From Chloroflexota bacterium (GTDB taxonomy: Bacteria; Chloroflexota; Chloroflexia; Chloroflexales; Herpetosiphonaceae): DNA of 64,000 bases. The translations under genes were made by a program, and so were the position numbers. The notes under the pieces are model-generated. The model was not told the DNA's origin, did no database searches, and saw only the letters and a program-made list of their open reading frames with translations. The stretch lies in contig JAIUOC010000001.1 in assembly GCA_020161265.1 (NCBI GenBank), positions 992,001 through 1,056,000 on the forward strand, in the 5' to 3' direction. Each line of letters begins with the position of its first letter. The stretch's first letter is position 1. Positions 1 through 64,000 of the stretch are shown piece by piece.

Positions 1-2
1 CA

Positions 3-128
3 GCGGTGGCAACTGCTGTCGGCCTTTGGGCCGCTTGGCGTATCCGCCATGTTTACGATAAAAGTCTGCTGAACTGGCGACTGTCGCGCTCTCGACGAAG
101 GAGCGTTCTCGATGGCATCGAGTTCTGA
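3..128 (+). CDS. C-terminal end of a membrane protein (5' end outside window)
   Basis: An open frame enters from the left edge and stops with TGA at 126-128. The visible 41 residues have a hydrophobic stretch (AVATAVGLWAAW) followed by a strongly basic tail, as in the last transmembrane helix and cytoplasmic end of a membrane protein. It overlaps the start of the next gene by 17 bases, which fits one transcription unit. Too little is visible to name a family. It could be a chance open frame, but the helix-plus-basic-tail pattern and the overlap make a real gene end more likely. Confidence 0.5.
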   Translation, partial: AVATAVGLWAAWRIRHVYDKSLLNWRLSRSRRRSVLDGIEF

Positions 129-924
129 GGCGCGATTAGCTCAGTTTGGTGAATTAGAACCGTTGTGGAATAAGTTGCAAGATAGTGTGCGTTGGCCGAT
201 GATTCCGCCTCTTGCCAATCGCGATGCTCCCAAGGGCATGCAATTGCGGGCAATTTTGGGAGCCGAAGCTAGCGAAATTGGGCTGGTGCAAGAGCTATTT
301 GCCACAATTTTTCCACATTTGGCCCATTATGAGCCATTTTTAGCGATGTATGCTGAGCCATTTTCGCGCAGCCACCCTGCCACTCTCGACCATTTGTGGT
401 TGATCGAGCAGCACGGTAAGCCAATTGGGGTGCGCATGTTCAGCTATCTGTATCGGCGTAATTTTGGCCATGGTGCATTTATTGGCATCGATCAACGGGC
501 ACGCGGCACGGGCATTGGGCGTTGGCTAGTGCAGGCCACCCATCAACAATTGGCGCTTGATGCCTTGTATAGTGGCAATGAGGCAGTTTTGGGCTATAGC
601 GCCGAAGTGACACGGGTTGAGGATGCTCAGCATGAACTTGAACGCCAAGAACGTGAGGCTCGTCTGCGCTTTCATCTGAATAATGGAGCAGTGCTGCTAC
701 CAGTTGAGTATATTGAACCGCCAGTGATCAAAAATAGCGATGATCAGGCGGCGCGGCAACTAACGATTGCGCCGCAACCAATGCATTTGGTGTTTTATCC
801 AAGCCAGCCTAGCGCGTTAAATCTGGCGACCATTCAAACCATTGTTGAAGCGATTTACCATGATGTCTACTATTTGGAATCCGACAATCCTTTTGTGCAG
901 CACGCCCTCGCGTCGTTGCGGTAA
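112..924 (+). CDS. GNAT-family N-acetyltransferase
   Basis: A 270-residue protein with one GNAT acyltransferase fold. The acetyl-CoA pyrophosphate-binding motif is visible near residue 130 as RARGTGIGRWLV (the R/Q-x-x-G-x-G/A pattern), preceded by the beta-strand segment HGAFIGID. A GGAG-type ribosome site lies just before the ATG. The substrate cannot be predicted. About 100 residues follow the GNAT core and look like a lineage-specific extension. The HAMP sensor gene follows after only 12 bases, so the two are probably cotranscribed. Confidence 0.72.
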   Translation: MASSSEARLAQFGELEPLWNKLQDSVRWPMIPPLANRDAPKGMQLRAILGAEASEIGLVQELFATIFPHLAHYEPFLAMYAEPFSRSHPATLDHLWLIEQHGKPIGVRMFSYLYRRNFGHGAFIGIDQRARGTGIGRWLVQATHQQLALDALYSGNEAVLGYSAEVTRVEDAQHELERQEREARLRFHLNNGAVLLPVEYIEPPVIKNSDDQAARQLTIAPQPMHLVFYPSQPSALNLATIQTIVEAIYHDVYYLESDNPFVQHALASLR

Positions 925-936
925 GGAACAGCACCT

Positions 937-2007
937 ATGACAGCCGTAGCACCCAAAAGCCGTTTTTTGAGCCTGCGTTGGCGTTTGTTGGCCATTTTTA
1001 CCCTGCTGTTTTTAATTGTTTTAACTGGGGTGTTTGTCTGGTTTTTGAATTATGCCACTGATAATGCCCAAGCCGACCTCGAAGCCGATCTAATGGCGAT
1101 TGCCAAAACAGCTGCCGCTGGGATCGATGGCGATGAACATAGCGCCTTGTACACCCAAGGTCAAATTGATGATCCAACCTATCTCAAAATCAATTCCTAC
1201 TTGCGCGAGGTCAAAACGACCAATCCCAAGGCTTCGGGCATTTATACCTTCGTTCAACTACCCAATGAGCCTGATCAAGCGCGATTTGTGGTGAGTGCAG
1301 CGATTCCGCCAGGCCAATCGGCTACTCCACGCGAACAAGAATTACTGACTGAATCGGCTTATGGCTGTACGATTCGGCCTGATACTCGCCCAATGATCAA
1401 CGCCAATTTTACGGCGGCTGGTGGTTTTACCCCGGATATGGCGCGTGGTTTACGTGAGCCAAGCATCGATCCCAATCCATCAACAGATCAATGGGGCCAG
1501 TGGATTGCTGGGGCCGCGCCAATTTTCAATGCCAAAGGCGAAACGGTTGGCGCAGTTGGGGTCGATATGTGTGTGGCCGAGGTTACCGCTGTACGCAATC
1601 GGATTAGCCAAACTTTGATTCCAGGCTTTTTGATTGTGACGGTGCTCTTGGCAATTGCAATTTATCTAATTGCCCATCGTCTAACCAAGCCAATTATTGG
1701 CTTGACCGCTGTTGCCAAGCAAATTAGTAACGGCGACTATAGCTCAGAAGTGCCCGAAAGCACCAGCCGTTTGCGTGATGAGGTTGCCACCCTCGCCAGC
1801 GTTTTTGCTATGATGGTCGACAAAGTGCGCGAACGCGAACATAAATTGCGCCAGCAAGTGGCCGAATTGCAAATTATCGTTGACGAAGGCAAACGCAAAC
1901 AACAAGTCGATGAAATTGTTGATAGCGAATTCTTTCGTAATTTGCAAGAAAAAGCCCGTGAAGCCCGCCAACGCCGTGATCGCCGCCCGCCTGACCCAAC
2001 CAGCTAA
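937..2007 (+). CDS. HAMP-domain membrane sensor without an output domain
   Basis: This 356-residue protein has a transmembrane helix at about residues 16-38, an extracytoplasmic region of about 190 residues (Cache-like in size), a second helix at about 228-247 and a HAMP domain at about 248-300 (starting TKPIIGLTAVAKQISNGDY). It then ends in a charged coiled coil of roughly 55 residues rich in Lys, Arg and Gln. No kinase, cyclase, GGDEF or methyl-accepting domain follows, which is unusual for a HAMP sensor. Output may go through a partner that binds the coiled coil. It sits between the acetyltransferase and an alpha/beta hydrolase on the same strand with gaps of 12 and 21 bases. Confidence 0.8.
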   Translation: MTAVAPKSRFLSLRWRLLAIFTLLFLIVLTGVFVWFLNYATDNAQADLEADLMAIAKTAAAGIDGDEHSALYTQGQIDDPTYLKINSYLREVKTTNPKASGIYTFVQLPNEPDQARFVVSAAIPPGQSATPREQELLTESAYGCTIRPDTRPMINANFTAAGGFTPDMARGLREPSIDPNPSTDQWGQWIAGAAPIFNAKGETVGAVGVDMCVAEVTAVRNRISQTLIPGFLIVTVLLAIAIYLIAHRLTKPIIGLTAVAKQISNGDYSSEVPESTSRLRDEVATLASVFAMMVDKVREREHKLRQQVAELQIIVDEGKRKQQVDEIVDSEFFRNLQEKAREARQRRDRRPPDPTS

Positions 2008-2028
2008 CCACCAGCGGAGGCTCAAGCT

Positions 2029-2883
2029 ATGCCAATCTATACCGTCAACGATCAACCGATTCATGTGTGGGAAGAGGGAGCAAGCGATAAACCAGTGGCC
2101 TTGTTAATTCATGGCTGGTCAAGCTCATGGTTTGCCATGTCGCCGTTGTTTCCAATTTTGTCGCGCTATCGCTGTTTGGCGGTCGATTTGCCAGGCTACG
2201 GCCAATCGCCCAAGGGTGATGATCCGGTCAGCATTGTGGCCTACACGGATCTATTAGCCGACCTCTTGCGCCAAGTCACCGATCAACCAGCGGTGTTGAT
2301 TGGCCATTCGATGGGCGGCATGATTAGTTTGACCATGAGTTTGCGCCACCCTGAGCTAATCGAGCGCATGGTGCTAATTTGCCCAACGATCAGCGGGCGT
2401 TTATCAATGTTTATCAATATGTTTCTTGGGCCGTTGGTAGTGTTGGAGCGCGTGCCTTTTGCCGATCGCGTAACTTCGCTGATTGAAACGCGCATTTGGC
2501 GAATTACCGACCGCGTGATGAAACCAGCTTCGTATGCCGAGCGCAGCGCCATTAGCAGCGAAGCCCATGAACGCATCAAGGCCGATGTGCGGCGGCCAGG
2601 TCAAGGCCAAATTCGCGCTGAATGCTACCGTGCCATGCGCGAAAACGATTTGCGTGGCCAATTGCACAAGATTAGCCATCCTTCGCTCTATTTATGGGGC
2701 ATGGAAGATAACACAGTGCCCTTGCGCGATGCCAGCAGCGTGGTCGCCGAATTACCCGATGCCGATTTGCGAATTATTCCCAACGCTGGCCATTGGCCCC
2801 ATTTTGAAGCCCTCGTCACCACTCAACGCTATGTTCGGGCATTTCTTAGCACCCCGATTAAGTTGCTCAAGGCACAATTCTAG
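2029..2883 (+). CDS. alpha/beta hydrolase
   Basis: A 284-residue single-domain alpha/beta hydrolase. The nucleophile elbow GHSMGG puts the catalytic Ser at residue 94. The oxyanion region HGWSSS lies near residue 28. The acid is probably Asp227 (WGMEDNTVP) and the base His255 (NAGHWPHFE). There is no signal peptide, so it is cytoplasmic. The substrate is unknown; the family includes esterases, lipases and haloalkane or C-C bond hydrolases. An AGCGGAGG-like ribosome site precedes the ATG, and the gene lies within the same-strand run 112-3345. Confidence 0.85.
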   Translation: MPIYTVNDQPIHVWEEGASDKPVALLIHGWSSSWFAMSPLFPILSRYRCLAVDLPGYGQSPKGDDPVSIVAYTDLLADLLRQVTDQPAVLIGHSMGGMISLTMSLRHPELIERMVLICPTISGRLSMFINMFLGPLVVLERVPFADRVTSLIETRIWRITDRVMKPASYAERSAISSEAHERIKADVRRPGQGQIRAECYRAMRENDLRGQLHKISHPSLYLWGMEDNTVPLRDASSVVAELPDADLRIIPNAGHWPHFEALVTTQRYVRAFLSTPIKLLKAQF

Positions 2884-2898
2884 CTGTGGAGTTGGTTT

Positions 2899-3345
2899 AT
2901 GGATAGTTCAGCCGAACCAAGTGGCGGCCTTAGTTCCTTAGATTTTGAGCATTTATCGTTGGCCGAGCGCACCGTGATTCGGGCGATTTTGCGCCAGCGC
3001 GAGGTTGATGAAGCCAAACTCGTTGAGGCACTAGCCGATTTGCCCGATGCTGAGCAATTGAGCGTTGCCGAAATGGAACATGCGATCACGCACTTGCTTG
3101 AACAACAGCATGTTTTGATGCTTGAGGGTGAGCCGCGCCGCTATAAAGTCAATTTACGCCCCAAACATACCAGCAGCCTGCGCCGCCCAATTTGGGATGC
3201 CTTGCAAAGCACTCCCGGCGATGAGCAGCAACAAGCCCGCAGCGAACGTCGCCGCCGCATTCCCAATGTGTGGGAAGCGCTTGATGAGCATAAACCGCGT
3301 CGTGATCTGCCTAACTTCAGCGATCAAGGCAATGATGAGCAATAA
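2899..3345 (+). CDS. small winged-helix-like hypothetical protein
   Basis: A 148-residue soluble protein. Residues about 18-90 alternate short helices and end in QQHVLMLEGEPRRYKVNL, which resembles the recognition helix and beta wing of a small winged-helix domain. The C-terminal third is rich in Arg, Gln and Glu and probably disordered. It follows the hydrolase by 15 bases and is the last gene of the run. It may be a regulator or an adaptor for the HAMP sensor, but that rests only on position. Confidence 0.6.
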   Translation: MDSSAEPSGGLSSLDFEHLSLAERTVIRAILRQREVDEAKLVEALADLPDAEQLSVAEMEHAITHLLEQQHVLMLEGEPRRYKVNLRPKHTSSLRRPIWDALQSTPGDEQQQARSERRRRIPNVWEALDEHKPRRDLPNFSDQGNDEQ

Positions 3346-3364
3346 ATTGTTAAATAGTATTGAC

Positions 3365-3401
3365 TAAAAAAATAATCCCCACCGAATAAACGGTGAGGAT
3401 T
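3365..3401 (-). terminator. rho-independent terminator of the frameshifted secreted-protein gene
   Basis: An inverted repeat (arms 3374-3384 and 3391-3401, one C/A mismatch, six-base loop) is followed on the minus strand by a run of seven T at 3365-3371. This is a canonical intrinsic terminator for the minus-strand gene ending at 3425. It can also stop read-through from the plus-strand run ending at 3345. Confidence 0.8.
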
Positions 3402-3424
3402 AAAAATCATCTAAGTGCTACTTA

Positions 3425-5552
3425 TTATTGAAGTGTCAGGTTCGTATATTTAATTTCCCAATCTGTAAGTAAATCTGGACCACCTCCATAATATACCTTT
3501 AATGTATTTCCAGACGTTAGTCCATGTGGATCAGTTAATATTCCTGGATTATGAATCACATTCGCTCCTTGGCTGGGGTTTACAACAACAACAGTAGCAA
3601 AACTTTGATAATCATTTGTCCAACGGACTCCATTATAAGAAAAATGGAAGAACAATGGATTTATCAATGGATATCCCGCAGCTACACTTAGATCATGAGC
3701 ACTCATTGCAATAAACGTACCATAGTCTTTATGATAGGTTGGCACAAGATCCATATCAGAATATACTTGATAGCCTACATCGCTATCATCAAATATTCCG
3801 TTATGTGAAATTTTGAGCCGAGTCGATTGCCAATTGGCACTGTCGGTATAATATAAGTAAAAGCGGCCATTTACATACAGTGCAGTTGGCTGGCCAATAC
3901 CATAAAGTGTTGGTGGCAGATAGGTATTTGCAATAATTGGTTGTGGTTTTCCGGTGGTAGGATTCAGGCGTTTTGTCCAATTGACTCCATTAGTTGATGT
4001 TGCCAAATAAATCTGATTGTATTGAATATATCCTAGAGGACAAAGATTTTGAATCGCTGTTTTATCACATTGTTCTTGGGTTGGGCCGGCGGCATCATAG
4101 TACATATAATAAATCCCGTTGACCTTAACAACGGAAGGATCACATGCATGCCCTCTCTTAGCACCATTCGTTTCTGGAGAATCATTCATAACTTGTAAAA
4201 CAATATTTGAATTAATTGTCCAATTTATTCCATCGGTTGATTCTGCATAACGAATAACATCCCAAACTGTATCAGTATTATTAGGGATTACTGTAACCTC
4301 GCTAGTGCACCACCACATTTTATAAATATTACCATCTTTCATAATGGAAGGAGCATAATCATAATTATTAGGACGACTAAATGCTGTATATTCTATTCCA
4401 TCATTCTGAACGAGCGGATGTTGATAAAATGAATTATTCTGTAATTCAATATCATATACGTGAGTTCGCTGCGATGCTCCATTAATGGTTGTACCACCAA
4501 AATAACTTTCATGCACTCGAAGAGTTAGATCATCGATTTGATCACGGTTCAGCACACCAGTTAGCGGAATCGTAATCCAATTCTGGGCATCACGTTGGCT
4601 AGCACTAAATGTTCCAAGGCTTGTGTATCCACCATCAGTATCATGAATAATTGGTGTTATTTTCCCATCACAACTAGTTGTACAAGTTGTATAGAATTTA
4701 ATTCGTAACTGGGTATAGGGTTGCCAACTCTGAGGAACAAGTACCAAATGATAATCAGCAAAGTCATTTTGTCCATCATTATCACTGATGACATCCCAAA
4801 AATTGATATTATCGGTTTGTGCTGGTGCCCATGCATAATGTGGACCTTGGGTCGTTAAGCCATTAGCATAGAGAACGCCCCTTGGATCTACGCCCTTCTC
4901 AAAATCAGCAAGGGTCATATGCGGAATATTTGAGCCTATTTCCGCACCAATAGTATAGAGATGCGTTCGTTGCATACGGGCGCTCGGCTGGGTTTGGCCA
5001 GTTGCAGCCACTGCACCAAAATAGTCTTCATAGATCCGAAAACGAATCTGATCAATTTGATCTTTGGCAGCGGCTGGCAACCCACTAAGACTCATTCCGA
5101 TGTATATCATGTTGTGCGGCCCCATTGATCAATGTACCTATAACAACATCTCCATAGCTTGTATCATGGATAATAACTTGAATTTTTCCTTTTCCAGAGG
5201 TAATTTGACCTCCATCATAAATATTTGTGTAAAATGTGAGCGTTAGACGATCATAACTGCTAAGATTTAAAGAGGTAGTATTAAGAATTTGATCGGCATA
5301 TTCATTTTGATCATCACGATCACTAGTAATATCCCAGTAATTAATATTATCAGGTTGGCTGGATGCCCAAGCAAAGCTAGGGGTACTAATTGATAAAGCG
5401 GCAGGAGAAGCTTGGCTCCAACGTGGATCAACGCCGGTTTCAAAATCGGCAATTGGGTAGCGAATTGCACTATCGGCAGCAAAACCTATATTGGCTGTGA
5501 TCCCAAAAATAAAGACAATAAGTATTAAGTAGCCTATACGTTTGGTAGTCAT
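3425..5552 (-). pseudogene. secreted two-repeat jelly-roll / five-bladed propeller protein, frameshifted
   Basis: Two overlapping frames form one gene. The upstream part (5552 to about 5107) has a signal peptide (ILIVFIFGITANIGFAA) and a repeat starting ADFETGVDPRW. The downstream part continues in the +1 frame with the rest of that repeat, a second copy (ADFEKGVDPRG) and a C-terminal propeller-like region resembling GH43-type glycosidases (IYKMWWCTSE, ESTDGINW, IYYMYYDAAG). The two copies align residue for residue across the junction (QNWITIPLTGV against xYIGMSLSGL). One extra base or two missing bases near 5105-5112 therefore split the gene. It is a recent pseudogene or a sequencing error. 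A GAGAGGA ribosome site precedes the ATG at 5552. Base composition is clearly more AT-rich than the flanks. No C-terminal LPY motif is present. Confidence 0.75.
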
Positions 5553-5643
5553 TAGATCCTCTCAAAATATTAATAGTCAAATTGTTATGCGAGAATGTGA
5601 TTAGGCTTGATATTAGCCCATTTATAGCATAAAACCTCCTCGT

Positions 5644-6975
5644 TTATTTCTTCTGACTGCTATCATAACCAGTATAGGTAATCGACCAAACACCGCGATC
5701 AAGCTTAATTGGTTGGGCAGATTTAGCAGGGTCATGCAAATGTTCATCAAGTGAACTAAGAAAATAGATCACCTCACGACCACTTTGTTCGGGTGGATTA
5801 AAAAATGTTGGTCGATGTTTATAGTTTAAGTAACCAATCCAAAGTAAGCCAATCACTGCGGTAGTTGTGACGGATATTCGCTTAATAGTGCTTGATCCAA
5901 GCAACATTTGTGATTTTATAAATCGATAATAACCAAGTTGTAGCACAACTACGATGAACAAGAGTTGTTGAACATAGAAATAGCGATTTGCTGACCATTG
6001 CTCAAACAAAAGCGATTCACGTTGTAACAGTAAATTACGGCTAATCGTTGGCATAATCGTCATGCCAACAATTAAAATTCCAATGATAATAAATTGTTCC
6101 AGCACACTCTTTGGCACATAACTTCGCCAGCGATAGATTAAGCCTACGAGACTTAGCCCAATCACAATTCCAATCGCCATAGCTAGATAAAGCGTGTGCT
6201 GATTTAATTCAATCCGTAAAATATTGCCAAAGATACCTTCAAAAAAGACCCGTTCAAATATCAGCTGAATCCCAAACCCAAGATTCATTGGCGCGAACGA
6301 TGTCTCGGATTTAATTGGTTCAACGCTGGTCAGCATATACAACGCCACCCCAGCGATCAGAGTTGCATGATAGATTTTATCACGCAGGGCTGGGCGTTTG
6401 AATAAGAAATAAATGCAGAACGGCACAATAATCAATACCATCGCATGTGAGAAAATTATTAATAATGATATAATCGTTTGAAAAATTGTCGCTAGCTTTG
6501 ATGAACTTACAGGAATCATAATTAATAGAAGTAATACAAAAAAACTATTCCAAATAGAATAGACAGTGTTACTTTGAAGTACATAGTCACCAGTGGGTAG
6601 TAATACCATAATTAAACAAATAATCAATCGAACATCATCATTTTCAATAAAATAACGAAATCGACGAAAACCAAATATTGTAAATGCCGCAGCACTATTA
6701 AATAAACAAAATAAAGCCATTAGATATGGTGATAATGGCAAGAATGGTGAAAATAATGACAGATAAATGATAATATTAGGAATTATTGAACAATATCCTG
6801 CATACATAAATCCAATTTGATCAATAGTATGATTATTGAGCATATAGCTAAAGAAATATCCATCTTCTACGAATAAATTTGGATATAAGAATGCAGTTCT
6901 GCCACGAACAAATACGATGATAATGCTTATAAAAAATACGAGGGAAAGTTTAATCGTATGCGAATATGATTTCAT
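5644..6975 (-). CDS. polytopic membrane protein of unknown function
   Basis: A protein of 443 residues with about ten hydrophobic segments from residue 8 onward (SLVFFISIIIVFV) and a soluble C-terminal tail of about 50 residues. The layout resembles membrane glycosyltransferases or O-antigen-type proteins, but no diagnostic motif was seen. I chose the ATG at 6975 over the preceding GTG because of the AAAGGT upstream. It is AT-rich like the frameshifted gene downstream on the same strand (gap 91 bases). The pair probably arrived together and may act in surface polysaccharide metabolism, which is an inference from context only. Confidence 0.65.
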   Translation of the reverse strand: MKSYSHTIKLSLVFFISIIIVFVRGRTAFLYPNLFVEDGYFFSYMLNNHTIDQIGFMYAGYCSIIPNIIIYLSLFSPFLPLSPYLMALFCLFNSAAAFTIFGFRRFRYFIENDDVRLIICLIMVLLPTGDYVLQSNTVYSIWNSFFVLLLLIMIPVSSSKLATIFQTIISLLIIFSHAMVLIIVPFCIYFLFKRPALRDKIYHATLIAGVALYMLTSVEPIKSETSFAPMNLGFGIQLIFERVFFEGIFGNILRIELNQHTLYLAMAIGIVIGLSLVGLIYRWRSYVPKSVLEQFIIIGILIVGMTIMPTISRNLLLQRESLLFEQWSANRYFYVQQLLFIVVVLQLGYYRFIKSQMLLGSSTIKRISVTTTAVIGLLWIGYLNYKHRPTFFNPPEQSGREVIYFLSSLDEHLHDPAKSAQPIKLDRGVWSITYTGYDSSQKK

Positions 6976-6978
6976 CAC

Positions 6979-7277
6979 AAATACCTTTGGTTAATCCTAA
7001 TAATGGTAAAAATGAACGTTGTAGACCTTAAATGCTATGAATTAAATCTTGATAGACATAATATCAACGCTAAGCATTGCAAGGGCTTCTATCTATGGAC
7101 TATGATAACCGAATTTAGGGAATCGTTTGAAATTATCACTATATCGGTATACTCTCATTTGGCACATCATCTGAGATTGAGTTATGAATTGCTCTGGCTC
7201 AAAGTTTGAATAGTAAAAATGGATTCCGCTAGCCAAAATTGCTAACCCAAAAAAGCTTGTTTTTATGAAATTATGAC
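6979..7277. other. AT-rich intergenic stretch with no supported gene
   Basis: About 300 AT-rich bases between the divergent membrane-protein and HhH genes. An open frame of 68 codons lies here but has no ribosome site and an unremarkable composition, so I do not call it. No structured RNA or repeat was recognised. Confidence 0.5.
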
Positions 7278-7306
7278 TTGACTTTTTGAAGTTTAATCGT
7301 TATACT
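7278..7306 (+). promoter_or_regulatory. sigma-70 promoter for the HhH gene
   Basis: TTGACT at 7278-7283 and TATACT at 7301-7306 are separated by exactly 17 bases. This near-consensus housekeeping promoter lies 45 bases before the ATG at 7352. Confidence 0.75.
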
Positions 7307-7351
7307 GTCTAATATCAGAACATTTGTTTTATTAGCAAAGGTACTTGGCTG

Positions 7352-7579
7352 ATGAATGCATCTGAACAATCAACCGAGGATTTTCCTTCCAAACTAAGCC
7401 AACCAGCCCTGCGAGCCTTACACAACGCTGGCTATCGTAGTTTGGCGCAATTGAGCCAAGTCAGCGCTCGTGAGCTGGGCGAATTGCATGGCATGGGGCC
7501 AAAGGGCATTCGTCAGTTGCGCGAAGCGTTAGCAGCCAAGGGTTTAGCTTTTGCCGATGAAACAGCATCAACGGATTGA
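7352..7579 (+). CDS. small helix-hairpin-helix protein
   Basis: A 75-residue protein consisting almost entirely of a helix-hairpin-helix domain. Residues about 18-65 contain LRALHNAGYRSLAQLSQV and the hairpin LGELHGMGPKGIRQLREAL. The same pattern occurs in the RNA polymerase alpha C-terminal domain and in HhH DNA-binding modules. It probably binds DNA or a protein partner. It is led by a strong promoter and followed by a VOC-family gene after 37 bases. Confidence 0.75.
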   Translation: MNASEQSTEDFPSKLSQPALRALHNAGYRSLAQLSQVSARELGELHGMGPKGIRQLREALAAKGLAFADETASTD

Positions 7580-7616
7580 GTATAGTGAATTGTGTTTGTA
7601 GGTAAGGAGTTACGCC

Positions 7617-8030
7617 GTGAATACTCAAGTTTTTATTAATCTGGCAGTGCAAGATCTCCCCAAATCAATTGAATTTTTCAAAGCCTTAGGCTATCAACAA
7701 AATCTGCAATTTAGCGATGAAACTGCTGCCAGCATTGTGATTAGCGATACAATTTATGTTATGTTGCTGACTCATCCCAAATTCAAAGAATTTATTCCTA
7801 AAGCTGCGGCGATTAGCGATGCCCGCAGCGCGACTGAAGTGCTAGTGTCATTAACGATGGAAAGCCGCGAGGCTGTTGACCAAATGTTTGATAAAGCACT
7901 GTCGCTTGGTGCTACCAGCTTTGCTGAGCCAATTGAAATGGGTGCTATGTATAGTCGCGCCATTCAAGACCTCGATGGCCATATTTGGGAATTCTTTTAT
8001 ATGGATATGAATGCTGCCCCACCCCAATAA
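7617..8030 (+). CDS. VOC superfamily protein (glyoxalase/bleomycin-resistance type)
   Basis: A 137-residue protein with the paired beta-alpha-beta-beta-beta modules of the vicinal oxygen chelate fold. Module one is FINLAVQDLPKSIEFFKALG, and the second half ends in AIQDLDGHIWEFFYMDM, where Glu is a typical metal ligand. The start codon is GTG, chosen because GGTAAGGAGT lies just upstream. The closest general type is the lactoylglutathione-lyase-like group with unknown substrate. A perfect palindromic terminator follows. Confidence 0.8.
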   Translation: MNTQVFINLAVQDLPKSIEFFKALGYQQNLQFSDETAASIVISDTIYVMLLTHPKFKEFIPKAAAISDARSATEVLVSLTMESREAVDQMFDKALSLGATSFAEPIEMGAMYSRAIQDLDGHIWEFFYMDMNAAPPQ

Positions 8031-8056
8031 GTGCAATTAAGCCGTTCGATTTTTCA

Positions 8057-8092
8057 CAGCACCATGAATTCATGGTGCTGTTTGGATTTTTT
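8057..8092 (+). terminator. terminator formed by a perfect 24-base palindrome
   Basis: Bases 8057-8080 are a perfect 24-base palindrome (arm CAGCACCATGAA) followed by TTTGGATTTTTT. It ends the VOC gene. Its position argues that the next gene starts at 8139 and not at the in-frame GTG at 8031. Confidence 0.75.
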
Positions 8093-8138
8093 AGGTTTTG
8101 GTTTAAACTTAGCCCAACATTCAGCGATCGGTGGGTTT

Positions 8139-8603
8139 ATGAGTCAAATCTGGGTCGATGGAACCGTTATGCGAGGGCATGGCGTGGCTTCAGGGCAATC
8201 GAACGCATCGCCCTATCCTGCTGGCACAATCGCCATGCAGCAGCCCTATTTTGCAGCATTAGGCTTGGATTTAACCGGCTTGCATTTGGCAACGATTAAT
8301 TTCGATATTCAGCCTGCGCAGTGGCGTTTGCTCCAAGCCGATTATCACTTTCGGGCAGTGCATTGGACTGAATTGCACCCGCCTGAGGATTTTTCGTTTA
8401 TCAGTTGTCAATTGTTCTGGCAACATCAAACCTATACTGGCTATATTTACTATCCCCATCCTGCGACCAAAATTCAGCATTTTCAATCGCCCAGCATGCT
8501 GGAATTATTGCTACCATGGATTCCGACGATCAGCTATGGCGCACAAGCTCGTTTGAGCTATCGACCTGAGCAAATTCAAATTCAAGCGGCGGCTCTGCTA
8601 TAA
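8139..8603 (+). CDS. protein resembling CTP-dependent riboflavin kinase (DUF120-like)
   Basis: The 154-residue protein starting at the ATG at 8139 has the layout I recall for archaeal RibK/DUF120. It begins with a strand and Gly-rich segment (DGTVMRGHGVASG), followed by a PY segment, then LATINFDI where the family has G/A-T-L-N. The Thr and Asn of that motif bind magnesium in the archaeal enzyme. A strand with GYIYYP and SMLELLLPWI follow, where the family has its C-terminal strand, 'SSE(I)IEIIAP' and closing barrel. The family call is from memory of the archaeal sequence and is tentative. Its bacterial location would be unusual. A longer frame opens at 8031 but runs through the terminator. 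Confidence 0.45.
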   Translation: MSQIWVDGTVMRGHGVASGQSNASPYPAGTIAMQQPYFAALGLDLTGLHLATINFDIQPAQWRLLQADYHFRAVHWTELHPPEDFSFISCQLFWQHQTYTGYIYYPHPATKIQHFQSPSMLELLLPWIPTISYGAQARLSYRPEQIQIQAAALL

Positions 8604-8604
8604 T
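8596..8604 (+). promoter_or_regulatory. extended -10 element TGCTATAAT before the debranching enzyme
   Basis: TGCTATAAT overlaps the stop codon of the preceding gene and lies 38 bases before the ATG at 8643. No clear -35 box is visible, as expected for an extended -10 promoter. The same nine bases recur at 10700 and 24747. Confidence 0.55.
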
Positions 8605-8642
8605 CGCAGGCATAGCCGACCATTTTAGCAGGACATAACACT

Positions 8643-10616
8643 ATGTTTGGACGTGAAATTCTTGGGCATCCCGCTGCTGCGCTACGCCGCGAATGGATTG
8701 TAACCAATGGGGCAGGGGCTTATGCAATGGGTTCGCTCTTGGCCAATGCCCCAATTCGCAAATATCATGGCTTGTTGATTGCTGCCTTAGAGCCGCCGCT
8801 TGGTCGTACCTTGTTGGTTGGTGGCTTGCAAGCCAGCGCTGAATATGGCTCAGAAACCTATGAGCTGAGCAGCTTTGAATATAGCGATGGCCGTTTAAGC
8901 GCAGGCCATTGCAACCTTGAAACATGGCAGTTGGATGGCGCGATTCCAACTGCACGGTTTGCGTTAGCCGAGGCAGTGCTCAGCCAACGCATTTGGATGG
9001 AAGATGGAGCTAATACCACCTATCTGCTGCTGACTCATGAGCGTGGCAACGACCCGATCAAACTTGAATTACGCCCCTTATTGAGCGAGCGCGATCATCA
9101 CGATACAACCGTTGAAACCGCTTGGCAGCCCAATTTTGCCGCTTTGGCCAATGGCGTTCTGATGACCACGCCTGCTGGTACGCAGTTGCGTATGCTCAGC
9201 GACCACGCGACATGGCAAACCGAGCCAGCAACATGGGTTGAAGATATTTATTATCGTGAAGAATTAGAGCGTGGCTACCCTGATACCACCCGATTGTTGC
9301 AAGCAGGCCGATTTAGTGCAAGCTTGCAGCCTGGTCAAAGCCTGACCTTGGTATTTTCAACTGAAGCTGAACCAAGCACTGATGGCGTAGCGGCGCTGGC
9401 GCGTGAGCAAGCACGCCAAGCCCAATTGCTCGAGCAGGCTCGGCTTTTGCACAAAGCTCCTGATTTTATCAAGCAACTGGTATATGCTGCTGATCAATTT
9501 ATGGTGCGGCGGGCGGTACAATTGCCCGATGGCAGCACATGGCAAGGCTGGAGCGTCATCGCTGGCTATCCATGGTTTAGCGATTGGGGCCGCGACACCA
9601 TGATTGCCTTGCCTGGTTTGTTGATGGCAACTGGGCGGGCTACGTTGGCGGCTGATGTGTTGCGCACGTGGAGCCATTTTTTGAGCCAAGGCATGTTGCC
9701 CAATCGCTTCCCTGATGTTGGCGCTGAGCCAGAATACAACACCGTCGATGCGACACTTTGGTTTTTTCAAGCGCTGCGCACGGTTTATCAAGCCACTGGC
9801 GATATTCAATTGGTCGCCGATTTATACCCCAAATTGGTCGAAATTATTGATTGGCATGAACGTGGTACCCGCTACTCAATCAAAGTGGCCGATGATTATC
9901 TCTTGACTGCGGGCGAACCCCATGTTCAATTAACCTGGATGGATGCCAAGTTTGAGGATTGGGTGGTCACGCCCCGCGAGGGCAAAGCGGTTGAAATTAA
10001 TGCCTTGTGGTATAGCGCCCTACGAACCTTGGGCGAATTTGCCACCTTGTTAGGCAATGATCAGGATGTGGAGCGCTTTCGCTGTGCTGCTGAACGGGTG
10101 GCGACTGCTTATAGCCGTTTTTGGTCGGCTGAGCATGGCTACCTCTACGATGTCATCGACGGCCCGCACGGCGATGATTCGGCGTTGCGACCCAACCAAC
10201 TTTTTGCGGTTTCGGTGGCGCACTCGCCGCTTGATGATGCCACCGCCAAAGCAGTGGTTGATAGCTGCGCCCGCCATCTTTTAACCTCATATGGTTTGCG
10301 CTCGTTGGCTCCCCACGACTCACAATACCTTGGCCGCTATGGTGGCGATTTAAAAACCCGCGATGCTTCGTATCATCAAGGCATCACGTGGGGCTGGCTG
10401 ATTGGGCCATTTATCAGTGCGATCAGCAAAGTCTATGGGGTTGAGCAGGCGCGCAGTTATCTGCAACCATTCGCCGATCACCTGCGCGATGCTGGAATTG
10501 GCTCGGTGAGCGAAATTTTTGATGGTGATGCGCCGATAACTCCACGCGGCTGCCCATGGCAAGCTTGGAGCGTGGCTGAATTGCTACGCTGCAGCGTCGA
10601 ACTGAATAATCGCTAA
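8643..10616 (+). CDS. glycogen debranching enzyme (amylo-alpha-1,6-glucosidase type)
   Basis: A 657-residue protein with the two-part layout of the archaeal/bacterial amylo-alpha-1,6-glucosidase family. The N-terminal beta domain (REWIVTNGAGAYAMGS, KYHGLLIAALEPP) is followed by an (alpha/alpha)6 barrel carrying GYPWFSDWGRDTMIALPG near residue 310, NTVDATLWFF and LTWMDAKFEDW. It hydrolyses alpha-1,6 branch points of glycogen in the cytoplasm. The length is normal and key acidic residues in the barrel are present. A GH13 enzyme lies 12 kb away at 23024, so glycogen metabolism is represented twice but not clustered. A hairpin at 10624-10663 ends the gene. Confidence 0.9.
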   Translation: MFGREILGHPAAALRREWIVTNGAGAYAMGSLLANAPIRKYHGLLIAALEPPLGRTLLVGGLQASAEYGSETYELSSFEYSDGRLSAGHCNLETWQLDGAIPTARFALAEAVLSQRIWMEDGANTTYLLLTHERGNDPIKLELRPLLSERDHHDTTVETAWQPNFAALANGVLMTTPAGTQLRMLSDHATWQTEPATWVEDIYYREELERGYPDTTRLLQAGRFSASLQPGQSLTLVFSTEAEPSTDGVAALAREQARQAQLLEQARLLHKAPDFIKQLVYAADQFMVRRAVQLPDGSTWQGWSVIAGYPWFSDWGRDTMIALPGLLMATGRATLAADVLRTWSHFLSQGMLPNRFPDVGAEPEYNTVDATLWFFQALRTVYQATGDIQLVADLYPKLVEIIDWHERGTRYSIKVADDYLLTAGEPHVQLTWMDAKFEDWVVTPREGKAVEINALWYSALRTLGEFATLLGNDQDVERFRCAAERVATAYSRFWSAEHGYLYDVIDGPHGDDSALRPNQLFAVSVAHSPLDDATAKAVVDSCARHLLTSYGLRSLAPHDSQYLGRYGGDLKTRDASYHQGITWGWLIGPFISAISKVYGVEQARSYLQPFADHLRDAGIGSVSEIFDGDAPITPRGCPWQAWSVAELLRCSVELNNR

Positions 10617-10623
10617 TATGCGT

Positions 10624-10663
10624 TTGGCAAGCCTTTGCGATCAATGATCTAAGGGCTTGCCAA
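10624..10663. terminator. hairpin after the debranching enzyme
   Basis: Perfect ten-base arms TTGGCAAGCC (10624-10633) and GGCTTGCCAA (10654-10663) form a stem with a 20-base loop eight bases after the stop codon. No T run follows, so it may slow or stabilise rather than strictly terminate. Confidence 0.5.
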
Positions 10664-10699
10664 GCGCCAAAAAGCCACTATGTAGAGAGGGCCGGGCTA

Positions 10700-10708
10700 T
10701 GCTATAAT
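10700..10708 (+). promoter_or_regulatory. extended -10 element TGCTATAAT
   Basis: TGCTATAAT lies 36 bases before the ATG at 10745. It is identical to the elements at 8596 and 24747, and no convincing -35 box accompanies it. Confidence 0.6.
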
Positions 10709-10744
10709 GCAGCCTGTTGCCACTGCCTGTAGGAGACCCAACCA

Positions 10745-11896
10745 ATGACGCACTACTACCCTGATGGTGCTGCCCCGGTCGTCATGCATACGGTTGCACG
10801 CATCGAACGCCAACTACCAGTTGAAGGAGAAGTGCTGGTGCGGGTTGGTAGTCGGGTGGAGCCAGATGATATCGTGTTGCGGGCGCAATATCCACTTGAT
10901 CCTCAAATTATTAATATTGCCCGTGATCTGGGAGTTTTGCCTACCCAAGTTTATTCGAAAATGAAAAAAGAAGAGGGTAATAAAGTTGCCAAGGGCGAAG
11001 TTTTGGCGCGGGCGGGGTTAATTGCTGGCTCTACGGTGGTGGCTCCAGTTGCTGGTACAATAACAACAATCGATCGTAGCACTGGTTATGTGACATTAAC
11101 ACCCAATGCTTTGCCAATCGAGCTCAAAGCCCAAGTTCGTGGGATCGTGATGGAAGTGCCAGATTCGCGCACAGTCATTATCGAAACGCCTGCATCATAT
11201 GTTCAGGGCATTTTTGGCCTTGGTGGCGAGCGTTTTGGCGTGCTGCGCTTGCTGGTGACAGATCCCAAGGAACAAGTTGATATTAGCTCGATCGATGCTC
11301 GTTCAGCCTACGCGATTTTGATTGGTGGAGCCAGCATCACTGCAGCGGCGCTCCGCCGAGCAATTGATGAACAGGTACGCGGTGTGATCGTCGGCGGAAT
11401 CGAAGAACATGAACTGCGCGATTTCCTTGGCGATGATGGTTTTGATGCTTGGCGCACAGGCTATAATACATGGCGCTTACCAGCCCCGCCCTACAACCGT
11501 GATCCTGGCTTGACCCTGATGATCACCGAAGGCTTTGGGGTGCAGCCCATGAACGAAGCGCTGTTCAAAGTTTTAGCTTCGTATGATCAACAAGAAGCCT
11601 TGATCGAAGGCGTTACCCAACTTCGTAGCCCTCAACGCCGCCCTCGGGTGGTGATTCCACTCTCACGGGTACGCAACATCGAGCAAGCCGCCGTGGTGAA
11701 AGCCAGCTTGGCAGTTGGTAGCCCAGCGCGGATTGTGGCTGGTCCACATCGTGGCACAGTTGGCACTGTGCGCAGTTTTCCGGCATTGCCACAACTCTTG
11801 CCCTCTGGTGTTCGTTCGCATGTCGTTGAAATAACCCTTAGTGATGGGAAGCAAACGCTGCTACCGGCAGCAGCTCTTGAACCCCTATCACCCTGA
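10745..11896 (+). CDS. conserved-type protein with hybrid/lipoyl-like N-terminus and C-terminal KOW motif
   Basis: A 383-residue soluble protein of no family I can name. Residues about 20-110 (GEVLVRVGSRVEPDDIVLRA, KGEVLARAG, VVAPVAGTITTID) look like a biotinyl/lipoyl-type or barrel-sandwich fold. The middle (YAILIGGASITAAALRRAI, VRGVIVGGIEEHELRDFLG) looks like an alpha/beta ligand-binding fold. The C-terminus PARIVAGPHRGTVGTVRSFP is a KOW motif as in NusG and ribosomal protein L24. KOW domains bind RNA or RNA polymerase, so a role in transcription or translation is possible. An AGGAG site precedes the ATG. The hybrid kinase gene starts 38 bases later. Confidence 0.65.
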   Translation: MTHYYPDGAAPVVMHTVARIERQLPVEGEVLVRVGSRVEPDDIVLRAQYPLDPQIINIARDLGVLPTQVYSKMKKEEGNKVAKGEVLARAGLIAGSTVVAPVAGTITTIDRSTGYVTLTPNALPIELKAQVRGIVMEVPDSRTVIIETPASYVQGIFGLGGERFGVLRLLVTDPKEQVDISSIDARSAYAILIGGASITAAALRRAIDEQVRGVIVGGIEEHELRDFLGDDGFDAWRTGYNTWRLPAPPYNRDPGLTLMITEGFGVQPMNEALFKVLASYDQQEALIEGVTQLRSPQRRPRVVIPLSRVRNIEQAAVVKASLAVGSPARIVAGPHRGTVGTVRSFPALPQLLPSGVRSHVVEITLSDGKQTLLPAAALEPLSP

Positions 11897-11934
11897 TCCT
11901 ACCAATCTAGGTTGATCGAGGAGTGTAGTTGGCC

Positions 11935-13563
11935 ATGACCGAACGCCAACCTAACGAAGCCTCTGAGTATAGCCGCGCTCCGGCTATCCTTGTTGTTGAT
12001 GATGATACGTCGATTTGCCGCTATTGCTCGAAAGCACTTCGCAATGTTGGCTATCAGGTTGTTGACACCACATCGGGTTTAGTCGCGCTTGATCATTTGC
12101 GCCATCAAGCGTTTGATTTGTTGTTGACTGATATTAAAATGCCTGAGATGAGTGGGCTTGAGTTGGCTCGGCAGGCGCGGGCGTTGAATCCAGGCTTGGC
12201 GGTCATCATCATGACTGGCCAAACCACCTTGGAAACCTTGCGCGAAGCCGTTCAACAGGGCGTAACCAGTTATCTTAGCAAGCCTTTCGAAATTGAAGAA
12301 ATGCGCTTGACAGTAGCTCAAGTGCTGCATCAACGGGCAATGGTGTTGCAAAAGGTCAAGCTTGAAGCGATTGTGCATCAACTTGAATTAAGCAGCGCCT
12401 TTAATCGCACACTGTCGCTCAGCGAATTGTGTGGCGAGATTGTACGGGTCACCAATAGCGAAATTGGCTGTCAATTTGGCTATTTTCTGTTGCAGCAACC
12501 CGATGAATCGCCGCGTTTGTTGATGGGGCAGGCGAGCCATCCCCAATTAAATGAGGCTGGTTGGCAGCTTTTGCAAGAAACCTATCAACAGCAACAGCCA
12601 ATTCAAACCACGCTCAAGCTAGCCGAGGCTGACCACAACGTGATCACCTTTCCGCTGCGAGTCGGCGGGGCGATGATCGGCAGTGCCTTGTTTGATTATA
12701 CTGAGGCCTTGCCTAGTGCTCAGATCGAAGGCATGATGCTGTTGCTCAATCAAGCGGCAGCAGCCCTGAATAATGCCCAACTCTTCACCCGTGTGCAAGA
12801 AGCCAATAGCCGCTTGCAAGAGCTTGATCGGCTAAAGAGTGAATTTATTTCGATCACGTCGCATGAGTTGCGCACGCCGCTAGCGGTGGTTTTAGGCTAT
12901 GGCATCGTGATTCAAGAGCGCAGCGAGCCACCAATTCGTACCTATCTTGATCGCTTGGTTGAGAGCGCTCAGCGCATGAAAGAAATCATCGACGATATGA
13001 CTCATCTGCGGCGTTTGGATACCCGCCAAACCGAGCTACAGGTGGAACCAATTGTGCTCGATGAATTATTGTATGAAGTAATCGATCAAATGCATGGGCT
13101 GGCCCAAAAGAAATCGCAAACACTTTCATTAGCCACCCCACCCGATGCCTTGTGCACCTTGTATGCTGATCGGGCCAAAATTGCCTTGGTGTTGATGAGT
13201 TTGCTTTCAAATGCCATGAAATTCACCCCTGCTGAGGGGATGATTACGGTACGGGCATGGTGTGAGACTGTTCAAGCAGTGCCCTATGAACATGCTTATT
13301 TCAAAGGCACGCTACAACCTGGCCCATGGGTCTTTGTCAGCGTCAGCGATTCAGGCATTGGCATTCCTGAGTCCCATCTGCAACGGATATTCGAGCGTTT
13401 TTACCAAGTAGCCCAATCACTCACCCGAGAGTATGGGGGTACTGGGGTAGGTTTAGCCCTTGTGCAAGGGCTCGTTGCATTGCATAATGGTCATGTTTGG
13501 GTTCAAAGTGAAGAAGGTCGCGGCAGTACGTTTACGGTTGCACTGCCACAGCGGGGGCTTTAG
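11935..13563 (+). CDS. hybrid sensor: receiver - GAF - histidine kinase
   Basis: A 542-residue cytoplasmic protein. The N-terminal receiver (about residues 18-135) has VVDDD and phospho-acceptor Asp66 in LLTDIKMPEMSG. A GAF domain follows (about 150-285). The HisKA dimerisation helix has the phospho-accepting His310 (ITSHELRTPL), and the HATPase domain shows N, G1 and G2 boxes (LLSNAMKF, DSGIGIP, GGTGVGLAL). A receiver at the N-terminus of a kinase lets an upstream kinase gate its activity. I prefer ATG 11935 to the in-frame TTG at 11929 because the GAGGAG site is then better spaced. The receiver-roadblock gene follows 20 bases downstream. Confidence 0.9.
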   Translation: MTERQPNEASEYSRAPAILVVDDDTSICRYCSKALRNVGYQVVDTTSGLVALDHLRHQAFDLLLTDIKMPEMSGLELARQARALNPGLAVIIMTGQTTLETLREAVQQGVTSYLSKPFEIEEMRLTVAQVLHQRAMVLQKVKLEAIVHQLELSSAFNRTLSLSELCGEIVRVTNSEIGCQFGYFLLQQPDESPRLLMGQASHPQLNEAGWQLLQETYQQQQPIQTTLKLAEADHNVITFPLRVGGAMIGSALFDYTEALPSAQIEGMMLLLNQAAAALNNAQLFTRVQEANSRLQELDRLKSEFISITSHELRTPLAVVLGYGIVIQERSEPPIRTYLDRLVESAQRMKEIIDDMTHLRRLDTRQTELQVEPIVLDELLYEVIDQMHGLAQKKSQTLSLATPPDALCTLYADRAKIALVLMSLLSNAMKFTPAEGMITVRAWCETVQAVPYEHAYFKGTLQPGPWVFVSVSDSGIGIPESHLQRIFERFYQVAQSLTREYGGTGVGLALVQGLVALHNGHVWVQSEEGRGSTFTVALPQRGL

Positions 13564-13583
13564 CCTCACAGGTAGGAGTTTGT

Positions 13584-14816
13584 ATGGGCTATAGGGTCTT
13601 TGTGGTAGCTGGTGATAATCCGGTGCTTCAATCGCTGAGTACGGCTGTCACAGGCGAAATCGAACTTTCTATGTTGCAATCTTCCAACGAGGCGTTGTGG
13701 GAGTTGCAGCAAATTGCGCCCGATGTCTTGATTGCCGATTATGATTTGCCCGGGTTTAGCGGCTTGGATTTGGCTGATCTTGTGCCAAATTTTGCGCCCG
13801 ACACGCGGGTGATTCTGGTGGCACGTTCGGCCAATCCTGAGGTTGCTGAACAAGCGGCGCAACGGGGAGTATTTCGCTTCATCGACCGTAATTTAACTGC
13901 GGTGTTAGTGCTTGATGCTTTAGATGAAGCTTTGCAAGCCGCCCCGCCACCGCGTCCGGTCGAACCAGAGCCTGTTTATGAACCAGAACCTGAGCCAGAA
14001 CCACAGCCTGAAGCTCCTGCTCGCTTTGCCCCGCCGCCAAGCGTTTCCAAAGCACCTGCGCCAGCGCGGATGGGTGGCCCACCGCCAGTTTCTAAAGCTC
14101 CGACTCCTGTAGCACGTTCAACTGCGCCCGCCAGCGTGAGCAAAGCGCCGCCGCCAGTTAGCCCGCGGCCAACTGCGCCACCTCAGCGAACGCGCACCGC
14201 GCCACCGCCAGTTAGCGCCCGCCCAACTCCGGTTTCACGTTCCGCGCCACCGCCGGTCAGTCCACGGCCTGCGACCCAACAACCAAACCGCCAAGCACCT
14301 GCGCCAGCGCGGCCAACCGCGCCCGCCCAACAAACCCCGCCACCTGCGCAACAAACGCCACCACCTGCGCCAACCACGAATTTTGATGATTCGTTTGGCT
14401 CGAAGTTGCGTAGCGGTGGTTCGTTGGTGCTCACAGCCGAAACTTTGGCTCCCTTGGTAGCAAAACTCAAGGATCTCGGCGTACAGCTTGGGGCGCAATC
14501 AACGATTTTGACCGACCGTTGGGGCGTGCCCTTGGTCGAAGAAGGTCATACCTCGCTACCCTTGCCGCCATTTTTGCCCTTGTTGGCGACCAGTTTCTCA
14601 ACAATGGTCGATTATACCCGTCAATTGCATAACGACCCAGGCAGCGGCCTGTATATGCACGAAGGCGATATTTACGATTTCTATATTTTTGACGTTGGCA
14701 AGCAATTTTTGCTGGTCATGGTCTTCGATAAAACCATCGCTGCCCCCAAACTTGGTACGGTCTGGCTCTATGCCAAACGAGCCGTGCGCGAATTAGCCGA
14801 CGAGCTTGAGGGTTAA
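13584..14816 (+). CDS. receiver - proline-rich linker - roadblock/LC7-like fusion
   Basis: A 410-residue protein. Residues 1-120 form a receiver-like domain with the acceptor Asp52 in IADYDLPGFSGLDL, but the conserved Lys near its end is missing (FRFIDRN), so signalling may be degenerate. A linker of about 150 residues is dominated by Pro, Ala and Ser with repeated PPPVS units. The last 135 residues (SLVLTAETLAPLVAKLKDLG, ILTDRWGVPLVEEG, KQFLLVMVFD) match the roadblock/LC7 fold, which in bacteria regulates MglA-type GTPases and polarity in gliding. A plausible role is linking the adjacent hybrid kinase to a small GTPase, though none lies in the window. It ends at a strong terminator. Confidence 0.75.
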   Translation: MGYRVFVVAGDNPVLQSLSTAVTGEIELSMLQSSNEALWELQQIAPDVLIADYDLPGFSGLDLADLVPNFAPDTRVILVARSANPEVAEQAAQRGVFRFIDRNLTAVLVLDALDEALQAAPPPRPVEPEPVYEPEPEPEPQPEAPARFAPPPSVSKAPAPARMGGPPPVSKAPTPVARSTAPASVSKAPPPVSPRPTAPPQRTRTAPPPVSARPTPVSRSAPPPVSPRPATQQPNRQAPAPARPTAPAQQTPPPAQQTPPPAPTTNFDDSFGSKLRSGGSLVLTAETLAPLVAKLKDLGVQLGAQSTILTDRWGVPLVEEGHTSLPLPPFLPLLATSFSTMVDYTRQLHNDPGSGLYMHEGDIYDFYIFDVGKQFLLVMVFDKTIAAPKLGTVWLYAKRAVRELADELEG

Positions 14817-14826
14817 TTGCCATTTT

Positions 14827-14871
14827 AACGAGGCTCGGTAGTCAATCTCAGCAACTACCGAGCCTCGTTTT
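14827..14871 (+). terminator. strong intrinsic terminator of the kinase/roadblock operon
   Basis: Sixteen-base perfect arms at 14827-14842 and 14854-14869, with an 11-base loop, are followed by TTTTC. The stem starts ten bases after the roadblock gene stop. Confidence 0.85.
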
Positions 14872-15015
14872 CAACCACTTTCACCCGCTAAGGCAGCCCA
14901 TATTAATCCTTCGGTTTATTGCCTACATTCCATTCGCCATCGTATCCTAGGCCTAGCTAATCCGCACTTGCGACAAAGCAGTCACTGCATCTTTTGTGTT
15001 GTGAGGTATTCCACA

Positions 15016-16179
15016 ATGACGACACACGCAGCTACCGGTGCATCGCAGATTGAGCACAGCTATGATGCTGGTTTCGCCGCCGCCCAGCAAGCCTGCACGC
15101 AGCTTGCCCCCCATTCACCCACCTGTCTGATCGCCTTTACCACCGATGCTTATGATCAGGCCGCCGTTGTTCAAGGGATTCGCGCAGCCAGCCAACAAGC
15201 GCCATTAATTGGCTGTTGTGCTGGTGGCATTATTAGCAATGCTGGCACTTTTACCCATGGGGTGGTGCTACTCGCGCTAGCTTCCGATGATCTCACGTTC
15301 GATTTGAGCCTTGTCGCAGGGGTCAAAGCCGATCCAAGCAAGGTTGCCGATCAGTTGGCTGATCAATTAGAGGCTGTTTTAGATAACCCCACTAATCAAC
15401 AAGCTGCCTTGATGTTGGTCGATGGTTTGGCTGGAACCTTGACCGACTTTGTGCAACATGCGACCGCTGCTTTCGGCCCATTATGCCCGCTGGTTGGCGG
15501 CGGCGCTGGCGATAGCTTCCAATTCAAACAAACCTATCAATTTGTCAACGATCAGGTCATTAGCGATGGTGCGGCGGTCGGTCTACTGCAATCGTCAACC
15601 CCGATGGGAATTGGGGTACAACATGGCTGGGAGCCTGCTGCAAGAGGCTTGGTGGTCACACGGAGCGAAGGCACGATTATTTACGAGCTTGATGGACGAC
15701 CTGCCTTTGCGGTCTATCAAGAGCTATTCCCCGATTTGACGGTAGAGAATTTTGGGCGCTTTGTGATCGATCATCCGATTGGCTTGCCCCAAATTAATGG
15801 CGAATTTTTGATTCGTGACCCACTGCGCACCCATCCTGATGGCTCGATCGAATGCATTGCCAGCGTGCCAAAAAATGTGGTCGCACATATTATGCATGGC
15901 TCGCATGAAACCTTGTTCAACGCTGCTCAACTCGCCACCAAACGGGCTTTGGCTGCGCTGAATGGGCCACCAGCAGCATTAATTATTTTCGATTGTGTTT
16001 CGCGTTTGGCCATGTTGGGCGAAGCAGCTGCCACCGAAGTGCAACGCATTCGCGAGGTTGCTGGCTTGGATGTGCCAGTTGTCGGTATGTTTAGCTTTGG
16101 CGAAATTGCTGCTGCTGAAACAGGCGGAGCGCTGTTTCATAACAAAACCGTTGTTGTGTACGCTATTGGTCAGGCCTGA
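15016..16179 (+). CDS. FIST-domain sensory protein
   Basis: A 387-residue protein matching the FIST_N/FIST_C family, predicted intracellular small-ligand sensors. FIST_N signature segments are visible (PTCLIAFTTDAYD, PLIGCCAGGIISNAG), as is the Gly-rich GPLCPLVGGGAGD. The C-terminal half ends with VVGMFSFGEIAA and the typical NKTVVVYAIG. The ATG at 15016 is preferred over the upstream in-frame start at 14968 because GAGGTATTCCACA precedes it. The GAF-STAS gene follows after 22 bases, so both are probably cotranscribed and act in one signalling path. Confidence 0.85.
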   Translation: MTTHAATGASQIEHSYDAGFAAAQQACTQLAPHSPTCLIAFTTDAYDQAAVVQGIRAASQQAPLIGCCAGGIISNAGTFTHGVVLLALASDDLTFDLSLVAGVKADPSKVADQLADQLEAVLDNPTNQQAALMLVDGLAGTLTDFVQHATAAFGPLCPLVGGGAGDSFQFKQTYQFVNDQVISDGAAVGLLQSSTPMGIGVQHGWEPAARGLVVTRSEGTIIYELDGRPAFAVYQELFPDLTVENFGRFVIDHPIGLPQINGEFLIRDPLRTHPDGSIECIASVPKNVVAHIMHGSHETLFNAAQLATKRALAALNGPPAALIIFDCVSRLAMLGEAAATEVQRIREVAGLDVPVVGMFSFGEIAAAETGGALFHNKTVVVYAIGQA

Positions 16180-16201
16180 CCATTGAACGGATGAACCTTG
16201 T

Positions 16202-17179
16202 ATGCTCAATCGTGAAATCGAACTTGCCATCCTCTATGAAATTTCATCGCTGCCTTTAACGCTCACAACGATTGAGGCAACCTTGGATGTTGCGCTGGAT
16301 AAAGTAACCAGGTTGTTTGCCTGCGAAGTTGCGGTCTGCTATGTGCTCGAATCACCATTAACCTTGGTGGCGAAGGCCTGCCGTGGCGTGCGGCTCAAGC
16401 GCGTTTTGCCAAGCATTGAGCTTGAACAACCACAGCAACTCGGCGATTATAGCCATGCCTGGCAGGCTGGCGAAAGCTTGCCATGGCCCACCGACCCCTT
16501 GCAAGGCCAGTACCCAATGCAAGCGGCGATCGGCTTGCCAATTTGGAACGAAGGCGCGTTGCTGGGCTGGATCTATGCTGGGCGTTTGAAGGGCCAAACA
16601 TTCAGCACCGTCGAAGTTTCGCTATTCAACATTTTTGCCAACCGAATTGGCAGCGCCTTGGCAATTACGCTTGGGCGCTTGCGCGATCAGCAACAGCAGC
16701 ACGATTTAGCTCAAGCCAATGCCCAACTTGAGCAAACCCTCACCCGCTTGACTGATGTTTATCAACAACAAGAGCAACTCCTGCAAACCATTCGCGAGCT
16801 TTCGGCTCCGTTATTGCAAATTGCCGATGCCGTGATGTTGCTGCCCTTGATTGGTACAGTTGACGAAGAACGAGCCAGCCAAATTACCGCCAATGTGCTG
16901 ATGACGATCAGCCAAAACCATGCGACGGTCTGTATTATTGACATTACAGGGATCGCCGCGCTCGATTATGTGGCCGCCAATAGTTTGTTGCAGTTAGCAC
17001 AATCGGCGCGTTTGCTGGGAACCCAAATTATCTTGTGTGGCATTTCACCTGATGTCGCCCAAATTTTGGTCTCGTTGGGCATGAATTTGGCCTGCACCCG
17101 CACCACCAACGATTTACAACATGCCCTACGTTTAGCCTTCCAACTAGCCGGATCGCGTGATCATCACATGGTTGCTTAA
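16202..17179 (+). CDS. GAF - STAS regulator (RsbR-like)
   Basis: A 325-residue cytoplasmic protein with an N-terminal GAF sensor (about residues 10-165), a Gln-rich coiled coil (about 165-205) and a C-terminal STAS domain (about 205-315). The STAS core VCIIDITGIAALDYVAANSLLQ and LLGTQIILCGI resembles the RsbR/stressosome class, in which Ser/Thr residues are phosphorylated by a switch kinase. The Thr of DITG is kept; the position usually Thr in 'vDT' is Tyr here. No RsbT-like kinase or PP2C phosphatase is nearby. It follows the FIST gene, suggesting that the two sense related signals. Confidence 0.85.
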   Translation: MLNREIELAILYEISSLPLTLTTIEATLDVALDKVTRLFACEVAVCYVLESPLTLVAKACRGVRLKRVLPSIELEQPQQLGDYSHAWQAGESLPWPTDPLQGQYPMQAAIGLPIWNEGALLGWIYAGRLKGQTFSTVEVSLFNIFANRIGSALAITLGRLRDQQQQHDLAQANAQLEQTLTRLTDVYQQQEQLLQTIRELSAPLLQIADAVMLLPLIGTVDEERASQITANVLMTISQNHATVCIIDITGIAALDYVAANSLLQLAQSARLLGTQIILCGISPDVAQILVSLGMNLACTRTTNDLQHALRLAFQLAGSRDHHMVA

Positions 17180-17185
17180 ACAATT

Positions 17186-17219
17186 AATGGGTGAACTCAA
17201 CCCACTGAGCGCACCCATT
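17186..17219. terminator. bidirectional hairpin between convergent genes
   Basis: Eight-base arms AATGGGTG (17186-17193) and CACCCATT (17212-17219) lie between the GAF-STAS gene and the convergent response regulator gene. Confidence 0.55.
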
Positions 17220-17243
17220 TTGCGTCCCTCGGCCTACCGTTGC

Positions 17244-17660
17244 CTAATCTGGCTCCCAGACTGCCTCGCCATCCATTACCCGTTGTAATTGTTCTGGAAA
17301 CCGATCATGACGTAAGGGTTTACCAATAAACCCATCGAACCCCGAAGCGCGAACTTTAGCAACATCTTCAGCGGTATTATCGGCACTGACTGCAACCACG
17401 ATGGCATTGCTTAATTTTGGATGAACCCGAATCTTTTCGAGAATGCTATATCCGTCATCACCAGGCAAATTTAAATCAAGCAAGACTAAATTAATTGGTG
17501 GAACGTCATTTTTGGCCATAAATGCGAAAAGTTGCTTACCTGATGGCCGAACGTTGCAATAACGCACGCGCGGGTCATCATTCAGCATTTCGGTAATAAT
17601 CCACATGTTATCGGCGTTATCTTCGACAACCATAACAAACGCTTTTTGAATTGGGGGCAT
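17244..17660 (-). CDS. single-domain response regulator
   Basis: A 138-residue receiver domain with no output domain. It has the acidic pair in VVEDNADN, phospho-acceptor Asp in LVLLDLNLPGDDG, the switch Ser of VAVSADN and the conserved Lys in GFIGKPLR. I chose ATG 17660 because AAAGGATG lies upstream; eight further codons are open in frame. It may receive phosphate from the hybrid kinase at 11935 or another kinase and work by protein contact. Confidence 0.9.
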   Translation of the reverse strand: MPPIQKAFVMVVEDNADNMWIITEMLNDDPRVRYCNVRPSGKQLFAFMAKNDVPPINLVLLDLNLPGDDGYSILEKIRVHPKLSNAIVVAVSADNTAEDVAKVRASGFDGFIGKPLRHDRFPEQLQRVMDGEAVWEPD

Positions 17661-17716
17661 CGCTGCATCCTTTCTGTGGTACATGGAGCGCGATAATGGC
17701 GTAGCGATCTCACTCT

Positions 17717-17745
17717 ATTGTATGCCACACTTGAAAAAAGTACAA
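17717..17745 (-). promoter_or_regulatory. sigma-70 promoter for the response regulator gene
   Basis: On the minus strand TTGTAC (17745-17740) and TACAAT (17722-17717) are 17 bases apart, 57 bases before the ATG at 17660. Confidence 0.6.
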
Positions 17746-17900
17746 CTAGCTTGGTTACGACAGCCTTACAAATCCATCCAACGTTCTTGTTGAATTAAAC
17801 ACAGCATGAAAATTATTAAGCAATTATTAAGTAATTTCAACCCAACTTGAACGACTTCTTGAACATGCGGCTTGAAGCATAACCAAATTAAGGAGATTGA

Positions 17901-18659
17901 ATGCAGGTTGAATATGTACCAAGTTTGTTACGCCAACGGGCATTGTACGATATTCCACGGGGGCTAGCCCGTTTCGAGGCCTACACCGCGAGCATGCTCA
18001 ATGCCCAACGTGATGGCATCGACTGGCCATTTGCAGCGCTTAACCCAATGGGCAAGCAGCATGTACCAGCCCATTACGAGGCACTGTTGGCGTTTGATGC
18101 TGAGGCAATTGCCCAGCAAACCCTTGCCGAGATTCAGGCCGATTTTCCGCCGCTGGATGTAGCTCTGCGCATGACCTTGGTGGTCGTTGATGATCTTATG
18201 GGCGGTTGGACGCAGCAGCATTTTACCGATTGGGATTATCGCTTTAATCTTATGCCCAATCCAAAAAATACATGGTTGCCCGTCTATAGCTGGACAAGCA
18301 GCGTCCCCACTCCAGCCTTGATTGCACAATCAATCCGTGCTGTGCTTTATCGTGCTGCCTATTGTTTGATCCACGGCGAGGCCCGAAACTTGGCCGAAAT
18401 GTTGCGTCAAGAAGGGGCGGTTACGCGCTTTGCAGGCCAAGTTTTGCCGCTGTATGAACCAGAAGAACTCAACTATATCCGCGAACTTATCGCAGAACAT
18501 CATCAATCGACGCATCAGCCAACCCAATTTGCAGTGTTTTATGGCGATCAAATTGCTGCAACGGTTGGCTACCCTAGCCTTGGGCTGTCAGCATATGCGG
18601 GGTTGGTAGTGGCAACGATTGATGCACCACCAAATCCAATCAGCTTGTTAACCCCTTGA
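17901..18659 (+). CDS. hypothetical protein, 252 residues
   Basis: I recognise no family. It is soluble and has a conserved-looking core with LRMTLVVVDDLMGGWTQQHF and AVLYRAAYCLIHGEARNLAEML, and no signal peptide. AAGGAG precedes the ATG. The 5' region contains repeated TTATTAAG and CTTGAAC words. It is followed after 66 bases by a lipoprotein gene on the same strand, but nothing shows that the two work together. Confidence 0.65.
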   Translation: MQVEYVPSLLRQRALYDIPRGLARFEAYTASMLNAQRDGIDWPFAALNPMGKQHVPAHYEALLAFDAEAIAQQTLAEIQADFPPLDVALRMTLVVVDDLMGGWTQQHFTDWDYRFNLMPNPKNTWLPVYSWTSSVPTPALIAQSIRAVLYRAAYCLIHGEARNLAEMLRQEGAVTRFAGQVLPLYEPEELNYIRELIAEHHQSTHQPTQFAVFYGDQIAATVGYPSLGLSAYAGLVVATIDAPPNPISLLTP

Positions 18660-18725
18660 CAGTGCTGCTATGCTTGCGACTGTGGAAATTTTACCCTATC
18701 AATAGGGTCTGTGAGGAAACGCATT

Positions 18726-19211
18726 ATGAAACTGGTTCGTCGTTTGGCATCAGGCTTGATGTTGTTGATGGTGATGGGTGTTTTGGCTGCTTGTGGTGGT
18801 TCAGCCGCCGAAGCTCCCGAAGTTCGGGCCGAAAAATTCTTTAACGATTTTGTGGCTGCATTCAACGATACCAAGCTGAGCGAAGCTGCAACCCAAGAAA
18901 AATGGGCCGATACCCTTTCAAAATATTTCGTGCCTGAGCAACAAGCCGCCCAAAAAGCCGAAATCTTAACTTCATTGCAACAATTGGGTTCGCTTGGCGC
19001 TGAATTAAACGTCAAGGTCGAAAACCTCAAAGTTGAGAAAGTTTCAGAAAGTGGCGACGATGCTGAAATCAAAATCGCCAGCGGCACGATGAGCATGTCG
19101 GTGATGGGTCAAGAACAAAAAACCGATATGGCGACCGATGGCTTCGGCTCATCGGGTAGCAGCACCTCAAAAATGAAAAAAGTTGATAATGTTTGGTATA
19201 TTATTCCATAA
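18726..19211 (+). CDS. small secreted lipoprotein
   Basis: A 161-residue lipoprotein. The N-terminus MKLVRRLASGLMLLMVMG with lipobox VLAACGG gives a type II signal sequence and a lipidated Cys near residue 20. The mature part is about 140 residues, mostly helical then stranded, with no family I recognise; it resembles small DUF-type lipoproteins with an NTF2-like shape. I chose ATG 18726 because GAGGAAA precedes it. It is convergent with the WXG100-lysozyme fusion gene at 19286. A surface lipoprotein beside a possible peptidoglycan-cutting toxin could be an immunity protein, but this is speculation. Confidence 0.7.
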   Translation: MKLVRRLASGLMLLMVMGVLAACGGSAAEAPEVRAEKFFNDFVAAFNDTKLSEAATQEKWADTLSKYFVPEQQAAQKAEILTSLQQLGSLGAELNVKVENLKVEKVSESGDDAEIKIASGTMSMSVMGQEQKTDMATDGFGSSGSSTSKMKKVDNVWYIIP

Positions 19212-19229
19212 GCAACGCGCTTAACCAAG

Positions 19230-19268
19230 CAAACGCCCCGCCGATCGTTTGATCGTGCGGGGCGTTTG
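19230..19268. terminator. bidirectional hairpin terminator between convergent genes
   Basis: Perfect twelve-base arms (19230-19241 and 19257-19268) enclose a second five-base stem and a GTTT loop. It lies between the lipoprotein gene and the convergent WXG100 gene. No T run follows on the plus strand. Confidence 0.65.
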
Positions 19269-19285
19269 TAAAAAAAGACCGGGAT

Positions 19286-20605
19286 TTAGTGATTTGCCGA
19301 CATGTTCAAGGCATCTTTACGTTCGTTGACGAAGCGGTTTTTCAAGCCTTGAATAACCCCAGCATCGCTGGTATTTTTGAAATAGGCCAAGCGCCCATTA
19401 TCGAGGGTTTTGCTACGTTCGGTGTAAATCGCATTGATAATTTGCGATTCGCTCATTTGGCTCAGATCTTTGCCACGGAGCGCATTGGTGATCACGCTTG
19501 CGCCTGGGCCATGTTGGACTGACGTTGACCAAACAACGTCGCGCACTGCTGGCGAATAGTTGTTTACATCAAAGCCAGCTGCCTTGAGCTTGTTGACTTG
19601 AGGCTGATAGTGGGTGTTTTCAATATACTGATGTTGGGCAGCAGCAAAGCCTTGTGGATCACGAGCAGCAATTTGCTTCCACTTAGCGGTAAATTCAGCG
19701 CTACCAGGCTTCAAGCCCTTAAATTCTTCAGCATATTGTGCGCCAGCAGGGTTGCGCAAAAATTCAGCGACCCGTCCGCCGTTAACAAAGACAATTTTGC
19801 CATCTTTCTTGATGGCAGTTTGGCTGGTCATTTGGTACGAGCCATACGAAGCGCCGCCAAGATCGCCTTTGCCCGATGAAACGGTACCTGGGCCACGGCC
19901 ACCAGTTTCGTATTTTTCAGAGAGTTTACCAAGGCTTGCATTGCCCGCAGCGGCTGCATTACCACCAGTTGGTTGAGCTGAGGCTGTTCCGCCGCCACCA
20001 CCGCCACCGCCGCCACCACCACTGGTAGCCTTGGGTTGTTGTCCGGTTGGTTGAGCTGAGGCTGCACCGCCACCACCACCGCCGCCGCCACCACTTGCTT
20101 GGGCCGAGGCTGCACCGCCACCGCCACCGCCACCGCCACCACCGCCACCGCCGCCACCACTGCCACTTGCGGAAGCACTGCTGGTGCCAGCAGCCATAAA
20201 GCCTACATTACTTGGGCTAGCGCTGGCTGCGGCTGTATCGCCGCCACCGCCACCGCCACCACCAGAAGCACCAGCACTTTGGGTGCTAGCTGAGCCACCA
20301 GTTGGGTCGCCTTTAAACAAATTGGCAGCCTCTTGTTCGGCTTCTTGCAAAACCTTCTTGATTTCTAAGGTTGTGCTTTGAGCAGTTTGGAAGGCATTGA
20401 TCAGGCGTTGAACGGCGGGCAAAAGATCAGCTTGCATTTCGTTTTGAAAGGCAACCGATGCATCACCGACCCAAGTTGACCGTAAACTTTCAATGGTTTG
20501 TTTGAGCGTATTTTGCATTGCCGTAACACTCTCAGCATTTTTGCTGAGGCGTTGAGCAATTTGATCCATTACTTCAAAATCAGCCTGGACGATTTGTGCG
20601 GCCAT
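19286..20605 (-). CDS. WXG100 - polyglycine linker - lysozyme-like fusion (putative type VII-type effector)
   Basis: A 439-residue protein in three parts. Residues 1-100 form a WXG100 helical hairpin (MAAQIVQADFEVMDQIAQRL, turn motif STWVGDAS), the signal for ESX/type VII-like export. Residues about 105-230 are a low-complexity linker of long Gly runs with repeated ASAQ units. Residues about 235-439 look like a peptidoglycan-cleaving lysozyme-like domain: LSEKYETGGRGPGTVSSGKG, GGASYGSYQM, VVWSTSVQHGPGAS. Comparable domains occur in phage and type VI-associated hydrolases. The Glu in SEKYETGG is the candidate catalytic acid. A GGAGG ribosome site precedes the ATG. No ESX machinery is in the window. 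The last domain is named from motif memory only. Confidence 0.7.
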   Translation of the reverse strand: MAAQIVQADFEVMDQIAQRLSKNAESVTAMQNTLKQTIESLRSTWVGDASVAFQNEMQADLLPAVQRLINAFQTAQSTTLEIKKVLQEAEQEAANLFKGDPTGGSASTQSAGASGGGGGGGGDTAAASASPSNVGFMAAGTSSASASGSGGGGGGGGGGGGGGGAASAQASGGGGGGGGGAASAQPTGQQPKATSGGGGGGGGGGGTASAQPTGGNAAAAGNASLGKLSEKYETGGRGPGTVSSGKGDLGGASYGSYQMTSQTAIKKDGKIVFVNGGRVAEFLRNPAGAQYAEEFKGLKPGSAEFTAKWKQIAARDPQGFAAAQHQYIENTHYQPQVNKLKAAGFDVNNYSPAVRDVVWSTSVQHGPGASVITNALRGKDLSQMSESQIINAIYTERSKTLDNGRLAYFKNTSDAGVIQGLKNRFVNERKDALNMSANH

Positions 20606-20781
20606 GAATCCTCCAACACTAGCGTGCTAAAAGGGTGGTAATAGCCCTCGACGGTAGGCTATTGCCAAAATCTTAACCGTATCCTGCTCTGGGGAGTCAT
20701 GGTAGTGTGTTGGTTGTTATACCACGAACAGCTTAATAATGACATAAAAGGTGGATTTGTGTCAAATGGCTTTTAAAATAG

Positions 20782-21447
20782 CTAGATAGCTTCTTTTTGG
20801 AACCAATCGGGCTGTGCTTGATACGCTTGCCCTTGATTTTGGCGACGTGTGCCACTCAATGCTTTTGAATCAGCCACGATTAAGCGCCATGGTGCAGCCA
20901 CGGTATGCGGATCGCTATTAATCCCAATCCGCGGAGTTTGCAAAATTGCCGAATCTGGCAAACTTGGGCCTTGTTCGAACCATAAGCCAGCTTGTTGCGA
21001 ACTGAGATCAACGCCATCAAGGCTTTTATCAACTGCTAAGGCGCGACAAATCATGCCTGGCCCGCTAGCAATTCGCATGGGCGTAGCAGAATCTTTTTGG
21101 GCGAGTTGGGCCATCGTTGTACTACCGCTCAACGGCTCGATCGCTCGGATTAGCACGGCTGCGCCTTCGCCAAGGCCTTGAGTTACTACATTTAAACAAT
21201 GATAGATGCCATAGATAATGTAGACGTAACTGATGCCACCAAGCTCAAACATTGAACGAGCACGCGGGGTATTGCGACGATGGGCATGGCACGAAGGATC
21301 ATCAGGGGTATAGGCTTCGGTTTCAACGATCCGCCCGCGTAATTCTTCACCAGTTGCCAAGCGGCGCACGAGACTACACCCTAAAAGCTCGCGGGCAACC
21401 ACCAACGAATGCCGTTGATGAAATTCAGCGCTCAGAATTTTTGACAT
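20782..21447 (-). CDS. 3-methyladenine DNA glycosylase (AAG/MPG family)
   Basis: A 221-residue base-excision repair enzyme that removes alkylated purines. Family marks are VARELLGCSLVRR near the start, RGRIVETEAYTPDDPSCHA (containing the catalytic Glu), YVYIIYGIYHCLNVV and GEGAAVLIRAIEPL. The later RIASGPGMICRAL and PRIGI segments are also present. Length and motif order are normal for the bacterial AAG family. The ATG at 21447 is chosen over the GTG two codons upstream. A small membrane protein gene and the sigma factor gene lie upstream on the same strand, but the gap of about 50 bases gives no proof of an operon. Confidence 0.92.
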   Translation of the reverse strand: MSKILSAEFHQRHSLVVARELLGCSLVRRLATGEELRGRIVETEAYTPDDPSCHAHRRNTPRARSMFELGGISYVYIIYGIYHCLNVVTQGLGEGAAVLIRAIEPLSGSTTMAQLAQKDSATPMRIASGPGMICRALAVDKSLDGVDLSSQQAGLWFEQGPSLPDSAILQTPRIGINSDPHTVAAPWRLIVADSKALSGTRRQNQGQAYQAQPDWFQKEAI

Positions 21448-21496
21448 AAACACCCACTTAATAAACAGCTCATTTGTGCGAGTAGTATAGCTGATT

Positions 21497-21877
21497 TTAG
21501 GTGGTGCTACTGAACCATGTCAGCCCAGCAATAATTAAGAAGATGATCCATGAGGGATGTTTAGCCCGTGAGCCAATCAGGGCAATGCCAAAGCAAACAA
21601 TGAAGGTAATTGAACTGGTGCGCAGCAGTAAAATTTGGCTAGGATTGAGTTGGGATTGTTGAGCACAATCGAAAAAAAGCCAGGCCATGCCCAAGCCGAG
21701 TACACTGGTGATATGCCAAGTAAACCGTAAGGTTGGCAGCCGCGATTGGAGTAAGCGATTGGGCGTAGTTTGGATTTGACGTGCTAATGGCCGCAAGATC
21801 AATTGTTCACCAAAAATGCTATGGGCTAACGCCATCAGCACCGTGAGTAATCCTGCGACCATTAAATAGCTATTCAT
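21497..21877 (-). CDS. small four-helix membrane protein
   Basis: A 126-residue protein of unknown function with four hydrophobic segments, the first at the N-terminus (YLMVAGLLTVLMALAHSIFG). It starts 14 bases after the sigma factor stop codon, so it is probably cotranscribed with it. Confidence 0.65.
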   Translation of the reverse strand: MNSYLMVAGLLTVLMALAHSIFGEQLILRPLARQIQTTPNRLLQSRLPTLRFTWHITSVLGLGMAWLFFDCAQQSQLNPSQILLLRTSSITFIVCFGIALIGSRAKHPSWIIFLIIAGLTWFSSTT

Positions 21878-21890
21878 CGTTCAAACTCAG

Positions 21891-22802
21891 CTATTGTGAT
21901 AACTGCGTGCGCAAAACTTGCAATGCACCAGCCTCAATTTGTTGAATCCGCTGGCGAGTGCGGCCCACCACTGCGCCGACTTCCGAGAGTGAACGGCTTT
22001 TACCATCTTTTAAGCCATAGCGCAGCGTCAACACTTCTTGCTCTTGATCGGAAAGTTGGTTGAGCATAGCTCGAGTATATTGGGCATCAATACTGGTCAG
22101 CAGACATTCGAGTTCGTCTTCCCAATCTTCGTCGGGCAAACTATCGCCAAGCAACATATCGGTTTCTTCATTTTTAGGGGTTGCCAGCGAGATTGGCACT
22201 TGGGCGATGCTGAGTAAATCGCAAATTTTTTCTTCGGGGACACCCAAGGCGGTGCTAATTTCATGGGCACTTGGTTCGCGGCCTAGCGCTTGCAGTAATT
22301 TGGTTTCGATCCGCCGCACTTTAATCAACAGCTCCCAGCGATGCACTGGCAGGCGAATCAGCCGCCCTTGGTTGGCCAGCGAACGTGTGATCGCTTGGCG
22401 AATCCACCATGTAGCATAGGTCGAGAAGCGCACGCCTTTGGTAGCATCAAAGCGCTCGATCGCATTCATTAGGCCAATATTGCCCTCTTGAATTAAATCT
22501 TGGAAGGGCAGGCCAAAGCCACGATAGCGCTTGGCGATGCTGACGACCAAGCGTAAATTAGCCCGTACCAGTTGCTCGTGGGCTGGCTCTTTGAGTTTGG
22601 TAACACATTGCTCAAATAGGGCACAACTTGGGCAACGTTCAATTCGACAGGCTGGGGTTGGCTGAGCTTGACGCGCTACATGGACAATTTGAGTTAGCTT
22701 TTGCTCCTCTTCTGCCGCCAGGAGTGGAGTTTCAGCAATTTCATTAAGATAACGTTGCAGCCCATCATCAAGGGCTGGTTCGTTGCTGGCGTGCAACATC
22801 AT
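21891..22802 (-). CDS. sigma-70 family RNA polymerase sigma factor with four-cysteine insert
   Basis: A 303-residue primary-like (group 2/3) sigma factor. A region 1.2-like start (DGLQRYLNEIAETPLLAAEE) precedes regions 2.1-2.4 (ANLRLVVSIAKRYRG, LIQEGNIGLMNAIERFD, FSTYATWWIRQAI). Region 3 follows, and region 4 has the helix-turn-helix LSEVGAVVGRTRQRIQQIE. Between regions 1.2 and 2 it carries Cys52, Cys57, Cys60 and Cys66 in ACRIERCPSCALFEQC, a C-x4-C-x2-C-x5-C array that could bind zinc or an iron-sulfur cluster or act as a redox switch. AGGAGTG precedes the ATG. It probably directs an alternative regulon. Confidence 0.93.
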   Translation of the reverse strand: MMLHASNEPALDDGLQRYLNEIAETPLLAAEEEQKLTQIVHVARQAQPTPACRIERCPSCALFEQCVTKLKEPAHEQLVRANLRLVVSIAKRYRGFGLPFQDLIQEGNIGLMNAIERFDATKGVRFSTYATWWIRQAITRSLANQGRLIRLPVHRWELLIKVRRIETKLLQALGREPSAHEISTALGVPEEKICDLLSIAQVPISLATPKNEETDMLLGDSLPDEDWEDELECLLTSIDAQYTRAMLNQLSDQEQEVLTLRYGLKDGKSRSLSEVGAVVGRTRQRIQQIEAGALQVLRTQLSQ

Positions 22803-23023
22803 TGGCTCACTCCTATAAATCGATGCTGTGGCGGGCGTATAGCTAGTTTAATCACCGCAAAAGGGCTTGACATCGGGTCACGACCTGATCTTTGGTGCCC
22901 AAATTGGGATTAATTGGTTTGCCAAAGCCTGCATTTGTGGCATAGACTCTGCTATGTGGAGTTTGAAAATTATTAATCTAGAGTGGTAGCTAGTGATTTA
23001 GCTAGTTGATGAGGTTCACATAT

Positions 23024-24706
23024 ATGCAAAACGAAGCCAATCCTGATGCTTCGCCAACTGTGGCTAGTTTGCCCGATGGGGTTTGGATGGGTGCACGCGA
23101 TTTAGGCAATGGCTCGGTGGCCTTTGGCCTTTATGCACCGTGGAAGCAGAGTGTCCATTTAATTGGCTCGTTTAATGATTGGAACCAAACCGCTGATCCA
23201 TTAAATATTTCAGATCGCGGGATTTGGTGGATTATCAAAGAAGGTTTAGCCGCAGGCGAATATGCTTATCAATTTGTGATTGACGGCGAAACGATCATCG
23301 GTGACCCCTATGCTCGTGAATTGCGCTGGGCTGGTGGCGATCAGCCGCAGGCGATTATTCATGTTGGCGAGCCAGCCTACGAGTGGCATGACGCTGGTTT
23401 TGGCATTCGTCCGCTGAATGAATTGGTGATTTATGAATTGCATGTTGGCGATTTTAGCGAAGCTGGCAGCTTCAAAGCCGTCACTGAACGAATTCCTTAT
23501 CTTCAAGATTTAGGGGTGAATGCGCTTGAATTAATGCCCTTGTTTGAATTCCCTGGCGATCGTTCGTGGGGCTATAATCCGGCCTATTTCTTTGCCCCCG
23601 AATCGACCTATGGCACGCCTGCCGATTTGCGCGAGTTAATCGATACGGCCCACCAACACGGCATTGGGGTGATTTTGGATGTGGTGTTTAATCATGTCGA
23701 TCACTCTAGCCCGATTAACTATTTGTATCCCTACGATCAAAGCCCTTTCTTTAGCAGCGACGGCAATCCATGGGGCTTCCCCGATTTGAACCATTGGAAC
23801 GAAGCAGTCAAGCAATTGCTCAGCGATGTGCAAACCTATTGGCTCAGTGATATGCACATCGATGGTTTTCGCTACGATCACGCCGAGGGAATTGGCTTTG
23901 ATGGCGAGAATGGGGTTTCATTCTTGGGCTGGCAAGCTCGCCAAATCAAGCCCCATGTCTATTTGATTGCCGAAAATCTCCAAGATTACACCACCATGGT
24001 CGATCAAACTGATATGGATTCATCGTGGCATCGTTCGTTTCATTCGCAAATGTTTGCCAACTTGCGCGAAGGCGATTTCGAGGGCAATCAGTATGGCAAT
24101 GTTGAGGCCACGCTGGGGATTATCGATTTTCGCAATGCTGGCTATAACGATAATGCCCAAGCGATCAATTATCTTGAATCACATGATGAGCAGCGGATTA
24201 TCTACGAAGCACAAACCAACGAAAATATCAGCCGCGAAACTGCTTATTTGAAATCGAGGTTGGGCGCAATTGTACTATTTACTGCTGCTGGTGTGCCCAT
24301 GCTCTACCATGGCCAAGAATTTGGTATGGATACCGAACGCACAATCGACAAGAATGTGCTGAAATGGGAGTTATTGCAAACAGCTGAGGGCACTGATTTA
24401 CACGCCTTCTATCGTGGCATGATCCAATTGCGCACCTCATCGAAGGCCTTGGTTGGCAATAATATTCGGCCAGTCGCCATGGATGCTGAGCGTAAGTTGT
24501 TGGCCTACTATCGCTGGTCCGACGATGGCAGCGAACATGTGATTGTCGTGGTCAATTTTGGCATCACCCTGCAATACCTTGAGGTGCATTTCCCGGTTGG
24601 TGGCTTATGGCACGAATGGGTTTATAACTACGATCGTGAAACTCCCGAAGGTATGGCCACAATCGAAGTGCCTGGCTCTGGTGGCAAGGTATTTGTGTTG
24701 CGCTAA
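23024..24706 (+). CDS. GH13 alpha-amylase-family enzyme with N-terminal CBM48 (branching/trehalohydrolase-like)
   Basis: A 560-residue cytoplasmic protein. Residues about 20-115 form a CBM48 domain (FGLYAPWKQSVHLIGSFNDW). The (beta/alpha)8 barrel follows with conserved regions DVVFNH (I), GFRYDHA with nucleophile Asp285 (II), AENL with acid/base Glu317 (III) and ESHDEQ with Asp388 (IV). It acts on alpha-1,4-glucans. The layout is closest to glycogen branching enzymes and maltooligosyltrehalose trehalohydrolases, and I cannot separate them without alignment. ATG 23024 is preferred to the upstream in-frame TTG/ATG codons. With the debranching enzyme at 8643 it supports glycogen turnover. Confidence 0.88.
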   Translation: MQNEANPDASPTVASLPDGVWMGARDLGNGSVAFGLYAPWKQSVHLIGSFNDWNQTADPLNISDRGIWWIIKEGLAAGEYAYQFVIDGETIIGDPYARELRWAGGDQPQAIIHVGEPAYEWHDAGFGIRPLNELVIYELHVGDFSEAGSFKAVTERIPYLQDLGVNALELMPLFEFPGDRSWGYNPAYFFAPESTYGTPADLRELIDTAHQHGIGVILDVVFNHVDHSSPINYLYPYDQSPFFSSDGNPWGFPDLNHWNEAVKQLLSDVQTYWLSDMHIDGFRYDHAEGIGFDGENGVSFLGWQARQIKPHVYLIAENLQDYTTMVDQTDMDSSWHRSFHSQMFANLREGDFEGNQYGNVEATLGIIDFRNAGYNDNAQAINYLESHDEQRIIYEAQTNENISRETAYLKSRLGAIVLFTAAGVPMLYHGQEFGMDTERTIDKNVLKWELLQTAEGTDLHAFYRGMIQLRTSSKALVGNNIRPVAMDAERKLLAYYRWSDDGSEHVIVVVNFGITLQYLEVHFPVGGLWHEWVYNYDRETPEGMATIEVPGSGGKVFVLR

Positions 24707-24716
24707 TCAAAAATAC

Positions 24717-24726
24717 GAACAAATGT
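24717..24726 (+). promoter_or_regulatory. candidate operator GAACAAATGT upstream of the AraC gene
   Basis: The ten-base word GAACAAATGT ends one base before the -35 box of the AraC promoter. The identical word occurs at 25248 upstream of the VOC gene, the regulator's likely target. It is a half-palindrome of GAACA-N2-TGTTC. Confidence 0.4.
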
Positions 24727-24727
24727 A

Positions 24728-24755
24728 TTGATTTTAGTCATGGGTTTGCTATAAT
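24728..24755 (+). promoter_or_regulatory. sigma-70 promoter for the AraC gene
   Basis: TTGATT (24728-24733) and TATAAT (24750-24755) are 16 bases apart. The -10 box is extended (TGCTATAAT). The ATG follows at 24775, so the leader is only about 12 bases. Confidence 0.75.
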
Positions 24756-24774
24756 AGCTGTATTTGGGGGTGGC

Positions 24775-25194
24775 ATGAAACTCGCATCAGCAGCAACCAA
24801 GCAGTTATTATGGCAAGCCCGCCAATATATCGATGGCACCTATGCCGAGCACGTAGAGTTACCACAGCTAGCCGAGCAAATTGGCTTTTCGCAATATCAC
24901 TTTTTGCGGCTTTTTCAACGCAATTTTGCCATTACCCCTCACCAATATTTGATTCATCGGCGGCTCGAGCGAGCGCGTGAGTTGCTGGTCGCCAGCGATT
25001 TATCAGTAACCGAGGTCTGTTTTGCGGTTGGTTTTCAGAGCCTCGGCTCGTTTAGTAGTCTGTTTCAACGCAGCACTGGCCATGCGCCCAGCCACTATCG
25101 TCGCCGCAACTTCCAAGGTTTCAGCCTATCTCGACGCTTTGTACCCTCATGCTATCTCACTATTTTTGGCATTGGTTTGAGCTACAAGCACTAA
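24775..25194 (+). CDS. AraC-family regulator, DNA-binding domain only
   Basis: A 139-residue protein that is essentially the AraC double helix-turn-helix: first HTH LPQLAEQIGFSQYHFLRLFQ, linker helix, second HTH VTEVCFAVGFQSLGSFSSLF, ending with the family's STGHAPSHYR. There is no separate ligand-binding domain. It shares a ten-base promoter motif with the VOC gene 90 bases downstream, suggesting local control of that gene and itself. The promoter lies so close that its transcript has a very short leader. Confidence 0.88.
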   Translation: MKLASAATKQLLWQARQYIDGTYAEHVELPQLAEQIGFSQYHFLRLFQRNFAITPHQYLIHRRLERARELLVASDLSVTEVCFAVGFQSLGSFSSLFQRSTGHAPSHYRRRNFQGFSLSRRFVPSCYLTIFGIGLSYKH

Positions 25195-25247
25195 ATGCGC
25201 AATTTTCAAGAAGTTTTTGACCGCCGATCAGCCTATACTTGCTATAT

Positions 25248-25257
25248 GAACAAATGT
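25248..25257 (+). promoter_or_regulatory. candidate operator GAACAAATGT upstream of the VOC gene
   Basis: A second copy of GAACAAATGT. Here it extends to GAACAAATGTTC, a near-perfect palindrome with arms GAACA and TGTTC. It lies 28 bases before the ATG at 25285, next to a TATATG that could be the -10 box. Confidence 0.4.
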
Positions 25258-25284
25258 TCGTAATGATGTAGTAGGAGCAACTCA

Positions 25285-25701
25285 ATGATCACCAAACTTT
25301 CGCATGCCACGATTTATGTGCTTGACCACGATTTGGCTTATGATTTTTATGTCAACAAACTAGGTTTTGAAGTACGCATGGACATGAAACTAGATAATGG
25401 TTTTCGTTGGTTGACGGTCGGCCCCAAAACCCAGCCTGAACTTGATTTGGTGCTGTTCGAGGTTGCAGAAGGTGGCACGATGATGAGCGCTGAGGTCGTT
25501 GGTCAAATGCGTTCAGTTTTACAAAGTGGCGTGATTGGTCCAGGTGTTTTCCAAACCGCCGATTGTCATGGCGCTTACGCTGAGCTTAAGGAGCGTGGAG
25601 TTGAATTCGTGGCTCCACCACAAGAGCAATTTTACGGCATCGAAGCAACCTTCAAAGATCCCTTTGGCAATACATTCAGTCTAACCCAGCCCAAAATGTA
25701 A
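25285..25701 (+). CDS. VOC superfamily protein (glyoxalase type)
   Basis: A 138-residue protein with two VOC modules: HATIYVLDHDLAYDFYVNKLG at the start and FQTADCHGAYAELKERGVEF in the second half. The end FKDPFGNTFSLTQP is typical of the glyoxalase/bleomycin-resistance group. A metal-dependent lyase or dioxygenase role is possible; the substrate is unknown. It lies downstream of an AraC-type regulator with which it shares a promoter motif. TAGGAGCAA precedes the ATG. Confidence 0.85.
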   Translation: MITKLSHATIYVLDHDLAYDFYVNKLGFEVRMDMKLDNGFRWLTVGPKTQPELDLVLFEVAEGGTMMSAEVVGQMRSVLQSGVIGPGVFQTADCHGAYAELKERGVEFVAPPQEQFYGIEATFKDPFGNTFSLTQPKM

Positions 25702-25714
25702 GCAGCTTTGGCTG

Positions 25715-25748
25715 GCCAGCACCCTCATTTTACGCTGAGGGTGCTGGC
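25715..25748 (+). terminator. terminator after the VOC gene
   Basis: Perfect thirteen-base arms (25715-25727 and 25736-25748) with an eight-base loop are followed by TCAATTTTAG, 14 bases past the stop codon. Confidence 0.75.
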
Positions 25749-25924
25749 TCAATTTTAGGGCATACCCTACGAGGCAAGCGTCAACCGCCTCCCCAGCGCC
25801 GCATGGTGAATTTAGCAAGTTTCTAGACCTCACCAAGTTGACAACTACCCCGCTATCATCCACAATGCAGCGACTATTGACGACAATTCAGGCATTCCAA
25901 CGATAGAAAGGTTCCAAGATTTTT

Positions 25925-27016
25925 ATGCGCATTGCAGTTACCGGCGGGGCAGGCTTTATTGGCTCCAACTTTGTGCGGTATTGGATGGATACAAACCCAG
26001 CTGATGAGGTTGTGGTAATTGATGCCCTGACCTATGCCGGCCATCTGAGCAATTTGGCAGGCTACCACGAACGCGCCAATTGCCAATTTGTGCAGGCTGA
26101 TATTTGCGATTATCCAACCATGCTCAAGGTATTGGCGGGAGTTAATTTGGTGGTACACTTTGCCGCCGAAACTCACGTTGATCGCTCGTTGGGTGAGTTT
26201 GAAATGGAGCGCCAATTTTATCGCTCGAATATCGAGGGTACTGCCAGCTTGCTACGAGCTTCACGCGAGGCTGGAGTTGGTCATTTTCACCATGTTTCGA
26301 CCGATGAAGTGTTTGGCGATTTAGCCTTTGATGACCCCCAAAAATTCCACGAAACCTATCCGTATAATCCCAGCAGCCCTTATGCGGTCAGCAAAGCAGC
26401 CTCGGATCATGTGGTGCGAGCCTTTGCCCACACCCACAAATACCCAATCACCATCACCAACTGCACCAACAATTATGGCCCATTCCAAACTCCTGAAAAG
26501 TTAATTCCACGCTCGATTGCGCTGTTGTTGGCAGGCCAGAAGGTTAAACTTTATACCGATGCCGAGGGCATTCCAGGCCGTAACATCCGCGATTGGTTGC
26601 ATGTGCAAGATCACTGTGAAGCGATCGCGTTGGTGATTCAAAAAGGCCGGATTGGCGAAACCTATGGGATTGGCGGCGAGGCTGAGCTTTCCAACTATCA
26701 CCTGGTCGAAACCATGCTCGATATTATGAGCGAATATTTAGATCGCTCGTTGACCATTGAAAATAGCGTGGAATTTGTCGCCGATCGCCCAGGCCACGAC
26801 CGCCGTTATGCCATGGATTTGAGCAAAATCAAGCGTGAGTTGGGCTGGCAGCCACGTTATTCGTTCCAACAAGGCTTTTTAGAAACCGTGCAATGGTACA
26901 CGTCGCCCGAAGGCCAAGCATGGCTGGCGAGCTTGAACGATCGTACTGGCGATGTCCGCGCCAACCAAGAGCAAGTCGTTGCCGTGCGCGAAAACTGGCA
27001 AGCAGAACATCAATAA
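25925..27016 (+). CDS. rfbB: dTDP-glucose 4,6-dehydratase
   Basis: A 363-residue extended short-chain dehydrogenase. It has the NAD-binding GGAGFIGSNFVR, the family's AETHVDRS, STDEVFGDL and the catalytic Tyr/Lys in YNPSSPYAVSKAASDH. The RfbB-type NNYGPFQTPEKLIPRSI and RDWLHVQDHCEAI are also present. It converts dTDP-glucose to dTDP-4-keto-6-deoxyglucose for rhamnose and related sugars. It is not clustered with rfbA, rfbC or rfbD here. A close relative acting on CDP- or UDP-glucose cannot be excluded. Confidence 0.85.
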   Translation: MRIAVTGGAGFIGSNFVRYWMDTNPADEVVVIDALTYAGHLSNLAGYHERANCQFVQADICDYPTMLKVLAGVNLVVHFAAETHVDRSLGEFEMERQFYRSNIEGTASLLRASREAGVGHFHHVSTDEVFGDLAFDDPQKFHETYPYNPSSPYAVSKAASDHVVRAFAHTHKYPITITNCTNNYGPFQTPEKLIPRSIALLLAGQKVKLYTDAEGIPGRNIRDWLHVQDHCEAIALVIQKGRIGETYGIGGEAELSNYHLVETMLDIMSEYLDRSLTIENSVEFVADRPGHDRRYAMDLSKIKRELGWQPRYSFQQGFLETVQWYTSPEGQAWLASLNDRTGDVRANQEQVVAVRENWQAEHQ

Positions 27017-27074
27017 GCCTAATCTTTAATCCTCGCTAATGGGTTGCTTTTAGCCCCAACAACCAAGACAAAAG

Positions 27075-27102
27075 CCCCTCACCTACCGCAGTGGGCGAGG
27101 GG
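27075..27102. terminator. GC-rich hairpin after rfbB
   Basis: CCCCTC-A-CCTAC and GTGGG-C-GAGGGG (with one G-T pair) form an 11-pair stem with a CGCA loop. It resembles REP-like hairpin sequences scattered in many genomes and may act as a terminator. Confidence 0.45.
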
Positions 27103-27202
27103 TCGGGGCGAGGGTATGCAACCGATAGATCATCAACTGTTAAGAATTTAGCCTCAATCTTTAAGCTACGATAGCTTCGATCGTTACAAGGAGCTATAGG
27201 CG

Positions 27203-27832
27203 ATGGTCGATCAGTTTTTACGCCAACCCAAAGAGCAATTATTAGCCCCAATCGCCCAACGGCTCCAGCGAGTGCACCCAACTATCATCACCTTAGCAGC
27301 CTTTGGTTGCGGCTTGGCAGCAGCAATCTGCGCTTGGCAGCAGATTTATTGGGCCAGCTTTGGCTGTTGGCTGCTCAATCGGCTGCTCGATGGGCTTGAT
27401 GGCACAGTTGCGCGGCTGAGCAACCAGCAAAGCGATTTAGGTGGCTACATCGATATTCTGCTTGATGTGATTATTTATGCTTTGCTGCCAATTGGCTTGG
27501 TGGCGGGGCAGCCGACGTTTGGCAATGCCTTAGCTGCTATTGGCCTGATCAGCAGCTTTTATGTCAATGCGATTTCGTGGGCCTATTTGGCGGCAATTTT
27601 AGAAAAACGCCAACAAGGAGCCAAAGCTCAAGCAGCCATGACCAGCATTGCCATGCCCAGTGGCTTGATCGAAGGCACTGAAACAGTATTGTTCTTCAGT
27701 CTATTTATTGCGCTCCCCAACCACTTGAGCCGCTTATTTCAGCTAATGACGGCCTTGGTTGTCGTTACAATTGGCCAGCGCTTGCTTTGGGCCAAACGCT
27801 ATCTTCGCGAGGAACCACGCCATGACCACTAG
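27203..27832 (+). CDS. ynjF: CDP-alcohol phosphatidyltransferase family membrane protein
   Basis: A 209-residue membrane enzyme with the family motif D-G-x2-A-R-x8-G-x3-D-x3-D seen as LDGTVARLSNQQSDLGGYIDILLD. About five to six hydrophobic helices follow. It joins a CDP-linked lipid or alcohol to a hydroxyl acceptor at the membrane. It begins an operon with a VTT protein and a YnjBCD-type ABC importer. The E. coli ynj region contains a protein of the same family, YnjF, so I use that name for the position. The substrate is unknown. Its stop codon overlaps the next start. Confidence 0.82.
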   Translation: MVDQFLRQPKEQLLAPIAQRLQRVHPTIITLAAFGCGLAAAICAWQQIYWASFGCWLLNRLLDGLDGTVARLSNQQSDLGGYIDILLDVIIYALLPIGLVAGQPTFGNALAAIGLISSFYVNAISWAYLAAILEKRQQGAKAQAAMTSIAMPSGLIEGTETVLFFSLFIALPNHLSRLFQLMTALVVVTIGQRLLWAKRYLREEPRHDH

Positions 27833-28532
27833 CACATCGACATCGACCAAATCGTTTTGGCAACGCCATTGGCAAAAATTGCTCGCTGCGGGGTTTTGGG
27901 TGTTGCTGGTTGGCGGCTATCTCTGGTATTCATGGCGCAATCAGCTTTCGCCTGCGGCAGCGGTTGGTCAATTAATCGAGCTGCTCAAAAGCGATGTGGG
28001 TGTGTTGATTTATATTGGCGTATATCTGCTGCGCCCGTTGATTTTCTTCCCAGCGACATTTTTGACCCTTGCTGGCGGCAGTGTCTTTGGCAGCGTTTGG
28101 GGCTTGATTTACACCGTGATTGGGGCCAATGGCTCGGCACTAGTGGCCTATACGATTGGGCGGTTTTTCGGCCAGCCAGAACAAAACCAAAATCAAACCG
28201 GCATCGTAAATGGCTATATCGAGCGTTTACGCCGCAACAGCTTTGAAACGATTATGTTGATGCGCTTGATCTTTTTGCCCTACGATTTAGTTAATTATCT
28301 GGCGGGCATTTTGCGGATCAACTGGAAGCAATTTTTGCTGGCAACTATGCTCGGCTCGTTTCCTGGCACGCTAACCTTTGTGCTATTTGGCTCATCGTTT
28401 GAAGGCGATTTTACCAAAGCTGAATTTTCGTTCAATCCATGGGCCTTTGCTGGCTCGATCGTTATTTTTATTATCAGTATCGCGATTTCGCGCTGGCTTA
28501 AGCGCCGTGAAGCCGCTAAACCAGCGGCCTAG
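27822..28532 (+). CDS. VTT-domain membrane protein (TVP38/TMEM64, YdjX/YdjZ-like)
   Basis: A 236-residue membrane protein. An N-terminal helix (LLAAGFWVLLVGGYLWYSW) is followed by the VTT/SNARE-associated core (IYIGVYLLRPLIFFPATFLT, GGSVFGSVWGLIYTVIGANG, FLPYDLVNYLAGI). Related proteins are lipid scramblases or transporters. The ATG at 27822 overlaps the preceding gene by 11 bases, so translation is coupled. E. coli YdjX and YdjZ are encoded next to the ynjABCDEF genes, which supports a shared function for this operon. Confidence 0.88.
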   Translation: MTTSTSTSTKSFWQRHWQKLLAAGFWVLLVGGYLWYSWRNQLSPAAAVGQLIELLKSDVGVLIYIGVYLLRPLIFFPATFLTLAGGSVFGSVWGLIYTVIGANGSALVAYTIGRFFGQPEQNQNQTGIVNGYIERLRRNSFETIMLMRLIFLPYDLVNYLAGILRINWKQFLLATMLGSFPGTLTFVLFGSSFEGDFTKAEFSFNPWAFAGSIVIFIISIAISRWLKRREAAKPAA

Positions 28533-28552
28533 CCGAGGTTAAACACACACTT

Positions 28553-29842
28553 ATGCAAGTAACAGCACGCAAACGGGTTTGGAATTTGGGTTGGTTAATT
28601 GGCCTTTTGAGCCTGATTATCGCCAGTTGTGGCAGCAACGCCGCTACGCCAACCAGCGCTCCCAGCAGCACCAGCCTTGATCTAAGCAATTGGGCCAGCA
28701 TTGAGCAAGCCGCCAACGGCCAAACGGTCAATTGGTATATGTGGGGTGGCTCGGATAGCATCAATCGTTTTGTTGATGAATTTTATGGCAAGGCGCTCAA
28801 AGAACGCTACAACATTACGCTCAATCGCGTGCCAGTCGCCGATACCGTCGATGTGGTCAATCAGTTGCTCAGCGAAAAAGAGGCAGGCAAAACCACCGGC
28901 GCTGTCGATTTAATTTGGATCAACGGCGAGAATTTTGCTTCGTTGAAACAGGCCAAATTATTGCGCGGCGATTGGGGCCAAAGCTTACCCAACAGTCAAT
29001 ATGTCAACTGGAACAATCCCGCAGTCAATCTCGATTTTGGCGAGCCAGTTGAAAGCCTCGAAAGCCCATGGTCATCGGCCCAATTTCAGTTGATTTACGA
29101 TTCGGCGAAGCTTCAAGCCAGCGATTTGCCCCGTTCGTATGCTGCGCTCAAGGAGTATGCCTGCGCCAATCCGGGCAAAGTCAGCTATATCGCACCTGGC
29201 CCAGGCGCATTTCAAGGCACGCGCTTTGTCAAACAAGCCTTATTTGAGGTCAGCGGCGGCGCTGAACAATGGCTCGGCCCGTTCAATCAGCAATTATGGG
29301 ATCAATGGTCGCCCAAGTTGTGGGAATATTTCAATGATTTAGAAGGCTGCTTGTGGCGCGAAGGCAGCACCTACCCCAAAACCGAGAACGAATTACATAG
29401 CTTGTTTGCCAATGGCGAGGTTGATTTTTCAATCACCCAGGCGATTGCTGGAGCTGGCTCGTTGATCAAGGAAAATTTAGTGCCAGCAAGTGCCCGAGCA
29501 TTTGTCTTTGATGATAATATGATCGGCGATTTCAACTATGTCGCCATTCCCAGCACCGCGCCAAATCCAGCAGCGGCCTTGGTATTAGCCAATTTGATTC
29601 TCGACCCTGAACTACAAGCAGCTCAAATTTTGCCAGAAAATGGCTTTGGATTGGGCTATGGCATCGACCCAACCAAGGTCAGTGATCCGGCTTTGGCAGC
29701 CAAATTGGCGAGTGCCGCCCAACAACTGGGCGAACCAGCCACGCCTGCTAGCGATTTGGCAAAATCGTTGCGCAGCGATATCGCCGCCGAATATCAAAGC
29801 TTGATCGAGCAAGGCTGGGATGCCAATGTGTTGCGCAAGTAA
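28553..29842 (+). CDS. ynjB: ABC transporter solute-binding lipoprotein (YnjB-like)
   Basis: A 429-residue extracytoplasmic lipoprotein with signal sequence LGWLIGLLSLIIASCGSN (lipobox Cys near residue 26). The mature chain begins with a YnjB/iron-type signature, VNWYMWGGSDSINRFVDEF, and has DLIWINGENFASLKQAKLL and SPWSSAQFQLIYDSA. The family binds thiamine-, polyamine- or oxyanion-like ligands, but YnjB's ligand is not known to me. It lies 20 bases after the VTT gene and six bases before the first permease gene. Confidence 0.85.
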   Translation: MQVTARKRVWNLGWLIGLLSLIIASCGSNAATPTSAPSSTSLDLSNWASIEQAANGQTVNWYMWGGSDSINRFVDEFYGKALKERYNITLNRVPVADTVDVVNQLLSEKEAGKTTGAVDLIWINGENFASLKQAKLLRGDWGQSLPNSQYVNWNNPAVNLDFGEPVESLESPWSSAQFQLIYDSAKLQASDLPRSYAALKEYACANPGKVSYIAPGPGAFQGTRFVKQALFEVSGGAEQWLGPFNQQLWDQWSPKLWEYFNDLEGCLWREGSTYPKTENELHSLFANGEVDFSITQAIAGAGSLIKENLVPASARAFVFDDNMIGDFNYVAIPSTAPNPAAALVLANLILDPELQAAQILPENGFGLGYGIDPTKVSDPALAAKLASAAQQLGEPATPASDLAKSLRSDIAAEYQSLIEQGWDANVLRK

Positions 29843-29847
29843 TCGCA

Positions 29848-30705
29848 ATGGCTAAATGGCGCAGTTGGCTTGGATTAGCGCCAGCAAGCATCATTATGCT
29901 TGGTTTATTTGGTAGCAGCCTTGGCTATGGCATCGCCCAAAGCCTTGGCTGGCTACCATTTTTAGATCAGCGCGAGCTGAGTTTGGCGGCCTATCGTAAT
30001 GTTTTACTCAGCCAACAGCTTGGCGGCCAATGGTGGTCAGCCCTGCTTTTTTCGTTGTGGGTCAGTCTTGCCGCCACGCTTGGCTCAGCCTGCATTTGCT
30101 TGGGCTTGCTCAGCAGCATCGCCGAGCGCCAACAGCACTATCGCGGGCTAAGCATTGTTAGCAATTTGCACTTGGCGATTCCACATAGCGTTTGGGCTAT
30201 GGCGTTGCTGTTGGTACTTAGCCAAAGTGGCATCTTGGCCCGCATCGGCTTTGCCATCGGTTGGCTCGACCAGCCCAAGGATTTTCCGGTGCTAGTGCGC
30301 GATCGCTGGGGCATCGGAATTATTCTGGCCTATATCACTAAAGAAGTGCCATTTTTGCTGCTGATTGGCTTGGCAACCTTACGGCAACAAGGGCGAGCCT
30401 ATCTGTTGGTGGCCCAAAGTTTGGGAGCCAATCGTTGGCAGCGTTTGCGCTTAGTGCTTTGGCCGCTCTTGGCTCCGAGCCTGATCAGCGGGAGCTTGTT
30501 GGTGTTTAGTTTTATTTTTGGAGCTTACGAAGTGCCAGCCTTGGTTGGGGTGCGCTACCCGGAAATGCTGGCAACTATGGCTTTGGAGCTATTTCTGAAT
30601 CCCGATTTGCAAGCGCGAGCTGAGGGTATGGCCGTAAGCATGCTGATGAGTTTAATTATTCTGGCAGTGGTGGGCTTGGCTTGGCGTTGGCGGGAGCAGC
30701 GCTGA
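29848..30705 (+). CDS. ABC transporter permease (first half of YnjC equivalent)
   Basis: A 285-residue permease with six hydrophobic segments and the BPD_transp EAA loop as QSLGANRWQRLRLVLWPLLAPSL near residue 190. It pairs with the next permease. In E. coli YnjC, as I recall, the two permease domains are in one polypeptide; here they are separate genes. The stop TGA overlaps the next ATG by one base. Confidence 0.88.
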   Translation: MAKWRSWLGLAPASIIMLGLFGSSLGYGIAQSLGWLPFLDQRELSLAAYRNVLLSQQLGGQWWSALLFSLWVSLAATLGSACICLGLLSSIAERQQHYRGLSIVSNLHLAIPHSVWAMALLLVLSQSGILARIGFAIGWLDQPKDFPVLVRDRWGIGIILAYITKEVPFLLLIGLATLRQQGRAYLLVAQSLGANRWQRLRLVLWPLLAPSLISGSLLVFSFIFGAYEVPALVGVRYPEMLATMALELFLNPDLQARAEGMAVSMLMSLIILAVVGLAWRWREQR

Positions 30706-31490
30706 TGAGTTATCGCAAACTGGTGTTCCTTTTAGCGTTCCTTTTAATTGTGCCAATTGCAATTTTTTTGGTGTATGCCTTTGCTCAAGGCTGGTTTTTT
30801 CCGGCGCTGTGGCCTGAACGCTGGGATAGTGGGCTATTTCTGCGGCAATTGCGCGATCCACAGCTGCGGCGTGGGTTTGAACAAAGCTTGATCATCGCGA
30901 CAGGCGTGAGTGGTTTAGCGCTGCTGCTCGGTTATCCAGCGGCACGCGTGTTGGAATTGCAGAAATTTCGCGGGCGTAGCTTGATCTACGGCTTGTTTTT
31001 TCTGCCGACGGTCGTGCCTAGCGTTGCCACAGGCATTGGCTTGAACATTGTATTTTTGCGGCTGGGCTTGGCTGGCACGCTGTTTGGGGTGATATTGGTG
31101 CACTTGATTCCTGTTTTGCCGTATGTGGTGCTAACCTTGGGCAGCAGTTTGGCTCACTATGATCGCAATTATGAACATCAGGCAGCGGTTTTGGGCGCTA
31201 GCCCGTGGCACGTATTTTGGCGTGTCAGCATGCCTTTGCTCTTGCCAAGTTTGGTAGTGGCTGGTGTATTGGCATTTTTAATTTCGTGGAGCCAATATGT
31301 GCTCAGTTTGCTAATCGGCGGTGGCAAAATTATTACCCTGCCAATGTTGTTATTTTCAGCAGCCAGCGGCGGCAACTATAGCCTAATTGCCAGTTTAAGC
31401 CTGATTTTTATTGCGCCGCTCTTGCTGTTGCTCGGCTTGGTCGCTCGCTACTTGGGTTCGCCAGCAACAGGAGCAACGCCACGGCCATGA
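30705..31490 (+). CDS. ABC transporter permease (second half of YnjC equivalent)
   Basis: A 261-residue permease with six hydrophobic segments (VFLLAFLLIVPIAIFLVYAF at the start). The EAA loop is AAVLGASPWHVFWRVSMPLL near residue 165. The ATG overlaps the previous stop codon by one base, and the gene overlaps the ATPase gene by four bases. It forms the heterodimeric channel with the preceding permease. Confidence 0.88.
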   Translation: MSYRKLVFLLAFLLIVPIAIFLVYAFAQGWFFPALWPERWDSGLFLRQLRDPQLRRGFEQSLIIATGVSGLALLLGYPAARVLELQKFRGRSLIYGLFFLPTVVPSVATGIGLNIVFLRLGLAGTLFGVILVHLIPVLPYVVLTLGSSLAHYDRNYEHQAAVLGASPWHVFWRVSMPLLLPSLVVAGVLAFLISWSQYVLSLLIGGGKIITLPMLLFSAASGGNYSLIASLSLIFIAPLLLLLGLVARYLGSPATGATPRP

Positions 31491-32509
31491 GTTATTTGCA
31501 ACTTGATCGATTAACTAAATCGTATGCTCAGCAGACCATTCTTCAAAATATCAATTTAAATTTAAACCAAGGTGAATTTTTGGCCTTGCTTGGGCCTTCT
31601 GGCTCAGGCAAATCGACGATTCTAAAACTATTGGCAGGCATTGAAGCAGCCGATGCTGGTGAGATTCGGCTGGCGGAGCATTTGCTGAATCCTGTGCCAG
31701 CCCATCAACGTGAAATTGTTTTGCTGTTTCAACAGCCCTATTTATTTCCGTTTCTCTCGGTGGCTGAAAACATTGGCTTTGGCTTGAAGGCCCGCAAAGC
31801 ACCCAAGTCGTTAATTCAGCAAAAAGTGGCTGAACTTTTAGAATTAGTTGAGTTGGGCGGCATGCAGCAACGCAAACCGCAGCAACTTTCAGGCGGGCAG
31901 CAACAGCGCGTGGCGCTTGCGCGAGCTTTGGCAGTCCAGCCCAAGGTGCTATTGCTCGACGAACCATTGAGCAGCCTTGATCCTGAAATTCGAGTTAATT
32001 TGCAAGGCGTGATTGCGCGGCTGCATCGCGAATTACACATGACCACCATCATTGTGACTCACGATTTGAGCGAGGCCTTGGCCTTGGCGCAACGCACAGC
32101 CTTGTTGATCAACGGTGAAATTATTGCCGATTTGAACTCGATCGAACTATTCGAGCGCCCACCCAACCGCGCCGCCGCCCAATTTGTGGGAGTTGGAGCG
32201 ATTATTGCGGGGCAGATGCAAGGCCCAACGTTTTGCAGTAGCCTTGGTCAATTTAACGGTAACTTCGCCCCGAATACACAGCATGTCGCAATTCGGCCTG
32301 AGCATATTCAGATTAATCATCAGCCGCAACCTCAAACCATTGCAGCCCAGATTATCGAGCGGCGCTACCTTGGCGAACGCTGGGAATATCGCTTGCAAAC
32401 CAACGAGCAAACTGTTGTGGCACGAGAAACAGCTCAGACAATCCGCGAAATTGGCCAAACGGTGTATCTCCATTTCCCTCAGCAATCGATATTTGCGCTC
32501 AACGATTAA
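31487..32509 (+). CDS. ynjD: ABC transporter ATPase (YnjD-like)
   Basis: A 340-residue ATPase with Walker A GPSGSGKST (near residue 36), Q-loop LLFQQPYLFPF, signature LSGGQQQRVALARAL, Walker B VLLLDEPLSSLD and H-loop IVTHD. The last 110 residues form a TOBE-type regulatory domain (HVAIRPEHIQI, ERRYLGERWEYRL). It energises the importer formed by the two preceding permeases. It is the last gene of the six-gene operon starting at 27203. Confidence 0.92.
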   Translation: MSYLQLDRLTKSYAQQTILQNINLNLNQGEFLALLGPSGSGKSTILKLLAGIEAADAGEIRLAEHLLNPVPAHQREIVLLFQQPYLFPFLSVAENIGFGLKARKAPKSLIQQKVAELLELVELGGMQQRKPQQLSGGQQQRVALARALAVQPKVLLLDEPLSSLDPEIRVNLQGVIARLHRELHMTTIIVTHDLSEALALAQRTALLINGEIIADLNSIELFERPPNRAAAQFVGVGAIIAGQMQGPTFCSSLGQFNGNFAPNTQHVAIRPEHIQINHQPQPQTIAAQIIERRYLGERWEYRLQTNEQTVVARETAQTIREIGQTVYLHFPQQSIFALND

Positions 32510-32511
32510 AC

Positions 32512-32547
32512 AAAAACATCCGGCGGAGCATAACACTCCACCGGATG
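32512..32547 (-). terminator. intrinsic terminator of the giant secreted-protein gene
   Basis: Arms 32517-32528 and 32537-32547 (CATCCGG-C-GGAG against CTCC-A-CCGGATG) are followed on the minus strand by TTTTTG. It lies between the convergent ABC operon and the giant gene, 15 bases past the latter's stop codon. Confidence 0.78.
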
Positions 32548-32561
32548 CAGAACCTCAGTGA

Positions 32562-35500
32562 TTAGTTGCCTTTTGCCGTGTAGGGCAAGAAGACCACATA
32601 GGTTGCTGTGCCAGTCGTTGCGGTTGGCGTAACTGAAGCAGTCGTGGTTGGCGTGGCTGTTTCAGTTGGCGTTGGCGTAATCGTTGGCGTATTGGTGATT
32701 GTTGGCGTAATACCTGGCTCCAAGGTCGCCGTATTGGTTGGCGTGTTGCTTGGAGTTGGCGTATTGGTGTTGGTTGGTGTATTGGTTGGCGTTTCGGTTG
32801 CTGTCGCCGTCGCCGTATTGGTTGGCGTATCAGTTGCCGTGGCCGTTGCCGTGTTGGTTGGTGTGTTGGTGGCTGTGGCCGTAGCTGTGTTGGTTGGCGT
32901 AGCGGTTGCCAACGAACCAAACCAATTAATATGCAAGTAGTTAATCTTGGTATTGGTGCCACCAACCGGATCAACCGTCAACTTACCATCGCTGACCGTG
33001 ACCCGCACGGTGTTGGTTTGATGCAAGCTGGCTGCGCCATTCGAGGCGTTAGCTGGCGGCACGAATTGATTGATCGCCACCACGCCTTCAATTGTGACAT
33101 TGTGCGACATTGCCGAACCACCAGCTTGAGCATCGCCGACCGCCACGGTTACATCGTAAACCCCGTTTGGAATCGAGGCTTCCCATTTGCCGCCGCCAGT
33201 CGTCAACTGCATGTGCATCAAGGTATCCAAGCGGATATCGCTATTGAAGTTGCGGCGACGTGGATCAGCGATCAAGCTCTTGGGCTGGCCAGCACTATCA
33301 ACCCAGCCATAGGTTAAACCAGAGCCTTGGCCTGGATCGACGCGCAAGCCATAGCCTTGACCATAATCCTTGACATAGCCATTAGGCACAGCGCCAGCAT
33401 CGTTGGGCTGGAAGTTGACCTTCAAGAAGAACGTGCCTTCGGGCGTTGGCGTGAAGGTGCCAATTGGCGTATTGGTTGGCGATGGCAAGGCGGTTGGGGT
33501 AGCAAAGGTCATGTTTTGCGCCCCAAAAACCTCGATTGCGCTCACAGTTGGGCGGCTAGCCTCAGGTGCGAACTTGATATTCAGCACCCCATCAGTCACG
33601 TTGACGGTGAACAAACGGGTATCAGCGGCTTTAGCACCAACCGCGAGGGTTGGGTCGTAGTCGTTGAGTACACGGGTTCCTTCGAGATTAACATCGAAGA
33701 CCCGCTTGCCAGTGCCGCCAGCAACGCCGCTCGTCACGCCAAAGAAGATTTCGGCAAAGTGCAAGCGCACGGTATATTGGCCGCTGGTTGGCACTGGAAT
33801 CGCATAATCCAAGGTTGCAGTGGTCGCGCCCGTGGCAAAGCGATCATCGTAATACAACACATCGTTATCAGTGTTGGCGACATCCCCTAAACTACCTGGG
33901 TTCGAGGTGCTACCGTTTTGCGAGTAGCTATCGGCAGCCCAGCGCACGCCATCAGGCGTGGTTACACTGCTAAACCCACCAGCATTGAAGCGGGTCAACA
34001 ATGGCAAGACTTGCACTTGCAACGAGGTTGCAACACTGCTTGAGCCATTGCTGGCGGTCACGGTTACGTTGTAGGTTCCTTTGGTTGCAAAGGCATGACG
34101 CACCTTGCCAGTGCTTTCGTTGACCACTGGCGTGCCATCGCCAAAGTTCCAAGCAAAGTTGACGTTACTGCCACAAGCCACCACCGCTTGGAAGGTAATT
34201 GCATCGTTGGGCGATGATGGGCCATTCGAGACTGCCACAACTTGTTCGATTGGCTTATCGCCAACTAAGATCGTCACGGTGTCACTGGTGCTTGCGCCTC
34301 CAGCATCGGTTGCAGTAAAACGGAAAACCAAGGTACTAGCGCTAGCCGGAGCAGTAAAGCTACGGTTGTTGCCGCTGCCCGACAAGCTTACGGCAGTGCC
34401 TTCAAGCTGAGTCCAAGCGCCCGTTACGGTCGTGTTTTCATAATCGCTGCTTGTGCCAGTCAAATTCACGCTAGCATTGAGCGCAACTTGCTGATCAGCT
34501 CCAGCATTGGCGGTTGGTGGCACATTGCCATTGACTGTGCTGGCAAAGACCTCAATTGCTGAGATTGAAGCAAAGTCCATTTCAGCATCAAAGGCCAGTT
34601 GCAATTGACCATCGACCACCATAATCCCATCGATTGGCACAATCACGGCAGCGCGAGCAGCCCCAACCGAGCCAGTAATATCGAAGTTATCGAGGATGGT
34701 TTGGCCTTCGGCACGAACATCAAACACCCGTCTGCCTGGGCCAGCAGCCCCACCACCAGGCGCACCCCAGAAGAGTTCAGCGAAGTGCAAGCGCACATCG
34801 ACTTTTTGCACCGTGGCGGGAACGCTCAGATTATAGGTAATTGTGCGAGTTGCATTGCCGACATTGCCACGATAGGTCTGATACAACGTGTCGTCGAGAG
34901 TATTTTCGATTGCTGGCGTGCCCGTGCCTTCAGCAACTGCGTTGCTTGGCTCGAATAAACCAGTATCGCCTTGCCAAACGTTGCTGGCGCTATCAGTAAA
35001 GCTGTTGGCGCTACCAACATCAACCCGTGCCAAAACTGGCCGCGTGGCGGTGGTTTCGTCAAGGCCAATCACAAATTTATCGAAGACCGCATTGAAGGTT
35101 GTATTAGTTTTGTGAGTGGTCACAATCCCCGCATTAACCTTGCGATCAAAGAAGCGTTGATAGCGGCCACCGGTCAGGGTCACTTGGCCAAGCGTCGTAA
35201 AGCTTGGGTTTGGATTGGCTGCGGTAATAATCCGATAGGCAGCGGTTGCAATCCCAGTTTTAGGATCGCCACTCAAGCGCAATTCGGTTGCCACAACATT
35301 GGCGGGGCTAGCAATCGCTGGGCTGGTTGCCACGGTTGCGATCGTGCCATTCGTTTCATTGGTAAAGACAATCACTGGTTGGGTGCTGGCCGAGCTAATC
35401 ATCAATTTCAGATAATTATCTTGTTCCATGCCCCAGAAGATGCCTGCTTGACGATTGGCACTGGTAAAGCCCGCCACGCTGCCTTCGATCCGCGTGGTAA

Positions 35501-38500
35501 TTGCAAAGCGCGAGGCTTGCGCGTTGAATGGCAGTTGCAAGGCGTTAACTTGGGTGTTGGTTGTGCCATCCTGCGTGCCTGCGGGCGAGACCAAGGTCAG
35601 CGTGCCCGCTCCTGTCGTATTCATCGTCAAGAGGGTTGGGTCATATGATGATCCAACGCTAATCTGCTTGTTATCGTTTTTATTGCGTTGGTTGATTGGA
35701 AAGCCCGTGCCAACGCTGGTGTTATCAATCAAGGTATTGGGATAATTTTGATTGAACTCCAAGTTCAGGCTTGGTGTACCTGGCATTGCCGCCACAGTTG
35801 AATCATCAACTGCGACAAACTCAGGCCGAATGTTATTGACAATATAAACATTGTCGTTGTAGTCGTAGTTGATCCCGTTGAAGTCCATCGAGAGCACATA
35901 ACTATTGGGAATCAAAGCTCCATTGCGATCACGCAATGGCCAAGCCCGCAGATAGTGCTTACCAACCGGATTGTTGTATTGGGGATCGCCCCAAGCGGTT
36001 TGCGAGATAATAAATTGGAACGTCCCCGTTGGGTTCAAGTTAATATCAAACAAATCACTGCCATCATACAAGCGAGGCAAGTAGGTTTGGCCATCGGATG
36101 GATGGTGGGTACTGGATTCTTGCAGGGTTGTGCTACCTTGGGCCGCCCAAGCAATATCGCTGGCGGTACTGGTGGTACAGCACTGGTGTAGGCCAGCTAA
36201 TTGCACCACCCGCACAGGTTTGCTCGAATCGAAGCGCGTCCAGTAAGGCGAAATCACTTCTTCGCCAATTTGGGTCAATGCGCCTGAGTCGCCATTCCAT
36301 GTTTGGCCTGGATAGACAATCTTCACGTTGTAGCCAAAGAAATCCATAATTTGTTGGATATTTGGTTCGTCGTCACCCTCGTTTTGGGCTTGCCACCAAC
36401 CGCGCAACTGAATGACTTTATTTGGTTCAGTCGCATCGTTGGTACGCAACAACATCTGGCCCGAGTGGGCAACGCCAGGCGGGTTGCTGGCTGGATCAAT
36501 CGGCGGGGTGAAATCCAAGCGAATATCACGGAAGGTATTTGGTTGCAAAATCGTTGGCAAGCTCAAGGTGCCGCTCAACGTCCAAACCCCAGTGATCGTC
36601 ATGCTACTCAAAATCAACGGGCCAGTACCAGTATTGCGCACCCGCACAACCCCAGTATTGCGGAAGTAGTTGCGTGTGCCACTCCGAGCAGCTGGATTTT
36701 GAATCTTGCTGAACATCAACCAATCGTTGTAAGGCACGTTATGCGATTCAACATTTTCGATTTCCAACTGACCAGCGCCGAAACATGCTCCAGCCAGCAC
36801 CTGCAAGGTCATCATGGTTTGGAGCTGACGTACAGCGCTTTCAATAGCTGAGCTAAAGTTTTGGTCATTGAATTGGCGCGTGCTCATAGCACCATCAATT
36901 GCTGGCCGATACATGCCTTTGAGACCAAAAGTTACGCCACCAGAGCCGCCTTGTGGCCCACCCAAAATCACCATTGGGATATAAACCCGATTGGTTGCTG
37001 GCGGGACAGTCACCGTTGGAGTCACTGTCACGGTTGGCGTACCAGGCGTGACCGTAATCGTTGGGGTAACCGTGGCCGTTGGCGTACCAGGTGTTACGCT
37101 TGGGCCAACAGTTGGGCTTGGCGTAAAGGTATTGGTTGGTTGGGTCGTACCAGGCGTGGTTGGCACCGGCGTGGTCGTAATTGTTGGCGTGTTCGATGGC
37201 GTGGCGGTGTTGGTTGCCGTCGCCGTGCTGGTTGATGTTGGTGTATTCGTCACCGTCGGCGTATTGGTTGCCGTTGGTGTGTTGGTTGGCGTATGGGTTG
37301 GGGTTGGCGTTGGTGGCTCCACATAGGCAGTGATCGTCACAAAGTTAATCTTGGTGTTGATCCCACCGTTAGCGTCGATGGTCAAGCGATTATCAGTAAC
37401 CGTAGCCACAACTGTTTGGGTTGAGTGGCGGGTTGGTGCACCAGTTGCCCCCGACGAGGCAAAGTTATTAATCGCATTTACGCCTTCAACATTGATCGTA
37501 TGCCGATCAAACTCTGGCACTTGCTGGGTTTGGGGATCACCGACCGCAACTGTGACCGAGTAGATCCCGTTTGGAACGGCAATTTCCCATGAGCCAGGTT
37601 CTTTGACCCCACCAAAGCCACCAGAAAGATCGTTGGCTCGCATGTGCATCAACGAATCGTAGCGCTTGTCGATGTTGGCAACAAAGCGATAACGGCCATT
37701 GGTATCAAGCAGAATTGGAGTGATCGTGTTGGGATTGACCCAGCCATAATACAGCGAGCCATCGCCTTGATCTTTTTCGTTACGATTGCCAAAGGCTTGA
37801 CCCCAATCGCGCATGTAGCCAACTGGCACAGCGGTCGAGGCACTTTGGAAATTAACTTGAATTGGCGTGCTCATGCTGGGCAAGCGGACTGGCCGCACAT
37901 TACGCACAATAAAAACCAAATCTTGATATTCTAAGCCAGCGGTTGCCTCTTCAAAGACCACCACATAGGCATTAGTAACCGTTGAATCGTTAGTGGTTTT
38001 GAGTGGATAAACCCGCATATGGTGAGGGTTAGCCGCATCAAAGCTGTTCAGGCTATCTTGACCATAGACCAAACGATTAGCATGGGCTGGCCATTGAGTA
38101 TAGAAATCGAAGAATTCATAGCCTGGATCGAGGGTCAAGCTGCCATTGATGCTTGGATTCAAGCGCTGAGCACTGGCATTTGGCACAGTAAAGATACTGG
38201 TGCGATTTGCCCCAGCGCTCTTGACTGGATACCAACCCAAAGTTAGGGCTGTACTAGCTGGGCCACTTGGCGCAAAGACTGCCAATGGTTCCAAGGTAAT
38301 TGGCGAGGTTGTGGCGCGGGTGAAGAAATCGGCCACAATTTCTTGGCCAAGCACCAACGATGTACCATTAGCGCTGTGGATGGGAGTAGTAGATGGATCA
38401 TCATCGCCAACATTCATTGGAAACTCATAGGTATCGAGAATCCATTGCAATGATGGCTCTGTGCCATTGGCATAGACCAGACCACGCAGCGCTCCGTCAA

Positions 38501-40676
38501 TCTTGGGATTAATTGGGTCGTTGCTTTGAATTTGGATAATTGCGCCTTTTGTGCCCAAACTTGTGGCTGCATTAGCTCGCATCACCACATTCAAGCTCAA
38601 GGTTGCGCTTGGAATTAACGTTTGGGGGAAACTTGGCAAGTTGGTAATCACAAACGAACCAGCTTCAGGCCCAATTAATTGCACCCCAGTCACGCTCAAA
38701 TTGGCTTGACCAGTATTGCTGATAACAAAGGTTTGCGTGGTTGAATCGAGTGAGCCAGCGGTTGGCCGTGCTAAATTGAACACGCGGCGAGCTGGGCGAA
38801 TATCAATCCGTGGTTCAGGCTGAATATCAGGTGTGAGCAGATAAATTTTTTCGGCCAAATAGTCGGAAACATATAAGTTACCGTTGGCGGTATTTTCAAT
38901 CACATCAAGCGGCCCTGAGAAATCTTTCATTCCAGGCAGGCCACCTTGTTCGCTGATAATTTCTTTGTTAGCACCGATCGTCAGCACAACCAAGTCTTTG
39001 CTACCGCTGTAGCGCGTAACAATCAACTTACCTTTGAGTGCGCCGTTGAAGGTATTTGATTTATATTCAATTGTGCCGTTGGGCGATTTGTGTAAGCCGA
39101 AATCCCATGAGAAGCCGCGATAGTTGCGGTCGGATTGGGTGCCAACTGGATAGCCCACATTGCTACCACCTGGCGCAACTTCAGCAGGATCGACGGCTGA
39201 GCTTGGGTTACCGCCATTCAACACCCACTCACAACGTTGCGGGTTGGGATGCCCATAATAGCCGCCTTGAGCAACCCGATAGAGAAAATCGGATTGATCA
39301 GGAATGCGGGTATTCGAGCTTGACGATAATTTTGGCACATCTGGGCCAACATAGGCTCCATTGGTCGCTACGTCAATCCGGTTTTGACATGGAGCATAGT
39401 TTGACAAATTGCTAGGCGTTGGCGGGGTATTGCCACCAGCAGCCGAGCCATTGGTTGCCGTATACAATTCGCCATTCGTGTGCCAAATCAAGTCGTAGGC
39501 ATTACGCACACCCGAAGCATAAATCGTCACAGGCACATTTGCAGCAAATGGATCATAGGTGCCACCATCTTCAGTTTGCACATTCAATGGTAACGAGCCG
39601 CTGGCCAAGGCCGTTTGATTGATCCGTAGAACCGCAGCGCCTAGTTTATGCTCTGGTCGCAAGTTCCAGCCATTATCAATATGACCCATGGCGCTATTGC
39701 TACCAACGGTCATATACAATGCACCATCCGGCCCAAACACCAGACTATTTGAGAGGTGATCGCGTGATGAACGTGGCATGCCAATCAAATAATCTTGGGC
39801 GCTGGTTAGATTGGCTCCGGTCAGGCGGGTAAGTTTACCACTCCAATCGGGGCCGTTGCTCAGAGCATAGGGGCTGTGGGTAATCCACAAAATTGGGCTG
39901 GATGGGGTTGAGGCTGGATCAAAGACCAAACCAATGATCATGCGATCTTGGGTTGTACCAGTATAGGTCCGCACCGTTTGGATGGTTAAGCTACCAGCGC
40001 TATCCAACGTGCCATCGCCATTAATCGTATAGCGCACAATTTGGCCTTTGACCGTGGCAGCGTAGAGCTTGCCATCAGGGCCAATTGCCAACGAAGTATA
40101 GCCAGAATCATTGGGCATAGTAATGCCCGTTGCAACTTTGTTAAAGCGAATATTGCCAGTTGCCGCAGGGCCACCAGCACTCCCAGTCGTAAAGGTCGAT
40201 TCATAGGCCTCAAACGGCTCACCTGCAATATCAAGCAGCAAATCGTTTGGAGCTACCCCCACATTCACCCGAAACCGATATTGGGTAAATGGGTCGAGGT
40301 AATCATTGGGATTGAGAATAATTACATCGCCCGCTGCCGAGGTGGTTAAACGGGCGGCGATTTCATAACTATCAATCACCCGAATCAATTTGACAGAAGC
40401 TGCTGTCAAGGTCTGGGGGTCAAGCCCGCCATTAGGAATATACACGTTTGCTGCAATGAAAATATCACGGTTGACCGAGGTCGAGCCGTTGAGCGGCAAG
40501 GTATCGGTTACCCGTGGTGCCTCTAGTAGGGCTTTAGCTTGAGTTGGCGTGAGTGGTTGGGCTACCGCCGGAACCGCCGCCGCCACCGTGGTTGGTGGTG
40601 CGCCCACAAGCCAAAGGTTGCTAAACAAGAATGCTGCGAGCACCCCATGCAACCAACGAACAATAGACCGCTTCAT
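32562..40676 (-). CDS. giant secreted multidomain protein, apparent fusion of two secreted proteins
   Basis: About 2704 residues (ATG 40676; the in-frame ATG at 40682 sits too close to the AGGAGGGG site). A signal peptide covers residues 1-36. Then come a Big_5/Ig-like domain (45-170) and a glucose/sorbosone-dehydrogenase-like propeller (172-630; [24 protein letters not shown]). An abnormal-spindle-like 'choice-of-anchor' domain (635-740), a VNFQ/YGW jelly roll (938-1115), a Thr/Pro linker and an internal copy of the C-terminal motif (RVYIPMVIL, near 1226) complete the first half. The second half has another spindle-like domain, a lectin-like domain (1680-1875), two malectin-like domains, two PKD/Ig domains, a second VNFQ/YGW jelly roll (2418-2585), a Thr/Pro linker and the end [11 protein letters not shown]. 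It is probably cell-surface carbohydrate binding. The reading frame is intact throughout. Confidence 0.85.
32602..32912. repeat. Thr/Pro-coding microsatellite-like repeat, copy 1
   Basis: Imperfect 12- to 24-base units such as GTTGGCGTATTGGTT (plus-strand view) encode the C-terminal TNTPT/TATAT linker of the giant protein. Similar tracts lie at 36992-37320 and 41095-41341 in the same orientation. Confidence 0.8.
36992..37320. repeat. Thr/Pro-coding microsatellite-like repeat, copy 2 (internal)
   Basis: This is a tract of the same unit type, encoding the internal Thr/Pro linker around residues 1120-1224 of the giant protein just before its internal YIPM motif. Confidence 0.8.
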
Positions 40677-40682
40677 GGTCAT

Positions 40683-41007
40683 GACCCCTCCTGGAACAGC
40701 TTGTGACCCGTAGCGAGTGGTGGTCTTTCAACGCTTAACGCGCAAAAAACCGCATCAATCGCGATCGATCAAAAAAAGAGCATTTGCTACGGGACATCGT
40801 TATCGATCAGTATATCAGTTGAGATTGACTAAAAGTACGGTACTGTTATATACAATGGTACTAATTTTGTCAATCCTTGCATCGCAAATTTTGGTTTTCT
40901 TGGCCAGCATTTGCATGAATTTTAATACTTTTTTGTTATATTTTAATGTTTTAAAAAACATTTTTAAGGAATTCACGTCATGACTAAGCGCTGAGTTTTG
41001 AGCAAAT
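40683..41007. other. AT-rich spacer between the two large secreted-protein genes
   Basis: About 330 bases holding the minus-strand promoter at 40845-40873 and an inverted repeat (AATGTTTT/AAAACATT at about 40950). A short plus-strand open frame here has no support as a gene. Confidence 0.5.
40845..40873 (-). promoter_or_regulatory. consensus sigma-70 promoter for the giant gene
   Basis: On the minus strand TTGACA (40873-40868) and TATAAC (40850-40845) are exactly 17 bases apart. The transcript leader before the ATG at 40676 would be about 160 bases, long enough for regulation, although no riboswitch was recognised. Confidence 0.75.
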
Positions 41008-41036
41008 ACGGAGCCATCCGCGAGTGATGGCTCCGT
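41008..41036 (-). terminator. terminator hairpin after the 1049-residue secreted protein gene
   Basis: Perfect eleven-base arms ACGGAGCCATC and GATGGCTCCGT with a seven-base loop lie 11 bases past the stop codon. The T run on the minus strand is short (ATTTG). Confidence 0.65.
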
Positions 41037-41047
41037 TGGAATCGAGC

Positions 41048-44000
41048 TTAGTTTTTGACGGTGTACGGTAGCCAAATGCGATAGGTCGCTGTGCCTTGGG
41101 TTGCCGTAGCGCTCGGCGTTACAGTTTCGGTTGGCGTGTTGGTCGGTGTATTACTTGGCGTAGCCGTGTTGGTCGGTGTAAAGGTCGCCGTCACCGTGCC
41201 AGTCGATGTTGGCGATGGCGTATTGGTATTAGTTGGTGTATTCGTGATTGTTGGCGTATTGGTATTAGTTGGTGTGTTGGTTGCCGTCGGCGATGGTGTA
41301 TTCGTAGCCGTCGGCGATGGCGTAACGGTTGGCGTGACGTTGGCAATATTGAGAATTGGCCCCCAAACCTCAATCGCCGAAATCTTGCCTTGATCCACAT
41401 TGCCGGGCTGGCCCGTGGGCAAACTAATATTGACCGCACCATCAGTAATATTGGTAGTAAAGGTCTTGGTGATTGGCCGGAAGGTTGCGCCAGTTTCGCT
41501 GAAAATATCGAAATTGGTCAACACAGTCGTGCCTTCAAGCTGAACATTGAATTTACGCTGGTTCGGCCCAGGTCGGCCATTCGTGCCCCAATAGAGTTCG
41601 GCAAAGTGTAAACGCACAGCATACGTCCCAGTGCTGCTGACCGGAATCGTGTATTGCACCGCTGAGCCGCTGGTGTTGCGTTCAGAGCAGTACAATCGAT
41701 CAAAGTCACGAGTCACGTTGTAGATTTGGGGACACGAAACGCCTGGAATCAAGACATAGGTGCCGCCGCCAGTTGAATATGGACGGTTGGCACTTGTATC
41801 AGGACTCCAAGCAGCTCCATCGTTGGTCGTCCAATCACGATCACCGCCGTTGATTCGCGCCACAATATCGCGATAGCTCAAACGGAAGAAATCGAAAATA
41901 AATGAGATGGTATTTGGTGTTCCATGATTGGTTGCCAAAATTCCTGCTGGTGTTCCGGTATTGAAGAACCACAAAGGCACATTGATCGTGCCAATTGCAG
42001 TCCAGTTGCCGCCATCAGTTTTATAATAGGCGGTCATGGTCTGCGCAGCAGGATTACCGTCTAAGCGCAGGTCGATATTGCTCACACCTGGCAATACCAT
42101 GCTTGGATTATTATTGGTTGGATTGATTTGCAGATTTCCGGCCACTTCCATGGCAAATTGCAACCCTGTGTCGCCACTTGTGCCATCGCCATTCAAATTG
42201 GCCGTCGCTACCAATTTCACGTAGTTATCTTGGTTGGGGCCGAAGAACAAGCCCGCCGCTTGATCGCCCTCAGGCGTGCGCCCAAGAAACATTTCGGTAA
42301 TTCGCGTTTCAACCCGAAAATTACGATGGGGATCAAAGCCAATGTGCAAAGCGTTGGCTTGGGTATTGATCGAGCCAGCATTCGTGCCTTCGGTGGTGAT
42401 GATATTGGTAAAGCCACCAGCAGCGCCAACGGCAATCTTGGCCTCATCAGTTCGCGTAACTCCGTTGGTAATTTGCACCCCAGTAAAGCCCGTATTGGCA
42501 ACTTTGCCTAAGGGTGCATCACCAGGATTCCAATTGAATTCAACGGGCAATTTGGTGTTGTTGCCATTCGCTGCATCAAAATACAGCTGATCGTTGACAT
42601 CAAGAATGCCATCGTTATCATCGTCAGGATCAGTCAAATCGGAAATCATGTCGCCATCGAAATCGTTGGGTACGCTGGCGCGGCTACACAAATTGGTTGC
42701 GTTCTGATCTTCATCAAAATCGGAGTAGCCATCATTATCGCTATCAACCATGCTCGAATAGGGCGGCGGCGGCGGACAGTTGGGCAAATCTTCTGGCTCA
42801 AGGATGGTAATTGCATCGCTGCCAAATTCGGCCACATAAATCACACCCTTGGCATCGGTCACCACATCAAGCGGTTGGTTAAACTTCGCCAAGGTTTGGA
42901 TGCCAGTTGGGTTGCCATTGGCATCAAGCTGAACGCGACTGACATCTTGATTTTGACCATAGGTTGCGACAATCAAATTGCCTTGCAACGCACCACCAAA
43001 GGCATTACTGATATACGCCGTAATCCCATTGGTGGATGGTCGGAAATCATAGGTCAAGGCTGGTGGATTGTAGTTTGGTGGCGTTGGCAAACCTTGGGCA
43101 TTACCGTTGTTCAACACACATTCGCCACGGGCTGGGTTTGGATGGCCACCATACGAACCTTGGGTCACAATTTTCAGGGTATCGGGCAAATAGCGTGGGT
43201 TAATTTCCACCCCACCAGGGCATTGAGCGGCGCTCGGCGTATCGCCATAGCCATCATTGCCACCATTAACATTGGCATAGAACTTATTATTCAGCCAAAT
43301 AAAATCATAAACATTGCGATAGCCAGTCGCATACATCTCAAATTGGCCAGCAAATGGAGCTAAAGCAGCCGCATTATTGACATTTTTGACATCGATGCCT
43401 GCTGATGGAAAGCCAGCATCGCGCACATTGGCCCGCAAAATTGCTGCCGAGAGATAATATTCGGCCAAATTGCTAAAGTGAGCACTTGGCGCACCATTGT
43501 TGGTATTGCTCGACGACGAGATATACATCCAACCATCTGGACCCCAAACAATGCTATTGGTGCTGTGGTTTTCGCGTGAGCGCGGCAAACCCTTAATAAT
43601 ATCGGTCGAGGTTGCAAAATTATTGGTGCTGACTAATTTGCTAATTGTGCCTGAGCGAGTGTTGATTTTTTGCGAGGTTGTGTCGCTATTGTAGCCATAG
43701 CGTGGGTCGCTATGCGAAACATACAAAATCATATTTGATGGCGTTGAAGCCGGATCAAACAAAATCCCCACCAACTGACGACCATTCACCCCAGTTGCAG
43801 GCGAACCGTCGTCGTTGGTATTAGGATAATTGTAGATTGTTTCGATCACCTGAACGGCGGTAGCTTGATGGTTGGTTGGGTTGAGCGTAATCGCAAAAAT
43901 TCGCCCATTAAACTGGCCGACATACAAACGCCCATCAGGGCCGAAGATCATCCCAGTTGGGCTATCGAACAACGAAGCACCAGTTAATGCCGAACTTGAA

Positions 44001-44197
44001 TTAAAAATCGTTTGGCGAAAAAAACTAATGCTCCCAGAATGCACATGTTGCCGCTCAGGATTATAACTATATTGAACTGTTGAGCGCGTTTGGGCGGCTG
44101 CATCATGGATTGTTGGTTGAAATAGCAATCCACCAGCCAACAGACTGAAGATTACTAACATCACAACCACACGCGCATGAAACTGTCGTTTGATCAT
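41048..44197 (-). CDS. secreted sorbosone-dehydrogenase-like propeller protein with malectin domain
   Basis: About 1049 residues (ATG 44197, chosen for the AAAGGA site; the frame is open seven codons further). After a signal peptide comes a propeller like that of the giant protein (MIFGPDGRLYVGQFNGRIFA, GLPRSRENHSTNSIVWGPDG, LDVVTDAKGVIYVAEFG). Then come calcium-binding type 3-like repeats (DSDNDGYSDFDEDQN, DDDNDGILDVND), a lectin-like region, a malectin-like domain ([28 protein letters not shown]), a Thr/Pro linker and the C-terminal motif YRIWLPYTVKN. It shares domains and ending with the giant protein downstream, so the two are partial paralogues. It is probably a surface carbohydrate-binding or sugar-oxidising protein; catalytic residues were not verified. 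Confidence 0.85.
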   Translation of the reverse strand: MIKRQFHARVVVMLVIFSLLAGGLLFQPTIHDAAAQTRSTVQYSYNPERQHVHSGSISFFRQTIFNSSSALTGASLFDSPTGMIFGPDGRLYVGQFNGRIFAITLNPTNHQATAVQVIETIYNYPNTNDDGSPATGVNGRQLVGILFDPASTPSNMILYVSHSDPRYGYNSDTTSQKINTRSGTISKLVSTNNFATSTDIIKGLPRSRENHSTNSIVWGPDGWMYISSSSNTNNGAPSAHFSNLAEYYLSAAILRANVRDAGFPSAGIDVKNVNNAAALAPFAGQFEMYATGYRNVYDFIWLNNKFYANVNGGNDGYGDTPSAAQCPGGVEINPRYLPDTLKIVTQGSYGGHPNPARGECVLNNGNAQGLPTPPNYNPPALTYDFRPSTNGITAYISNAFGGALQGNLIVATYGQNQDVSRVQLDANGNPTGIQTLAKFNQPLDVVTDAKGVIYVAEFGSDAITILEPEDLPNCPPPPPYSSMVDSDNDGYSDFDEDQNATNLCSRASVPNDFDGDMISDLTDPDDDNDGILDVNDQLYFDAANGNNTKLPVEFNWNPGDAPLGKVANTGFTGVQITNGVTRTDEAKIAVGAAGGFTNIITTEGTNAGSINTQANALHIGFDPHRNFRVETRITEMFLGRTPEGDQAAGLFFGPNQDNYVKLVATANLNGDGTSGDTGLQFAMEVAGNLQINPTNNNPSMVLPGVSNIDLRLDGNPAAQTMTAYYKTDGGNWTAIGTINVPLWFFNTGTPAGILATNHGTPNTISFIFDFFRLSYRDIVARINGGDRDWTTNDGAAWSPDTSANRPYSTGGGTYVLIPGVSCPQIYNVTRDFDRLYCSERNTSGSAVQYTIPVSSTGTYAVRLHFAELYWGTNGRPGPNQRKFNVQLEGTTVLTNFDIFSETGATFRPITKTFTTNITDGAVNISLPTGQPGNVDQGKISAIEVWGPILNIANVTPTVTPSPTATNTPSPTATNTPTNTNTPTITNTPTNTNTPSPTSTGTVTATFTPTNTATPSNTPTNTPTETVTPSATATQGTATYRIWLPYTVKN
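41095..41341. repeat. Thr/Pro-coding microsatellite-like repeat, copy 3
   Basis: The third tract of GTTGGTGTATTGGTA-like units (plus-strand view) encodes the TNTPT/SPTAT linker of the 1049-residue protein. It lies in the same orientation as copies 1 and 2. Confidence 0.8.
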
Positions 44198-44782
44198 CAC
44201 AAATCCTTTCGAGAACATGAGCTAAGCGCAGATCAACCTGCTATTGCCAAATTCTTGCTGGTGCTACGCCTATGATCGTGCCTAGATTAGTGCGGCATGT
44301 CAAGCGACAGGCTAAGTCGAATGGGAATGTGGTGACATCTTAACAATGTTGGCCATGCCGCAAATGGCATAATGCTCATAACTCGTCCTCTAATGGTGAA
44401 CTATAGCGCATAGCAGCATGCTTGTCGTGGGAATTATGGCCTAAACTCAGGCGCTATTTCTGTGATGATCGCTCCTACACCGCATGGGTGACCTATGGGT
44501 GATAAAAGTTAAATGGCTTTAACCTTTAACTCAACCTAGCGCACATATCAGCAGAACCACACACTCCAAGGGCTGCTCAAGCCTATCGTGATAAAAATAG
44601 CGAACATCAAATGCGTCTATTACAACATATGGTTGGTTTTTTGTGCGCACGGTTTTTTAAGAATTAAGCCTGTGCTGGAGCCACATGCTCAGCAATTGCC
44701 CTCAAGCTGCCAGCTATCGGTTAAAATAGGCCTAGGCTTTCATTCAATGGTGCATGAAAGCGACATTCACTAGGAGGTTCTT
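44198..44782. other. long intergenic region between divergent genes, no gene seen
   Basis: About 585 bases between the secreted-protein gene and arginase. I see no credible gene, tRNA or repeat. Noted structures are a small hairpin at about 44737-44760 (CTTTCAT/ATGAAAG) 20 bases before arginase and a direct repeat of ATGGGTGA. A 61-codon open frame at 44588 lacks a ribosome site. Confidence 0.5.
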
Positions 44783-45709
44783 GTGCTAATCGATCTTATC
44801 GGTGTCCCGCTCGATTTGGGTGCAGGGCGGCGTGGCGTGGACATGGGGCCAAGTGCAATTCGTTATGCAGGCTTACGTTCACAATTAGAGGAGCTTGGTC
44901 ATACCGTGATTGATCGGGGCAATCTCACGGCGAGCATCGCCGAAACGCTGCCTGTCGGCGACTTAACGTTGCGCTATTTCGAGCCAATTCGCGATACCTT
45001 GATTCAATTAGCCAACGAGGTTGATCAGTCGTGTAGCCAAGGCCATGTGCCAGTGGTACTCGGTGGCGACCATAGTTTAGGCTTAGGTTCGGTTAGTGGA
45101 GCCGCCCACAATCGTGATATTGGCGTGCTCTGGATCGATGCCCATGGCGATTTTAATATTCCCAGCACCTCGCCTTCGGGCAATATTCATGGCATGCCCT
45201 TGGCAGCGCTGTGTGGCTATGGCGACGAACGCTTGATCCATTTGAGCGGTCAGCGCTTAGCAAACTCAATGATCAACCCGCATCGCGTGGCGTTGGTTGC
45301 GGTGCGCGACCTTGACCCCGAGGAGCGCCAGTTGCTCACCGAAGCTGGCGTGCAAGTCTTTGCCACTGAATATATCGATCGTTATGGCATGTATGAAACC
45401 ATGGTACGGGCGATCAGCGTTGCCAACCAAGCTCGCGATGGTTTTTATGTTAGCTTCGATCTCGATGTGCTTGATCCTGCGGTTGCGCCTGGAGTTGGCA
45501 CACCTGTACCTGGCGGATTAACCTATCGCGAAGCCCATCTGGCCGCCGAATTGATCGCCGAATCGGGGCGCATGATTGGCTTGGATATTGTCGAAGTCAA
45601 CCCAATTCTTGACGATCGCAATTGCACTGCGACGGTTGCGGTTGAAATTGCACTCTCAGCGCTTGGCAAACGGGTTTGGCACAAACAGCATCCACGCACT
45701 GCCCTCTAA
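44783..45709 (+). CDS. rocF: arginase
   Basis: A 308-residue ureohydrolase converting arginine to ornithine and urea with two manganese ions. All metal-ligand motifs are present: GGDHSLGLG (His), DAHGDFN (Asp-x-His-x-Asp), HGMPLA and SFDLDVLDPAVAPGVGTPVPGG (Asp-x-Asp). The N-terminus IDLIGVPLDLGAGRRGVDMG is diagnostic of arginase rather than agmatinase. The start codon is GTG with an excellent AGGAGG six bases upstream. It stands alone between secreted-protein genes and ends at a symmetrical hairpin. Confidence 0.95.
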   Translation: MLIDLIGVPLDLGAGRRGVDMGPSAIRYAGLRSQLEELGHTVIDRGNLTASIAETLPVGDLTLRYFEPIRDTLIQLANEVDQSCSQGHVPVVLGGDHSLGLGSVSGAAHNRDIGVLWIDAHGDFNIPSTSPSGNIHGMPLAALCGYGDERLIHLSGQRLANSMINPHRVALVAVRDLDPEERQLLTEAGVQVFATEYIDRYGMYETMVRAISVANQARDGFYVSFDLDVLDPAVAPGVGTPVPGGLTYREAHLAAELIAESGRMIGLDIVEVNPILDDRNCTATVAVEIALSALGKRVWHKQHPRTAL

Positions 45710-45717
45710 AATTAACG

Positions 45718-45747
45718 CAACAAGCGGGGCAAATGCCCCGCCTGTTG
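45718..45747. terminator. hairpin between convergent arginase and choice-of-anchor B genes
   Basis: CAACA-a-GCGGGGC and GCCCCGC-c-TGTTG form a 12-pair stem with an AAAT loop and one mismatch, nine bases past the arginase stop. No T run follows on either side. Confidence 0.6.
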
Positions 45748-45767
45748 ATCTCCAAAGGATTTAAGCG

Positions 45768-47795
45768 TTATTCCGCCCGAATCGCGTAGGGCAGCCAAAT
45801 TTTCCATTCGGTTTGTGGCGGCGCTTGCACCACCACGGTTGTTGTATCCGTTTGCGAATTGGTGCCATTGCTGGCGGTTAACTCAACCGTATAATTCCCA
45901 GCGTTTGGATAGGTATGACTAATCGTGGTATTGGTTGAGGTCATCACAGCAGTACCATCACCAAAATCCCACGCATAGGTTACATTCGTACCAGCCTGAA
46001 TCGTAGCCTCAAAATTGGTAGCTGCACCAACAACGGTTGGGCCATCGTTGGTTGCTTCCAAGCCAGCAATCGCTTGATCAGGGGTGCTGGTTGGTTCGCG
46101 TACCAAAATCAAGCCGCGTGAAATATCGCTGATCATCAAGGTGCCGCTTGGCAAGTAGGGATAAACCCCCCAAGCCCCATCGAAACTAGCTGAATTGCTG
46201 CCTGGGTAGGTATCAAAGAAGGCGGCTTCTTGGATGCTATTTGGATTGGTTATGTCAAGAATCGTCAAACCACGCAAATAGTTCGACATATAATATTTGT
46301 TGCCAATCGTGTAGCCATTATGGTCGATCGCACGGGTTGGGCCATCCCACGTCGCGCTGATGGTTGGATTATCCAGATCATGAATATCCATCGTGCGCAC
46401 ACGAGTGTTGTGGCCAAAATTTTGTTCATCCAATTCATCTTGGATGAACACATACATTTTATCGTCGCTATACCAGCCAGAGTGGGTATAACCACTGCCC
46501 GAATAAGGCCGTGAGCTAATGTGGAATGGGGCAGCCGAATCGGTAATATCCCAAATTTCTACCGACGATTCGCTGAAATCAAACATTATTTCGCACGAGG
46601 CTTGGTGGCCAGGCGCACATGCCGAAGTCCGCGAATCAGTAATGATCATACTGGTATCGTCGTGGGTGTAGCTAATATTGGTATCCGGCACGCCACTATC
46701 AATAATCTGCGGAGTCAACGGATTGCTGATATTAAAGGCGCGAAACACCCCTGAATTCAAGCGACTGCCGTTTTTACCGACCCCGTTCATATACAACGCC
46801 GCAGTTTTGCCAGGCAACGCCACGTTGGTGCTGAAATCAACATTCTTAATATAGACAGTGTGCGATGAGCCAAAATCGGCAGTATAGGTTGCTGCTAAAC
46901 TGACCGAAGGCGTTGGATCACTCAAGTGGTTCAGATCGACAATCTGCAAGCCTTGGGTGCGACTTTCAGTTGAAAGGTAGGCATAGGCGTTCCAACGATT
47001 TTGGGCTTGGTTGAAATATTGATAAACCTTAACTTCGCGCCATTGTGAGTTATTACCTGGCACAGTACCAATCACCACCGGATTGGTAGGATCAGTCACA
47101 TCAACTACGCCAGTGCCATTGTTAACCCCAATAATCGCATATTCGCGATCGGTATTGAGATCGACGTGGCCCCACAAGTTGCTGCCATCGGTTGCGCCGT
47201 TACCATTAACCACAAAACTTGAGAGCGGCACGCTCCCCAAGAAGTCGATGCCATTACACTCAAAAATGCCAGCCATGCCATTGGTACAAGGCTGAGCAGC
47301 ACTTGGCGTTTCCAATTCGGTTGGAATTTGCATTCGCTCAAGTTCTGGAGTATTACGACCATCGCGATCTTCAACCCGTGCAAAACCAATTGCCGCCAAG
47401 CGTTCACGGTAGCGGCTAGGAATGCCAGCGATATAGGTTGGATTGGCTTTGGTATTTTGCTGCATGAAATTATCACGAGCACTAAAACCACCGCGCACCG
47501 GAATCTGGCGGCTCAGCAATAAGCCAACCGCCTTGGCATCGTAGCTATAATCGCCGGCAGCAACCCGAATTTCATCACCCTTGCCAGTCCCGCGGCTAAT
47601 CGCATAATCGATCGTCGCACAGGGCTGCCAAATCTTCGAACAATCACCCTCATCTTTGCCAAATGGTGCAACATAAATCTTATGATCATGATTGCTATGG
47701 GCCGAAATCGAAGCAATTGGCGCTAACACAAACGCCGCCAACACTGCAAAACCGACCGCTAACGAACGCGACCAACGTCCATTGTGTGTGTGCAT
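45768..47795 (-). CDS. secreted choice-of-anchor B / LVIVD-repeat protein with PKD domain
   Basis: A 675-residue secreted protein. The signal peptide (LAVGFAVLAAFVLAPIASISAHS) is followed by a PbH1-like start (KIYVAPFGKDEGDC) and a propeller of LVIVD-type repeats (AIIGVNNGTGVVDVTDPTNP, LQIVDLNHLSDPT, LTILDITNPNSI), the choice-of-anchor B layout. A PKD domain follows (TYAWDFGDGTAVMTSTN), and the protein ends in the shared motif EWKIWLPYAIRAE. The lectin and malectin modules of its neighbours are absent. It is probably a surface-attached protein of unknown ligand. GTGAGG precedes the ATG. Confidence 0.85.
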   Translation of the reverse strand: MHTHNGRWSRSLAVGFAVLAAFVLAPIASISAHSNHDHKIYVAPFGKDEGDCSKIWQPCATIDYAISRGTGKGDEIRVAAGDYSYDAKAVGLLLSRQIPVRGGFSARDNFMQQNTKANPTYIAGIPSRYRERLAAIGFARVEDRDGRNTPELERMQIPTELETPSAAQPCTNGMAGIFECNGIDFLGSVPLSSFVVNGNGATDGSNLWGHVDLNTDREYAIIGVNNGTGVVDVTDPTNPVVIGTVPGNNSQWREVKVYQYFNQAQNRWNAYAYLSTESRTQGLQIVDLNHLSDPTPSVSLAATYTADFGSSHTVYIKNVDFSTNVALPGKTAALYMNGVGKNGSRLNSGVFRAFNISNPLTPQIIDSGVPDTNISYTHDDTSMIITDSRTSACAPGHQASCEIMFDFSESSVEIWDITDSAAPFHISSRPYSGSGYTHSGWYSDDKMYVFIQDELDEQNFGHNTRVRTMDIHDLDNPTISATWDGPTRAIDHNGYTIGNKYYMSNYLRGLTILDITNPNSIQEAAFFDTYPGSNSASFDGAWGVYPYLPSGTLMISDISRGLILVREPTSTPDQAIAGLEATNDGPTVVGAATNFEATIQAGTNVTYAWDFGDGTAVMTSTNTTISHTYPNAGNYTVELTASNGTNSQTDTTTVVVQAPPQTEWKIWLPYAIRAE

Positions 47796-47853
47796 GCCAG
47801 AACCTCACTGTAGGACCATCGGAAAAAACAGGGGCCGCCTTTGGAGATGCCCT

Positions 47854-47883
47854 ATTATACGCGATTCTTAATATGTGTATAAT
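47854..47883. promoter_or_regulatory. overlapping divergent promoter region with inverted repeat
   Basis: ATTATAC (47854-47860) and GTATAAT (47877-47883) are perfect inverted copies. Read on either strand they give TTATAC-N17-TATAAT, so one symmetrical element could serve both the minus-strand secreted-protein gene (start 47795) and selD (start 47943). The -35 half is a weak match, and a regulator binding the repeat is also possible. Confidence 0.4.
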
Positions 47884-47942
47884 GTTAAACGACTGATATT
47901 GCTAAAATTCTTTAATTTCTATGTGATTTAGTGAGCAGATTT

Positions 47943-48989
47943 ATGGCCGATCGTGAACAAATTCGCCTGACTGAGCTAGCTTCTTGTGCTGGCTGAGCCG
48001 CCAAAATGGGAGCAGGTGCTCTCAGCAGTTTAATTAGCAGTTTGCGTTTACCCAGTAGTCCGCAGCTTTTAGTTGGCCTCGATGTCAGCGATGATGCGGC
48101 GGTCTATCAACTCAACCAACAGCAAGCGCTTGTGCAAACGGTGGATTTCTTTCCGCCGATTGTTGATGATCCCTATAGTTTTGGGGCGATTGCCGCCGCC
48201 AATGCCCTGAGTGATGTTTATGCCATGGGCGGTAAGCCGATTTTGGCTTTGGCAATTGCTGGATTCCCCCGCGATTTAGACCCAGCGATCATTCAGGCGA
48301 TTATGCAGGGCGGTGCAGATAAAGTGGCCGAAGCCGGAGCCGTGCTAGCTGGCGGCCATACGATCATCGATAATGAGCCAAAATATGGTTTATGCGTAAC
48401 TGGTTTAATCGATCCAGCCCTAATCACCCGTAAAGCTCAAGCCCAACCAGGCGATCAACTATACCTTACTAAAGCGCTGGGCACAGGTATCATTAGCACC
48501 GCCAGCAAGCGCCAAGTTGCTGATCCTGCTGATTTAGCAGCCGCAATCGAGAGCATGCTCAAACTCAATCAACGCGCAGCTGAGCATATCGCGGCGCTGG
48601 GCACAATTCGTAGTGCCACCGATATCACTGGGTTTGGTTTGTTGGGCCATGGCTTGGAGCTAGCTCGCAATAGTGGGGTTGGGCTACAGATTAATAGCCA
48701 AGCCTTACCGTTGTTACCAGGAGCCTATCGTTACGCCCAAGCCGGAATTATGCCTGGTGGCTTGCATACCAATCGTGCTTATGTCGAGCAAAAAATTCAA
48801 GTTAATTACGCTGAAGCAGTTGATCCAGCCCATCAAGCGTTGTTGTACGATCCCCAAACATCAGGCGGCTTGTTGATTGCGGTAACGGCAGAGCATGCCA
48901 ATGCCCTCGAACAACGTTTTGCCCAAGCTGGCGACCCACTTTGGTTAATTGGCGAGGTAATCGCGCAGCAAGTGATTGAAATTGTTTAG
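47943..48989 (+). CDS. selD: selenide, water dikinase (selenophosphate synthetase), selenocysteine-containing
   Basis: Read from ATG 47943 through the in-frame TGA at 47994-47996, this gives 348 residues. The N-terminus is LTELASCAG-U-AAKMGAGALS, the selD active-site loop with Sec18 in place of the catalytic Cys (Cys17 of the E. coli enzyme) and the essential Lys at 21. Other family motifs are GLDVSDDAAVY, TVDFFPPIVDDPYSFGAIAAANALSDVYAMGG, GGHTIIDNEPKYG and TSGGLLIAV. The enzyme makes selenophosphate from selenide and ATP for selenocysteine synthesis. A minihelix with a GGU loop begins 11 bases after the TGA. A start at the later ATG 48006 would lose the catalytic loop. selA, selB and selC are not in the window. 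Confidence 0.92.
48008..48023 (+). promoter_or_regulatory. bacterial-type SECIS hairpin in selD
   Basis: GGGAGC (48008-48013) pairs with GCTCTC (48018-48023), including one G-U pair, around an AGGT loop. The stem starts 11 bases after the UGA. The short helix with GGU in the loop at this spacing matches the SelB-binding minihelix known from E. coli fdhF. Confidence 0.75.
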
Positions 48990-49018
48990 ATTGGAAATTA
49001 GAGGCTAGATTTTTTACT

Positions 49019-49190
49019 ACGAAGGGAACCGCGAAGAACACGAAGAGCGCGAAGAAGAGGCTATGGGCTAGAGGCTATCGGAACAATTCTACATCTACTT
49101 GTAATTATGCATTCTATAGCCAAAAGTCTATAGCCAAAAGCCATAAATCATCTGGTTTAAATGCTTTATGTTCTATGCTCTATGCTCTTG
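49019..49190. repeat. intergenic low-complexity repeat modules, locus 1
   Basis: Module A (49019-49059) is built of CGAAGAAC/GCGAAGAG words. Module C (about 49164-49190) is TATGTTCTATGCTC repeated. In between are CTATAGCCAAAAG duplications and GAGGCTA words. There is no coding capacity. Similar modules recur at 50473, 58680 and 62178. Confidence 0.7.
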
Positions 49191-49206
49191 TTGTAAATGT
49201 CTTGCT

Positions 49207-50394
49207 TTAAACTTTAGTTCCTAGCCCCTGCCCGCTTGTTAAACGCACCACACTAATTTCAGGGCGTTTGCCAAAACGCAACGGCGGCCCAGTAAACCCC
49301 CAACCACGATTGACATAGATTTGGCTGTTGGCAAGTTGATAGCGTCCAGCCACAAAATGATCACGCGAACGCACAGCGCTTTCAGTTAAGATTGGCACCC
49401 AAATCTGGCCACCATGGGTATGCCCAGCCAAAATCACCTGCGGCCCATACGACTTTACCACGCTTGGCGCAAAAATTGGGTTATGCAATAGCGTAATACA
49501 GGGATCGTCAGATCGTAGATTGGCAAATGCGCGGGCCGGATTAATGCTGCTATAGCTCCAGCCATCACCATCATCATGTTTGGGGTCATCTAAGCCCACC
49601 AAATTCAACCGATCAGCGCCACGACGAATAACGGTTTGCTGATTGATCAACAGCCCAAGATCTGCCCGTTTAATTGCCCAAATCATGCGATCAATATCGC
49701 CCGTATAGTAATCGTGGTTGCCGAGCACCGAAAAAATGCCCTCACGCGCTTGCAATTGGCGCAGGGGCACAGTTGCATCATCAGCAAATTTCACATGCCG
49801 ATCAACAAAATCACCAGTGATTGCTACAATATCGGCATCAAGCTGGTTAATTAATGCTACAGCGCGGGCTACCTCAGCGGCGGGAGTATAAGCACAAACA
49901 TGCAAATCGCTTAATTGGACAATTTTAAAGCCCTCGAAACGGCTTGGTAAATTGACAATCGGCAACTCAAGCTCAACAATTTCTGGGTTAAATGGCTCGA
50001 TCACACTGCTATACCCAACCAAACCGCCCAATAAGCCAGCTTCAAACATAAAACGCCGCCGACTTAATGTTTCTGCATTGGGAGAGGCTGCAACAACTAA
50101 ATCAGCTTTAGTTGCAGCAAGTACGCGGCGGCCAAGCCACAAGGGATGCAGCAACAACAGCAAGCCAAACACTAAGGGCAGACAGAGCAATGCCCGAAAT
50201 AGCCACTGGGCCAGCCAAAAACGCCAGCCAGTTTGCTCAGCCAGCCACTGCCACTCTTTGACCCACGCCAAATTCCAGCCAAACAGGCCACCTAGCAAGC
50301 CCATCCCAGCCAGCCAAACGCTGATTCTCAGACCCCAAAATCCAAGCTTACGCACCACAAGCCTGCTCTCCACGTATCTAATCGGCTTCATCAT
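49207..50394 (-). CDS. membrane-anchored metallophosphoesterase (YaeI/YkuE type)
   Basis: A protein of 395 residues from the ATG at 50394. Three or so hydrophobic segments at the N-terminus are followed by a Calcineurin-like phosphoesterase with all metal motifs: QLSDLHV, TGDFVDRH, LGNHDYY, LLHNP and LAGHTHGGQ. The family hydrolyses phosphomonoesters, phosphodiesters or lipid pyrophosphates at the membrane. An open frame extends 44 codons further upstream, but those codons come from an intergenic repeat module, so I reject the longer start. Confidence 0.85.
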   Translation of the reverse strand: MMKPIRYVESRLVVRKLGFWGLRISVWLAGMGLLGGLFGWNLAWVKEWQWLAEQTGWRFWLAQWLFRALLCLPLVFGLLLLLHPLWLGRRVLAATKADLVVAASPNAETLSRRRFMFEAGLLGGLVGYSSVIEPFNPEIVELELPIVNLPSRFEGFKIVQLSDLHVCAYTPAAEVARAVALINQLDADIVAITGDFVDRHVKFADDATVPLRQLQAREGIFSVLGNHDYYTGDIDRMIWAIKRADLGLLINQQTVIRRGADRLNLVGLDDPKHDDGDGWSYSSINPARAFANLRSDDPCITLLHNPIFAPSVVKSYGPQVILAGHTHGGQIWVPILTESAVRSRDHFVAGRYQLANSQIYVNRGWGFTGPPLRFGKRPEISVVRLTSGQGLGTKV

Positions 50395-50472
50395 TCTAGC
50401 ACTCAAGTATGCTGGCTCACCCCAATCAATACAATCAATCGCTAGTCCACTCTCATTGGTAGGAGTCGCACT

Positions 50473-50613
50473 GAAGAACATAGAGCAAAGAACATAGAAC
50501 ATAGAACATATGCATTGAGAGATCACGATTCAGGGATCAAACGATGTTTTGGGAATAAACCCATCATTCGTGTAATTCGTGCAATTCGTGGCTAAAAATC
50601 CTTCGCGGTTTCG
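50473..50613. repeat. intergenic low-complexity repeat modules, locus 2
   Basis: Module C in reverse orientation (50473-50513, AGAACATAG words) is followed by module B (50565-50613, ATTCGTGTAATTCGTGCAA then GGCTAAAAATCCTTCGCGG). It occupies the space between the phosphoesterase and the kinase genes. Confidence 0.7.
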
Positions 50614-50671
50614 TTTTCGCTTCGGGGTACAATCAACAGTGGAGTACTATTCAATTATTGGAGAACGTTTG

Positions 50672-51595
50672 ATGCAGATTGATCCACTATTAGCGCAGGC
50701 GATTGAGGCTGATTCAGGCTTTGAATTGGGCCAAGTGGAGTTTATCGGGGCAGGTTGGTTTGCCCAAGCCTATCGATTTTGCAGCCAAGCCAAGCAATAT
50801 GTGGTGCGGATTAGCAAGCATTACCACGATTTTTTAAAGGATGTTTATGCCTATCACCATTGGGGCCAACAGCTGCCAATTCCAGCAATTCTAGCGCATG
50901 GTCAATTTGCCGATGGCTGGGCCTACGCGATTAGCCCGCATATTGTAGGCCAAACGATCGCCTCACTCAACGTCGCAGAACTGAATCATATCCAGCCAGC
51001 ATTATTTCAAAGCTTATATCAACTGCATCAACAGGATCTGAGGGCGAGCACTGGTTGGGGCTTGGCTAATCATCACGGTCAAGGTCGCTACACTACTTGG
51101 GCAGAAGAAATTTTAGATATTGGCAACTACAAATTTGATTTTGATTGGCACGCTTGGATCAAGCGTAACGATCAAACAGGGGCATTGCTACGGCAAGGCT
51201 ATCGGGTAATGGAGCAATTGTTGAGCACAATCAGCACTGAGTGTTATTTAATTCATCGTGATTTTGGCTTTGATAATGTGCTATGTCAGCCACCAACGAT
51301 TGTGGCGGTGCTTGATTGGGCCGAGTTTGGCTATGGCGATTGGGTCTATGATCTTGCCCAGCAAAGTTGTTATGGTCAAGCTGAAATCTATTTACAGCCA
51401 TGGCTCAAATTCGCCCAACAACACGATTTAATTCCTGATAATTTTGAAAAACGTTTGCACTGCTATTGGCTGCGCATGAATTTGACCGATTTGATTGTCT
51501 CGCAGTTGCGCAACGATTGGCATTGGCAGCGCGAAATTGTGGCAGAATTACGCTGGTTGATTGAAAATCCTGTGGTAGTGAGGTTGAATCAATGA
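50672..51595 (+). CDS. aminoglycoside phosphotransferase (APH)-family kinase
   Basis: A 307-residue protein kinase-like phosphotransferase. The ATP-binding lobe (FIGAGWFAQAYRF, YVVRISKH with the Lys-like Arg/Lys region) precedes the catalytic loop LIHRDFGFDNVL and the metal site VLDWAEFGYGDWVYDLA. The family phosphorylates antibiotics, sugars, choline or other small alcohols; true resistance cannot be inferred. ATG 50672 has GGAG upstream. A longer in-frame start at 50579 lies in repeat sequence and is rejected. It overlaps the peptidase gene by four bases. Confidence 0.85.
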   Translation: MQIDPLLAQAIEADSGFELGQVEFIGAGWFAQAYRFCSQAKQYVVRISKHYHDFLKDVYAYHHWGQQLPIPAILAHGQFADGWAYAISPHIVGQTIASLNVAELNHIQPALFQSLYQLHQQDLRASTGWGLANHHGQGRYTTWAEEILDIGNYKFDFDWHAWIKRNDQTGALLRQGYRVMEQLLSTISTECYLIHRDFGFDNVLCQPPTIVAVLDWAEFGYGDWVYDLAQQSCYGQAEIYLQPWLKFAQQHDLIPDNFEKRLHCYWLRMNLTDLIVSQLRNDWHWQREIVAELRWLIENPVVVRLNQ

Positions 51596-53025
51596 AGATC
51601 ACCACAAGTCAAGAGCTGATCGGCTGGCATCGCTATCTTGAGCAATTGGGGCCACGGCTGACTGGCAGCGAGGCCCATCAGGCCTTTATCGAATTTTTGG
51701 CGACAGAATTAACCAATTTGGGCTGTGAGGTTCAGCGTGATCGCTATTATTTTACCCGTTGGCAAGCCCAAAACTGGAGTTTAGCGCTCCTTGATAGCAC
51801 TGGCAACGAAACGAATATTCCCTGTAGCTTTTATTACCCGTATTCTGGTTGTACGCCGCCCGAGGGCATCGTCGGTGAGTTGGTTGATTGTGGCAAAAGC
51901 CCTGGCAATTTTCAGCAAGCTGCTGGCAAAATTGCTATAGTTGAAGTGGCAGTTCCGGCGCTACCAACCATGCTGTTTCTGCACCCAACCAAATTTGCCC
52001 AAGCCCAAAAATTACCAAAACTGCTGCGCAACCCAACCCTTGGCTCGTTTCTCACTGGCCCAAATTTAGCCGCCGCCAAACAAGCTGGAGTAAAAGGGGT
52101 AATTTGCATTTGGTCGAAAATCTCAGCGGCCAATGCCGATGCCCAATATTTGCCCTTCACCACCAGCTATCAAGCTTGCCCAGCGCTTTGGGTCAACGCT
52201 GCGGTTGGCCAACAACTCAAACAGGCAGTCGGCCAACAAATTCGCTTTACCCTCGAAGCAACGCTCACTGAGCAATGCCCAACTGATAGCTTGTATGTGG
52301 TTTTGCCAGGTCAGCAATCCAACGAAAGCATGTTGATTAATACTCATACCGATGGGCCGAACGCACCTGAGGAAAATGGCGCACTGGGCTTGCTGGCATT
52401 AGTGCGTTGGTTCAAACAGCAGCAGCATCAACGGAATTTGATTTTTATTTTTGCCACAGGCCATTTTCAATTGCCGCAACTTGGCAAGCATGGTCAAGCC
52501 ACCAGTACATGGCTGACTGAGCACCCCGAATTGTGGAATGGCCAGCAAATGCGGGCAATTGCAGGTGTGACCTTAGAGCATTTGGGCTGTACTGAATGGC
52601 TCGATAATCGAGCATTGAGTGATTATCAACCAAGCCAACAACCTGAACTTGAGCTGACCTACACCACCAGCCCAATGTTGGAGCAACTGTATTACACCGC
52701 GTTGTTGCAGCGCACCAAACAGCGGGTACTCACGATTATGCCAATCAACGAGATTTATTTTGGCGAGGGCGAGCCATTCTACAAAGCCAACATTCCCACA
52801 ATTTCGCTAATTCCCGCGCCTAATTATTTATGTGCCACACCCAACAACGCTGCAATCGATAAACTTGATTTTGATTTGATGCAGCAACAAATCGAAACCT
52901 TTGCCCGCGTGATCGAACTGATCGATCAGACTAGCACCAGCCAATTGGGCGTAGCTGAACCTCAGCCATTTAGCCTTGTTGGCAGTTTATTCCGCCGCAT
53001 GGTTGGAGCCAATCAGGGGCACTAA
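51592..53025 (+). CDS. M28-like peptidase family protein
   Basis: A 477-residue cytoplasmic protein. Residues about 1-60 (GPRLTGSEAHQAFIEFLATE) match the start of M28-type aminopeptidases. A protease-associated-like insert spans about 85-220 (GELVDCGKSP, GKIAIVEVAVPA, AAKQAGVKGVICI). The catalytic half has INTHTDGPNAPEENGALGLLAL, where the zinc motif His-x-Asp is present. The usual next Asp is replaced by Glu-Glu and the later ligands are not all obvious, so activity may be altered. It overlaps the upstream kinase gene by four bases, suggesting coupled translation. Confidence 0.7.
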   Translation: MKITTSQELIGWHRYLEQLGPRLTGSEAHQAFIEFLATELTNLGCEVQRDRYYFTRWQAQNWSLALLDSTGNETNIPCSFYYPYSGCTPPEGIVGELVDCGKSPGNFQQAAGKIAIVEVAVPALPTMLFLHPTKFAQAQKLPKLLRNPTLGSFLTGPNLAAAKQAGVKGVICIWSKISAANADAQYLPFTTSYQACPALWVNAAVGQQLKQAVGQQIRFTLEATLTEQCPTDSLYVVLPGQQSNESMLINTHTDGPNAPEENGALGLLALVRWFKQQQHQRNLIFIFATGHFQLPQLGKHGQATSTWLTEHPELWNGQQMRAIAGVTLEHLGCTEWLDNRALSDYQPSQQPELELTYTTSPMLEQLYYTALLQRTKQRVLTIMPINEIYFGEGEPFYKANIPTISLIPAPNYLCATPNNAAIDKLDFDLMQQQIETFARVIELIDQTSTSQLGVAEPQPFSLVGSLFRRMVGANQGH

Positions 53026-53078
53026 AATCGAATCAGCTATAGTACAATACGTCTGCATTCTAGGATGAGGAAGAACCA

Positions 53079-54332
53079 ATGCTTGATAATACTGAAGATC
53101 TAGATCTAGATCATAGTGATTTAACCGACGATACCGATGAGGAAAATGGTTTGCCTCAAGGGGGCTTTCAAGGCTATAATTTATCGTCGCAAGCAGCTAT
53201 ATATGGCTTAAGCAACGATATTGAGGAAGAAGAAGAAGACGATGATGATCTGATTATCACTCCCTTCAATCCCAGCCAAATTCGAATTGACTTTAAACCA
53301 ATGACCGTTGATCTCTTAATTTCACGTATGAAAAATAATGAGATCGATATGCAACCAGCTTTTCAGCGCCAAGCGGGCTTATGGACGCGCGAAGCCCAAA
53401 GTCGATTGATCGAATCAATTTTAATTCGGATTCCGTTGCCTGCATTTTATATGGATGCCACCAATGAAGACCGTTGGATTATCGTCGATGGTCTACAACG
53501 ATTAACAACGCTTTATAATTTTATTCTGGCCAAAAATCATCATCCAGAACACCAATTAAAACTTAAAGGTTTAGAATTTCTCAATACAATTAATGATAAA
53601 GGATTTGATGATTTACCTCGAAATTTCCAGCGTCGGATTATGGAAACCCAAGTACTAATTTATCAAATTGCTCCAGGCACACCAGAGGAAGTTAAATTCA
53701 ATATCTTCAAGCGGATTAATACTGGTGGTTTGCCACTTTCGCCGCAAGAAATTCGCCATGCCTTGCATCAAGGTCGGGCAACCGAGTTGCTTAAACGTAT
53801 GGCTGAATTTCCTGAGTTTAAGCAAGCTACCACTAATTCCGTGCCAACCTCACGCATGAGCGACCGTGAATTTGTTTTACGCTTTATTGCCTTTCATCTC
53901 GTGCCACCTGAAAAATATAATCGCAATGAATTTGCCGATTTTGATAGCTTTTTAAGTAATGCGATGGCCACACTCAATAAACTTGATTCTGAGGCCTTAG
54001 CTAATTTCGAAACCCAGTTTCGACGGGCAATGCGTGCCGCCAAAGCAATCTTCGATAAAGATGCCTTTCGAAAACGCTACAAAGCCAATGCTTCACGCGG
54101 TATGATCAACAAATCGCTGTTTGAATCATGGTCGGTGAATTTAAGCACTTGTAGCGATGATCAAATAAAAGTCCTTGTACGAAGGAAAAATCTATTAATG
54201 CAAAAATTCATTTCATTGTTGAATAATGATCGTGAATTTGATAAAGCAATCTCACAAGGCACTGGCGATACAAACAAGGTTAATATCCGTTTCCGCCGAA
54301 TTGCTCACCTTATTCAAGAGGTATTAAAATGA
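53079..54332 (+). CDS. DUF262-domain protein (GmrSD-N/ParB-like fold)
   Basis: A 417-residue protein. The first 65 residues are very acidic and Asp/Glu-rich (DIEEEEEDDDDLI). Then comes a DUF262 domain with IDMQPAFQRQAGLWTREAQS, IPLPAFYMD and the family motif IIVDGLQRLTTLYNF. FNIFKRINTGGLPLSPQEIRHAL follows. The domain is the N-terminal part of GmrS-type restriction and of SspE-type phage-defence proteins, where it binds or hydrolyses nucleotides. No DUF1524 HNH nuclease half is present. It overlaps the ATPase gene by four bases (ATGA). The cassette is more AT-rich than its surroundings. Confidence 0.85.
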   Translation: MLDNTEDLDLDHSDLTDDTDEENGLPQGGFQGYNLSSQAAIYGLSNDIEEEEEDDDDLIITPFNPSQIRIDFKPMTVDLLISRMKNNEIDMQPAFQRQAGLWTREAQSRLIESILIRIPLPAFYMDATNEDRWIIVDGLQRLTTLYNFILAKNHHPEHQLKLKGLEFLNTINDKGFDDLPRNFQRRIMETQVLIYQIAPGTPEEVKFNIFKRINTGGLPLSPQEIRHALHQGRATELLKRMAEFPEFKQATTNSVPTSRMSDREFVLRFIAFHLVPPEKYNRNEFADFDSFLSNAMATLNKLDSEALANFETQFRRAMRAAKAIFDKDAFRKRYKANASRGMINKSLFESWSVNLSTCSDDQIKVLVRRKNLLMQKFISLLNNDREFDKAISQGTGDTNKVNIRFRRIAHLIQEVLK

Positions 54333-55510
54333 GTGAACAACCATTACAAACAATTGAATCGATCGTTCTACATAATTTTAAGTGCTTTGGTCATCAAAAA
54401 ATTAATCTTGGTAAGCTAACGTTGCTATCAGGATTAAATGGTATGGGCAAATCGTCAGTCATTCAATCATTACTGTTATTACGTCAATCGTTTCAACAAG
54501 GGTTAATAACCCAAGGCTTAGCAGTAAATGGTGATTTAATTCGACTTGGTACTGCCCGCGATGTATTTTTTGAATTTGCTGATACTGATACAATCAGTAT
54601 TGGTTTGAAGCTCCATAGTAAAACAAATATTGACGAATGGCGCTATAAATACAATTCCTCAACCGATGTATTAGACATTGATAACACACCCGAGGGTCTA
54701 AATAATATATTAATTGGTGCTTCAGATACGTATTTTAATAACGAAATTATCTTTAGTAATTTATTCAGTGATGAATTTCAATATCTCCAAGCTGAACGAA
54801 TTGGGCCGCGGACTTCATTTGGTATGTCAGATTATCTCGTTCGTCAGCATCGCCAACTTGGGCCAAGTGGTGAGTATGCAATTCACTATTTATCATTATT
54901 TGCTAACGAATTAATTCCCAACGAAAAATTACATCATGAACAGTCAAGTACACTAACCTTACGCAATGAGGTTGAAGCATGGCTGAGCGAGATTTCTCCA
55001 GGTACACGAATTAATTTAATCGGTAATCCTGATATTGATCTCGTAAGTTTGCGTTTCTCGTTTGTCAATGATGGACTTGAAGGGAATGCATTTCGGGCAA
55101 CCAACGTTGGTTTTGGATTAACCTATACCTTGCCAATTTTGGTAGCAGTGTTGGCAGCCAAACCTAGTTCATTGCTGTTAATCGAAAACCCTGAAGCCCA
55201 TCTGCATCCACGTGGTCAAGCATTAATGGGGCAATTTTTAGCTTATGCCGCAGCAGCGGGAGTGCAAATTGTGGTCGAGAGCCACAGTGATCATGTGTTA
55301 AATGGCATACGTTTGGCGGTTCACGATGGTAAAATTGCCCCCGACGATGTGCAATTAAATTATTTTGAACGTCGGATAATTGAAGGCCAAACTCGGCATA
55401 CTGTTTCAACTCCAACCATCGATCAGGATGGCTTGATCGATCAATGGCCTGATGGATTTTTTGATGAATTCGATAAGAGTTTAGAACGATTAATGATGCC
55501 AAGGAGTTAA
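54329..55510 (+). CDS. AAA ATPase with DUF3696-type C-terminus
   Basis: A 393-residue SMC/OLD-like ATPase. IESIVLHNFKCFGHQKINLG and Walker A GLNGMGKSS (Lys41) are at the N-terminus. An inserted helical region follows. Walker B with the family's signature is SLLLIENPEAHLHPRGQ, followed by VVESHSDHVLNGIRLAVHDG. The C-terminus DGLIDQWPDGFFDEFD fits DUF3696. Such ATPases occur in OLD, Septu and Gabija-like defence systems, paired with a nuclease or toxin. Translation is coupled to the DUF262 gene, and the third gene follows after three bases. Confidence 0.88.
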   Translation: MSEQPLQTIESIVLHNFKCFGHQKINLGKLTLLSGLNGMGKSSVIQSLLLLRQSFQQGLITQGLAVNGDLIRLGTARDVFFEFADTDTISIGLKLHSKTNIDEWRYKYNSSTDVLDIDNTPEGLNNILIGASDTYFNNEIIFSNLFSDEFQYLQAERIGPRTSFGMSDYLVRQHRQLGPSGEYAIHYLSLFANELIPNEKLHHEQSSTLTLRNEVEAWLSEISPGTRINLIGNPDIDLVSLRFSFVNDGLEGNAFRATNVGFGLTYTLPILVAVLAAKPSSLLLIENPEAHLHPRGQALMGQFLAYAAAAGVQIVVESHSDHVLNGIRLAVHDGKIAPDDVQLNYFERRIIEGQTRHTVSTPTIDQDGLIDQWPDGFFDEFDKSLERLMMPRS

Positions 55511-55513
55511 TCT

Positions 55514-56461
55514 ATGGGAATTGATATCGTATTAAATGATCGCTCAATTACTATAGCCGCCGATCAGCATCAGGCTCATACCCGATTATTACAATTTATT
55601 CAAACCATGCAAATAGTCGGGGGGAAAAATACCTTACGTTTACATGAACCACTATATGCGATGGAGCTAGCACCAAATTATTATTTTCATCAATGGATTA
55701 ACGAACCAGATATGAAGGGTCGTTATAAAAATCAACGCACCTATATTATGAGTATGGCGACAAAAACCCCTTATTTACAAGATCATCCTCAGGAATCGAG
55801 CTTAAATGATAAACAGCATAGCTCAGAATTTATGTTCAAGCAGCAAAGTGCGCTTGGTTTAGGCATGGCCGTACTGCTCGATGGAATCTCGGTTAGTTTA
55901 GCGAGCCACATCGATTGGGATGCATCGCAGTTGACGATTGAAGAAATGTTTCTTGATGAAACAGGCGAATTGGCGGAAAAACAACATAGTGTAGTACATC
56001 ACAGCAATCCGCAACATATTCAGCAAAATAAGCCATTAATTGAGGCAATTCACAAACGTTCAGTCCGTGATGGTCGAGATGCGTATGAACGGCGAAGCGA
56101 ATTATTCCCTGATTTAGAGTGGACAGAAACGGCATTAGATGCACTAAAGCAATTGGAAGCAAATGACCAACATTGGACACATATTAAACGTCATTTATTC
56201 CAATTTCAAGCCTATGCTGCAAGTTGGCGAACAGGGGCATTTAACAAAAATGCATTAAATTTAGTTTGTAGCCCTGAAAGCGAAGCAACTATTAATCTAT
56301 ATGCAAAAGAGCGCACCTATAAGTGCGCTGATGATCAATATCGCTTATTTACATGGCATAGCAAGCTCTATGATGCTATTAGAATTCACTTTTTTCCTGA
56401 TGGGTCACGGCATAAAATTATTATTGGCTATATCGGTAAACATTTACCAACTGCTACCTAA
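55514..56461 (+). CDS. unknown third protein of the DUF262-ATPase cassette
   Basis: A 315-residue soluble protein I do not recognise. It has an N-terminal alpha/beta part, a central helical part rich in His and Gln (LPDLEWTETALDALKQLEAND is at most loosely helical), and a compact C-terminal part ending in CSPESEATINLYAKERTY, TWHSKLYDAIRIHFFPDG and IIIGYIGKHLP. That ending resembles a recurring small beta domain of defence-associated proteins, by memory only. The ribosome site AAGGAG overlaps the preceding stop codon. It may be the effector or specificity component of the cassette. Confidence 0.65.
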   Translation: MGIDIVLNDRSITIAADQHQAHTRLLQFIQTMQIVGGKNTLRLHEPLYAMELAPNYYFHQWINEPDMKGRYKNQRTYIMSMATKTPYLQDHPQESSLNDKQHSSEFMFKQQSALGLGMAVLLDGISVSLASHIDWDASQLTIEEMFLDETGELAEKQHSVVHHSNPQHIQQNKPLIEAIHKRSVRDGRDAYERRSELFPDLEWTETALDALKQLEANDQHWTHIKRHLFQFQAYAASWRTGAFNKNALNLVCSPESEATINLYAKERTYKCADDQYRLFTWHSKLYDAIRIHFFPDGSRHKIIIGYIGKHLPTAT

Positions 56462-56471
56462 AATAGCACAA

Positions 56472-56777
56472 TTAATAAATAATTGCTTCAAATTCGATAT
56501 GTTCAATTTCAAAGTAGGGGGCAAAGCAACAAACCCATGCTTGGCGCGTTGCCCCTTGTTCATTCAATATATCTAGCAAGAAAACCTGATTTTGGCGGCG
56601 ATCACGACCATCAAACGGGCCAAAATCTAAATAACAGCGCTTTTGGCGGATAATTTGATACCGATGTTCTGCGGCCCAAATCTTGATCGATTGCTTAATT
56701 GCCTGCGATTGCTTGATACTCAAATATAAGCCGAAGCTGCTCAGCAAGCCAAGAGCAAATGGCACAACATACAGCAT
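56472..56777 (-). CDS. small membrane-anchored protein, paralogue 3 of 3
   Basis: A 101-residue protein with one N-terminal transmembrane helix (LYVVPFALGLLSSFGLYL) and a beta-rich cytoplasmic part with YLDFGPFDGRDRRQNQV. It shares the pattern W-x(5)-Y-x-I, GPF-x(4)-R and V-x-L/V-x(2)-Asp with the two genes upstream. Its ATG overlaps the previous stop codon by one base (TAATG). It is the most diverged of the three. Confidence 0.65.
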   Translation of the reverse strand: MLYVVPFALGLLSSFGLYLSIKQSQAIKQSIKIWAAEHRYQIIRQKRCYLDFGPFDGRDRRQNQVFLLDILNEQGATRQAWVCCFAPYFEIEHIEFEAIIY

Positions 56778-57073
56778 TATTCAACTTCCAAATCGATTTC
56801 ATACTTGCCAAAGAAATAGCCTCGGTAGCGCAACCAACCTGCAATTTGTTGGCCTGTTTGATCACGTAACTCTATTTTGTACACTTGGTCGTTTTCGCCA
56901 GTACGCCAGAGAAATGGCCCTAAACTGAGCCAAGGCCGCTTAATTTCGACAATTCGATAGCGCTGGCCGATAGCCCAAGCTTCAATATGTTCGTTGCGCT
57001 TGAGAATTTGATAGCGCCCAAGCAAAAATGCCCCACTCACCACAGCCAACGTTACTAAAACATATACAGTCAT
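56777..57073 (-). CDS. small membrane-anchored protein, paralogue 2 of 3
   Basis: A 98-residue protein from ATG 57073 (AAGGAAGGA upstream). One N-terminal helix (VYVLVTLAVVSGAFLL) is followed by a conserved domain with RIVEIKRPWLSLGPFLWRTG and VYKIELRDQTGQQIAGWLRY. It is clearly related to the neighbours on both sides, so this is a tandem array. Function unknown. Confidence 0.7.
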   Translation of the reverse strand: MTVYVLVTLAVVSGAFLLGRYQILKRNEHIEAWAIGQRYRIVEIKRPWLSLGPFLWRTGENDQVYKIELRDQTGQQIAGWLRYRGYFFGKYEIDLEVE

Positions 57074-57123
57074 AACAATCCTTCCTTGACACTTGCTCTC
57101 AGTACGTTCATCCAACCCGTTCG

Positions 57124-57435
57124 TTACGAATCAAAGCGAACATCAAGTTGATCGGAGAATAAGCCGCTAATCCAACCACCACAGCGCACCCAGATCGCCT
57201 GAGCCATGCCTTGCGGATCAATCACATCGACATAGAATACGGTATGATACTTACCAGAACGCCAAAAGAACGGGCCACGCCGCAACCAACGTTGCTCCAA
57301 GGCGATAATTCGATAGCCATTGGTAGCAGTCCATTGCTGAATTAATTGTACCGAACGTTTATGTTCAAACACATGCCAAGCGATAATCAAGCCCAAGAAG
57401 CCAACAAACATCAGAAATGCTAAAAACGAATCCAT
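57124..57435 (-). CDS. small membrane-anchored protein, paralogue 1 of 3
   Basis: A 103-residue protein with an N-terminal helix (FLAFLMFVGFLGLIIAW) and a domain with RIIALEQRWLRRGPFFWRSG and VFYVDVIDPQGMAQAIWVR. It is the first gene of the three-gene tandem array. The array is convergent with the DUF262 cassette and divergent from the YaeQ-like gene. Function unknown. Confidence 0.7.
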   Translation of the reverse strand: MDSFLAFLMFVGFLGLIIAWHVFEHKRSVQLIQQWTATNGYRIIALEQRWLRRGPFFWRSGKYHTVFYVDVIDPQGMAQAIWVRCGGWISGLFSDQLDVRFDS

Positions 57436-57516
57436 TGCATCAATCCTTTCATACTCTCAGAACGTAGAATCGTTATACTATAGGCTGTACGTGCTGATGC
57501 ATGTGGAGTTGCAAAC

Positions 57517-58008
57517 ATGAGCAATGAGCTATTTCTACGCCGCAAATGGACATTCAAGGCCCATGGTTCGCAGGTGGTGATGATTAAACGCCCAGTTGAA
57601 TCGAGCGAACATGTGATCATGAAGGCATTAATTTGGGCTTTGTATTTGCCCAACTATCCTGAGGCACGGGTTGAAACGCCAATCGGCTTGCGCTATAAGC
57701 CTGATGTGATTGCACTCGATTGCCAAGGGTTACCGAGTTTTTGGGGCGAGGCTGGCCATGTAGGCATGGATAAGCTGGAAACCTTGCTCAAGCGCTATCG
57801 CCACACTCATTTTGTGTTTGCCAAATGGGATAGTAATTTAGAAGCCTTAGCTCAGGTGGTTGGCGAATTGACCAGCAGCATCAAACGCTCAGCTCCGATT
57901 GATCTACTTTCGATCCCTGCCGATAGTGGCGAGCGTTTCTTTGGCGCTGATGGCACAATTACGGTTGAGCATAGCCAGATTAATTATCGGCGTTTAATGC
58001 AGCCATAA
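57517..58008 (+). CDS. YaeQ-like PD-(D/E)XK nuclease-fold protein
   Basis: A 163-residue protein whose layout fits YaeQ. A helical N-terminal part (EHVIMKALIWALYLPNYPEA) is followed by the core RYKPDVIALDCQGLPSFWGEAGHVGMDKLETLL and HTHFVFAKW. Asp in PDVIALD and Glu in WGEAG could be the metal-binding acids. Whether it is an active nuclease is unknown. It overlaps the end of the shikimate-kinase-like gene by 29 bases at their 3' ends and lies 1 kb from the candidate defence cassette. Confidence 0.5.
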   Translation: MSNELFLRRKWTFKAHGSQVVMIKRPVESSEHVIMKALIWALYLPNYPEARVETPIGLRYKPDVIALDCQGLPSFWGEAGHVGMDKLETLLKRYRHTHFVFAKWDSNLEALAQVVGELTSSIKRSAPIDLLSIPADSGERFFGADGTITVEHSQINYRRLMQP

Positions 58009-58492
58009 TTTGGCTAACGGTGTGTTCATGATCTTCGCCAGTGCAATCGACGGTGATATTGGCAAATTGGCGATAGAGTGGCACGCGCTCGGCATATAAA
58101 TCGGCAAAACTTTGGCCTGGCTGCATCACAATTCCCCGCGAATCCATATCGGTAATGCGTGGCAATAGTTCATCAAATGCGATTGAAAGATAGACGATTG
58201 TGCCAAGCCGCTGGAAATTAGCCATAGCATCGGGGCTATAAATCACGCTGCCACCAGTCGCCACCACATATTGATCAAGCTCTAGCTCGGCACAATATTG
58301 ATTTTCGACGGCACAAAATTGCTCAGCGCCCAGCCGTTCGAGAATCTCAATCAAGCGGCCATGCTGGCGAGTTTGAATCACCACATCGGTATCGATAAAA
58401 TCAAAGACTAAGGCTTTGGCCAATAAAATACCGAGCGTACTTTTGCCCGATCCAGGCATACCAATTAAAATCACATTGCGATGCTGCGCCAT
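57980..58492 (-). CDS. shikimate-kinase-like P-loop kinase with altered substrate residues
   Basis: A 170-residue P-loop kinase of the shikimate kinase fold: Walker A GMPGSGKST, FIDTD (the Asp that contacts shikimate), VVATGGSVIY, and VPLYRQFA near the end with the conserved Arg. Two substrate features differ from true shikimate kinases: the Arg of the 'F-R-x-x-E' motif is Cys (FCAVE), and the GGG motif is GGS. It may phosphorylate another substrate. ATG 58492 is chosen for GGAG upstream. No other aromatic pathway gene lies nearby. Confidence 0.72.
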   Translation of the reverse strand: MAQHRNVILIGMPGSGKSTLGILLAKALVFDFIDTDVVIQTRQHGRLIEILERLGAEQFCAVENQYCAELELDQYVVATGGSVIYSPDAMANFQRLGTIVYLSIAFDELLPRITDMDSRGIVMQPGQSFADLYAERVPLYRQFANITVDCTGEDHEHTVSQIMAALNADN

Positions 58493-58549
58493 TGCCAAAT
58501 CTCCAAAACACAAGCGAGGGCTGTATTATACGCCAAGCGGCACAAACAC

Positions 58550-58595
58550 AAAAAAGCTCGCACCGCGATCAGGGAGGGATCGGCGCGGTGCGAGC
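58550..58595 (-). terminator. intrinsic terminator downstream of aceA
   Basis: Perfect twelve-base arms (58556-58567 and 58584-58595) are followed on the minus strand by six T (58555-58550). It could end transcripts coming from aceA through the repeat region. Confidence 0.75.
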
Positions 58596-58679
58596 AATGC
58601 AGGGTGTTTACCATCGCAAAGCCGGCTCACTGGCCTTGCAATAGTCGCAGATCTGTAGGATTCAGGTGCTAGGATGTTG

Positions 58680-58865
58680 AAACCACAAAGAACACGAAGA
58701 GCACGAAGATAGTAAGGACTAGGATTCAGAATTTTAGCCACAGATATTTGATTATGTGCTTCAAGCACAGAGTACACTGCCAAAAACATGATGTACTCTG
58801 CGCCTCTGCGTTAAAAGTTATCTGCCCCCTCGCATATGTTCTATGCTCTATGTTCTATGCTCTTG
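58680..58865. repeat. intergenic low-complexity repeat modules, locus 3
   Basis: Module A (58680-58712, AACACGAAGAGCACGAAG) begins the locus. An inverted pair AGAGTACA/TGTACTCT and a CTCTGCG-type module lie in the middle. Module C (58834-58865, ATGTTCTATGCTCTATG) ends it. The 410-base gap between aceA and the kinase gene otherwise holds only the terminator. Confidence 0.7.
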
Positions 58866-58922
58866 GTCTATTCCCACCCCTAAATCCTACTTTTGCCTTT
58901 TGATTTCAGCCTTTTGACTTTA

Positions 58923-60215
58923 CTAATGTGCTCCAACAAATTGTTCATGCTCGGTCGAGCCGCTCAACGCAGTGGTCGATGACATACCACCTGAAACTGC
59001 TTGCGCAACCAAATCGAAGTAGCCAGTGCCAACTTCGCGTTGGTGCTTGACGGCGGTATAACCTTCGCTTTCGCGGTTGAATTCAGCTTGTTGCAATTGG
59101 ACATAGGCGCTCATGCCTTGGTCGCGATAGCCAGTTGCCAAATCGAACATGCTGTAGTTCAAGGCATGGAAGCCAGCCAAGGTGATAAATTGGAATTTGT
59201 AGCCCATTGCGCCGAGTTCGCTTTGGAACTTGGCAATTGTGGCATCATCCAAGTTGCGCTTCCAGTTGAACGATGGCGAGCAGTTGTAGGCCAACAATTT
59301 GCCTGGATATTGAGCATGGATCGCTTCAGCAAATTTCCGTGCTTCTTCCAAATCTGGGGTAGAGGTTTCACACCAGATCAGGTCGGCATATGGAGCATAG
59401 GCCAAGCCACGGGCAATTGCTGAATCGATCCCACCGCGAATACAGAAGAAGCCTTCGGGGGTGCGTTCGCCTGTACAAAACTCGCGGTCACGAGGATCAA
59501 CGTCGCTGGTCAAAAGGTATGCACCGTTAGCATCGGTACGGGCGACGACCAAAGTTGGTACGTCCATCACGTCGGCAGCCAAACGGGCAGCTTGTAGCGT
59601 GCGAATAAAGTGGCTCGTTGGGATCAAGACCTTGCCGCCCAAGTGGCCACATTTCTTTTCTGATGATAATTGATCTTCGAAGTGCACCCCAGCTGCGCCA
59701 GCTTCGATCATAGCCTTCATCATTTCAAAGGCATTCAGTGGGCCACCAAAGCCAGCTTCAGCATCGGCGATGATTGGCGCAAACCAGTAGGTCCCATCTT
59801 TAGCTTCTGAGTGATAAATTTGGTCGCAGCGTTGCAAGGTTTGGTTGATCCGTTTGACGACTTGTGGCACGCTGTTCGCGGGATACAAGCTTTGATCGGG
59901 ATACATTTGCCCAGCCATATTGGCATCGGCGGCAACCTGCCAGCCACTCAAGTAAATCGCCTTCAAGCCTGCTTTGACCATCTGCATAGCTTGATTACCA
60001 GTCAGCGCACCCAACGCATGCACGTAATCTTCGGTGTGAAGGAGATCCCACAAGCGTTCAGCACCCATACGAGCTAAAGTTTGCTCAATAATCACTGAAC
60101 CGCGCAAGCGCACAACATCTTCGGCTGTGTAATCGCGCTGAATCCCTTGCCAACGTGCGTCCGTTGCCCAACCCCGTTCCAGTTCTGTTGTTGAGATACC
60201 GTTCGTGGTGTTCAT
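58923..60215 (-). CDS. aceA: isocitrate lyase
   Basis: A 430-residue enzyme cleaving isocitrate to glyoxylate and succinate. The catalytic KKCGH motif is present in [14 protein letters not shown]. Other family segments are [56 protein letters not shown] and [14 protein letters not shown] 60215 is preferred because AAAGGAG lies just upstream; 13 further codons are open in frame. It lies 169 bases downstream of aceB on the same strand, forming the glyoxylate shunt unit for growth on acetate or fatty acids. Confidence 0.96.
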
Positions 60216-60384
60216 GGCTGACTCCTTTGTCAAATTACAATGGTGGCTATTCATTACAATCGCTCAAAGCGCTTGGGCAACGTCGCCAAGGTAATGAAAA
60301 TCAAGAATCTATCCCAGCGTAAGATTGCAGGTTTTGGTCATTGTTGTTTGATGCCAGCGCCTGCAAGCTGCCAATTAATTCACA

Positions 60385-61977
60385 TTAATCGATTTGTTCG
60401 TAAGCGGGAAGCGTGAGAAATTCGGTAAAGGTTGGGTTGGCAACCAACTGATCAAACAATTGGCTAGCCCGATCATAATGACCGTTGCGATAGCGTTCTG
60501 CGCCAACTTCTTGTTCGATGTTGGCCAGTTCTTCGCCGATCAACTCGCGCACCCAATCGAGGGTGATTTTGCGAAAATCTTCGGTGATGCCATTGGGCTG
60601 GTGCACCCATTGCCAAACTTGAGCACGGGAGATTTCGGCAGTTGCGGCATCTTCCATCAAGTTATACAGCGGCACGCAGCCTAAGCCACCCAACCATGCT
60701 TCGATATATTGGATACCAACGCTGATATTTTTGCGCAGGCCTTGCTCGGTAATCGGTGCTGATGGCTCGAAGCGCAGCAAATCATCGGCAGTAATTTCAA
60801 CCTCAAGTTGCTTGCCAATTTGGTTCGCTTCAGGCATCAAGGCATCAAAAGCGGCCTTGGCCAACGGAACCAAACCTGGATGAGCGACCCATGTGCCGTC
60901 GTGGCCGTCGCGAGCTTCGCGCTCTTTATCAGCTTGCACCTTGGCGAGGGCTTCGGCATTGGCTTGGGCATCGTGCTTGATCGGAATCTGAGCAGCCATC
61001 CCACCCATCGCATGAGCGCCACGGCGATGGCAGGTTTTGATCGCCAGCAACGAATATGAGCGCATAAAGCGTGAGGTCATCGTCACTAAAGCACGATCAG
61101 CCAGCACAAAATGTTGTAATTTGGCAAATTTCTTGATGCAGCTGAAGATGTAATCCCAGCGGCCACAGTTCAGGCCCGCCGAGTGGTCGCGCAATTCATA
61201 CAGAATTTCGTCCATCTCGAAGGCGGCCAAAATTGTTTCAATCAAAACTGTTGCCTTGATTGAGCCATGAGGCAAGCCGAGTTGCTTTTGAGCAAACACG
61301 AACACATCATTCCACAAACGGGCTTCGCGATGGCTTTCGAGTTTTGGCAGATAGAAGTACGGAGCCGAGCCACGTTCGAGCAAGGTTTTGGCATTGTGGA
61401 ACAAATACAAACCAAAGTCGAACAGCCCACCAGCCAAGGGTTCGCCATCGACGGTGACATGCTTTTCGAGCAAGTGCCAGCCACGAGGCCGCACAAACAG
61501 CACCGCAACCTGATCGTTTAATTGATAGGCTTTGCCAGCTTCATTGGTAAAGCTAATCGTCCGATTGACCGCATCGCGCAAGTTAAGTTGGCCGCTGACC
61601 AAGTTATCCCAGCTTGGAGTGGTCGCATCTTCACAGTCGGCCATGAAGACATTCGCTCCAGAGTTGAGGGCATTGATGATCATTTTGCGATCGATTGGCC
61701 CAGTAATTTCCACGCGACGATTACGAATTTCGTCGGGGATGGGCGCAATTTGCCAGTCGCTAGCACGAATATGGGCAGTTTCAGCGAGAAAATCAGGGTT
61801 TTCGCCTGCATCAAGGCGGCTTTGGCGTTCCACTCGTCCGAGCAATAAGTCGCGGCGAGTTTGGTCAAAAGTGCGATGCAAGGCAGCTAAGAAGTGTAGG
61901 GCTGGTTCCGTCAACAATTCCGCCGCAGCGGGGGTGATAGGGGCGTTGATTTTCACGCCATGTTGCCGATCGGTCAT
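60385..61977 (-). CDS. aceB: malate synthase A
   Basis: A 530-residue enzyme condensing glyoxylate with acetyl-CoA. Characteristic segments include NVFMADCEDATTPSWDN, FYLPKLESHREARLWNDVF, KATVLIETILAAFEMDEIL and NCGRWDYIFSCIKKF. AHAMGGMAAQIPIK and DGTWVAHPGLVPLA also match. The length fits the A isoform. ATG 61977 is chosen because AAAGGA lies about ten bases upstream; the frame is open 16 codons further. A consensus promoter and paired palindromic sites upstream suggest repressor control. Confidence 0.96.
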   Translation of the reverse strand: MTDRQHGVKINAPITPAAAELLTEPALHFLAALHRTFDQTRRDLLLGRVERQSRLDAGENPDFLAETAHIRASDWQIAPIPDEIRNRRVEITGPIDRKMIINALNSGANVFMADCEDATTPSWDNLVSGQLNLRDAVNRTISFTNEAGKAYQLNDQVAVLFVRPRGWHLLEKHVTVDGEPLAGGLFDFGLYLFHNAKTLLERGSAPYFYLPKLESHREARLWNDVFVFAQKQLGLPHGSIKATVLIETILAAFEMDEILYELRDHSAGLNCGRWDYIFSCIKKFAKLQHFVLADRALVTMTSRFMRSYSLLAIKTCHRRGAHAMGGMAAQIPIKHDAQANAEALAKVQADKEREARDGHDGTWVAHPGLVPLAKAAFDALMPEANQIGKQLEVEITADDLLRFEPSAPITEQGLRKNISVGIQYIEAWLGGLGCVPLYNLMEDAATAEISRAQVWQWVHQPNGITEDFRKITLDWVRELIGEELANIEQEVGAERYRNGHYDRASQLFDQLVANPTFTEFLTLPAYEQID

Positions 61978-62067
61978 GCGGGCGTTCCTTTCCGGTGCGT
62001 CACCATCGACGTAGGATTGGTGCATGGATTCTGGTAAAAACAGGCTTGGTAGATAATTTTTATCGCC

Positions 62068-62129
62068 AGCGAATTTTCACTGAGCGAAGAATATCACAAT
62101 GTTTTTTATCTGTCAAGCGAATATTCGCT
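62068..62129 (-). promoter_or_regulatory. operator pair flanking the aceB promoter
   Basis: A perfect 14-base palindrome, AGCGAATATTCGCT (62116-62129), adjoins the -35 box. A second, imperfect copy, AGCGAATTTTCACT (62068-62081), lies just downstream of the -10 box. The centres are 48 bases apart. The placement fits a repressor binding both sites. Confidence 0.6.
62088..62116 (-). promoter_or_regulatory. sigma-70 promoter of the aceB-aceA operon
   Basis: On the minus strand TTGACA (62116-62111) and TATTCT (62093-62088) are separated by exactly 17 bases. The leader to ATG 61977 is about 105 bases. Confidence 0.8.
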
Positions 62130-62177
62130 AGCAGAAAATTTAGTGTATTTAGATAATCCACAAAGAGTTTAAAGACC

Positions 62178-62370
62178 GAAACCGCGAAGAGCACGAAGAA
62201 CGCGAAGGATGTTTTTTAGCCACGAATTGCCCGAATTGCACGAATGATTACTCTGTTGGGCCATGGGACTAAATGCAAGACCCTAACTGCTGATCCCTGC
62301 TCCCGATCCCCGACCCCCAACAACCAATCCCCAACTCTTATGTTCTATGCTCTTTGCTCTATGTTCTTTT
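62178..62370. repeat. intergenic low-complexity repeat modules, locus 4
   Basis: Module A (62178-62209, GCGAAGAGCACGAAGAACGC) is followed by module B in reverse (62214-62247, TAGCCACGAATTGC and ATTGCACGAATG). Then come a C-rich GATCCC/CCGACCC stretch and module C (62338-62370, TATGTTCTATGCTCTTTG). It fills most of the gap between aceB and the esterase gene. Confidence 0.7.
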
Positions 62371-62468
62371 CCATGTAACTCAGTTGTAACTGCTTGCTGG
62401 TATGATTAAGCTCCTTCCTGCCCCATTGCCCACAATGCCCAACTAGTTTCAATCAAAGGAGATTGCTC

Positions 62469-64000
62469 ATGAAACGAGGATGGCTGATCGTTCTGCTCTT
62501 ACTTGGTCTTTTGGCAAGTTTTGCGAGTCCGCAGGCGGCTAGTGCTGGCCAATGGGTTACAGGTTCGGTCAATACAAGTGCTGGTTCGCGCAACTACAAG
62601 TTATGGGTTCCTACCAATTATTCTGCTACCACTCCCACGGCATTAGTGGTGATGTTGCATGGTTGTACTCAAACGCCCGATGATTTTGCCCGTGGCACTG
62701 AAATGAATGCCTTGGCTGATAGTCAGACGTTTCTTGTGCTCTACCCTGAACAACCAACCAGTAGCAATGCCAATCGTTGCTGGCAATGGTGGGATGCCCA
62801 ACATCAGGCGCGGGGGGCTGGCGAACCAAGCATCATCGCTGCGATGGTTACTACGGTTCAAGCCAATTACAATGTTGATCCGAGTCGGCGCTATGTTGCA
62901 GGGATTTCGGCTGGCGCGGCGATGAGCGTGATCATGGGCGCGACCTATCCCGATATTTTTTCGGCAATTGGCGTGGTTGGTGGCTTGGAATATAAAGCCG
63001 CCACGAGTGTGCTAAACGTTTCGACGGCCATGCAATCGGGCGGCCCCAACCCCGAATCACAAGGTTTAGCAGCCTATCAAGCAATTGGCACACGCGCGAA
63101 TTTGGTACGGGTGATGGTAGTTCATGGCACGGCAGATAGCGTCGTTACGCCGATCAACGGTCAACAAGTTGTGCAGCAATGGCTCACAACCAATGATTAT
63201 CTTGATGATACTCAACGCAATAATTCGGTCGATGCCACAGTTGATCAAACCATTGCTGGCACTGTGCCTAGTGGTCGGAGCTACACGCGCACAATCTACA
63301 ATAATGCCGTCCATCAACCAATTATTGAGCATTGGGCAGTCAACGGAATGGGCCATGCTTGGTCGGGTGGCAGCAGTGCTGGCTCGTACACCGACCCACA
63401 AGGGCCAAAAGCAACCAATGAATTTTGGCGTTTCTTTAGCCAAACCACAATCAGCCCAACTCCAACAGGTACGCCAGCGCCAAGCGTGACCAGCGTTCCA
63501 CCAACGGCAACGCCAATTAATCCAACAGCAACGCCGGTTGGACCCAGCCCTACACCTGGCACAGGCCAAAGTTTGCAGTTTCCATCCTGGGGTTTGGAAG
63601 ATGGACTAGTTGCTCAAACCAGCTTAGGTGGTTATGTATTAATTCCGAGTATGTATGTTGGCGATAGTGGCAGCACCAGCCTACGCGGGATGCTCTCATT
63701 TGATACCTCGGCGATTCCTGATGGAGCGACGATTACCAGCGTAAATTTGACCTTAGCTTATGACCAAAGCGCGATTGGTACGCCTTGGACAGGGCTAGGA
63801 GCCTTGGTTGGTGACCTAAATCGCGGTTGTTTGAGTTTGACCTGTTATCTTGAATTGAGCGACTTTGCTGCAATCACCACCGCCAGCAACGCTATGAGCT
63901 TTCAGCAAACCCCCAACGGCCTCAATGGTACTGCTAGCACAGCAGGATTAAGCGCAATCAACAAACAAGGTCGGACCCAGATTCGGCTACGCTTTGAAAA
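62469..64000 (+). CDS. secreted PHB-depolymerase/feruloyl-esterase-like esterase (3' end outside window)
   Basis: At least 510 residues are visible. A signal peptide (LIVLLLLGLLASFASPQAASA) is followed by an LpqC/PHB-depolymerase type esterase domain (about 30-330). It has oxyanion HGCTQTPDDF, nucleophile Ser147 in AGISAGAAMS, Asp223 in HGTADSVV and His296 in NGMGHAWSGG. The family cleaves short polyesters or hydroxycinnamate esters. Then come a Thr/Pro linker of about 30 residues and the start of a DNRLRE-like domain (MYVGDSGSTSLRGMLSFDTS, PDGATITSVNLTL). The linker type matches the other secreted proteins here, so an LPY-type end is expected beyond the window. AAAGGAG precedes the ATG. Confidence 0.88.
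   Translation, partial: MKRGWLIVLLLLGLLASFASPQAASAGQWVTGSVNTSAGSRNYKLWVPTNYSATTPTALVVMLHGCTQTPDDFARGTEMNALADSQTFLVLYPEQPTSSNANRCWQWWDAQHQARGAGEPSIIAAMVTTVQANYNVDPSRRYVAGISAGAAMSVIMGATYPDIFSAIGVVGGLEYKAATSVLNVSTAMQSGGPNPESQGLAAYQAIGTRANLVRVMVVHGTADSVVTPINGQQVVQQWLTTNDYLDDTQRNNSVDATVDQTIAGTVPSGRSYTRTIYNNAVHQPIIEHWAVNGMGHAWSGGSSAGSYTDPQGPKATNEFWRFFSQTTISPTPTGTPAPSVTSVPPTATPINPTATPVGPSPTPGTGQSLQFPSWGLEDGLVAQTSLGGYVLIPSMYVGDSGSTSLRGMLSFDTSAIPDGATITSVNLTLAYDQSAIGTPWTGLGALVGDLNRGCLSLTCYLELSDFAAITTASNAMSFQQTPNGLNGTASTAGLSAINKQGRTQIRLRFE

Follow-up and report, generated by a model that had tools for sequence, protein, structure and literature searches.

Selenocysteine-Containing SelD Proteins and Bacterial SECIS Elements

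Selenocysteine (Sec) occupies the catalytic position in 19% of the prokaryotic SelD proteins detected in a reference set (PMC4561486), and among prokaryotic selenoprotein families Sec-SelD ranks second in size (PMC13188914). In the described prokaryotic Sec-SelD/SPS2 genes, the UGA lies in the active-site loop within a U-x-x-K motif, and the SECIS element follows just downstream in the coding sequence (PMC4561486, PMC1794560). The consensus for bacterial SECIS elements places G in the first two positions of a loop of 3–9 nt, carried by an upper stem of 4–16 bp, with the loop 16–37 nt from the UGA (PMC13188914). Chloroflexi selenoproteins were counted in 2006, in a study that also proposed SelD and FdhA as the two families keeping the Sec trait alive (PMC1794560). 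Our literature search found no paper on the selenoproteins of the genus or order studied here. As a yardstick for hairpin geometry we use the E. coli fdhF SECIS, which has a stem beginning 11 nt past the UGA and a GGU in the apical loop.

The selD gene analyzed here lies in a 64,000-nt stretch of contig JAIUOC010000001.1 from a Chloroflexota bacterium of the Herpetosiphonaceae (hereafter the window). Its hairpin is like that of fdhF in the distance between stem and UGA and in the GGU of the apical loop, but it belongs to a different gene, has a four-base loop, and has a weak lower stem. The gene shares with other prokaryotic Sec-SelD/SPS2 genes the same-loop UGA, the U-x-x-K motif, the SECIS just downstream within the coding sequence and a full SelD score, and differs from them in nothing essential, although its host genome has no detected Sec-FdhA and no YbbB above cut-off. 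The E. coli-type Cys SelD (3u0o) belongs to the same enzyme family, but has Cys in place of Sec, making recoding unnecessary. A Sec-containing SelD is itself already known, and the surprise implied by an earlier note on this DNA was overstated (PMC4561486, PMC1794560); less ordinary is a difference within the class in the distance between hairpin and UGA.

The selD Frame and Its UGA Codon

On the comparisons below, we consider it very probable (roughly 0.96) that the gene is a functional selD whose product is a selenoprotein, with Sec predicted to be inserted at UGA codon 18 and enzyme activity presumed. With TGA translated as U, the protein begins MADREQIRLTELASCAGUAAKMGAGAL..., contains only this one TGA, and ends at a TAG codon (48987–48989; Table 1). 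The readthrough product scores 387.5 bits against TIGR00476 (curated cut-off 125), and the UGA aligns opposite the catalytic Cys of the solved SelD chains 3u0o (E 1e-75, alignment spanning residues 5–341) and 2yye (E 2e-67), in agreement with the earlier note, which had placed an in-frame UGA at the catalytic Cys/Sec position of a selD gene at 47943–48996. The start of that span is correct, and the true end, 48989, lies 7 bases earlier. Within the loop SCAG-U-AAK, both U18 and K21 of the C/U-x-x-K motif are in place; the retention of the essential lysine had also been pointed out, and Lys21 is invariant in our alignment A1. As had been anticipated for standard gene finding, the ORF list (table 11) holds just a truncated ORF without the SelD active-site residues. 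The gene stands alone: its neighbors, both on the opposite strand, encode a choice-of-anchor B protein and a YaeI-like phosphodiesterase, and the selA, selB, and tRNA-Sec genes do not cluster with it. A search of the whole window against Rfam gave no matches.

Table 1. Coordinates of the selD features in the window and of the second UGA gene elsewhere in the genome
Feature	Position	Strand	Basis
selD coding sequence through UGA, selenide water dikinase, 348 aa	47943–48989	+	TIGR00476; PDB chains 3u0o/2yye
17 codons before UGA; genus-level variation synonymous only	47943–47993	+	Codon comparison, genus
UGA, predicted selenocysteine 18, catalytic position	47994–47996	+	Translation; class-wide TGA; PDB alignment
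AAA, Lys21, active-site loop U-x-x-K	48003–48005	+	Invariant in alignment A1
Internal ATG, standard gene-finder start; product without active-site residues	48006–48008	+	ORF list
Bacterial SECIS-type minihelix, 6 bp, AGGU loop (48014–48017), 11 nt after UGA	48008–48023	+	Hairpin; constraint
PrdB/GrdB-like UGA gene	L217:525–1445 (about G000:C12:15591–16430)	-	UGIC; 8-bp hairpin

Sec Machinery and Proposed Decoding

The genome (G000; 6.04 Mb, 99.98% complete) contains a tRNA-Sec with anticodon TCA (UCA) at C8:406153 (62.6 bits, gathering threshold 47), a SelB of 627 residues at C2:249563 (319 bits, cut-off 242), and a SelA of 446 residues at C5:278387 (536 bits, cut-off 268). The earlier note had predicted that the organism decodes selenocysteine, and had held that the absence of selB and selC, or a Cys codon at 47994, would speak against it. 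All three machinery genes are present in the same genome, independent genomes carry the same TGA, and a further UGA gene of the kind it had suggested looking for was found in the same genome (PrdB/GrdB-like, with a UGIC motif).

We propose that the GGU-loop minihelix binds SelB with its Sec-tRNA-Sec, so that a ribosome reaching the UGA at codon 18 of the same mRNA would receive selenocysteine from it instead of terminating, as in established bacterial biology. By the established pathway, SelD would supply the selenophosphate with which SelA makes Sec-tRNA. The cell would then need SelD to make SelD itself as well as one or more other selenoproteins, among them the PrdB/GrdB-like UGIC protein, which may be the main client of SelD. 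At low selenium the UGA would presumably act more often as a stop, and less SelD would be made.

Conservation of the UGA and Alternative Readings

Of the 158 class genomes, 108 have a SelD above cut-off with exactly one in-frame TGA, and the six genus genomes are all among them. The genus is probably Herpetosiphon; the SelD of a Roseiflexaceae record, L090, begins identically to that of L201, a member of the order. In 5 of the 158 a SelD match covers the site without a TGA, and the three of these that were read (L038, L189, and L190) have the Cys codon TGC. SelB or tRNA-Sec accompanies the TGA-SelD in 104 of the 108 genomes, and in 53/54 of those that are at least 95% complete. Across the 158 genomes, SelD and SelB co-occur (both in 105, neither in 32, one only in 21; Fisher p 1e-15). 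Among the six genus genomes, 8 of the 17 codons 5′ of the UGA vary, all 8 synonymously, while 46 of the 199 variable codons further downstream are non-synonymous; the constraint on the upstream codons implies that this region is translated.

That the gene is a pseudogene, or that it encodes a Cys protein whose TGT or TGC was missequenced as TGA, is extremely unlikely. Cys homologues do exist, and a one-base change would be enough; however, the presence of the TGA in independent genomes excludes sequencing error, and together with the constrained upstream codons it excludes either version of this reading. The frame is, moreover, otherwise intact and evolves under purifying selection before and after the UGA, and SelA, SelB, and tRNA-Sec are at hand. 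We regard as scarcely credible a start at ATG 48006 with the upstream frame untranslated, which would yield a SelD-like product lacking the Cys/Sec loop and serving some other role, as with metazoan SPS1. This is the ORF that standard gene finding gives, but such a product would lose Lys21 of the active-site loop, the ATG sits at the base of the conserved hairpin, and the SelD active-site motif encoded upstream of it is kept class-wide, with only synonymous changes in the genus.

Decoding of the UGA by near-cognate readthrough (e.g. as Trp or Arg) has a precedent in the non-Sec UGA readthrough of SPS1 described in Hymenoptera (PMC4561486). It is nonetheless very improbable here, given the Sec machinery of the genome, the conservation of the SECIS-like element, and the outgroup loci, where every correctly parsed case has TGA, TGC, or TGT as the homologous codon. 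Sec insertion at codon 18 is the reading that we retain.

Several genomes depart from the general pattern. G013, G038, and G094 (96–99% complete) have SelB and no SelD above cut-off, which may reflect an assembly gap or a true loss; G013 also has a tRNA-Sec, and G013 and G094 also have the PrdB-like UGA gene. The single-contig genome G006 has a tRNA-Sec (C1:4496440–4496532, 70.9 bits) with no SelB, no SelD above cut-off, and no PrdB-like match; this tRNA gene is a possible relic selC.

The SECIS-Type Hairpin

The hairpin consists of the strands GGGAGC (48008–48013) and GCTCTC (48018–48023) enclosing the loop AGGT. Its folding energy by itself is moderately better than that of shuffled sequences and not exceptional (z −2.3 for the 21-nt hairpin, −1.8 for 42 nt from the UGA, and 0.1 for a 45-nt stretch). 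Its geometry accords with the bacterial SECIS model, with 6 bp, G at the second position of AGGU, and 17 nt from UGA to loop (PMC13188914). To gauge constraint, we compared 50 SelD genes from the order and ranked third-base variability over 104 conserved fourfold-degenerate codons. Variability was lowest, counting codons from the UGA, at Pro+6 (rank 1), Gly+5 (rank 2), Gly−1 (rank 3), and Ala+8 (rank 4). Codons +5, +6, and +8 make up the hairpin stem, and +7 carries the GGU of the loop. Three of the four most frozen synonymous sites among the 104 (ranks 1, 2, and 4) thus lie in the stem, which implies selection on the RNA, the evolutionary constraint expected of a SECIS. The six-pair minihelix with an AGGU loop, 11 bases past the UGA, that had been read from this sequence alone is therefore borne out both by its geometry and by its frozen stem codons. 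The Gly codon at 47991–47993, directly before the UGA, ranks third among the frozen silent sites of the gene, with GGC in 44 of the 50 order genes.

All 215 of 215 pair cells of the stem in the order hold standard pairs. In three order sequences, both sides of one stem pair have changed, turning G-C into A-U; this may be a single event, and the covariation is modest. In the genus, the hairpin register is shifted by one, with the AGGU loop closed by a C-G pair, and the GGU position is unchanged. None of the six pairs is broken in any of the six genus sequences, and one pair alone varies, on one side, from G-U to A-U.

A Second UGA Gene and Other Uses of Selenium

A PrdB/GrdB-like frame of about 306 codons on contig C12 adjoins a thioredoxin gene, lying downstream of it and of an adenylate-kinase-like gene, and has its UGA in ...LTPA-UGIC-NQSVGLIARVLEAAG... 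The encoded protein passes the Pfam GRDB cut-off (25.3 against 22) and falls below that of TIGR04483, the D-proline reductase PrdB family (164.5 bits against 300). An 8-bp stem, AUCAGUCC-GUG-GGACUGAU, stands 3′ of the UGA and is nearly invariant. One TGA is present in 6/6 genus genomes and in most matches elsewhere in the class, and a few matches have two. These comparisons suggest that the PrdB-like protein is nearly always a selenoprotein in the class, its UGA being conserved in genus and order. The homologues with two in-frame TGAs (G134, G131, G053, G052, G098, G094, and G135) perhaps carry two Sec residues. The thioredoxin neighbor is found at 6/6 genus loci and at 0/24 other loci. A search with PF09338 for a PrdA/GrdE-type partner gave zero matches in the genome and likewise zero in the control genomes.

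The genome encodes five PF00384 proteins, all without the internal stop that would indicate Sec-FdhA. YbbB, for selenouridine, does not pass its cut-off in any genome across the class, which agrees with published work finding no selenouridine in Chloroflexi (PMC1794560, PMC5322559). The UGSC family search gave zero matches, and its control was likewise silent. A concatenated query of redox proteins, thioredoxin-type and others, served solely as a probe and itself found no UGA protein; its thioredoxin match led to the adjoining PrdB-like gene. The sole row of this probe with stops, the Bcp-like L220, was a false alarm, its TAA and TGA lying beyond the gene end. When the UGA frames of the fetched loci were compared all against all, the groups other than SelD and the PrdB-like protein among the matches listed look like antisense or frame shadows.

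Within the part of the known selenoprotein families that was searched, SelD most likely serves itself and the PrdB-like protein, and the Sec trait here seems to rest on these two, Sec-FdhA not having been found in the genome and YbbB being absent. Standard gene finders will probably cut both UGA genes short, and annotation should count the bacterium as selenium-using.

Two Hairpin Positions within the Class

The near hairpin of the order has its GGU loop at about +17 nt from the UGA. Most SelD genes in other orders are without it and have a far hairpin, GGCGCAGGUNCUGCGCC, with its loop at about +33, some 15 nt further on. Outside the order, 30 genes have the far hairpin only, 6 both, 6 the near one only, and 4 neither; inside the order, the counts are near 50, far 3, and neither 1. 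The frozen silent sites of the far set are Ala+10, Leu+13, and Leu+9 (ranks 1, 1, and 3 of 113), and Pro+6 is there the most variable. SelD hairpins of both the near and the far kind occur in outgroup phyla, and both loop distances are inside the published bacterial range of 16–37 nt (PMC13188914). Far-type elements about 26–42 nt after the SelD UGA are seen in L021, L025, L037, L134, and others, and both hairpins seem to be present in the family f5 genomes L166, L172, L198, and L206.

Since the hairpin occurs at either distance, with the synonymous constraint shifting accordingly, the SelB proteins of these lineages would work at both. We somewhat favor a reading in which the SECIS has moved within one class and gene family, with SelB tolerating both distances, and in which SelD and an uncharacterized PrdB-like selenoprotein, rather than FdhA or selenouridine, apparently keep the Sec trait. 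We found no description of such a within-family SECIS shift in the openly available papers. The two hairpin positions amount to a natural experiment on the permissible distance between SECIS and UGA.

Other Observations in the Window

Two very long and apparently secreted proteins of 2706 and 1056 residues are encoded at 32562–40682 and 41048–44218 on the minus strand. They have linkers rich in Thr, Pro, and Asn and similar C-terminal ends, which are perhaps a shared sorting signal. The protein encoded at 45768–47795 ends in IWLPYAIRAE.
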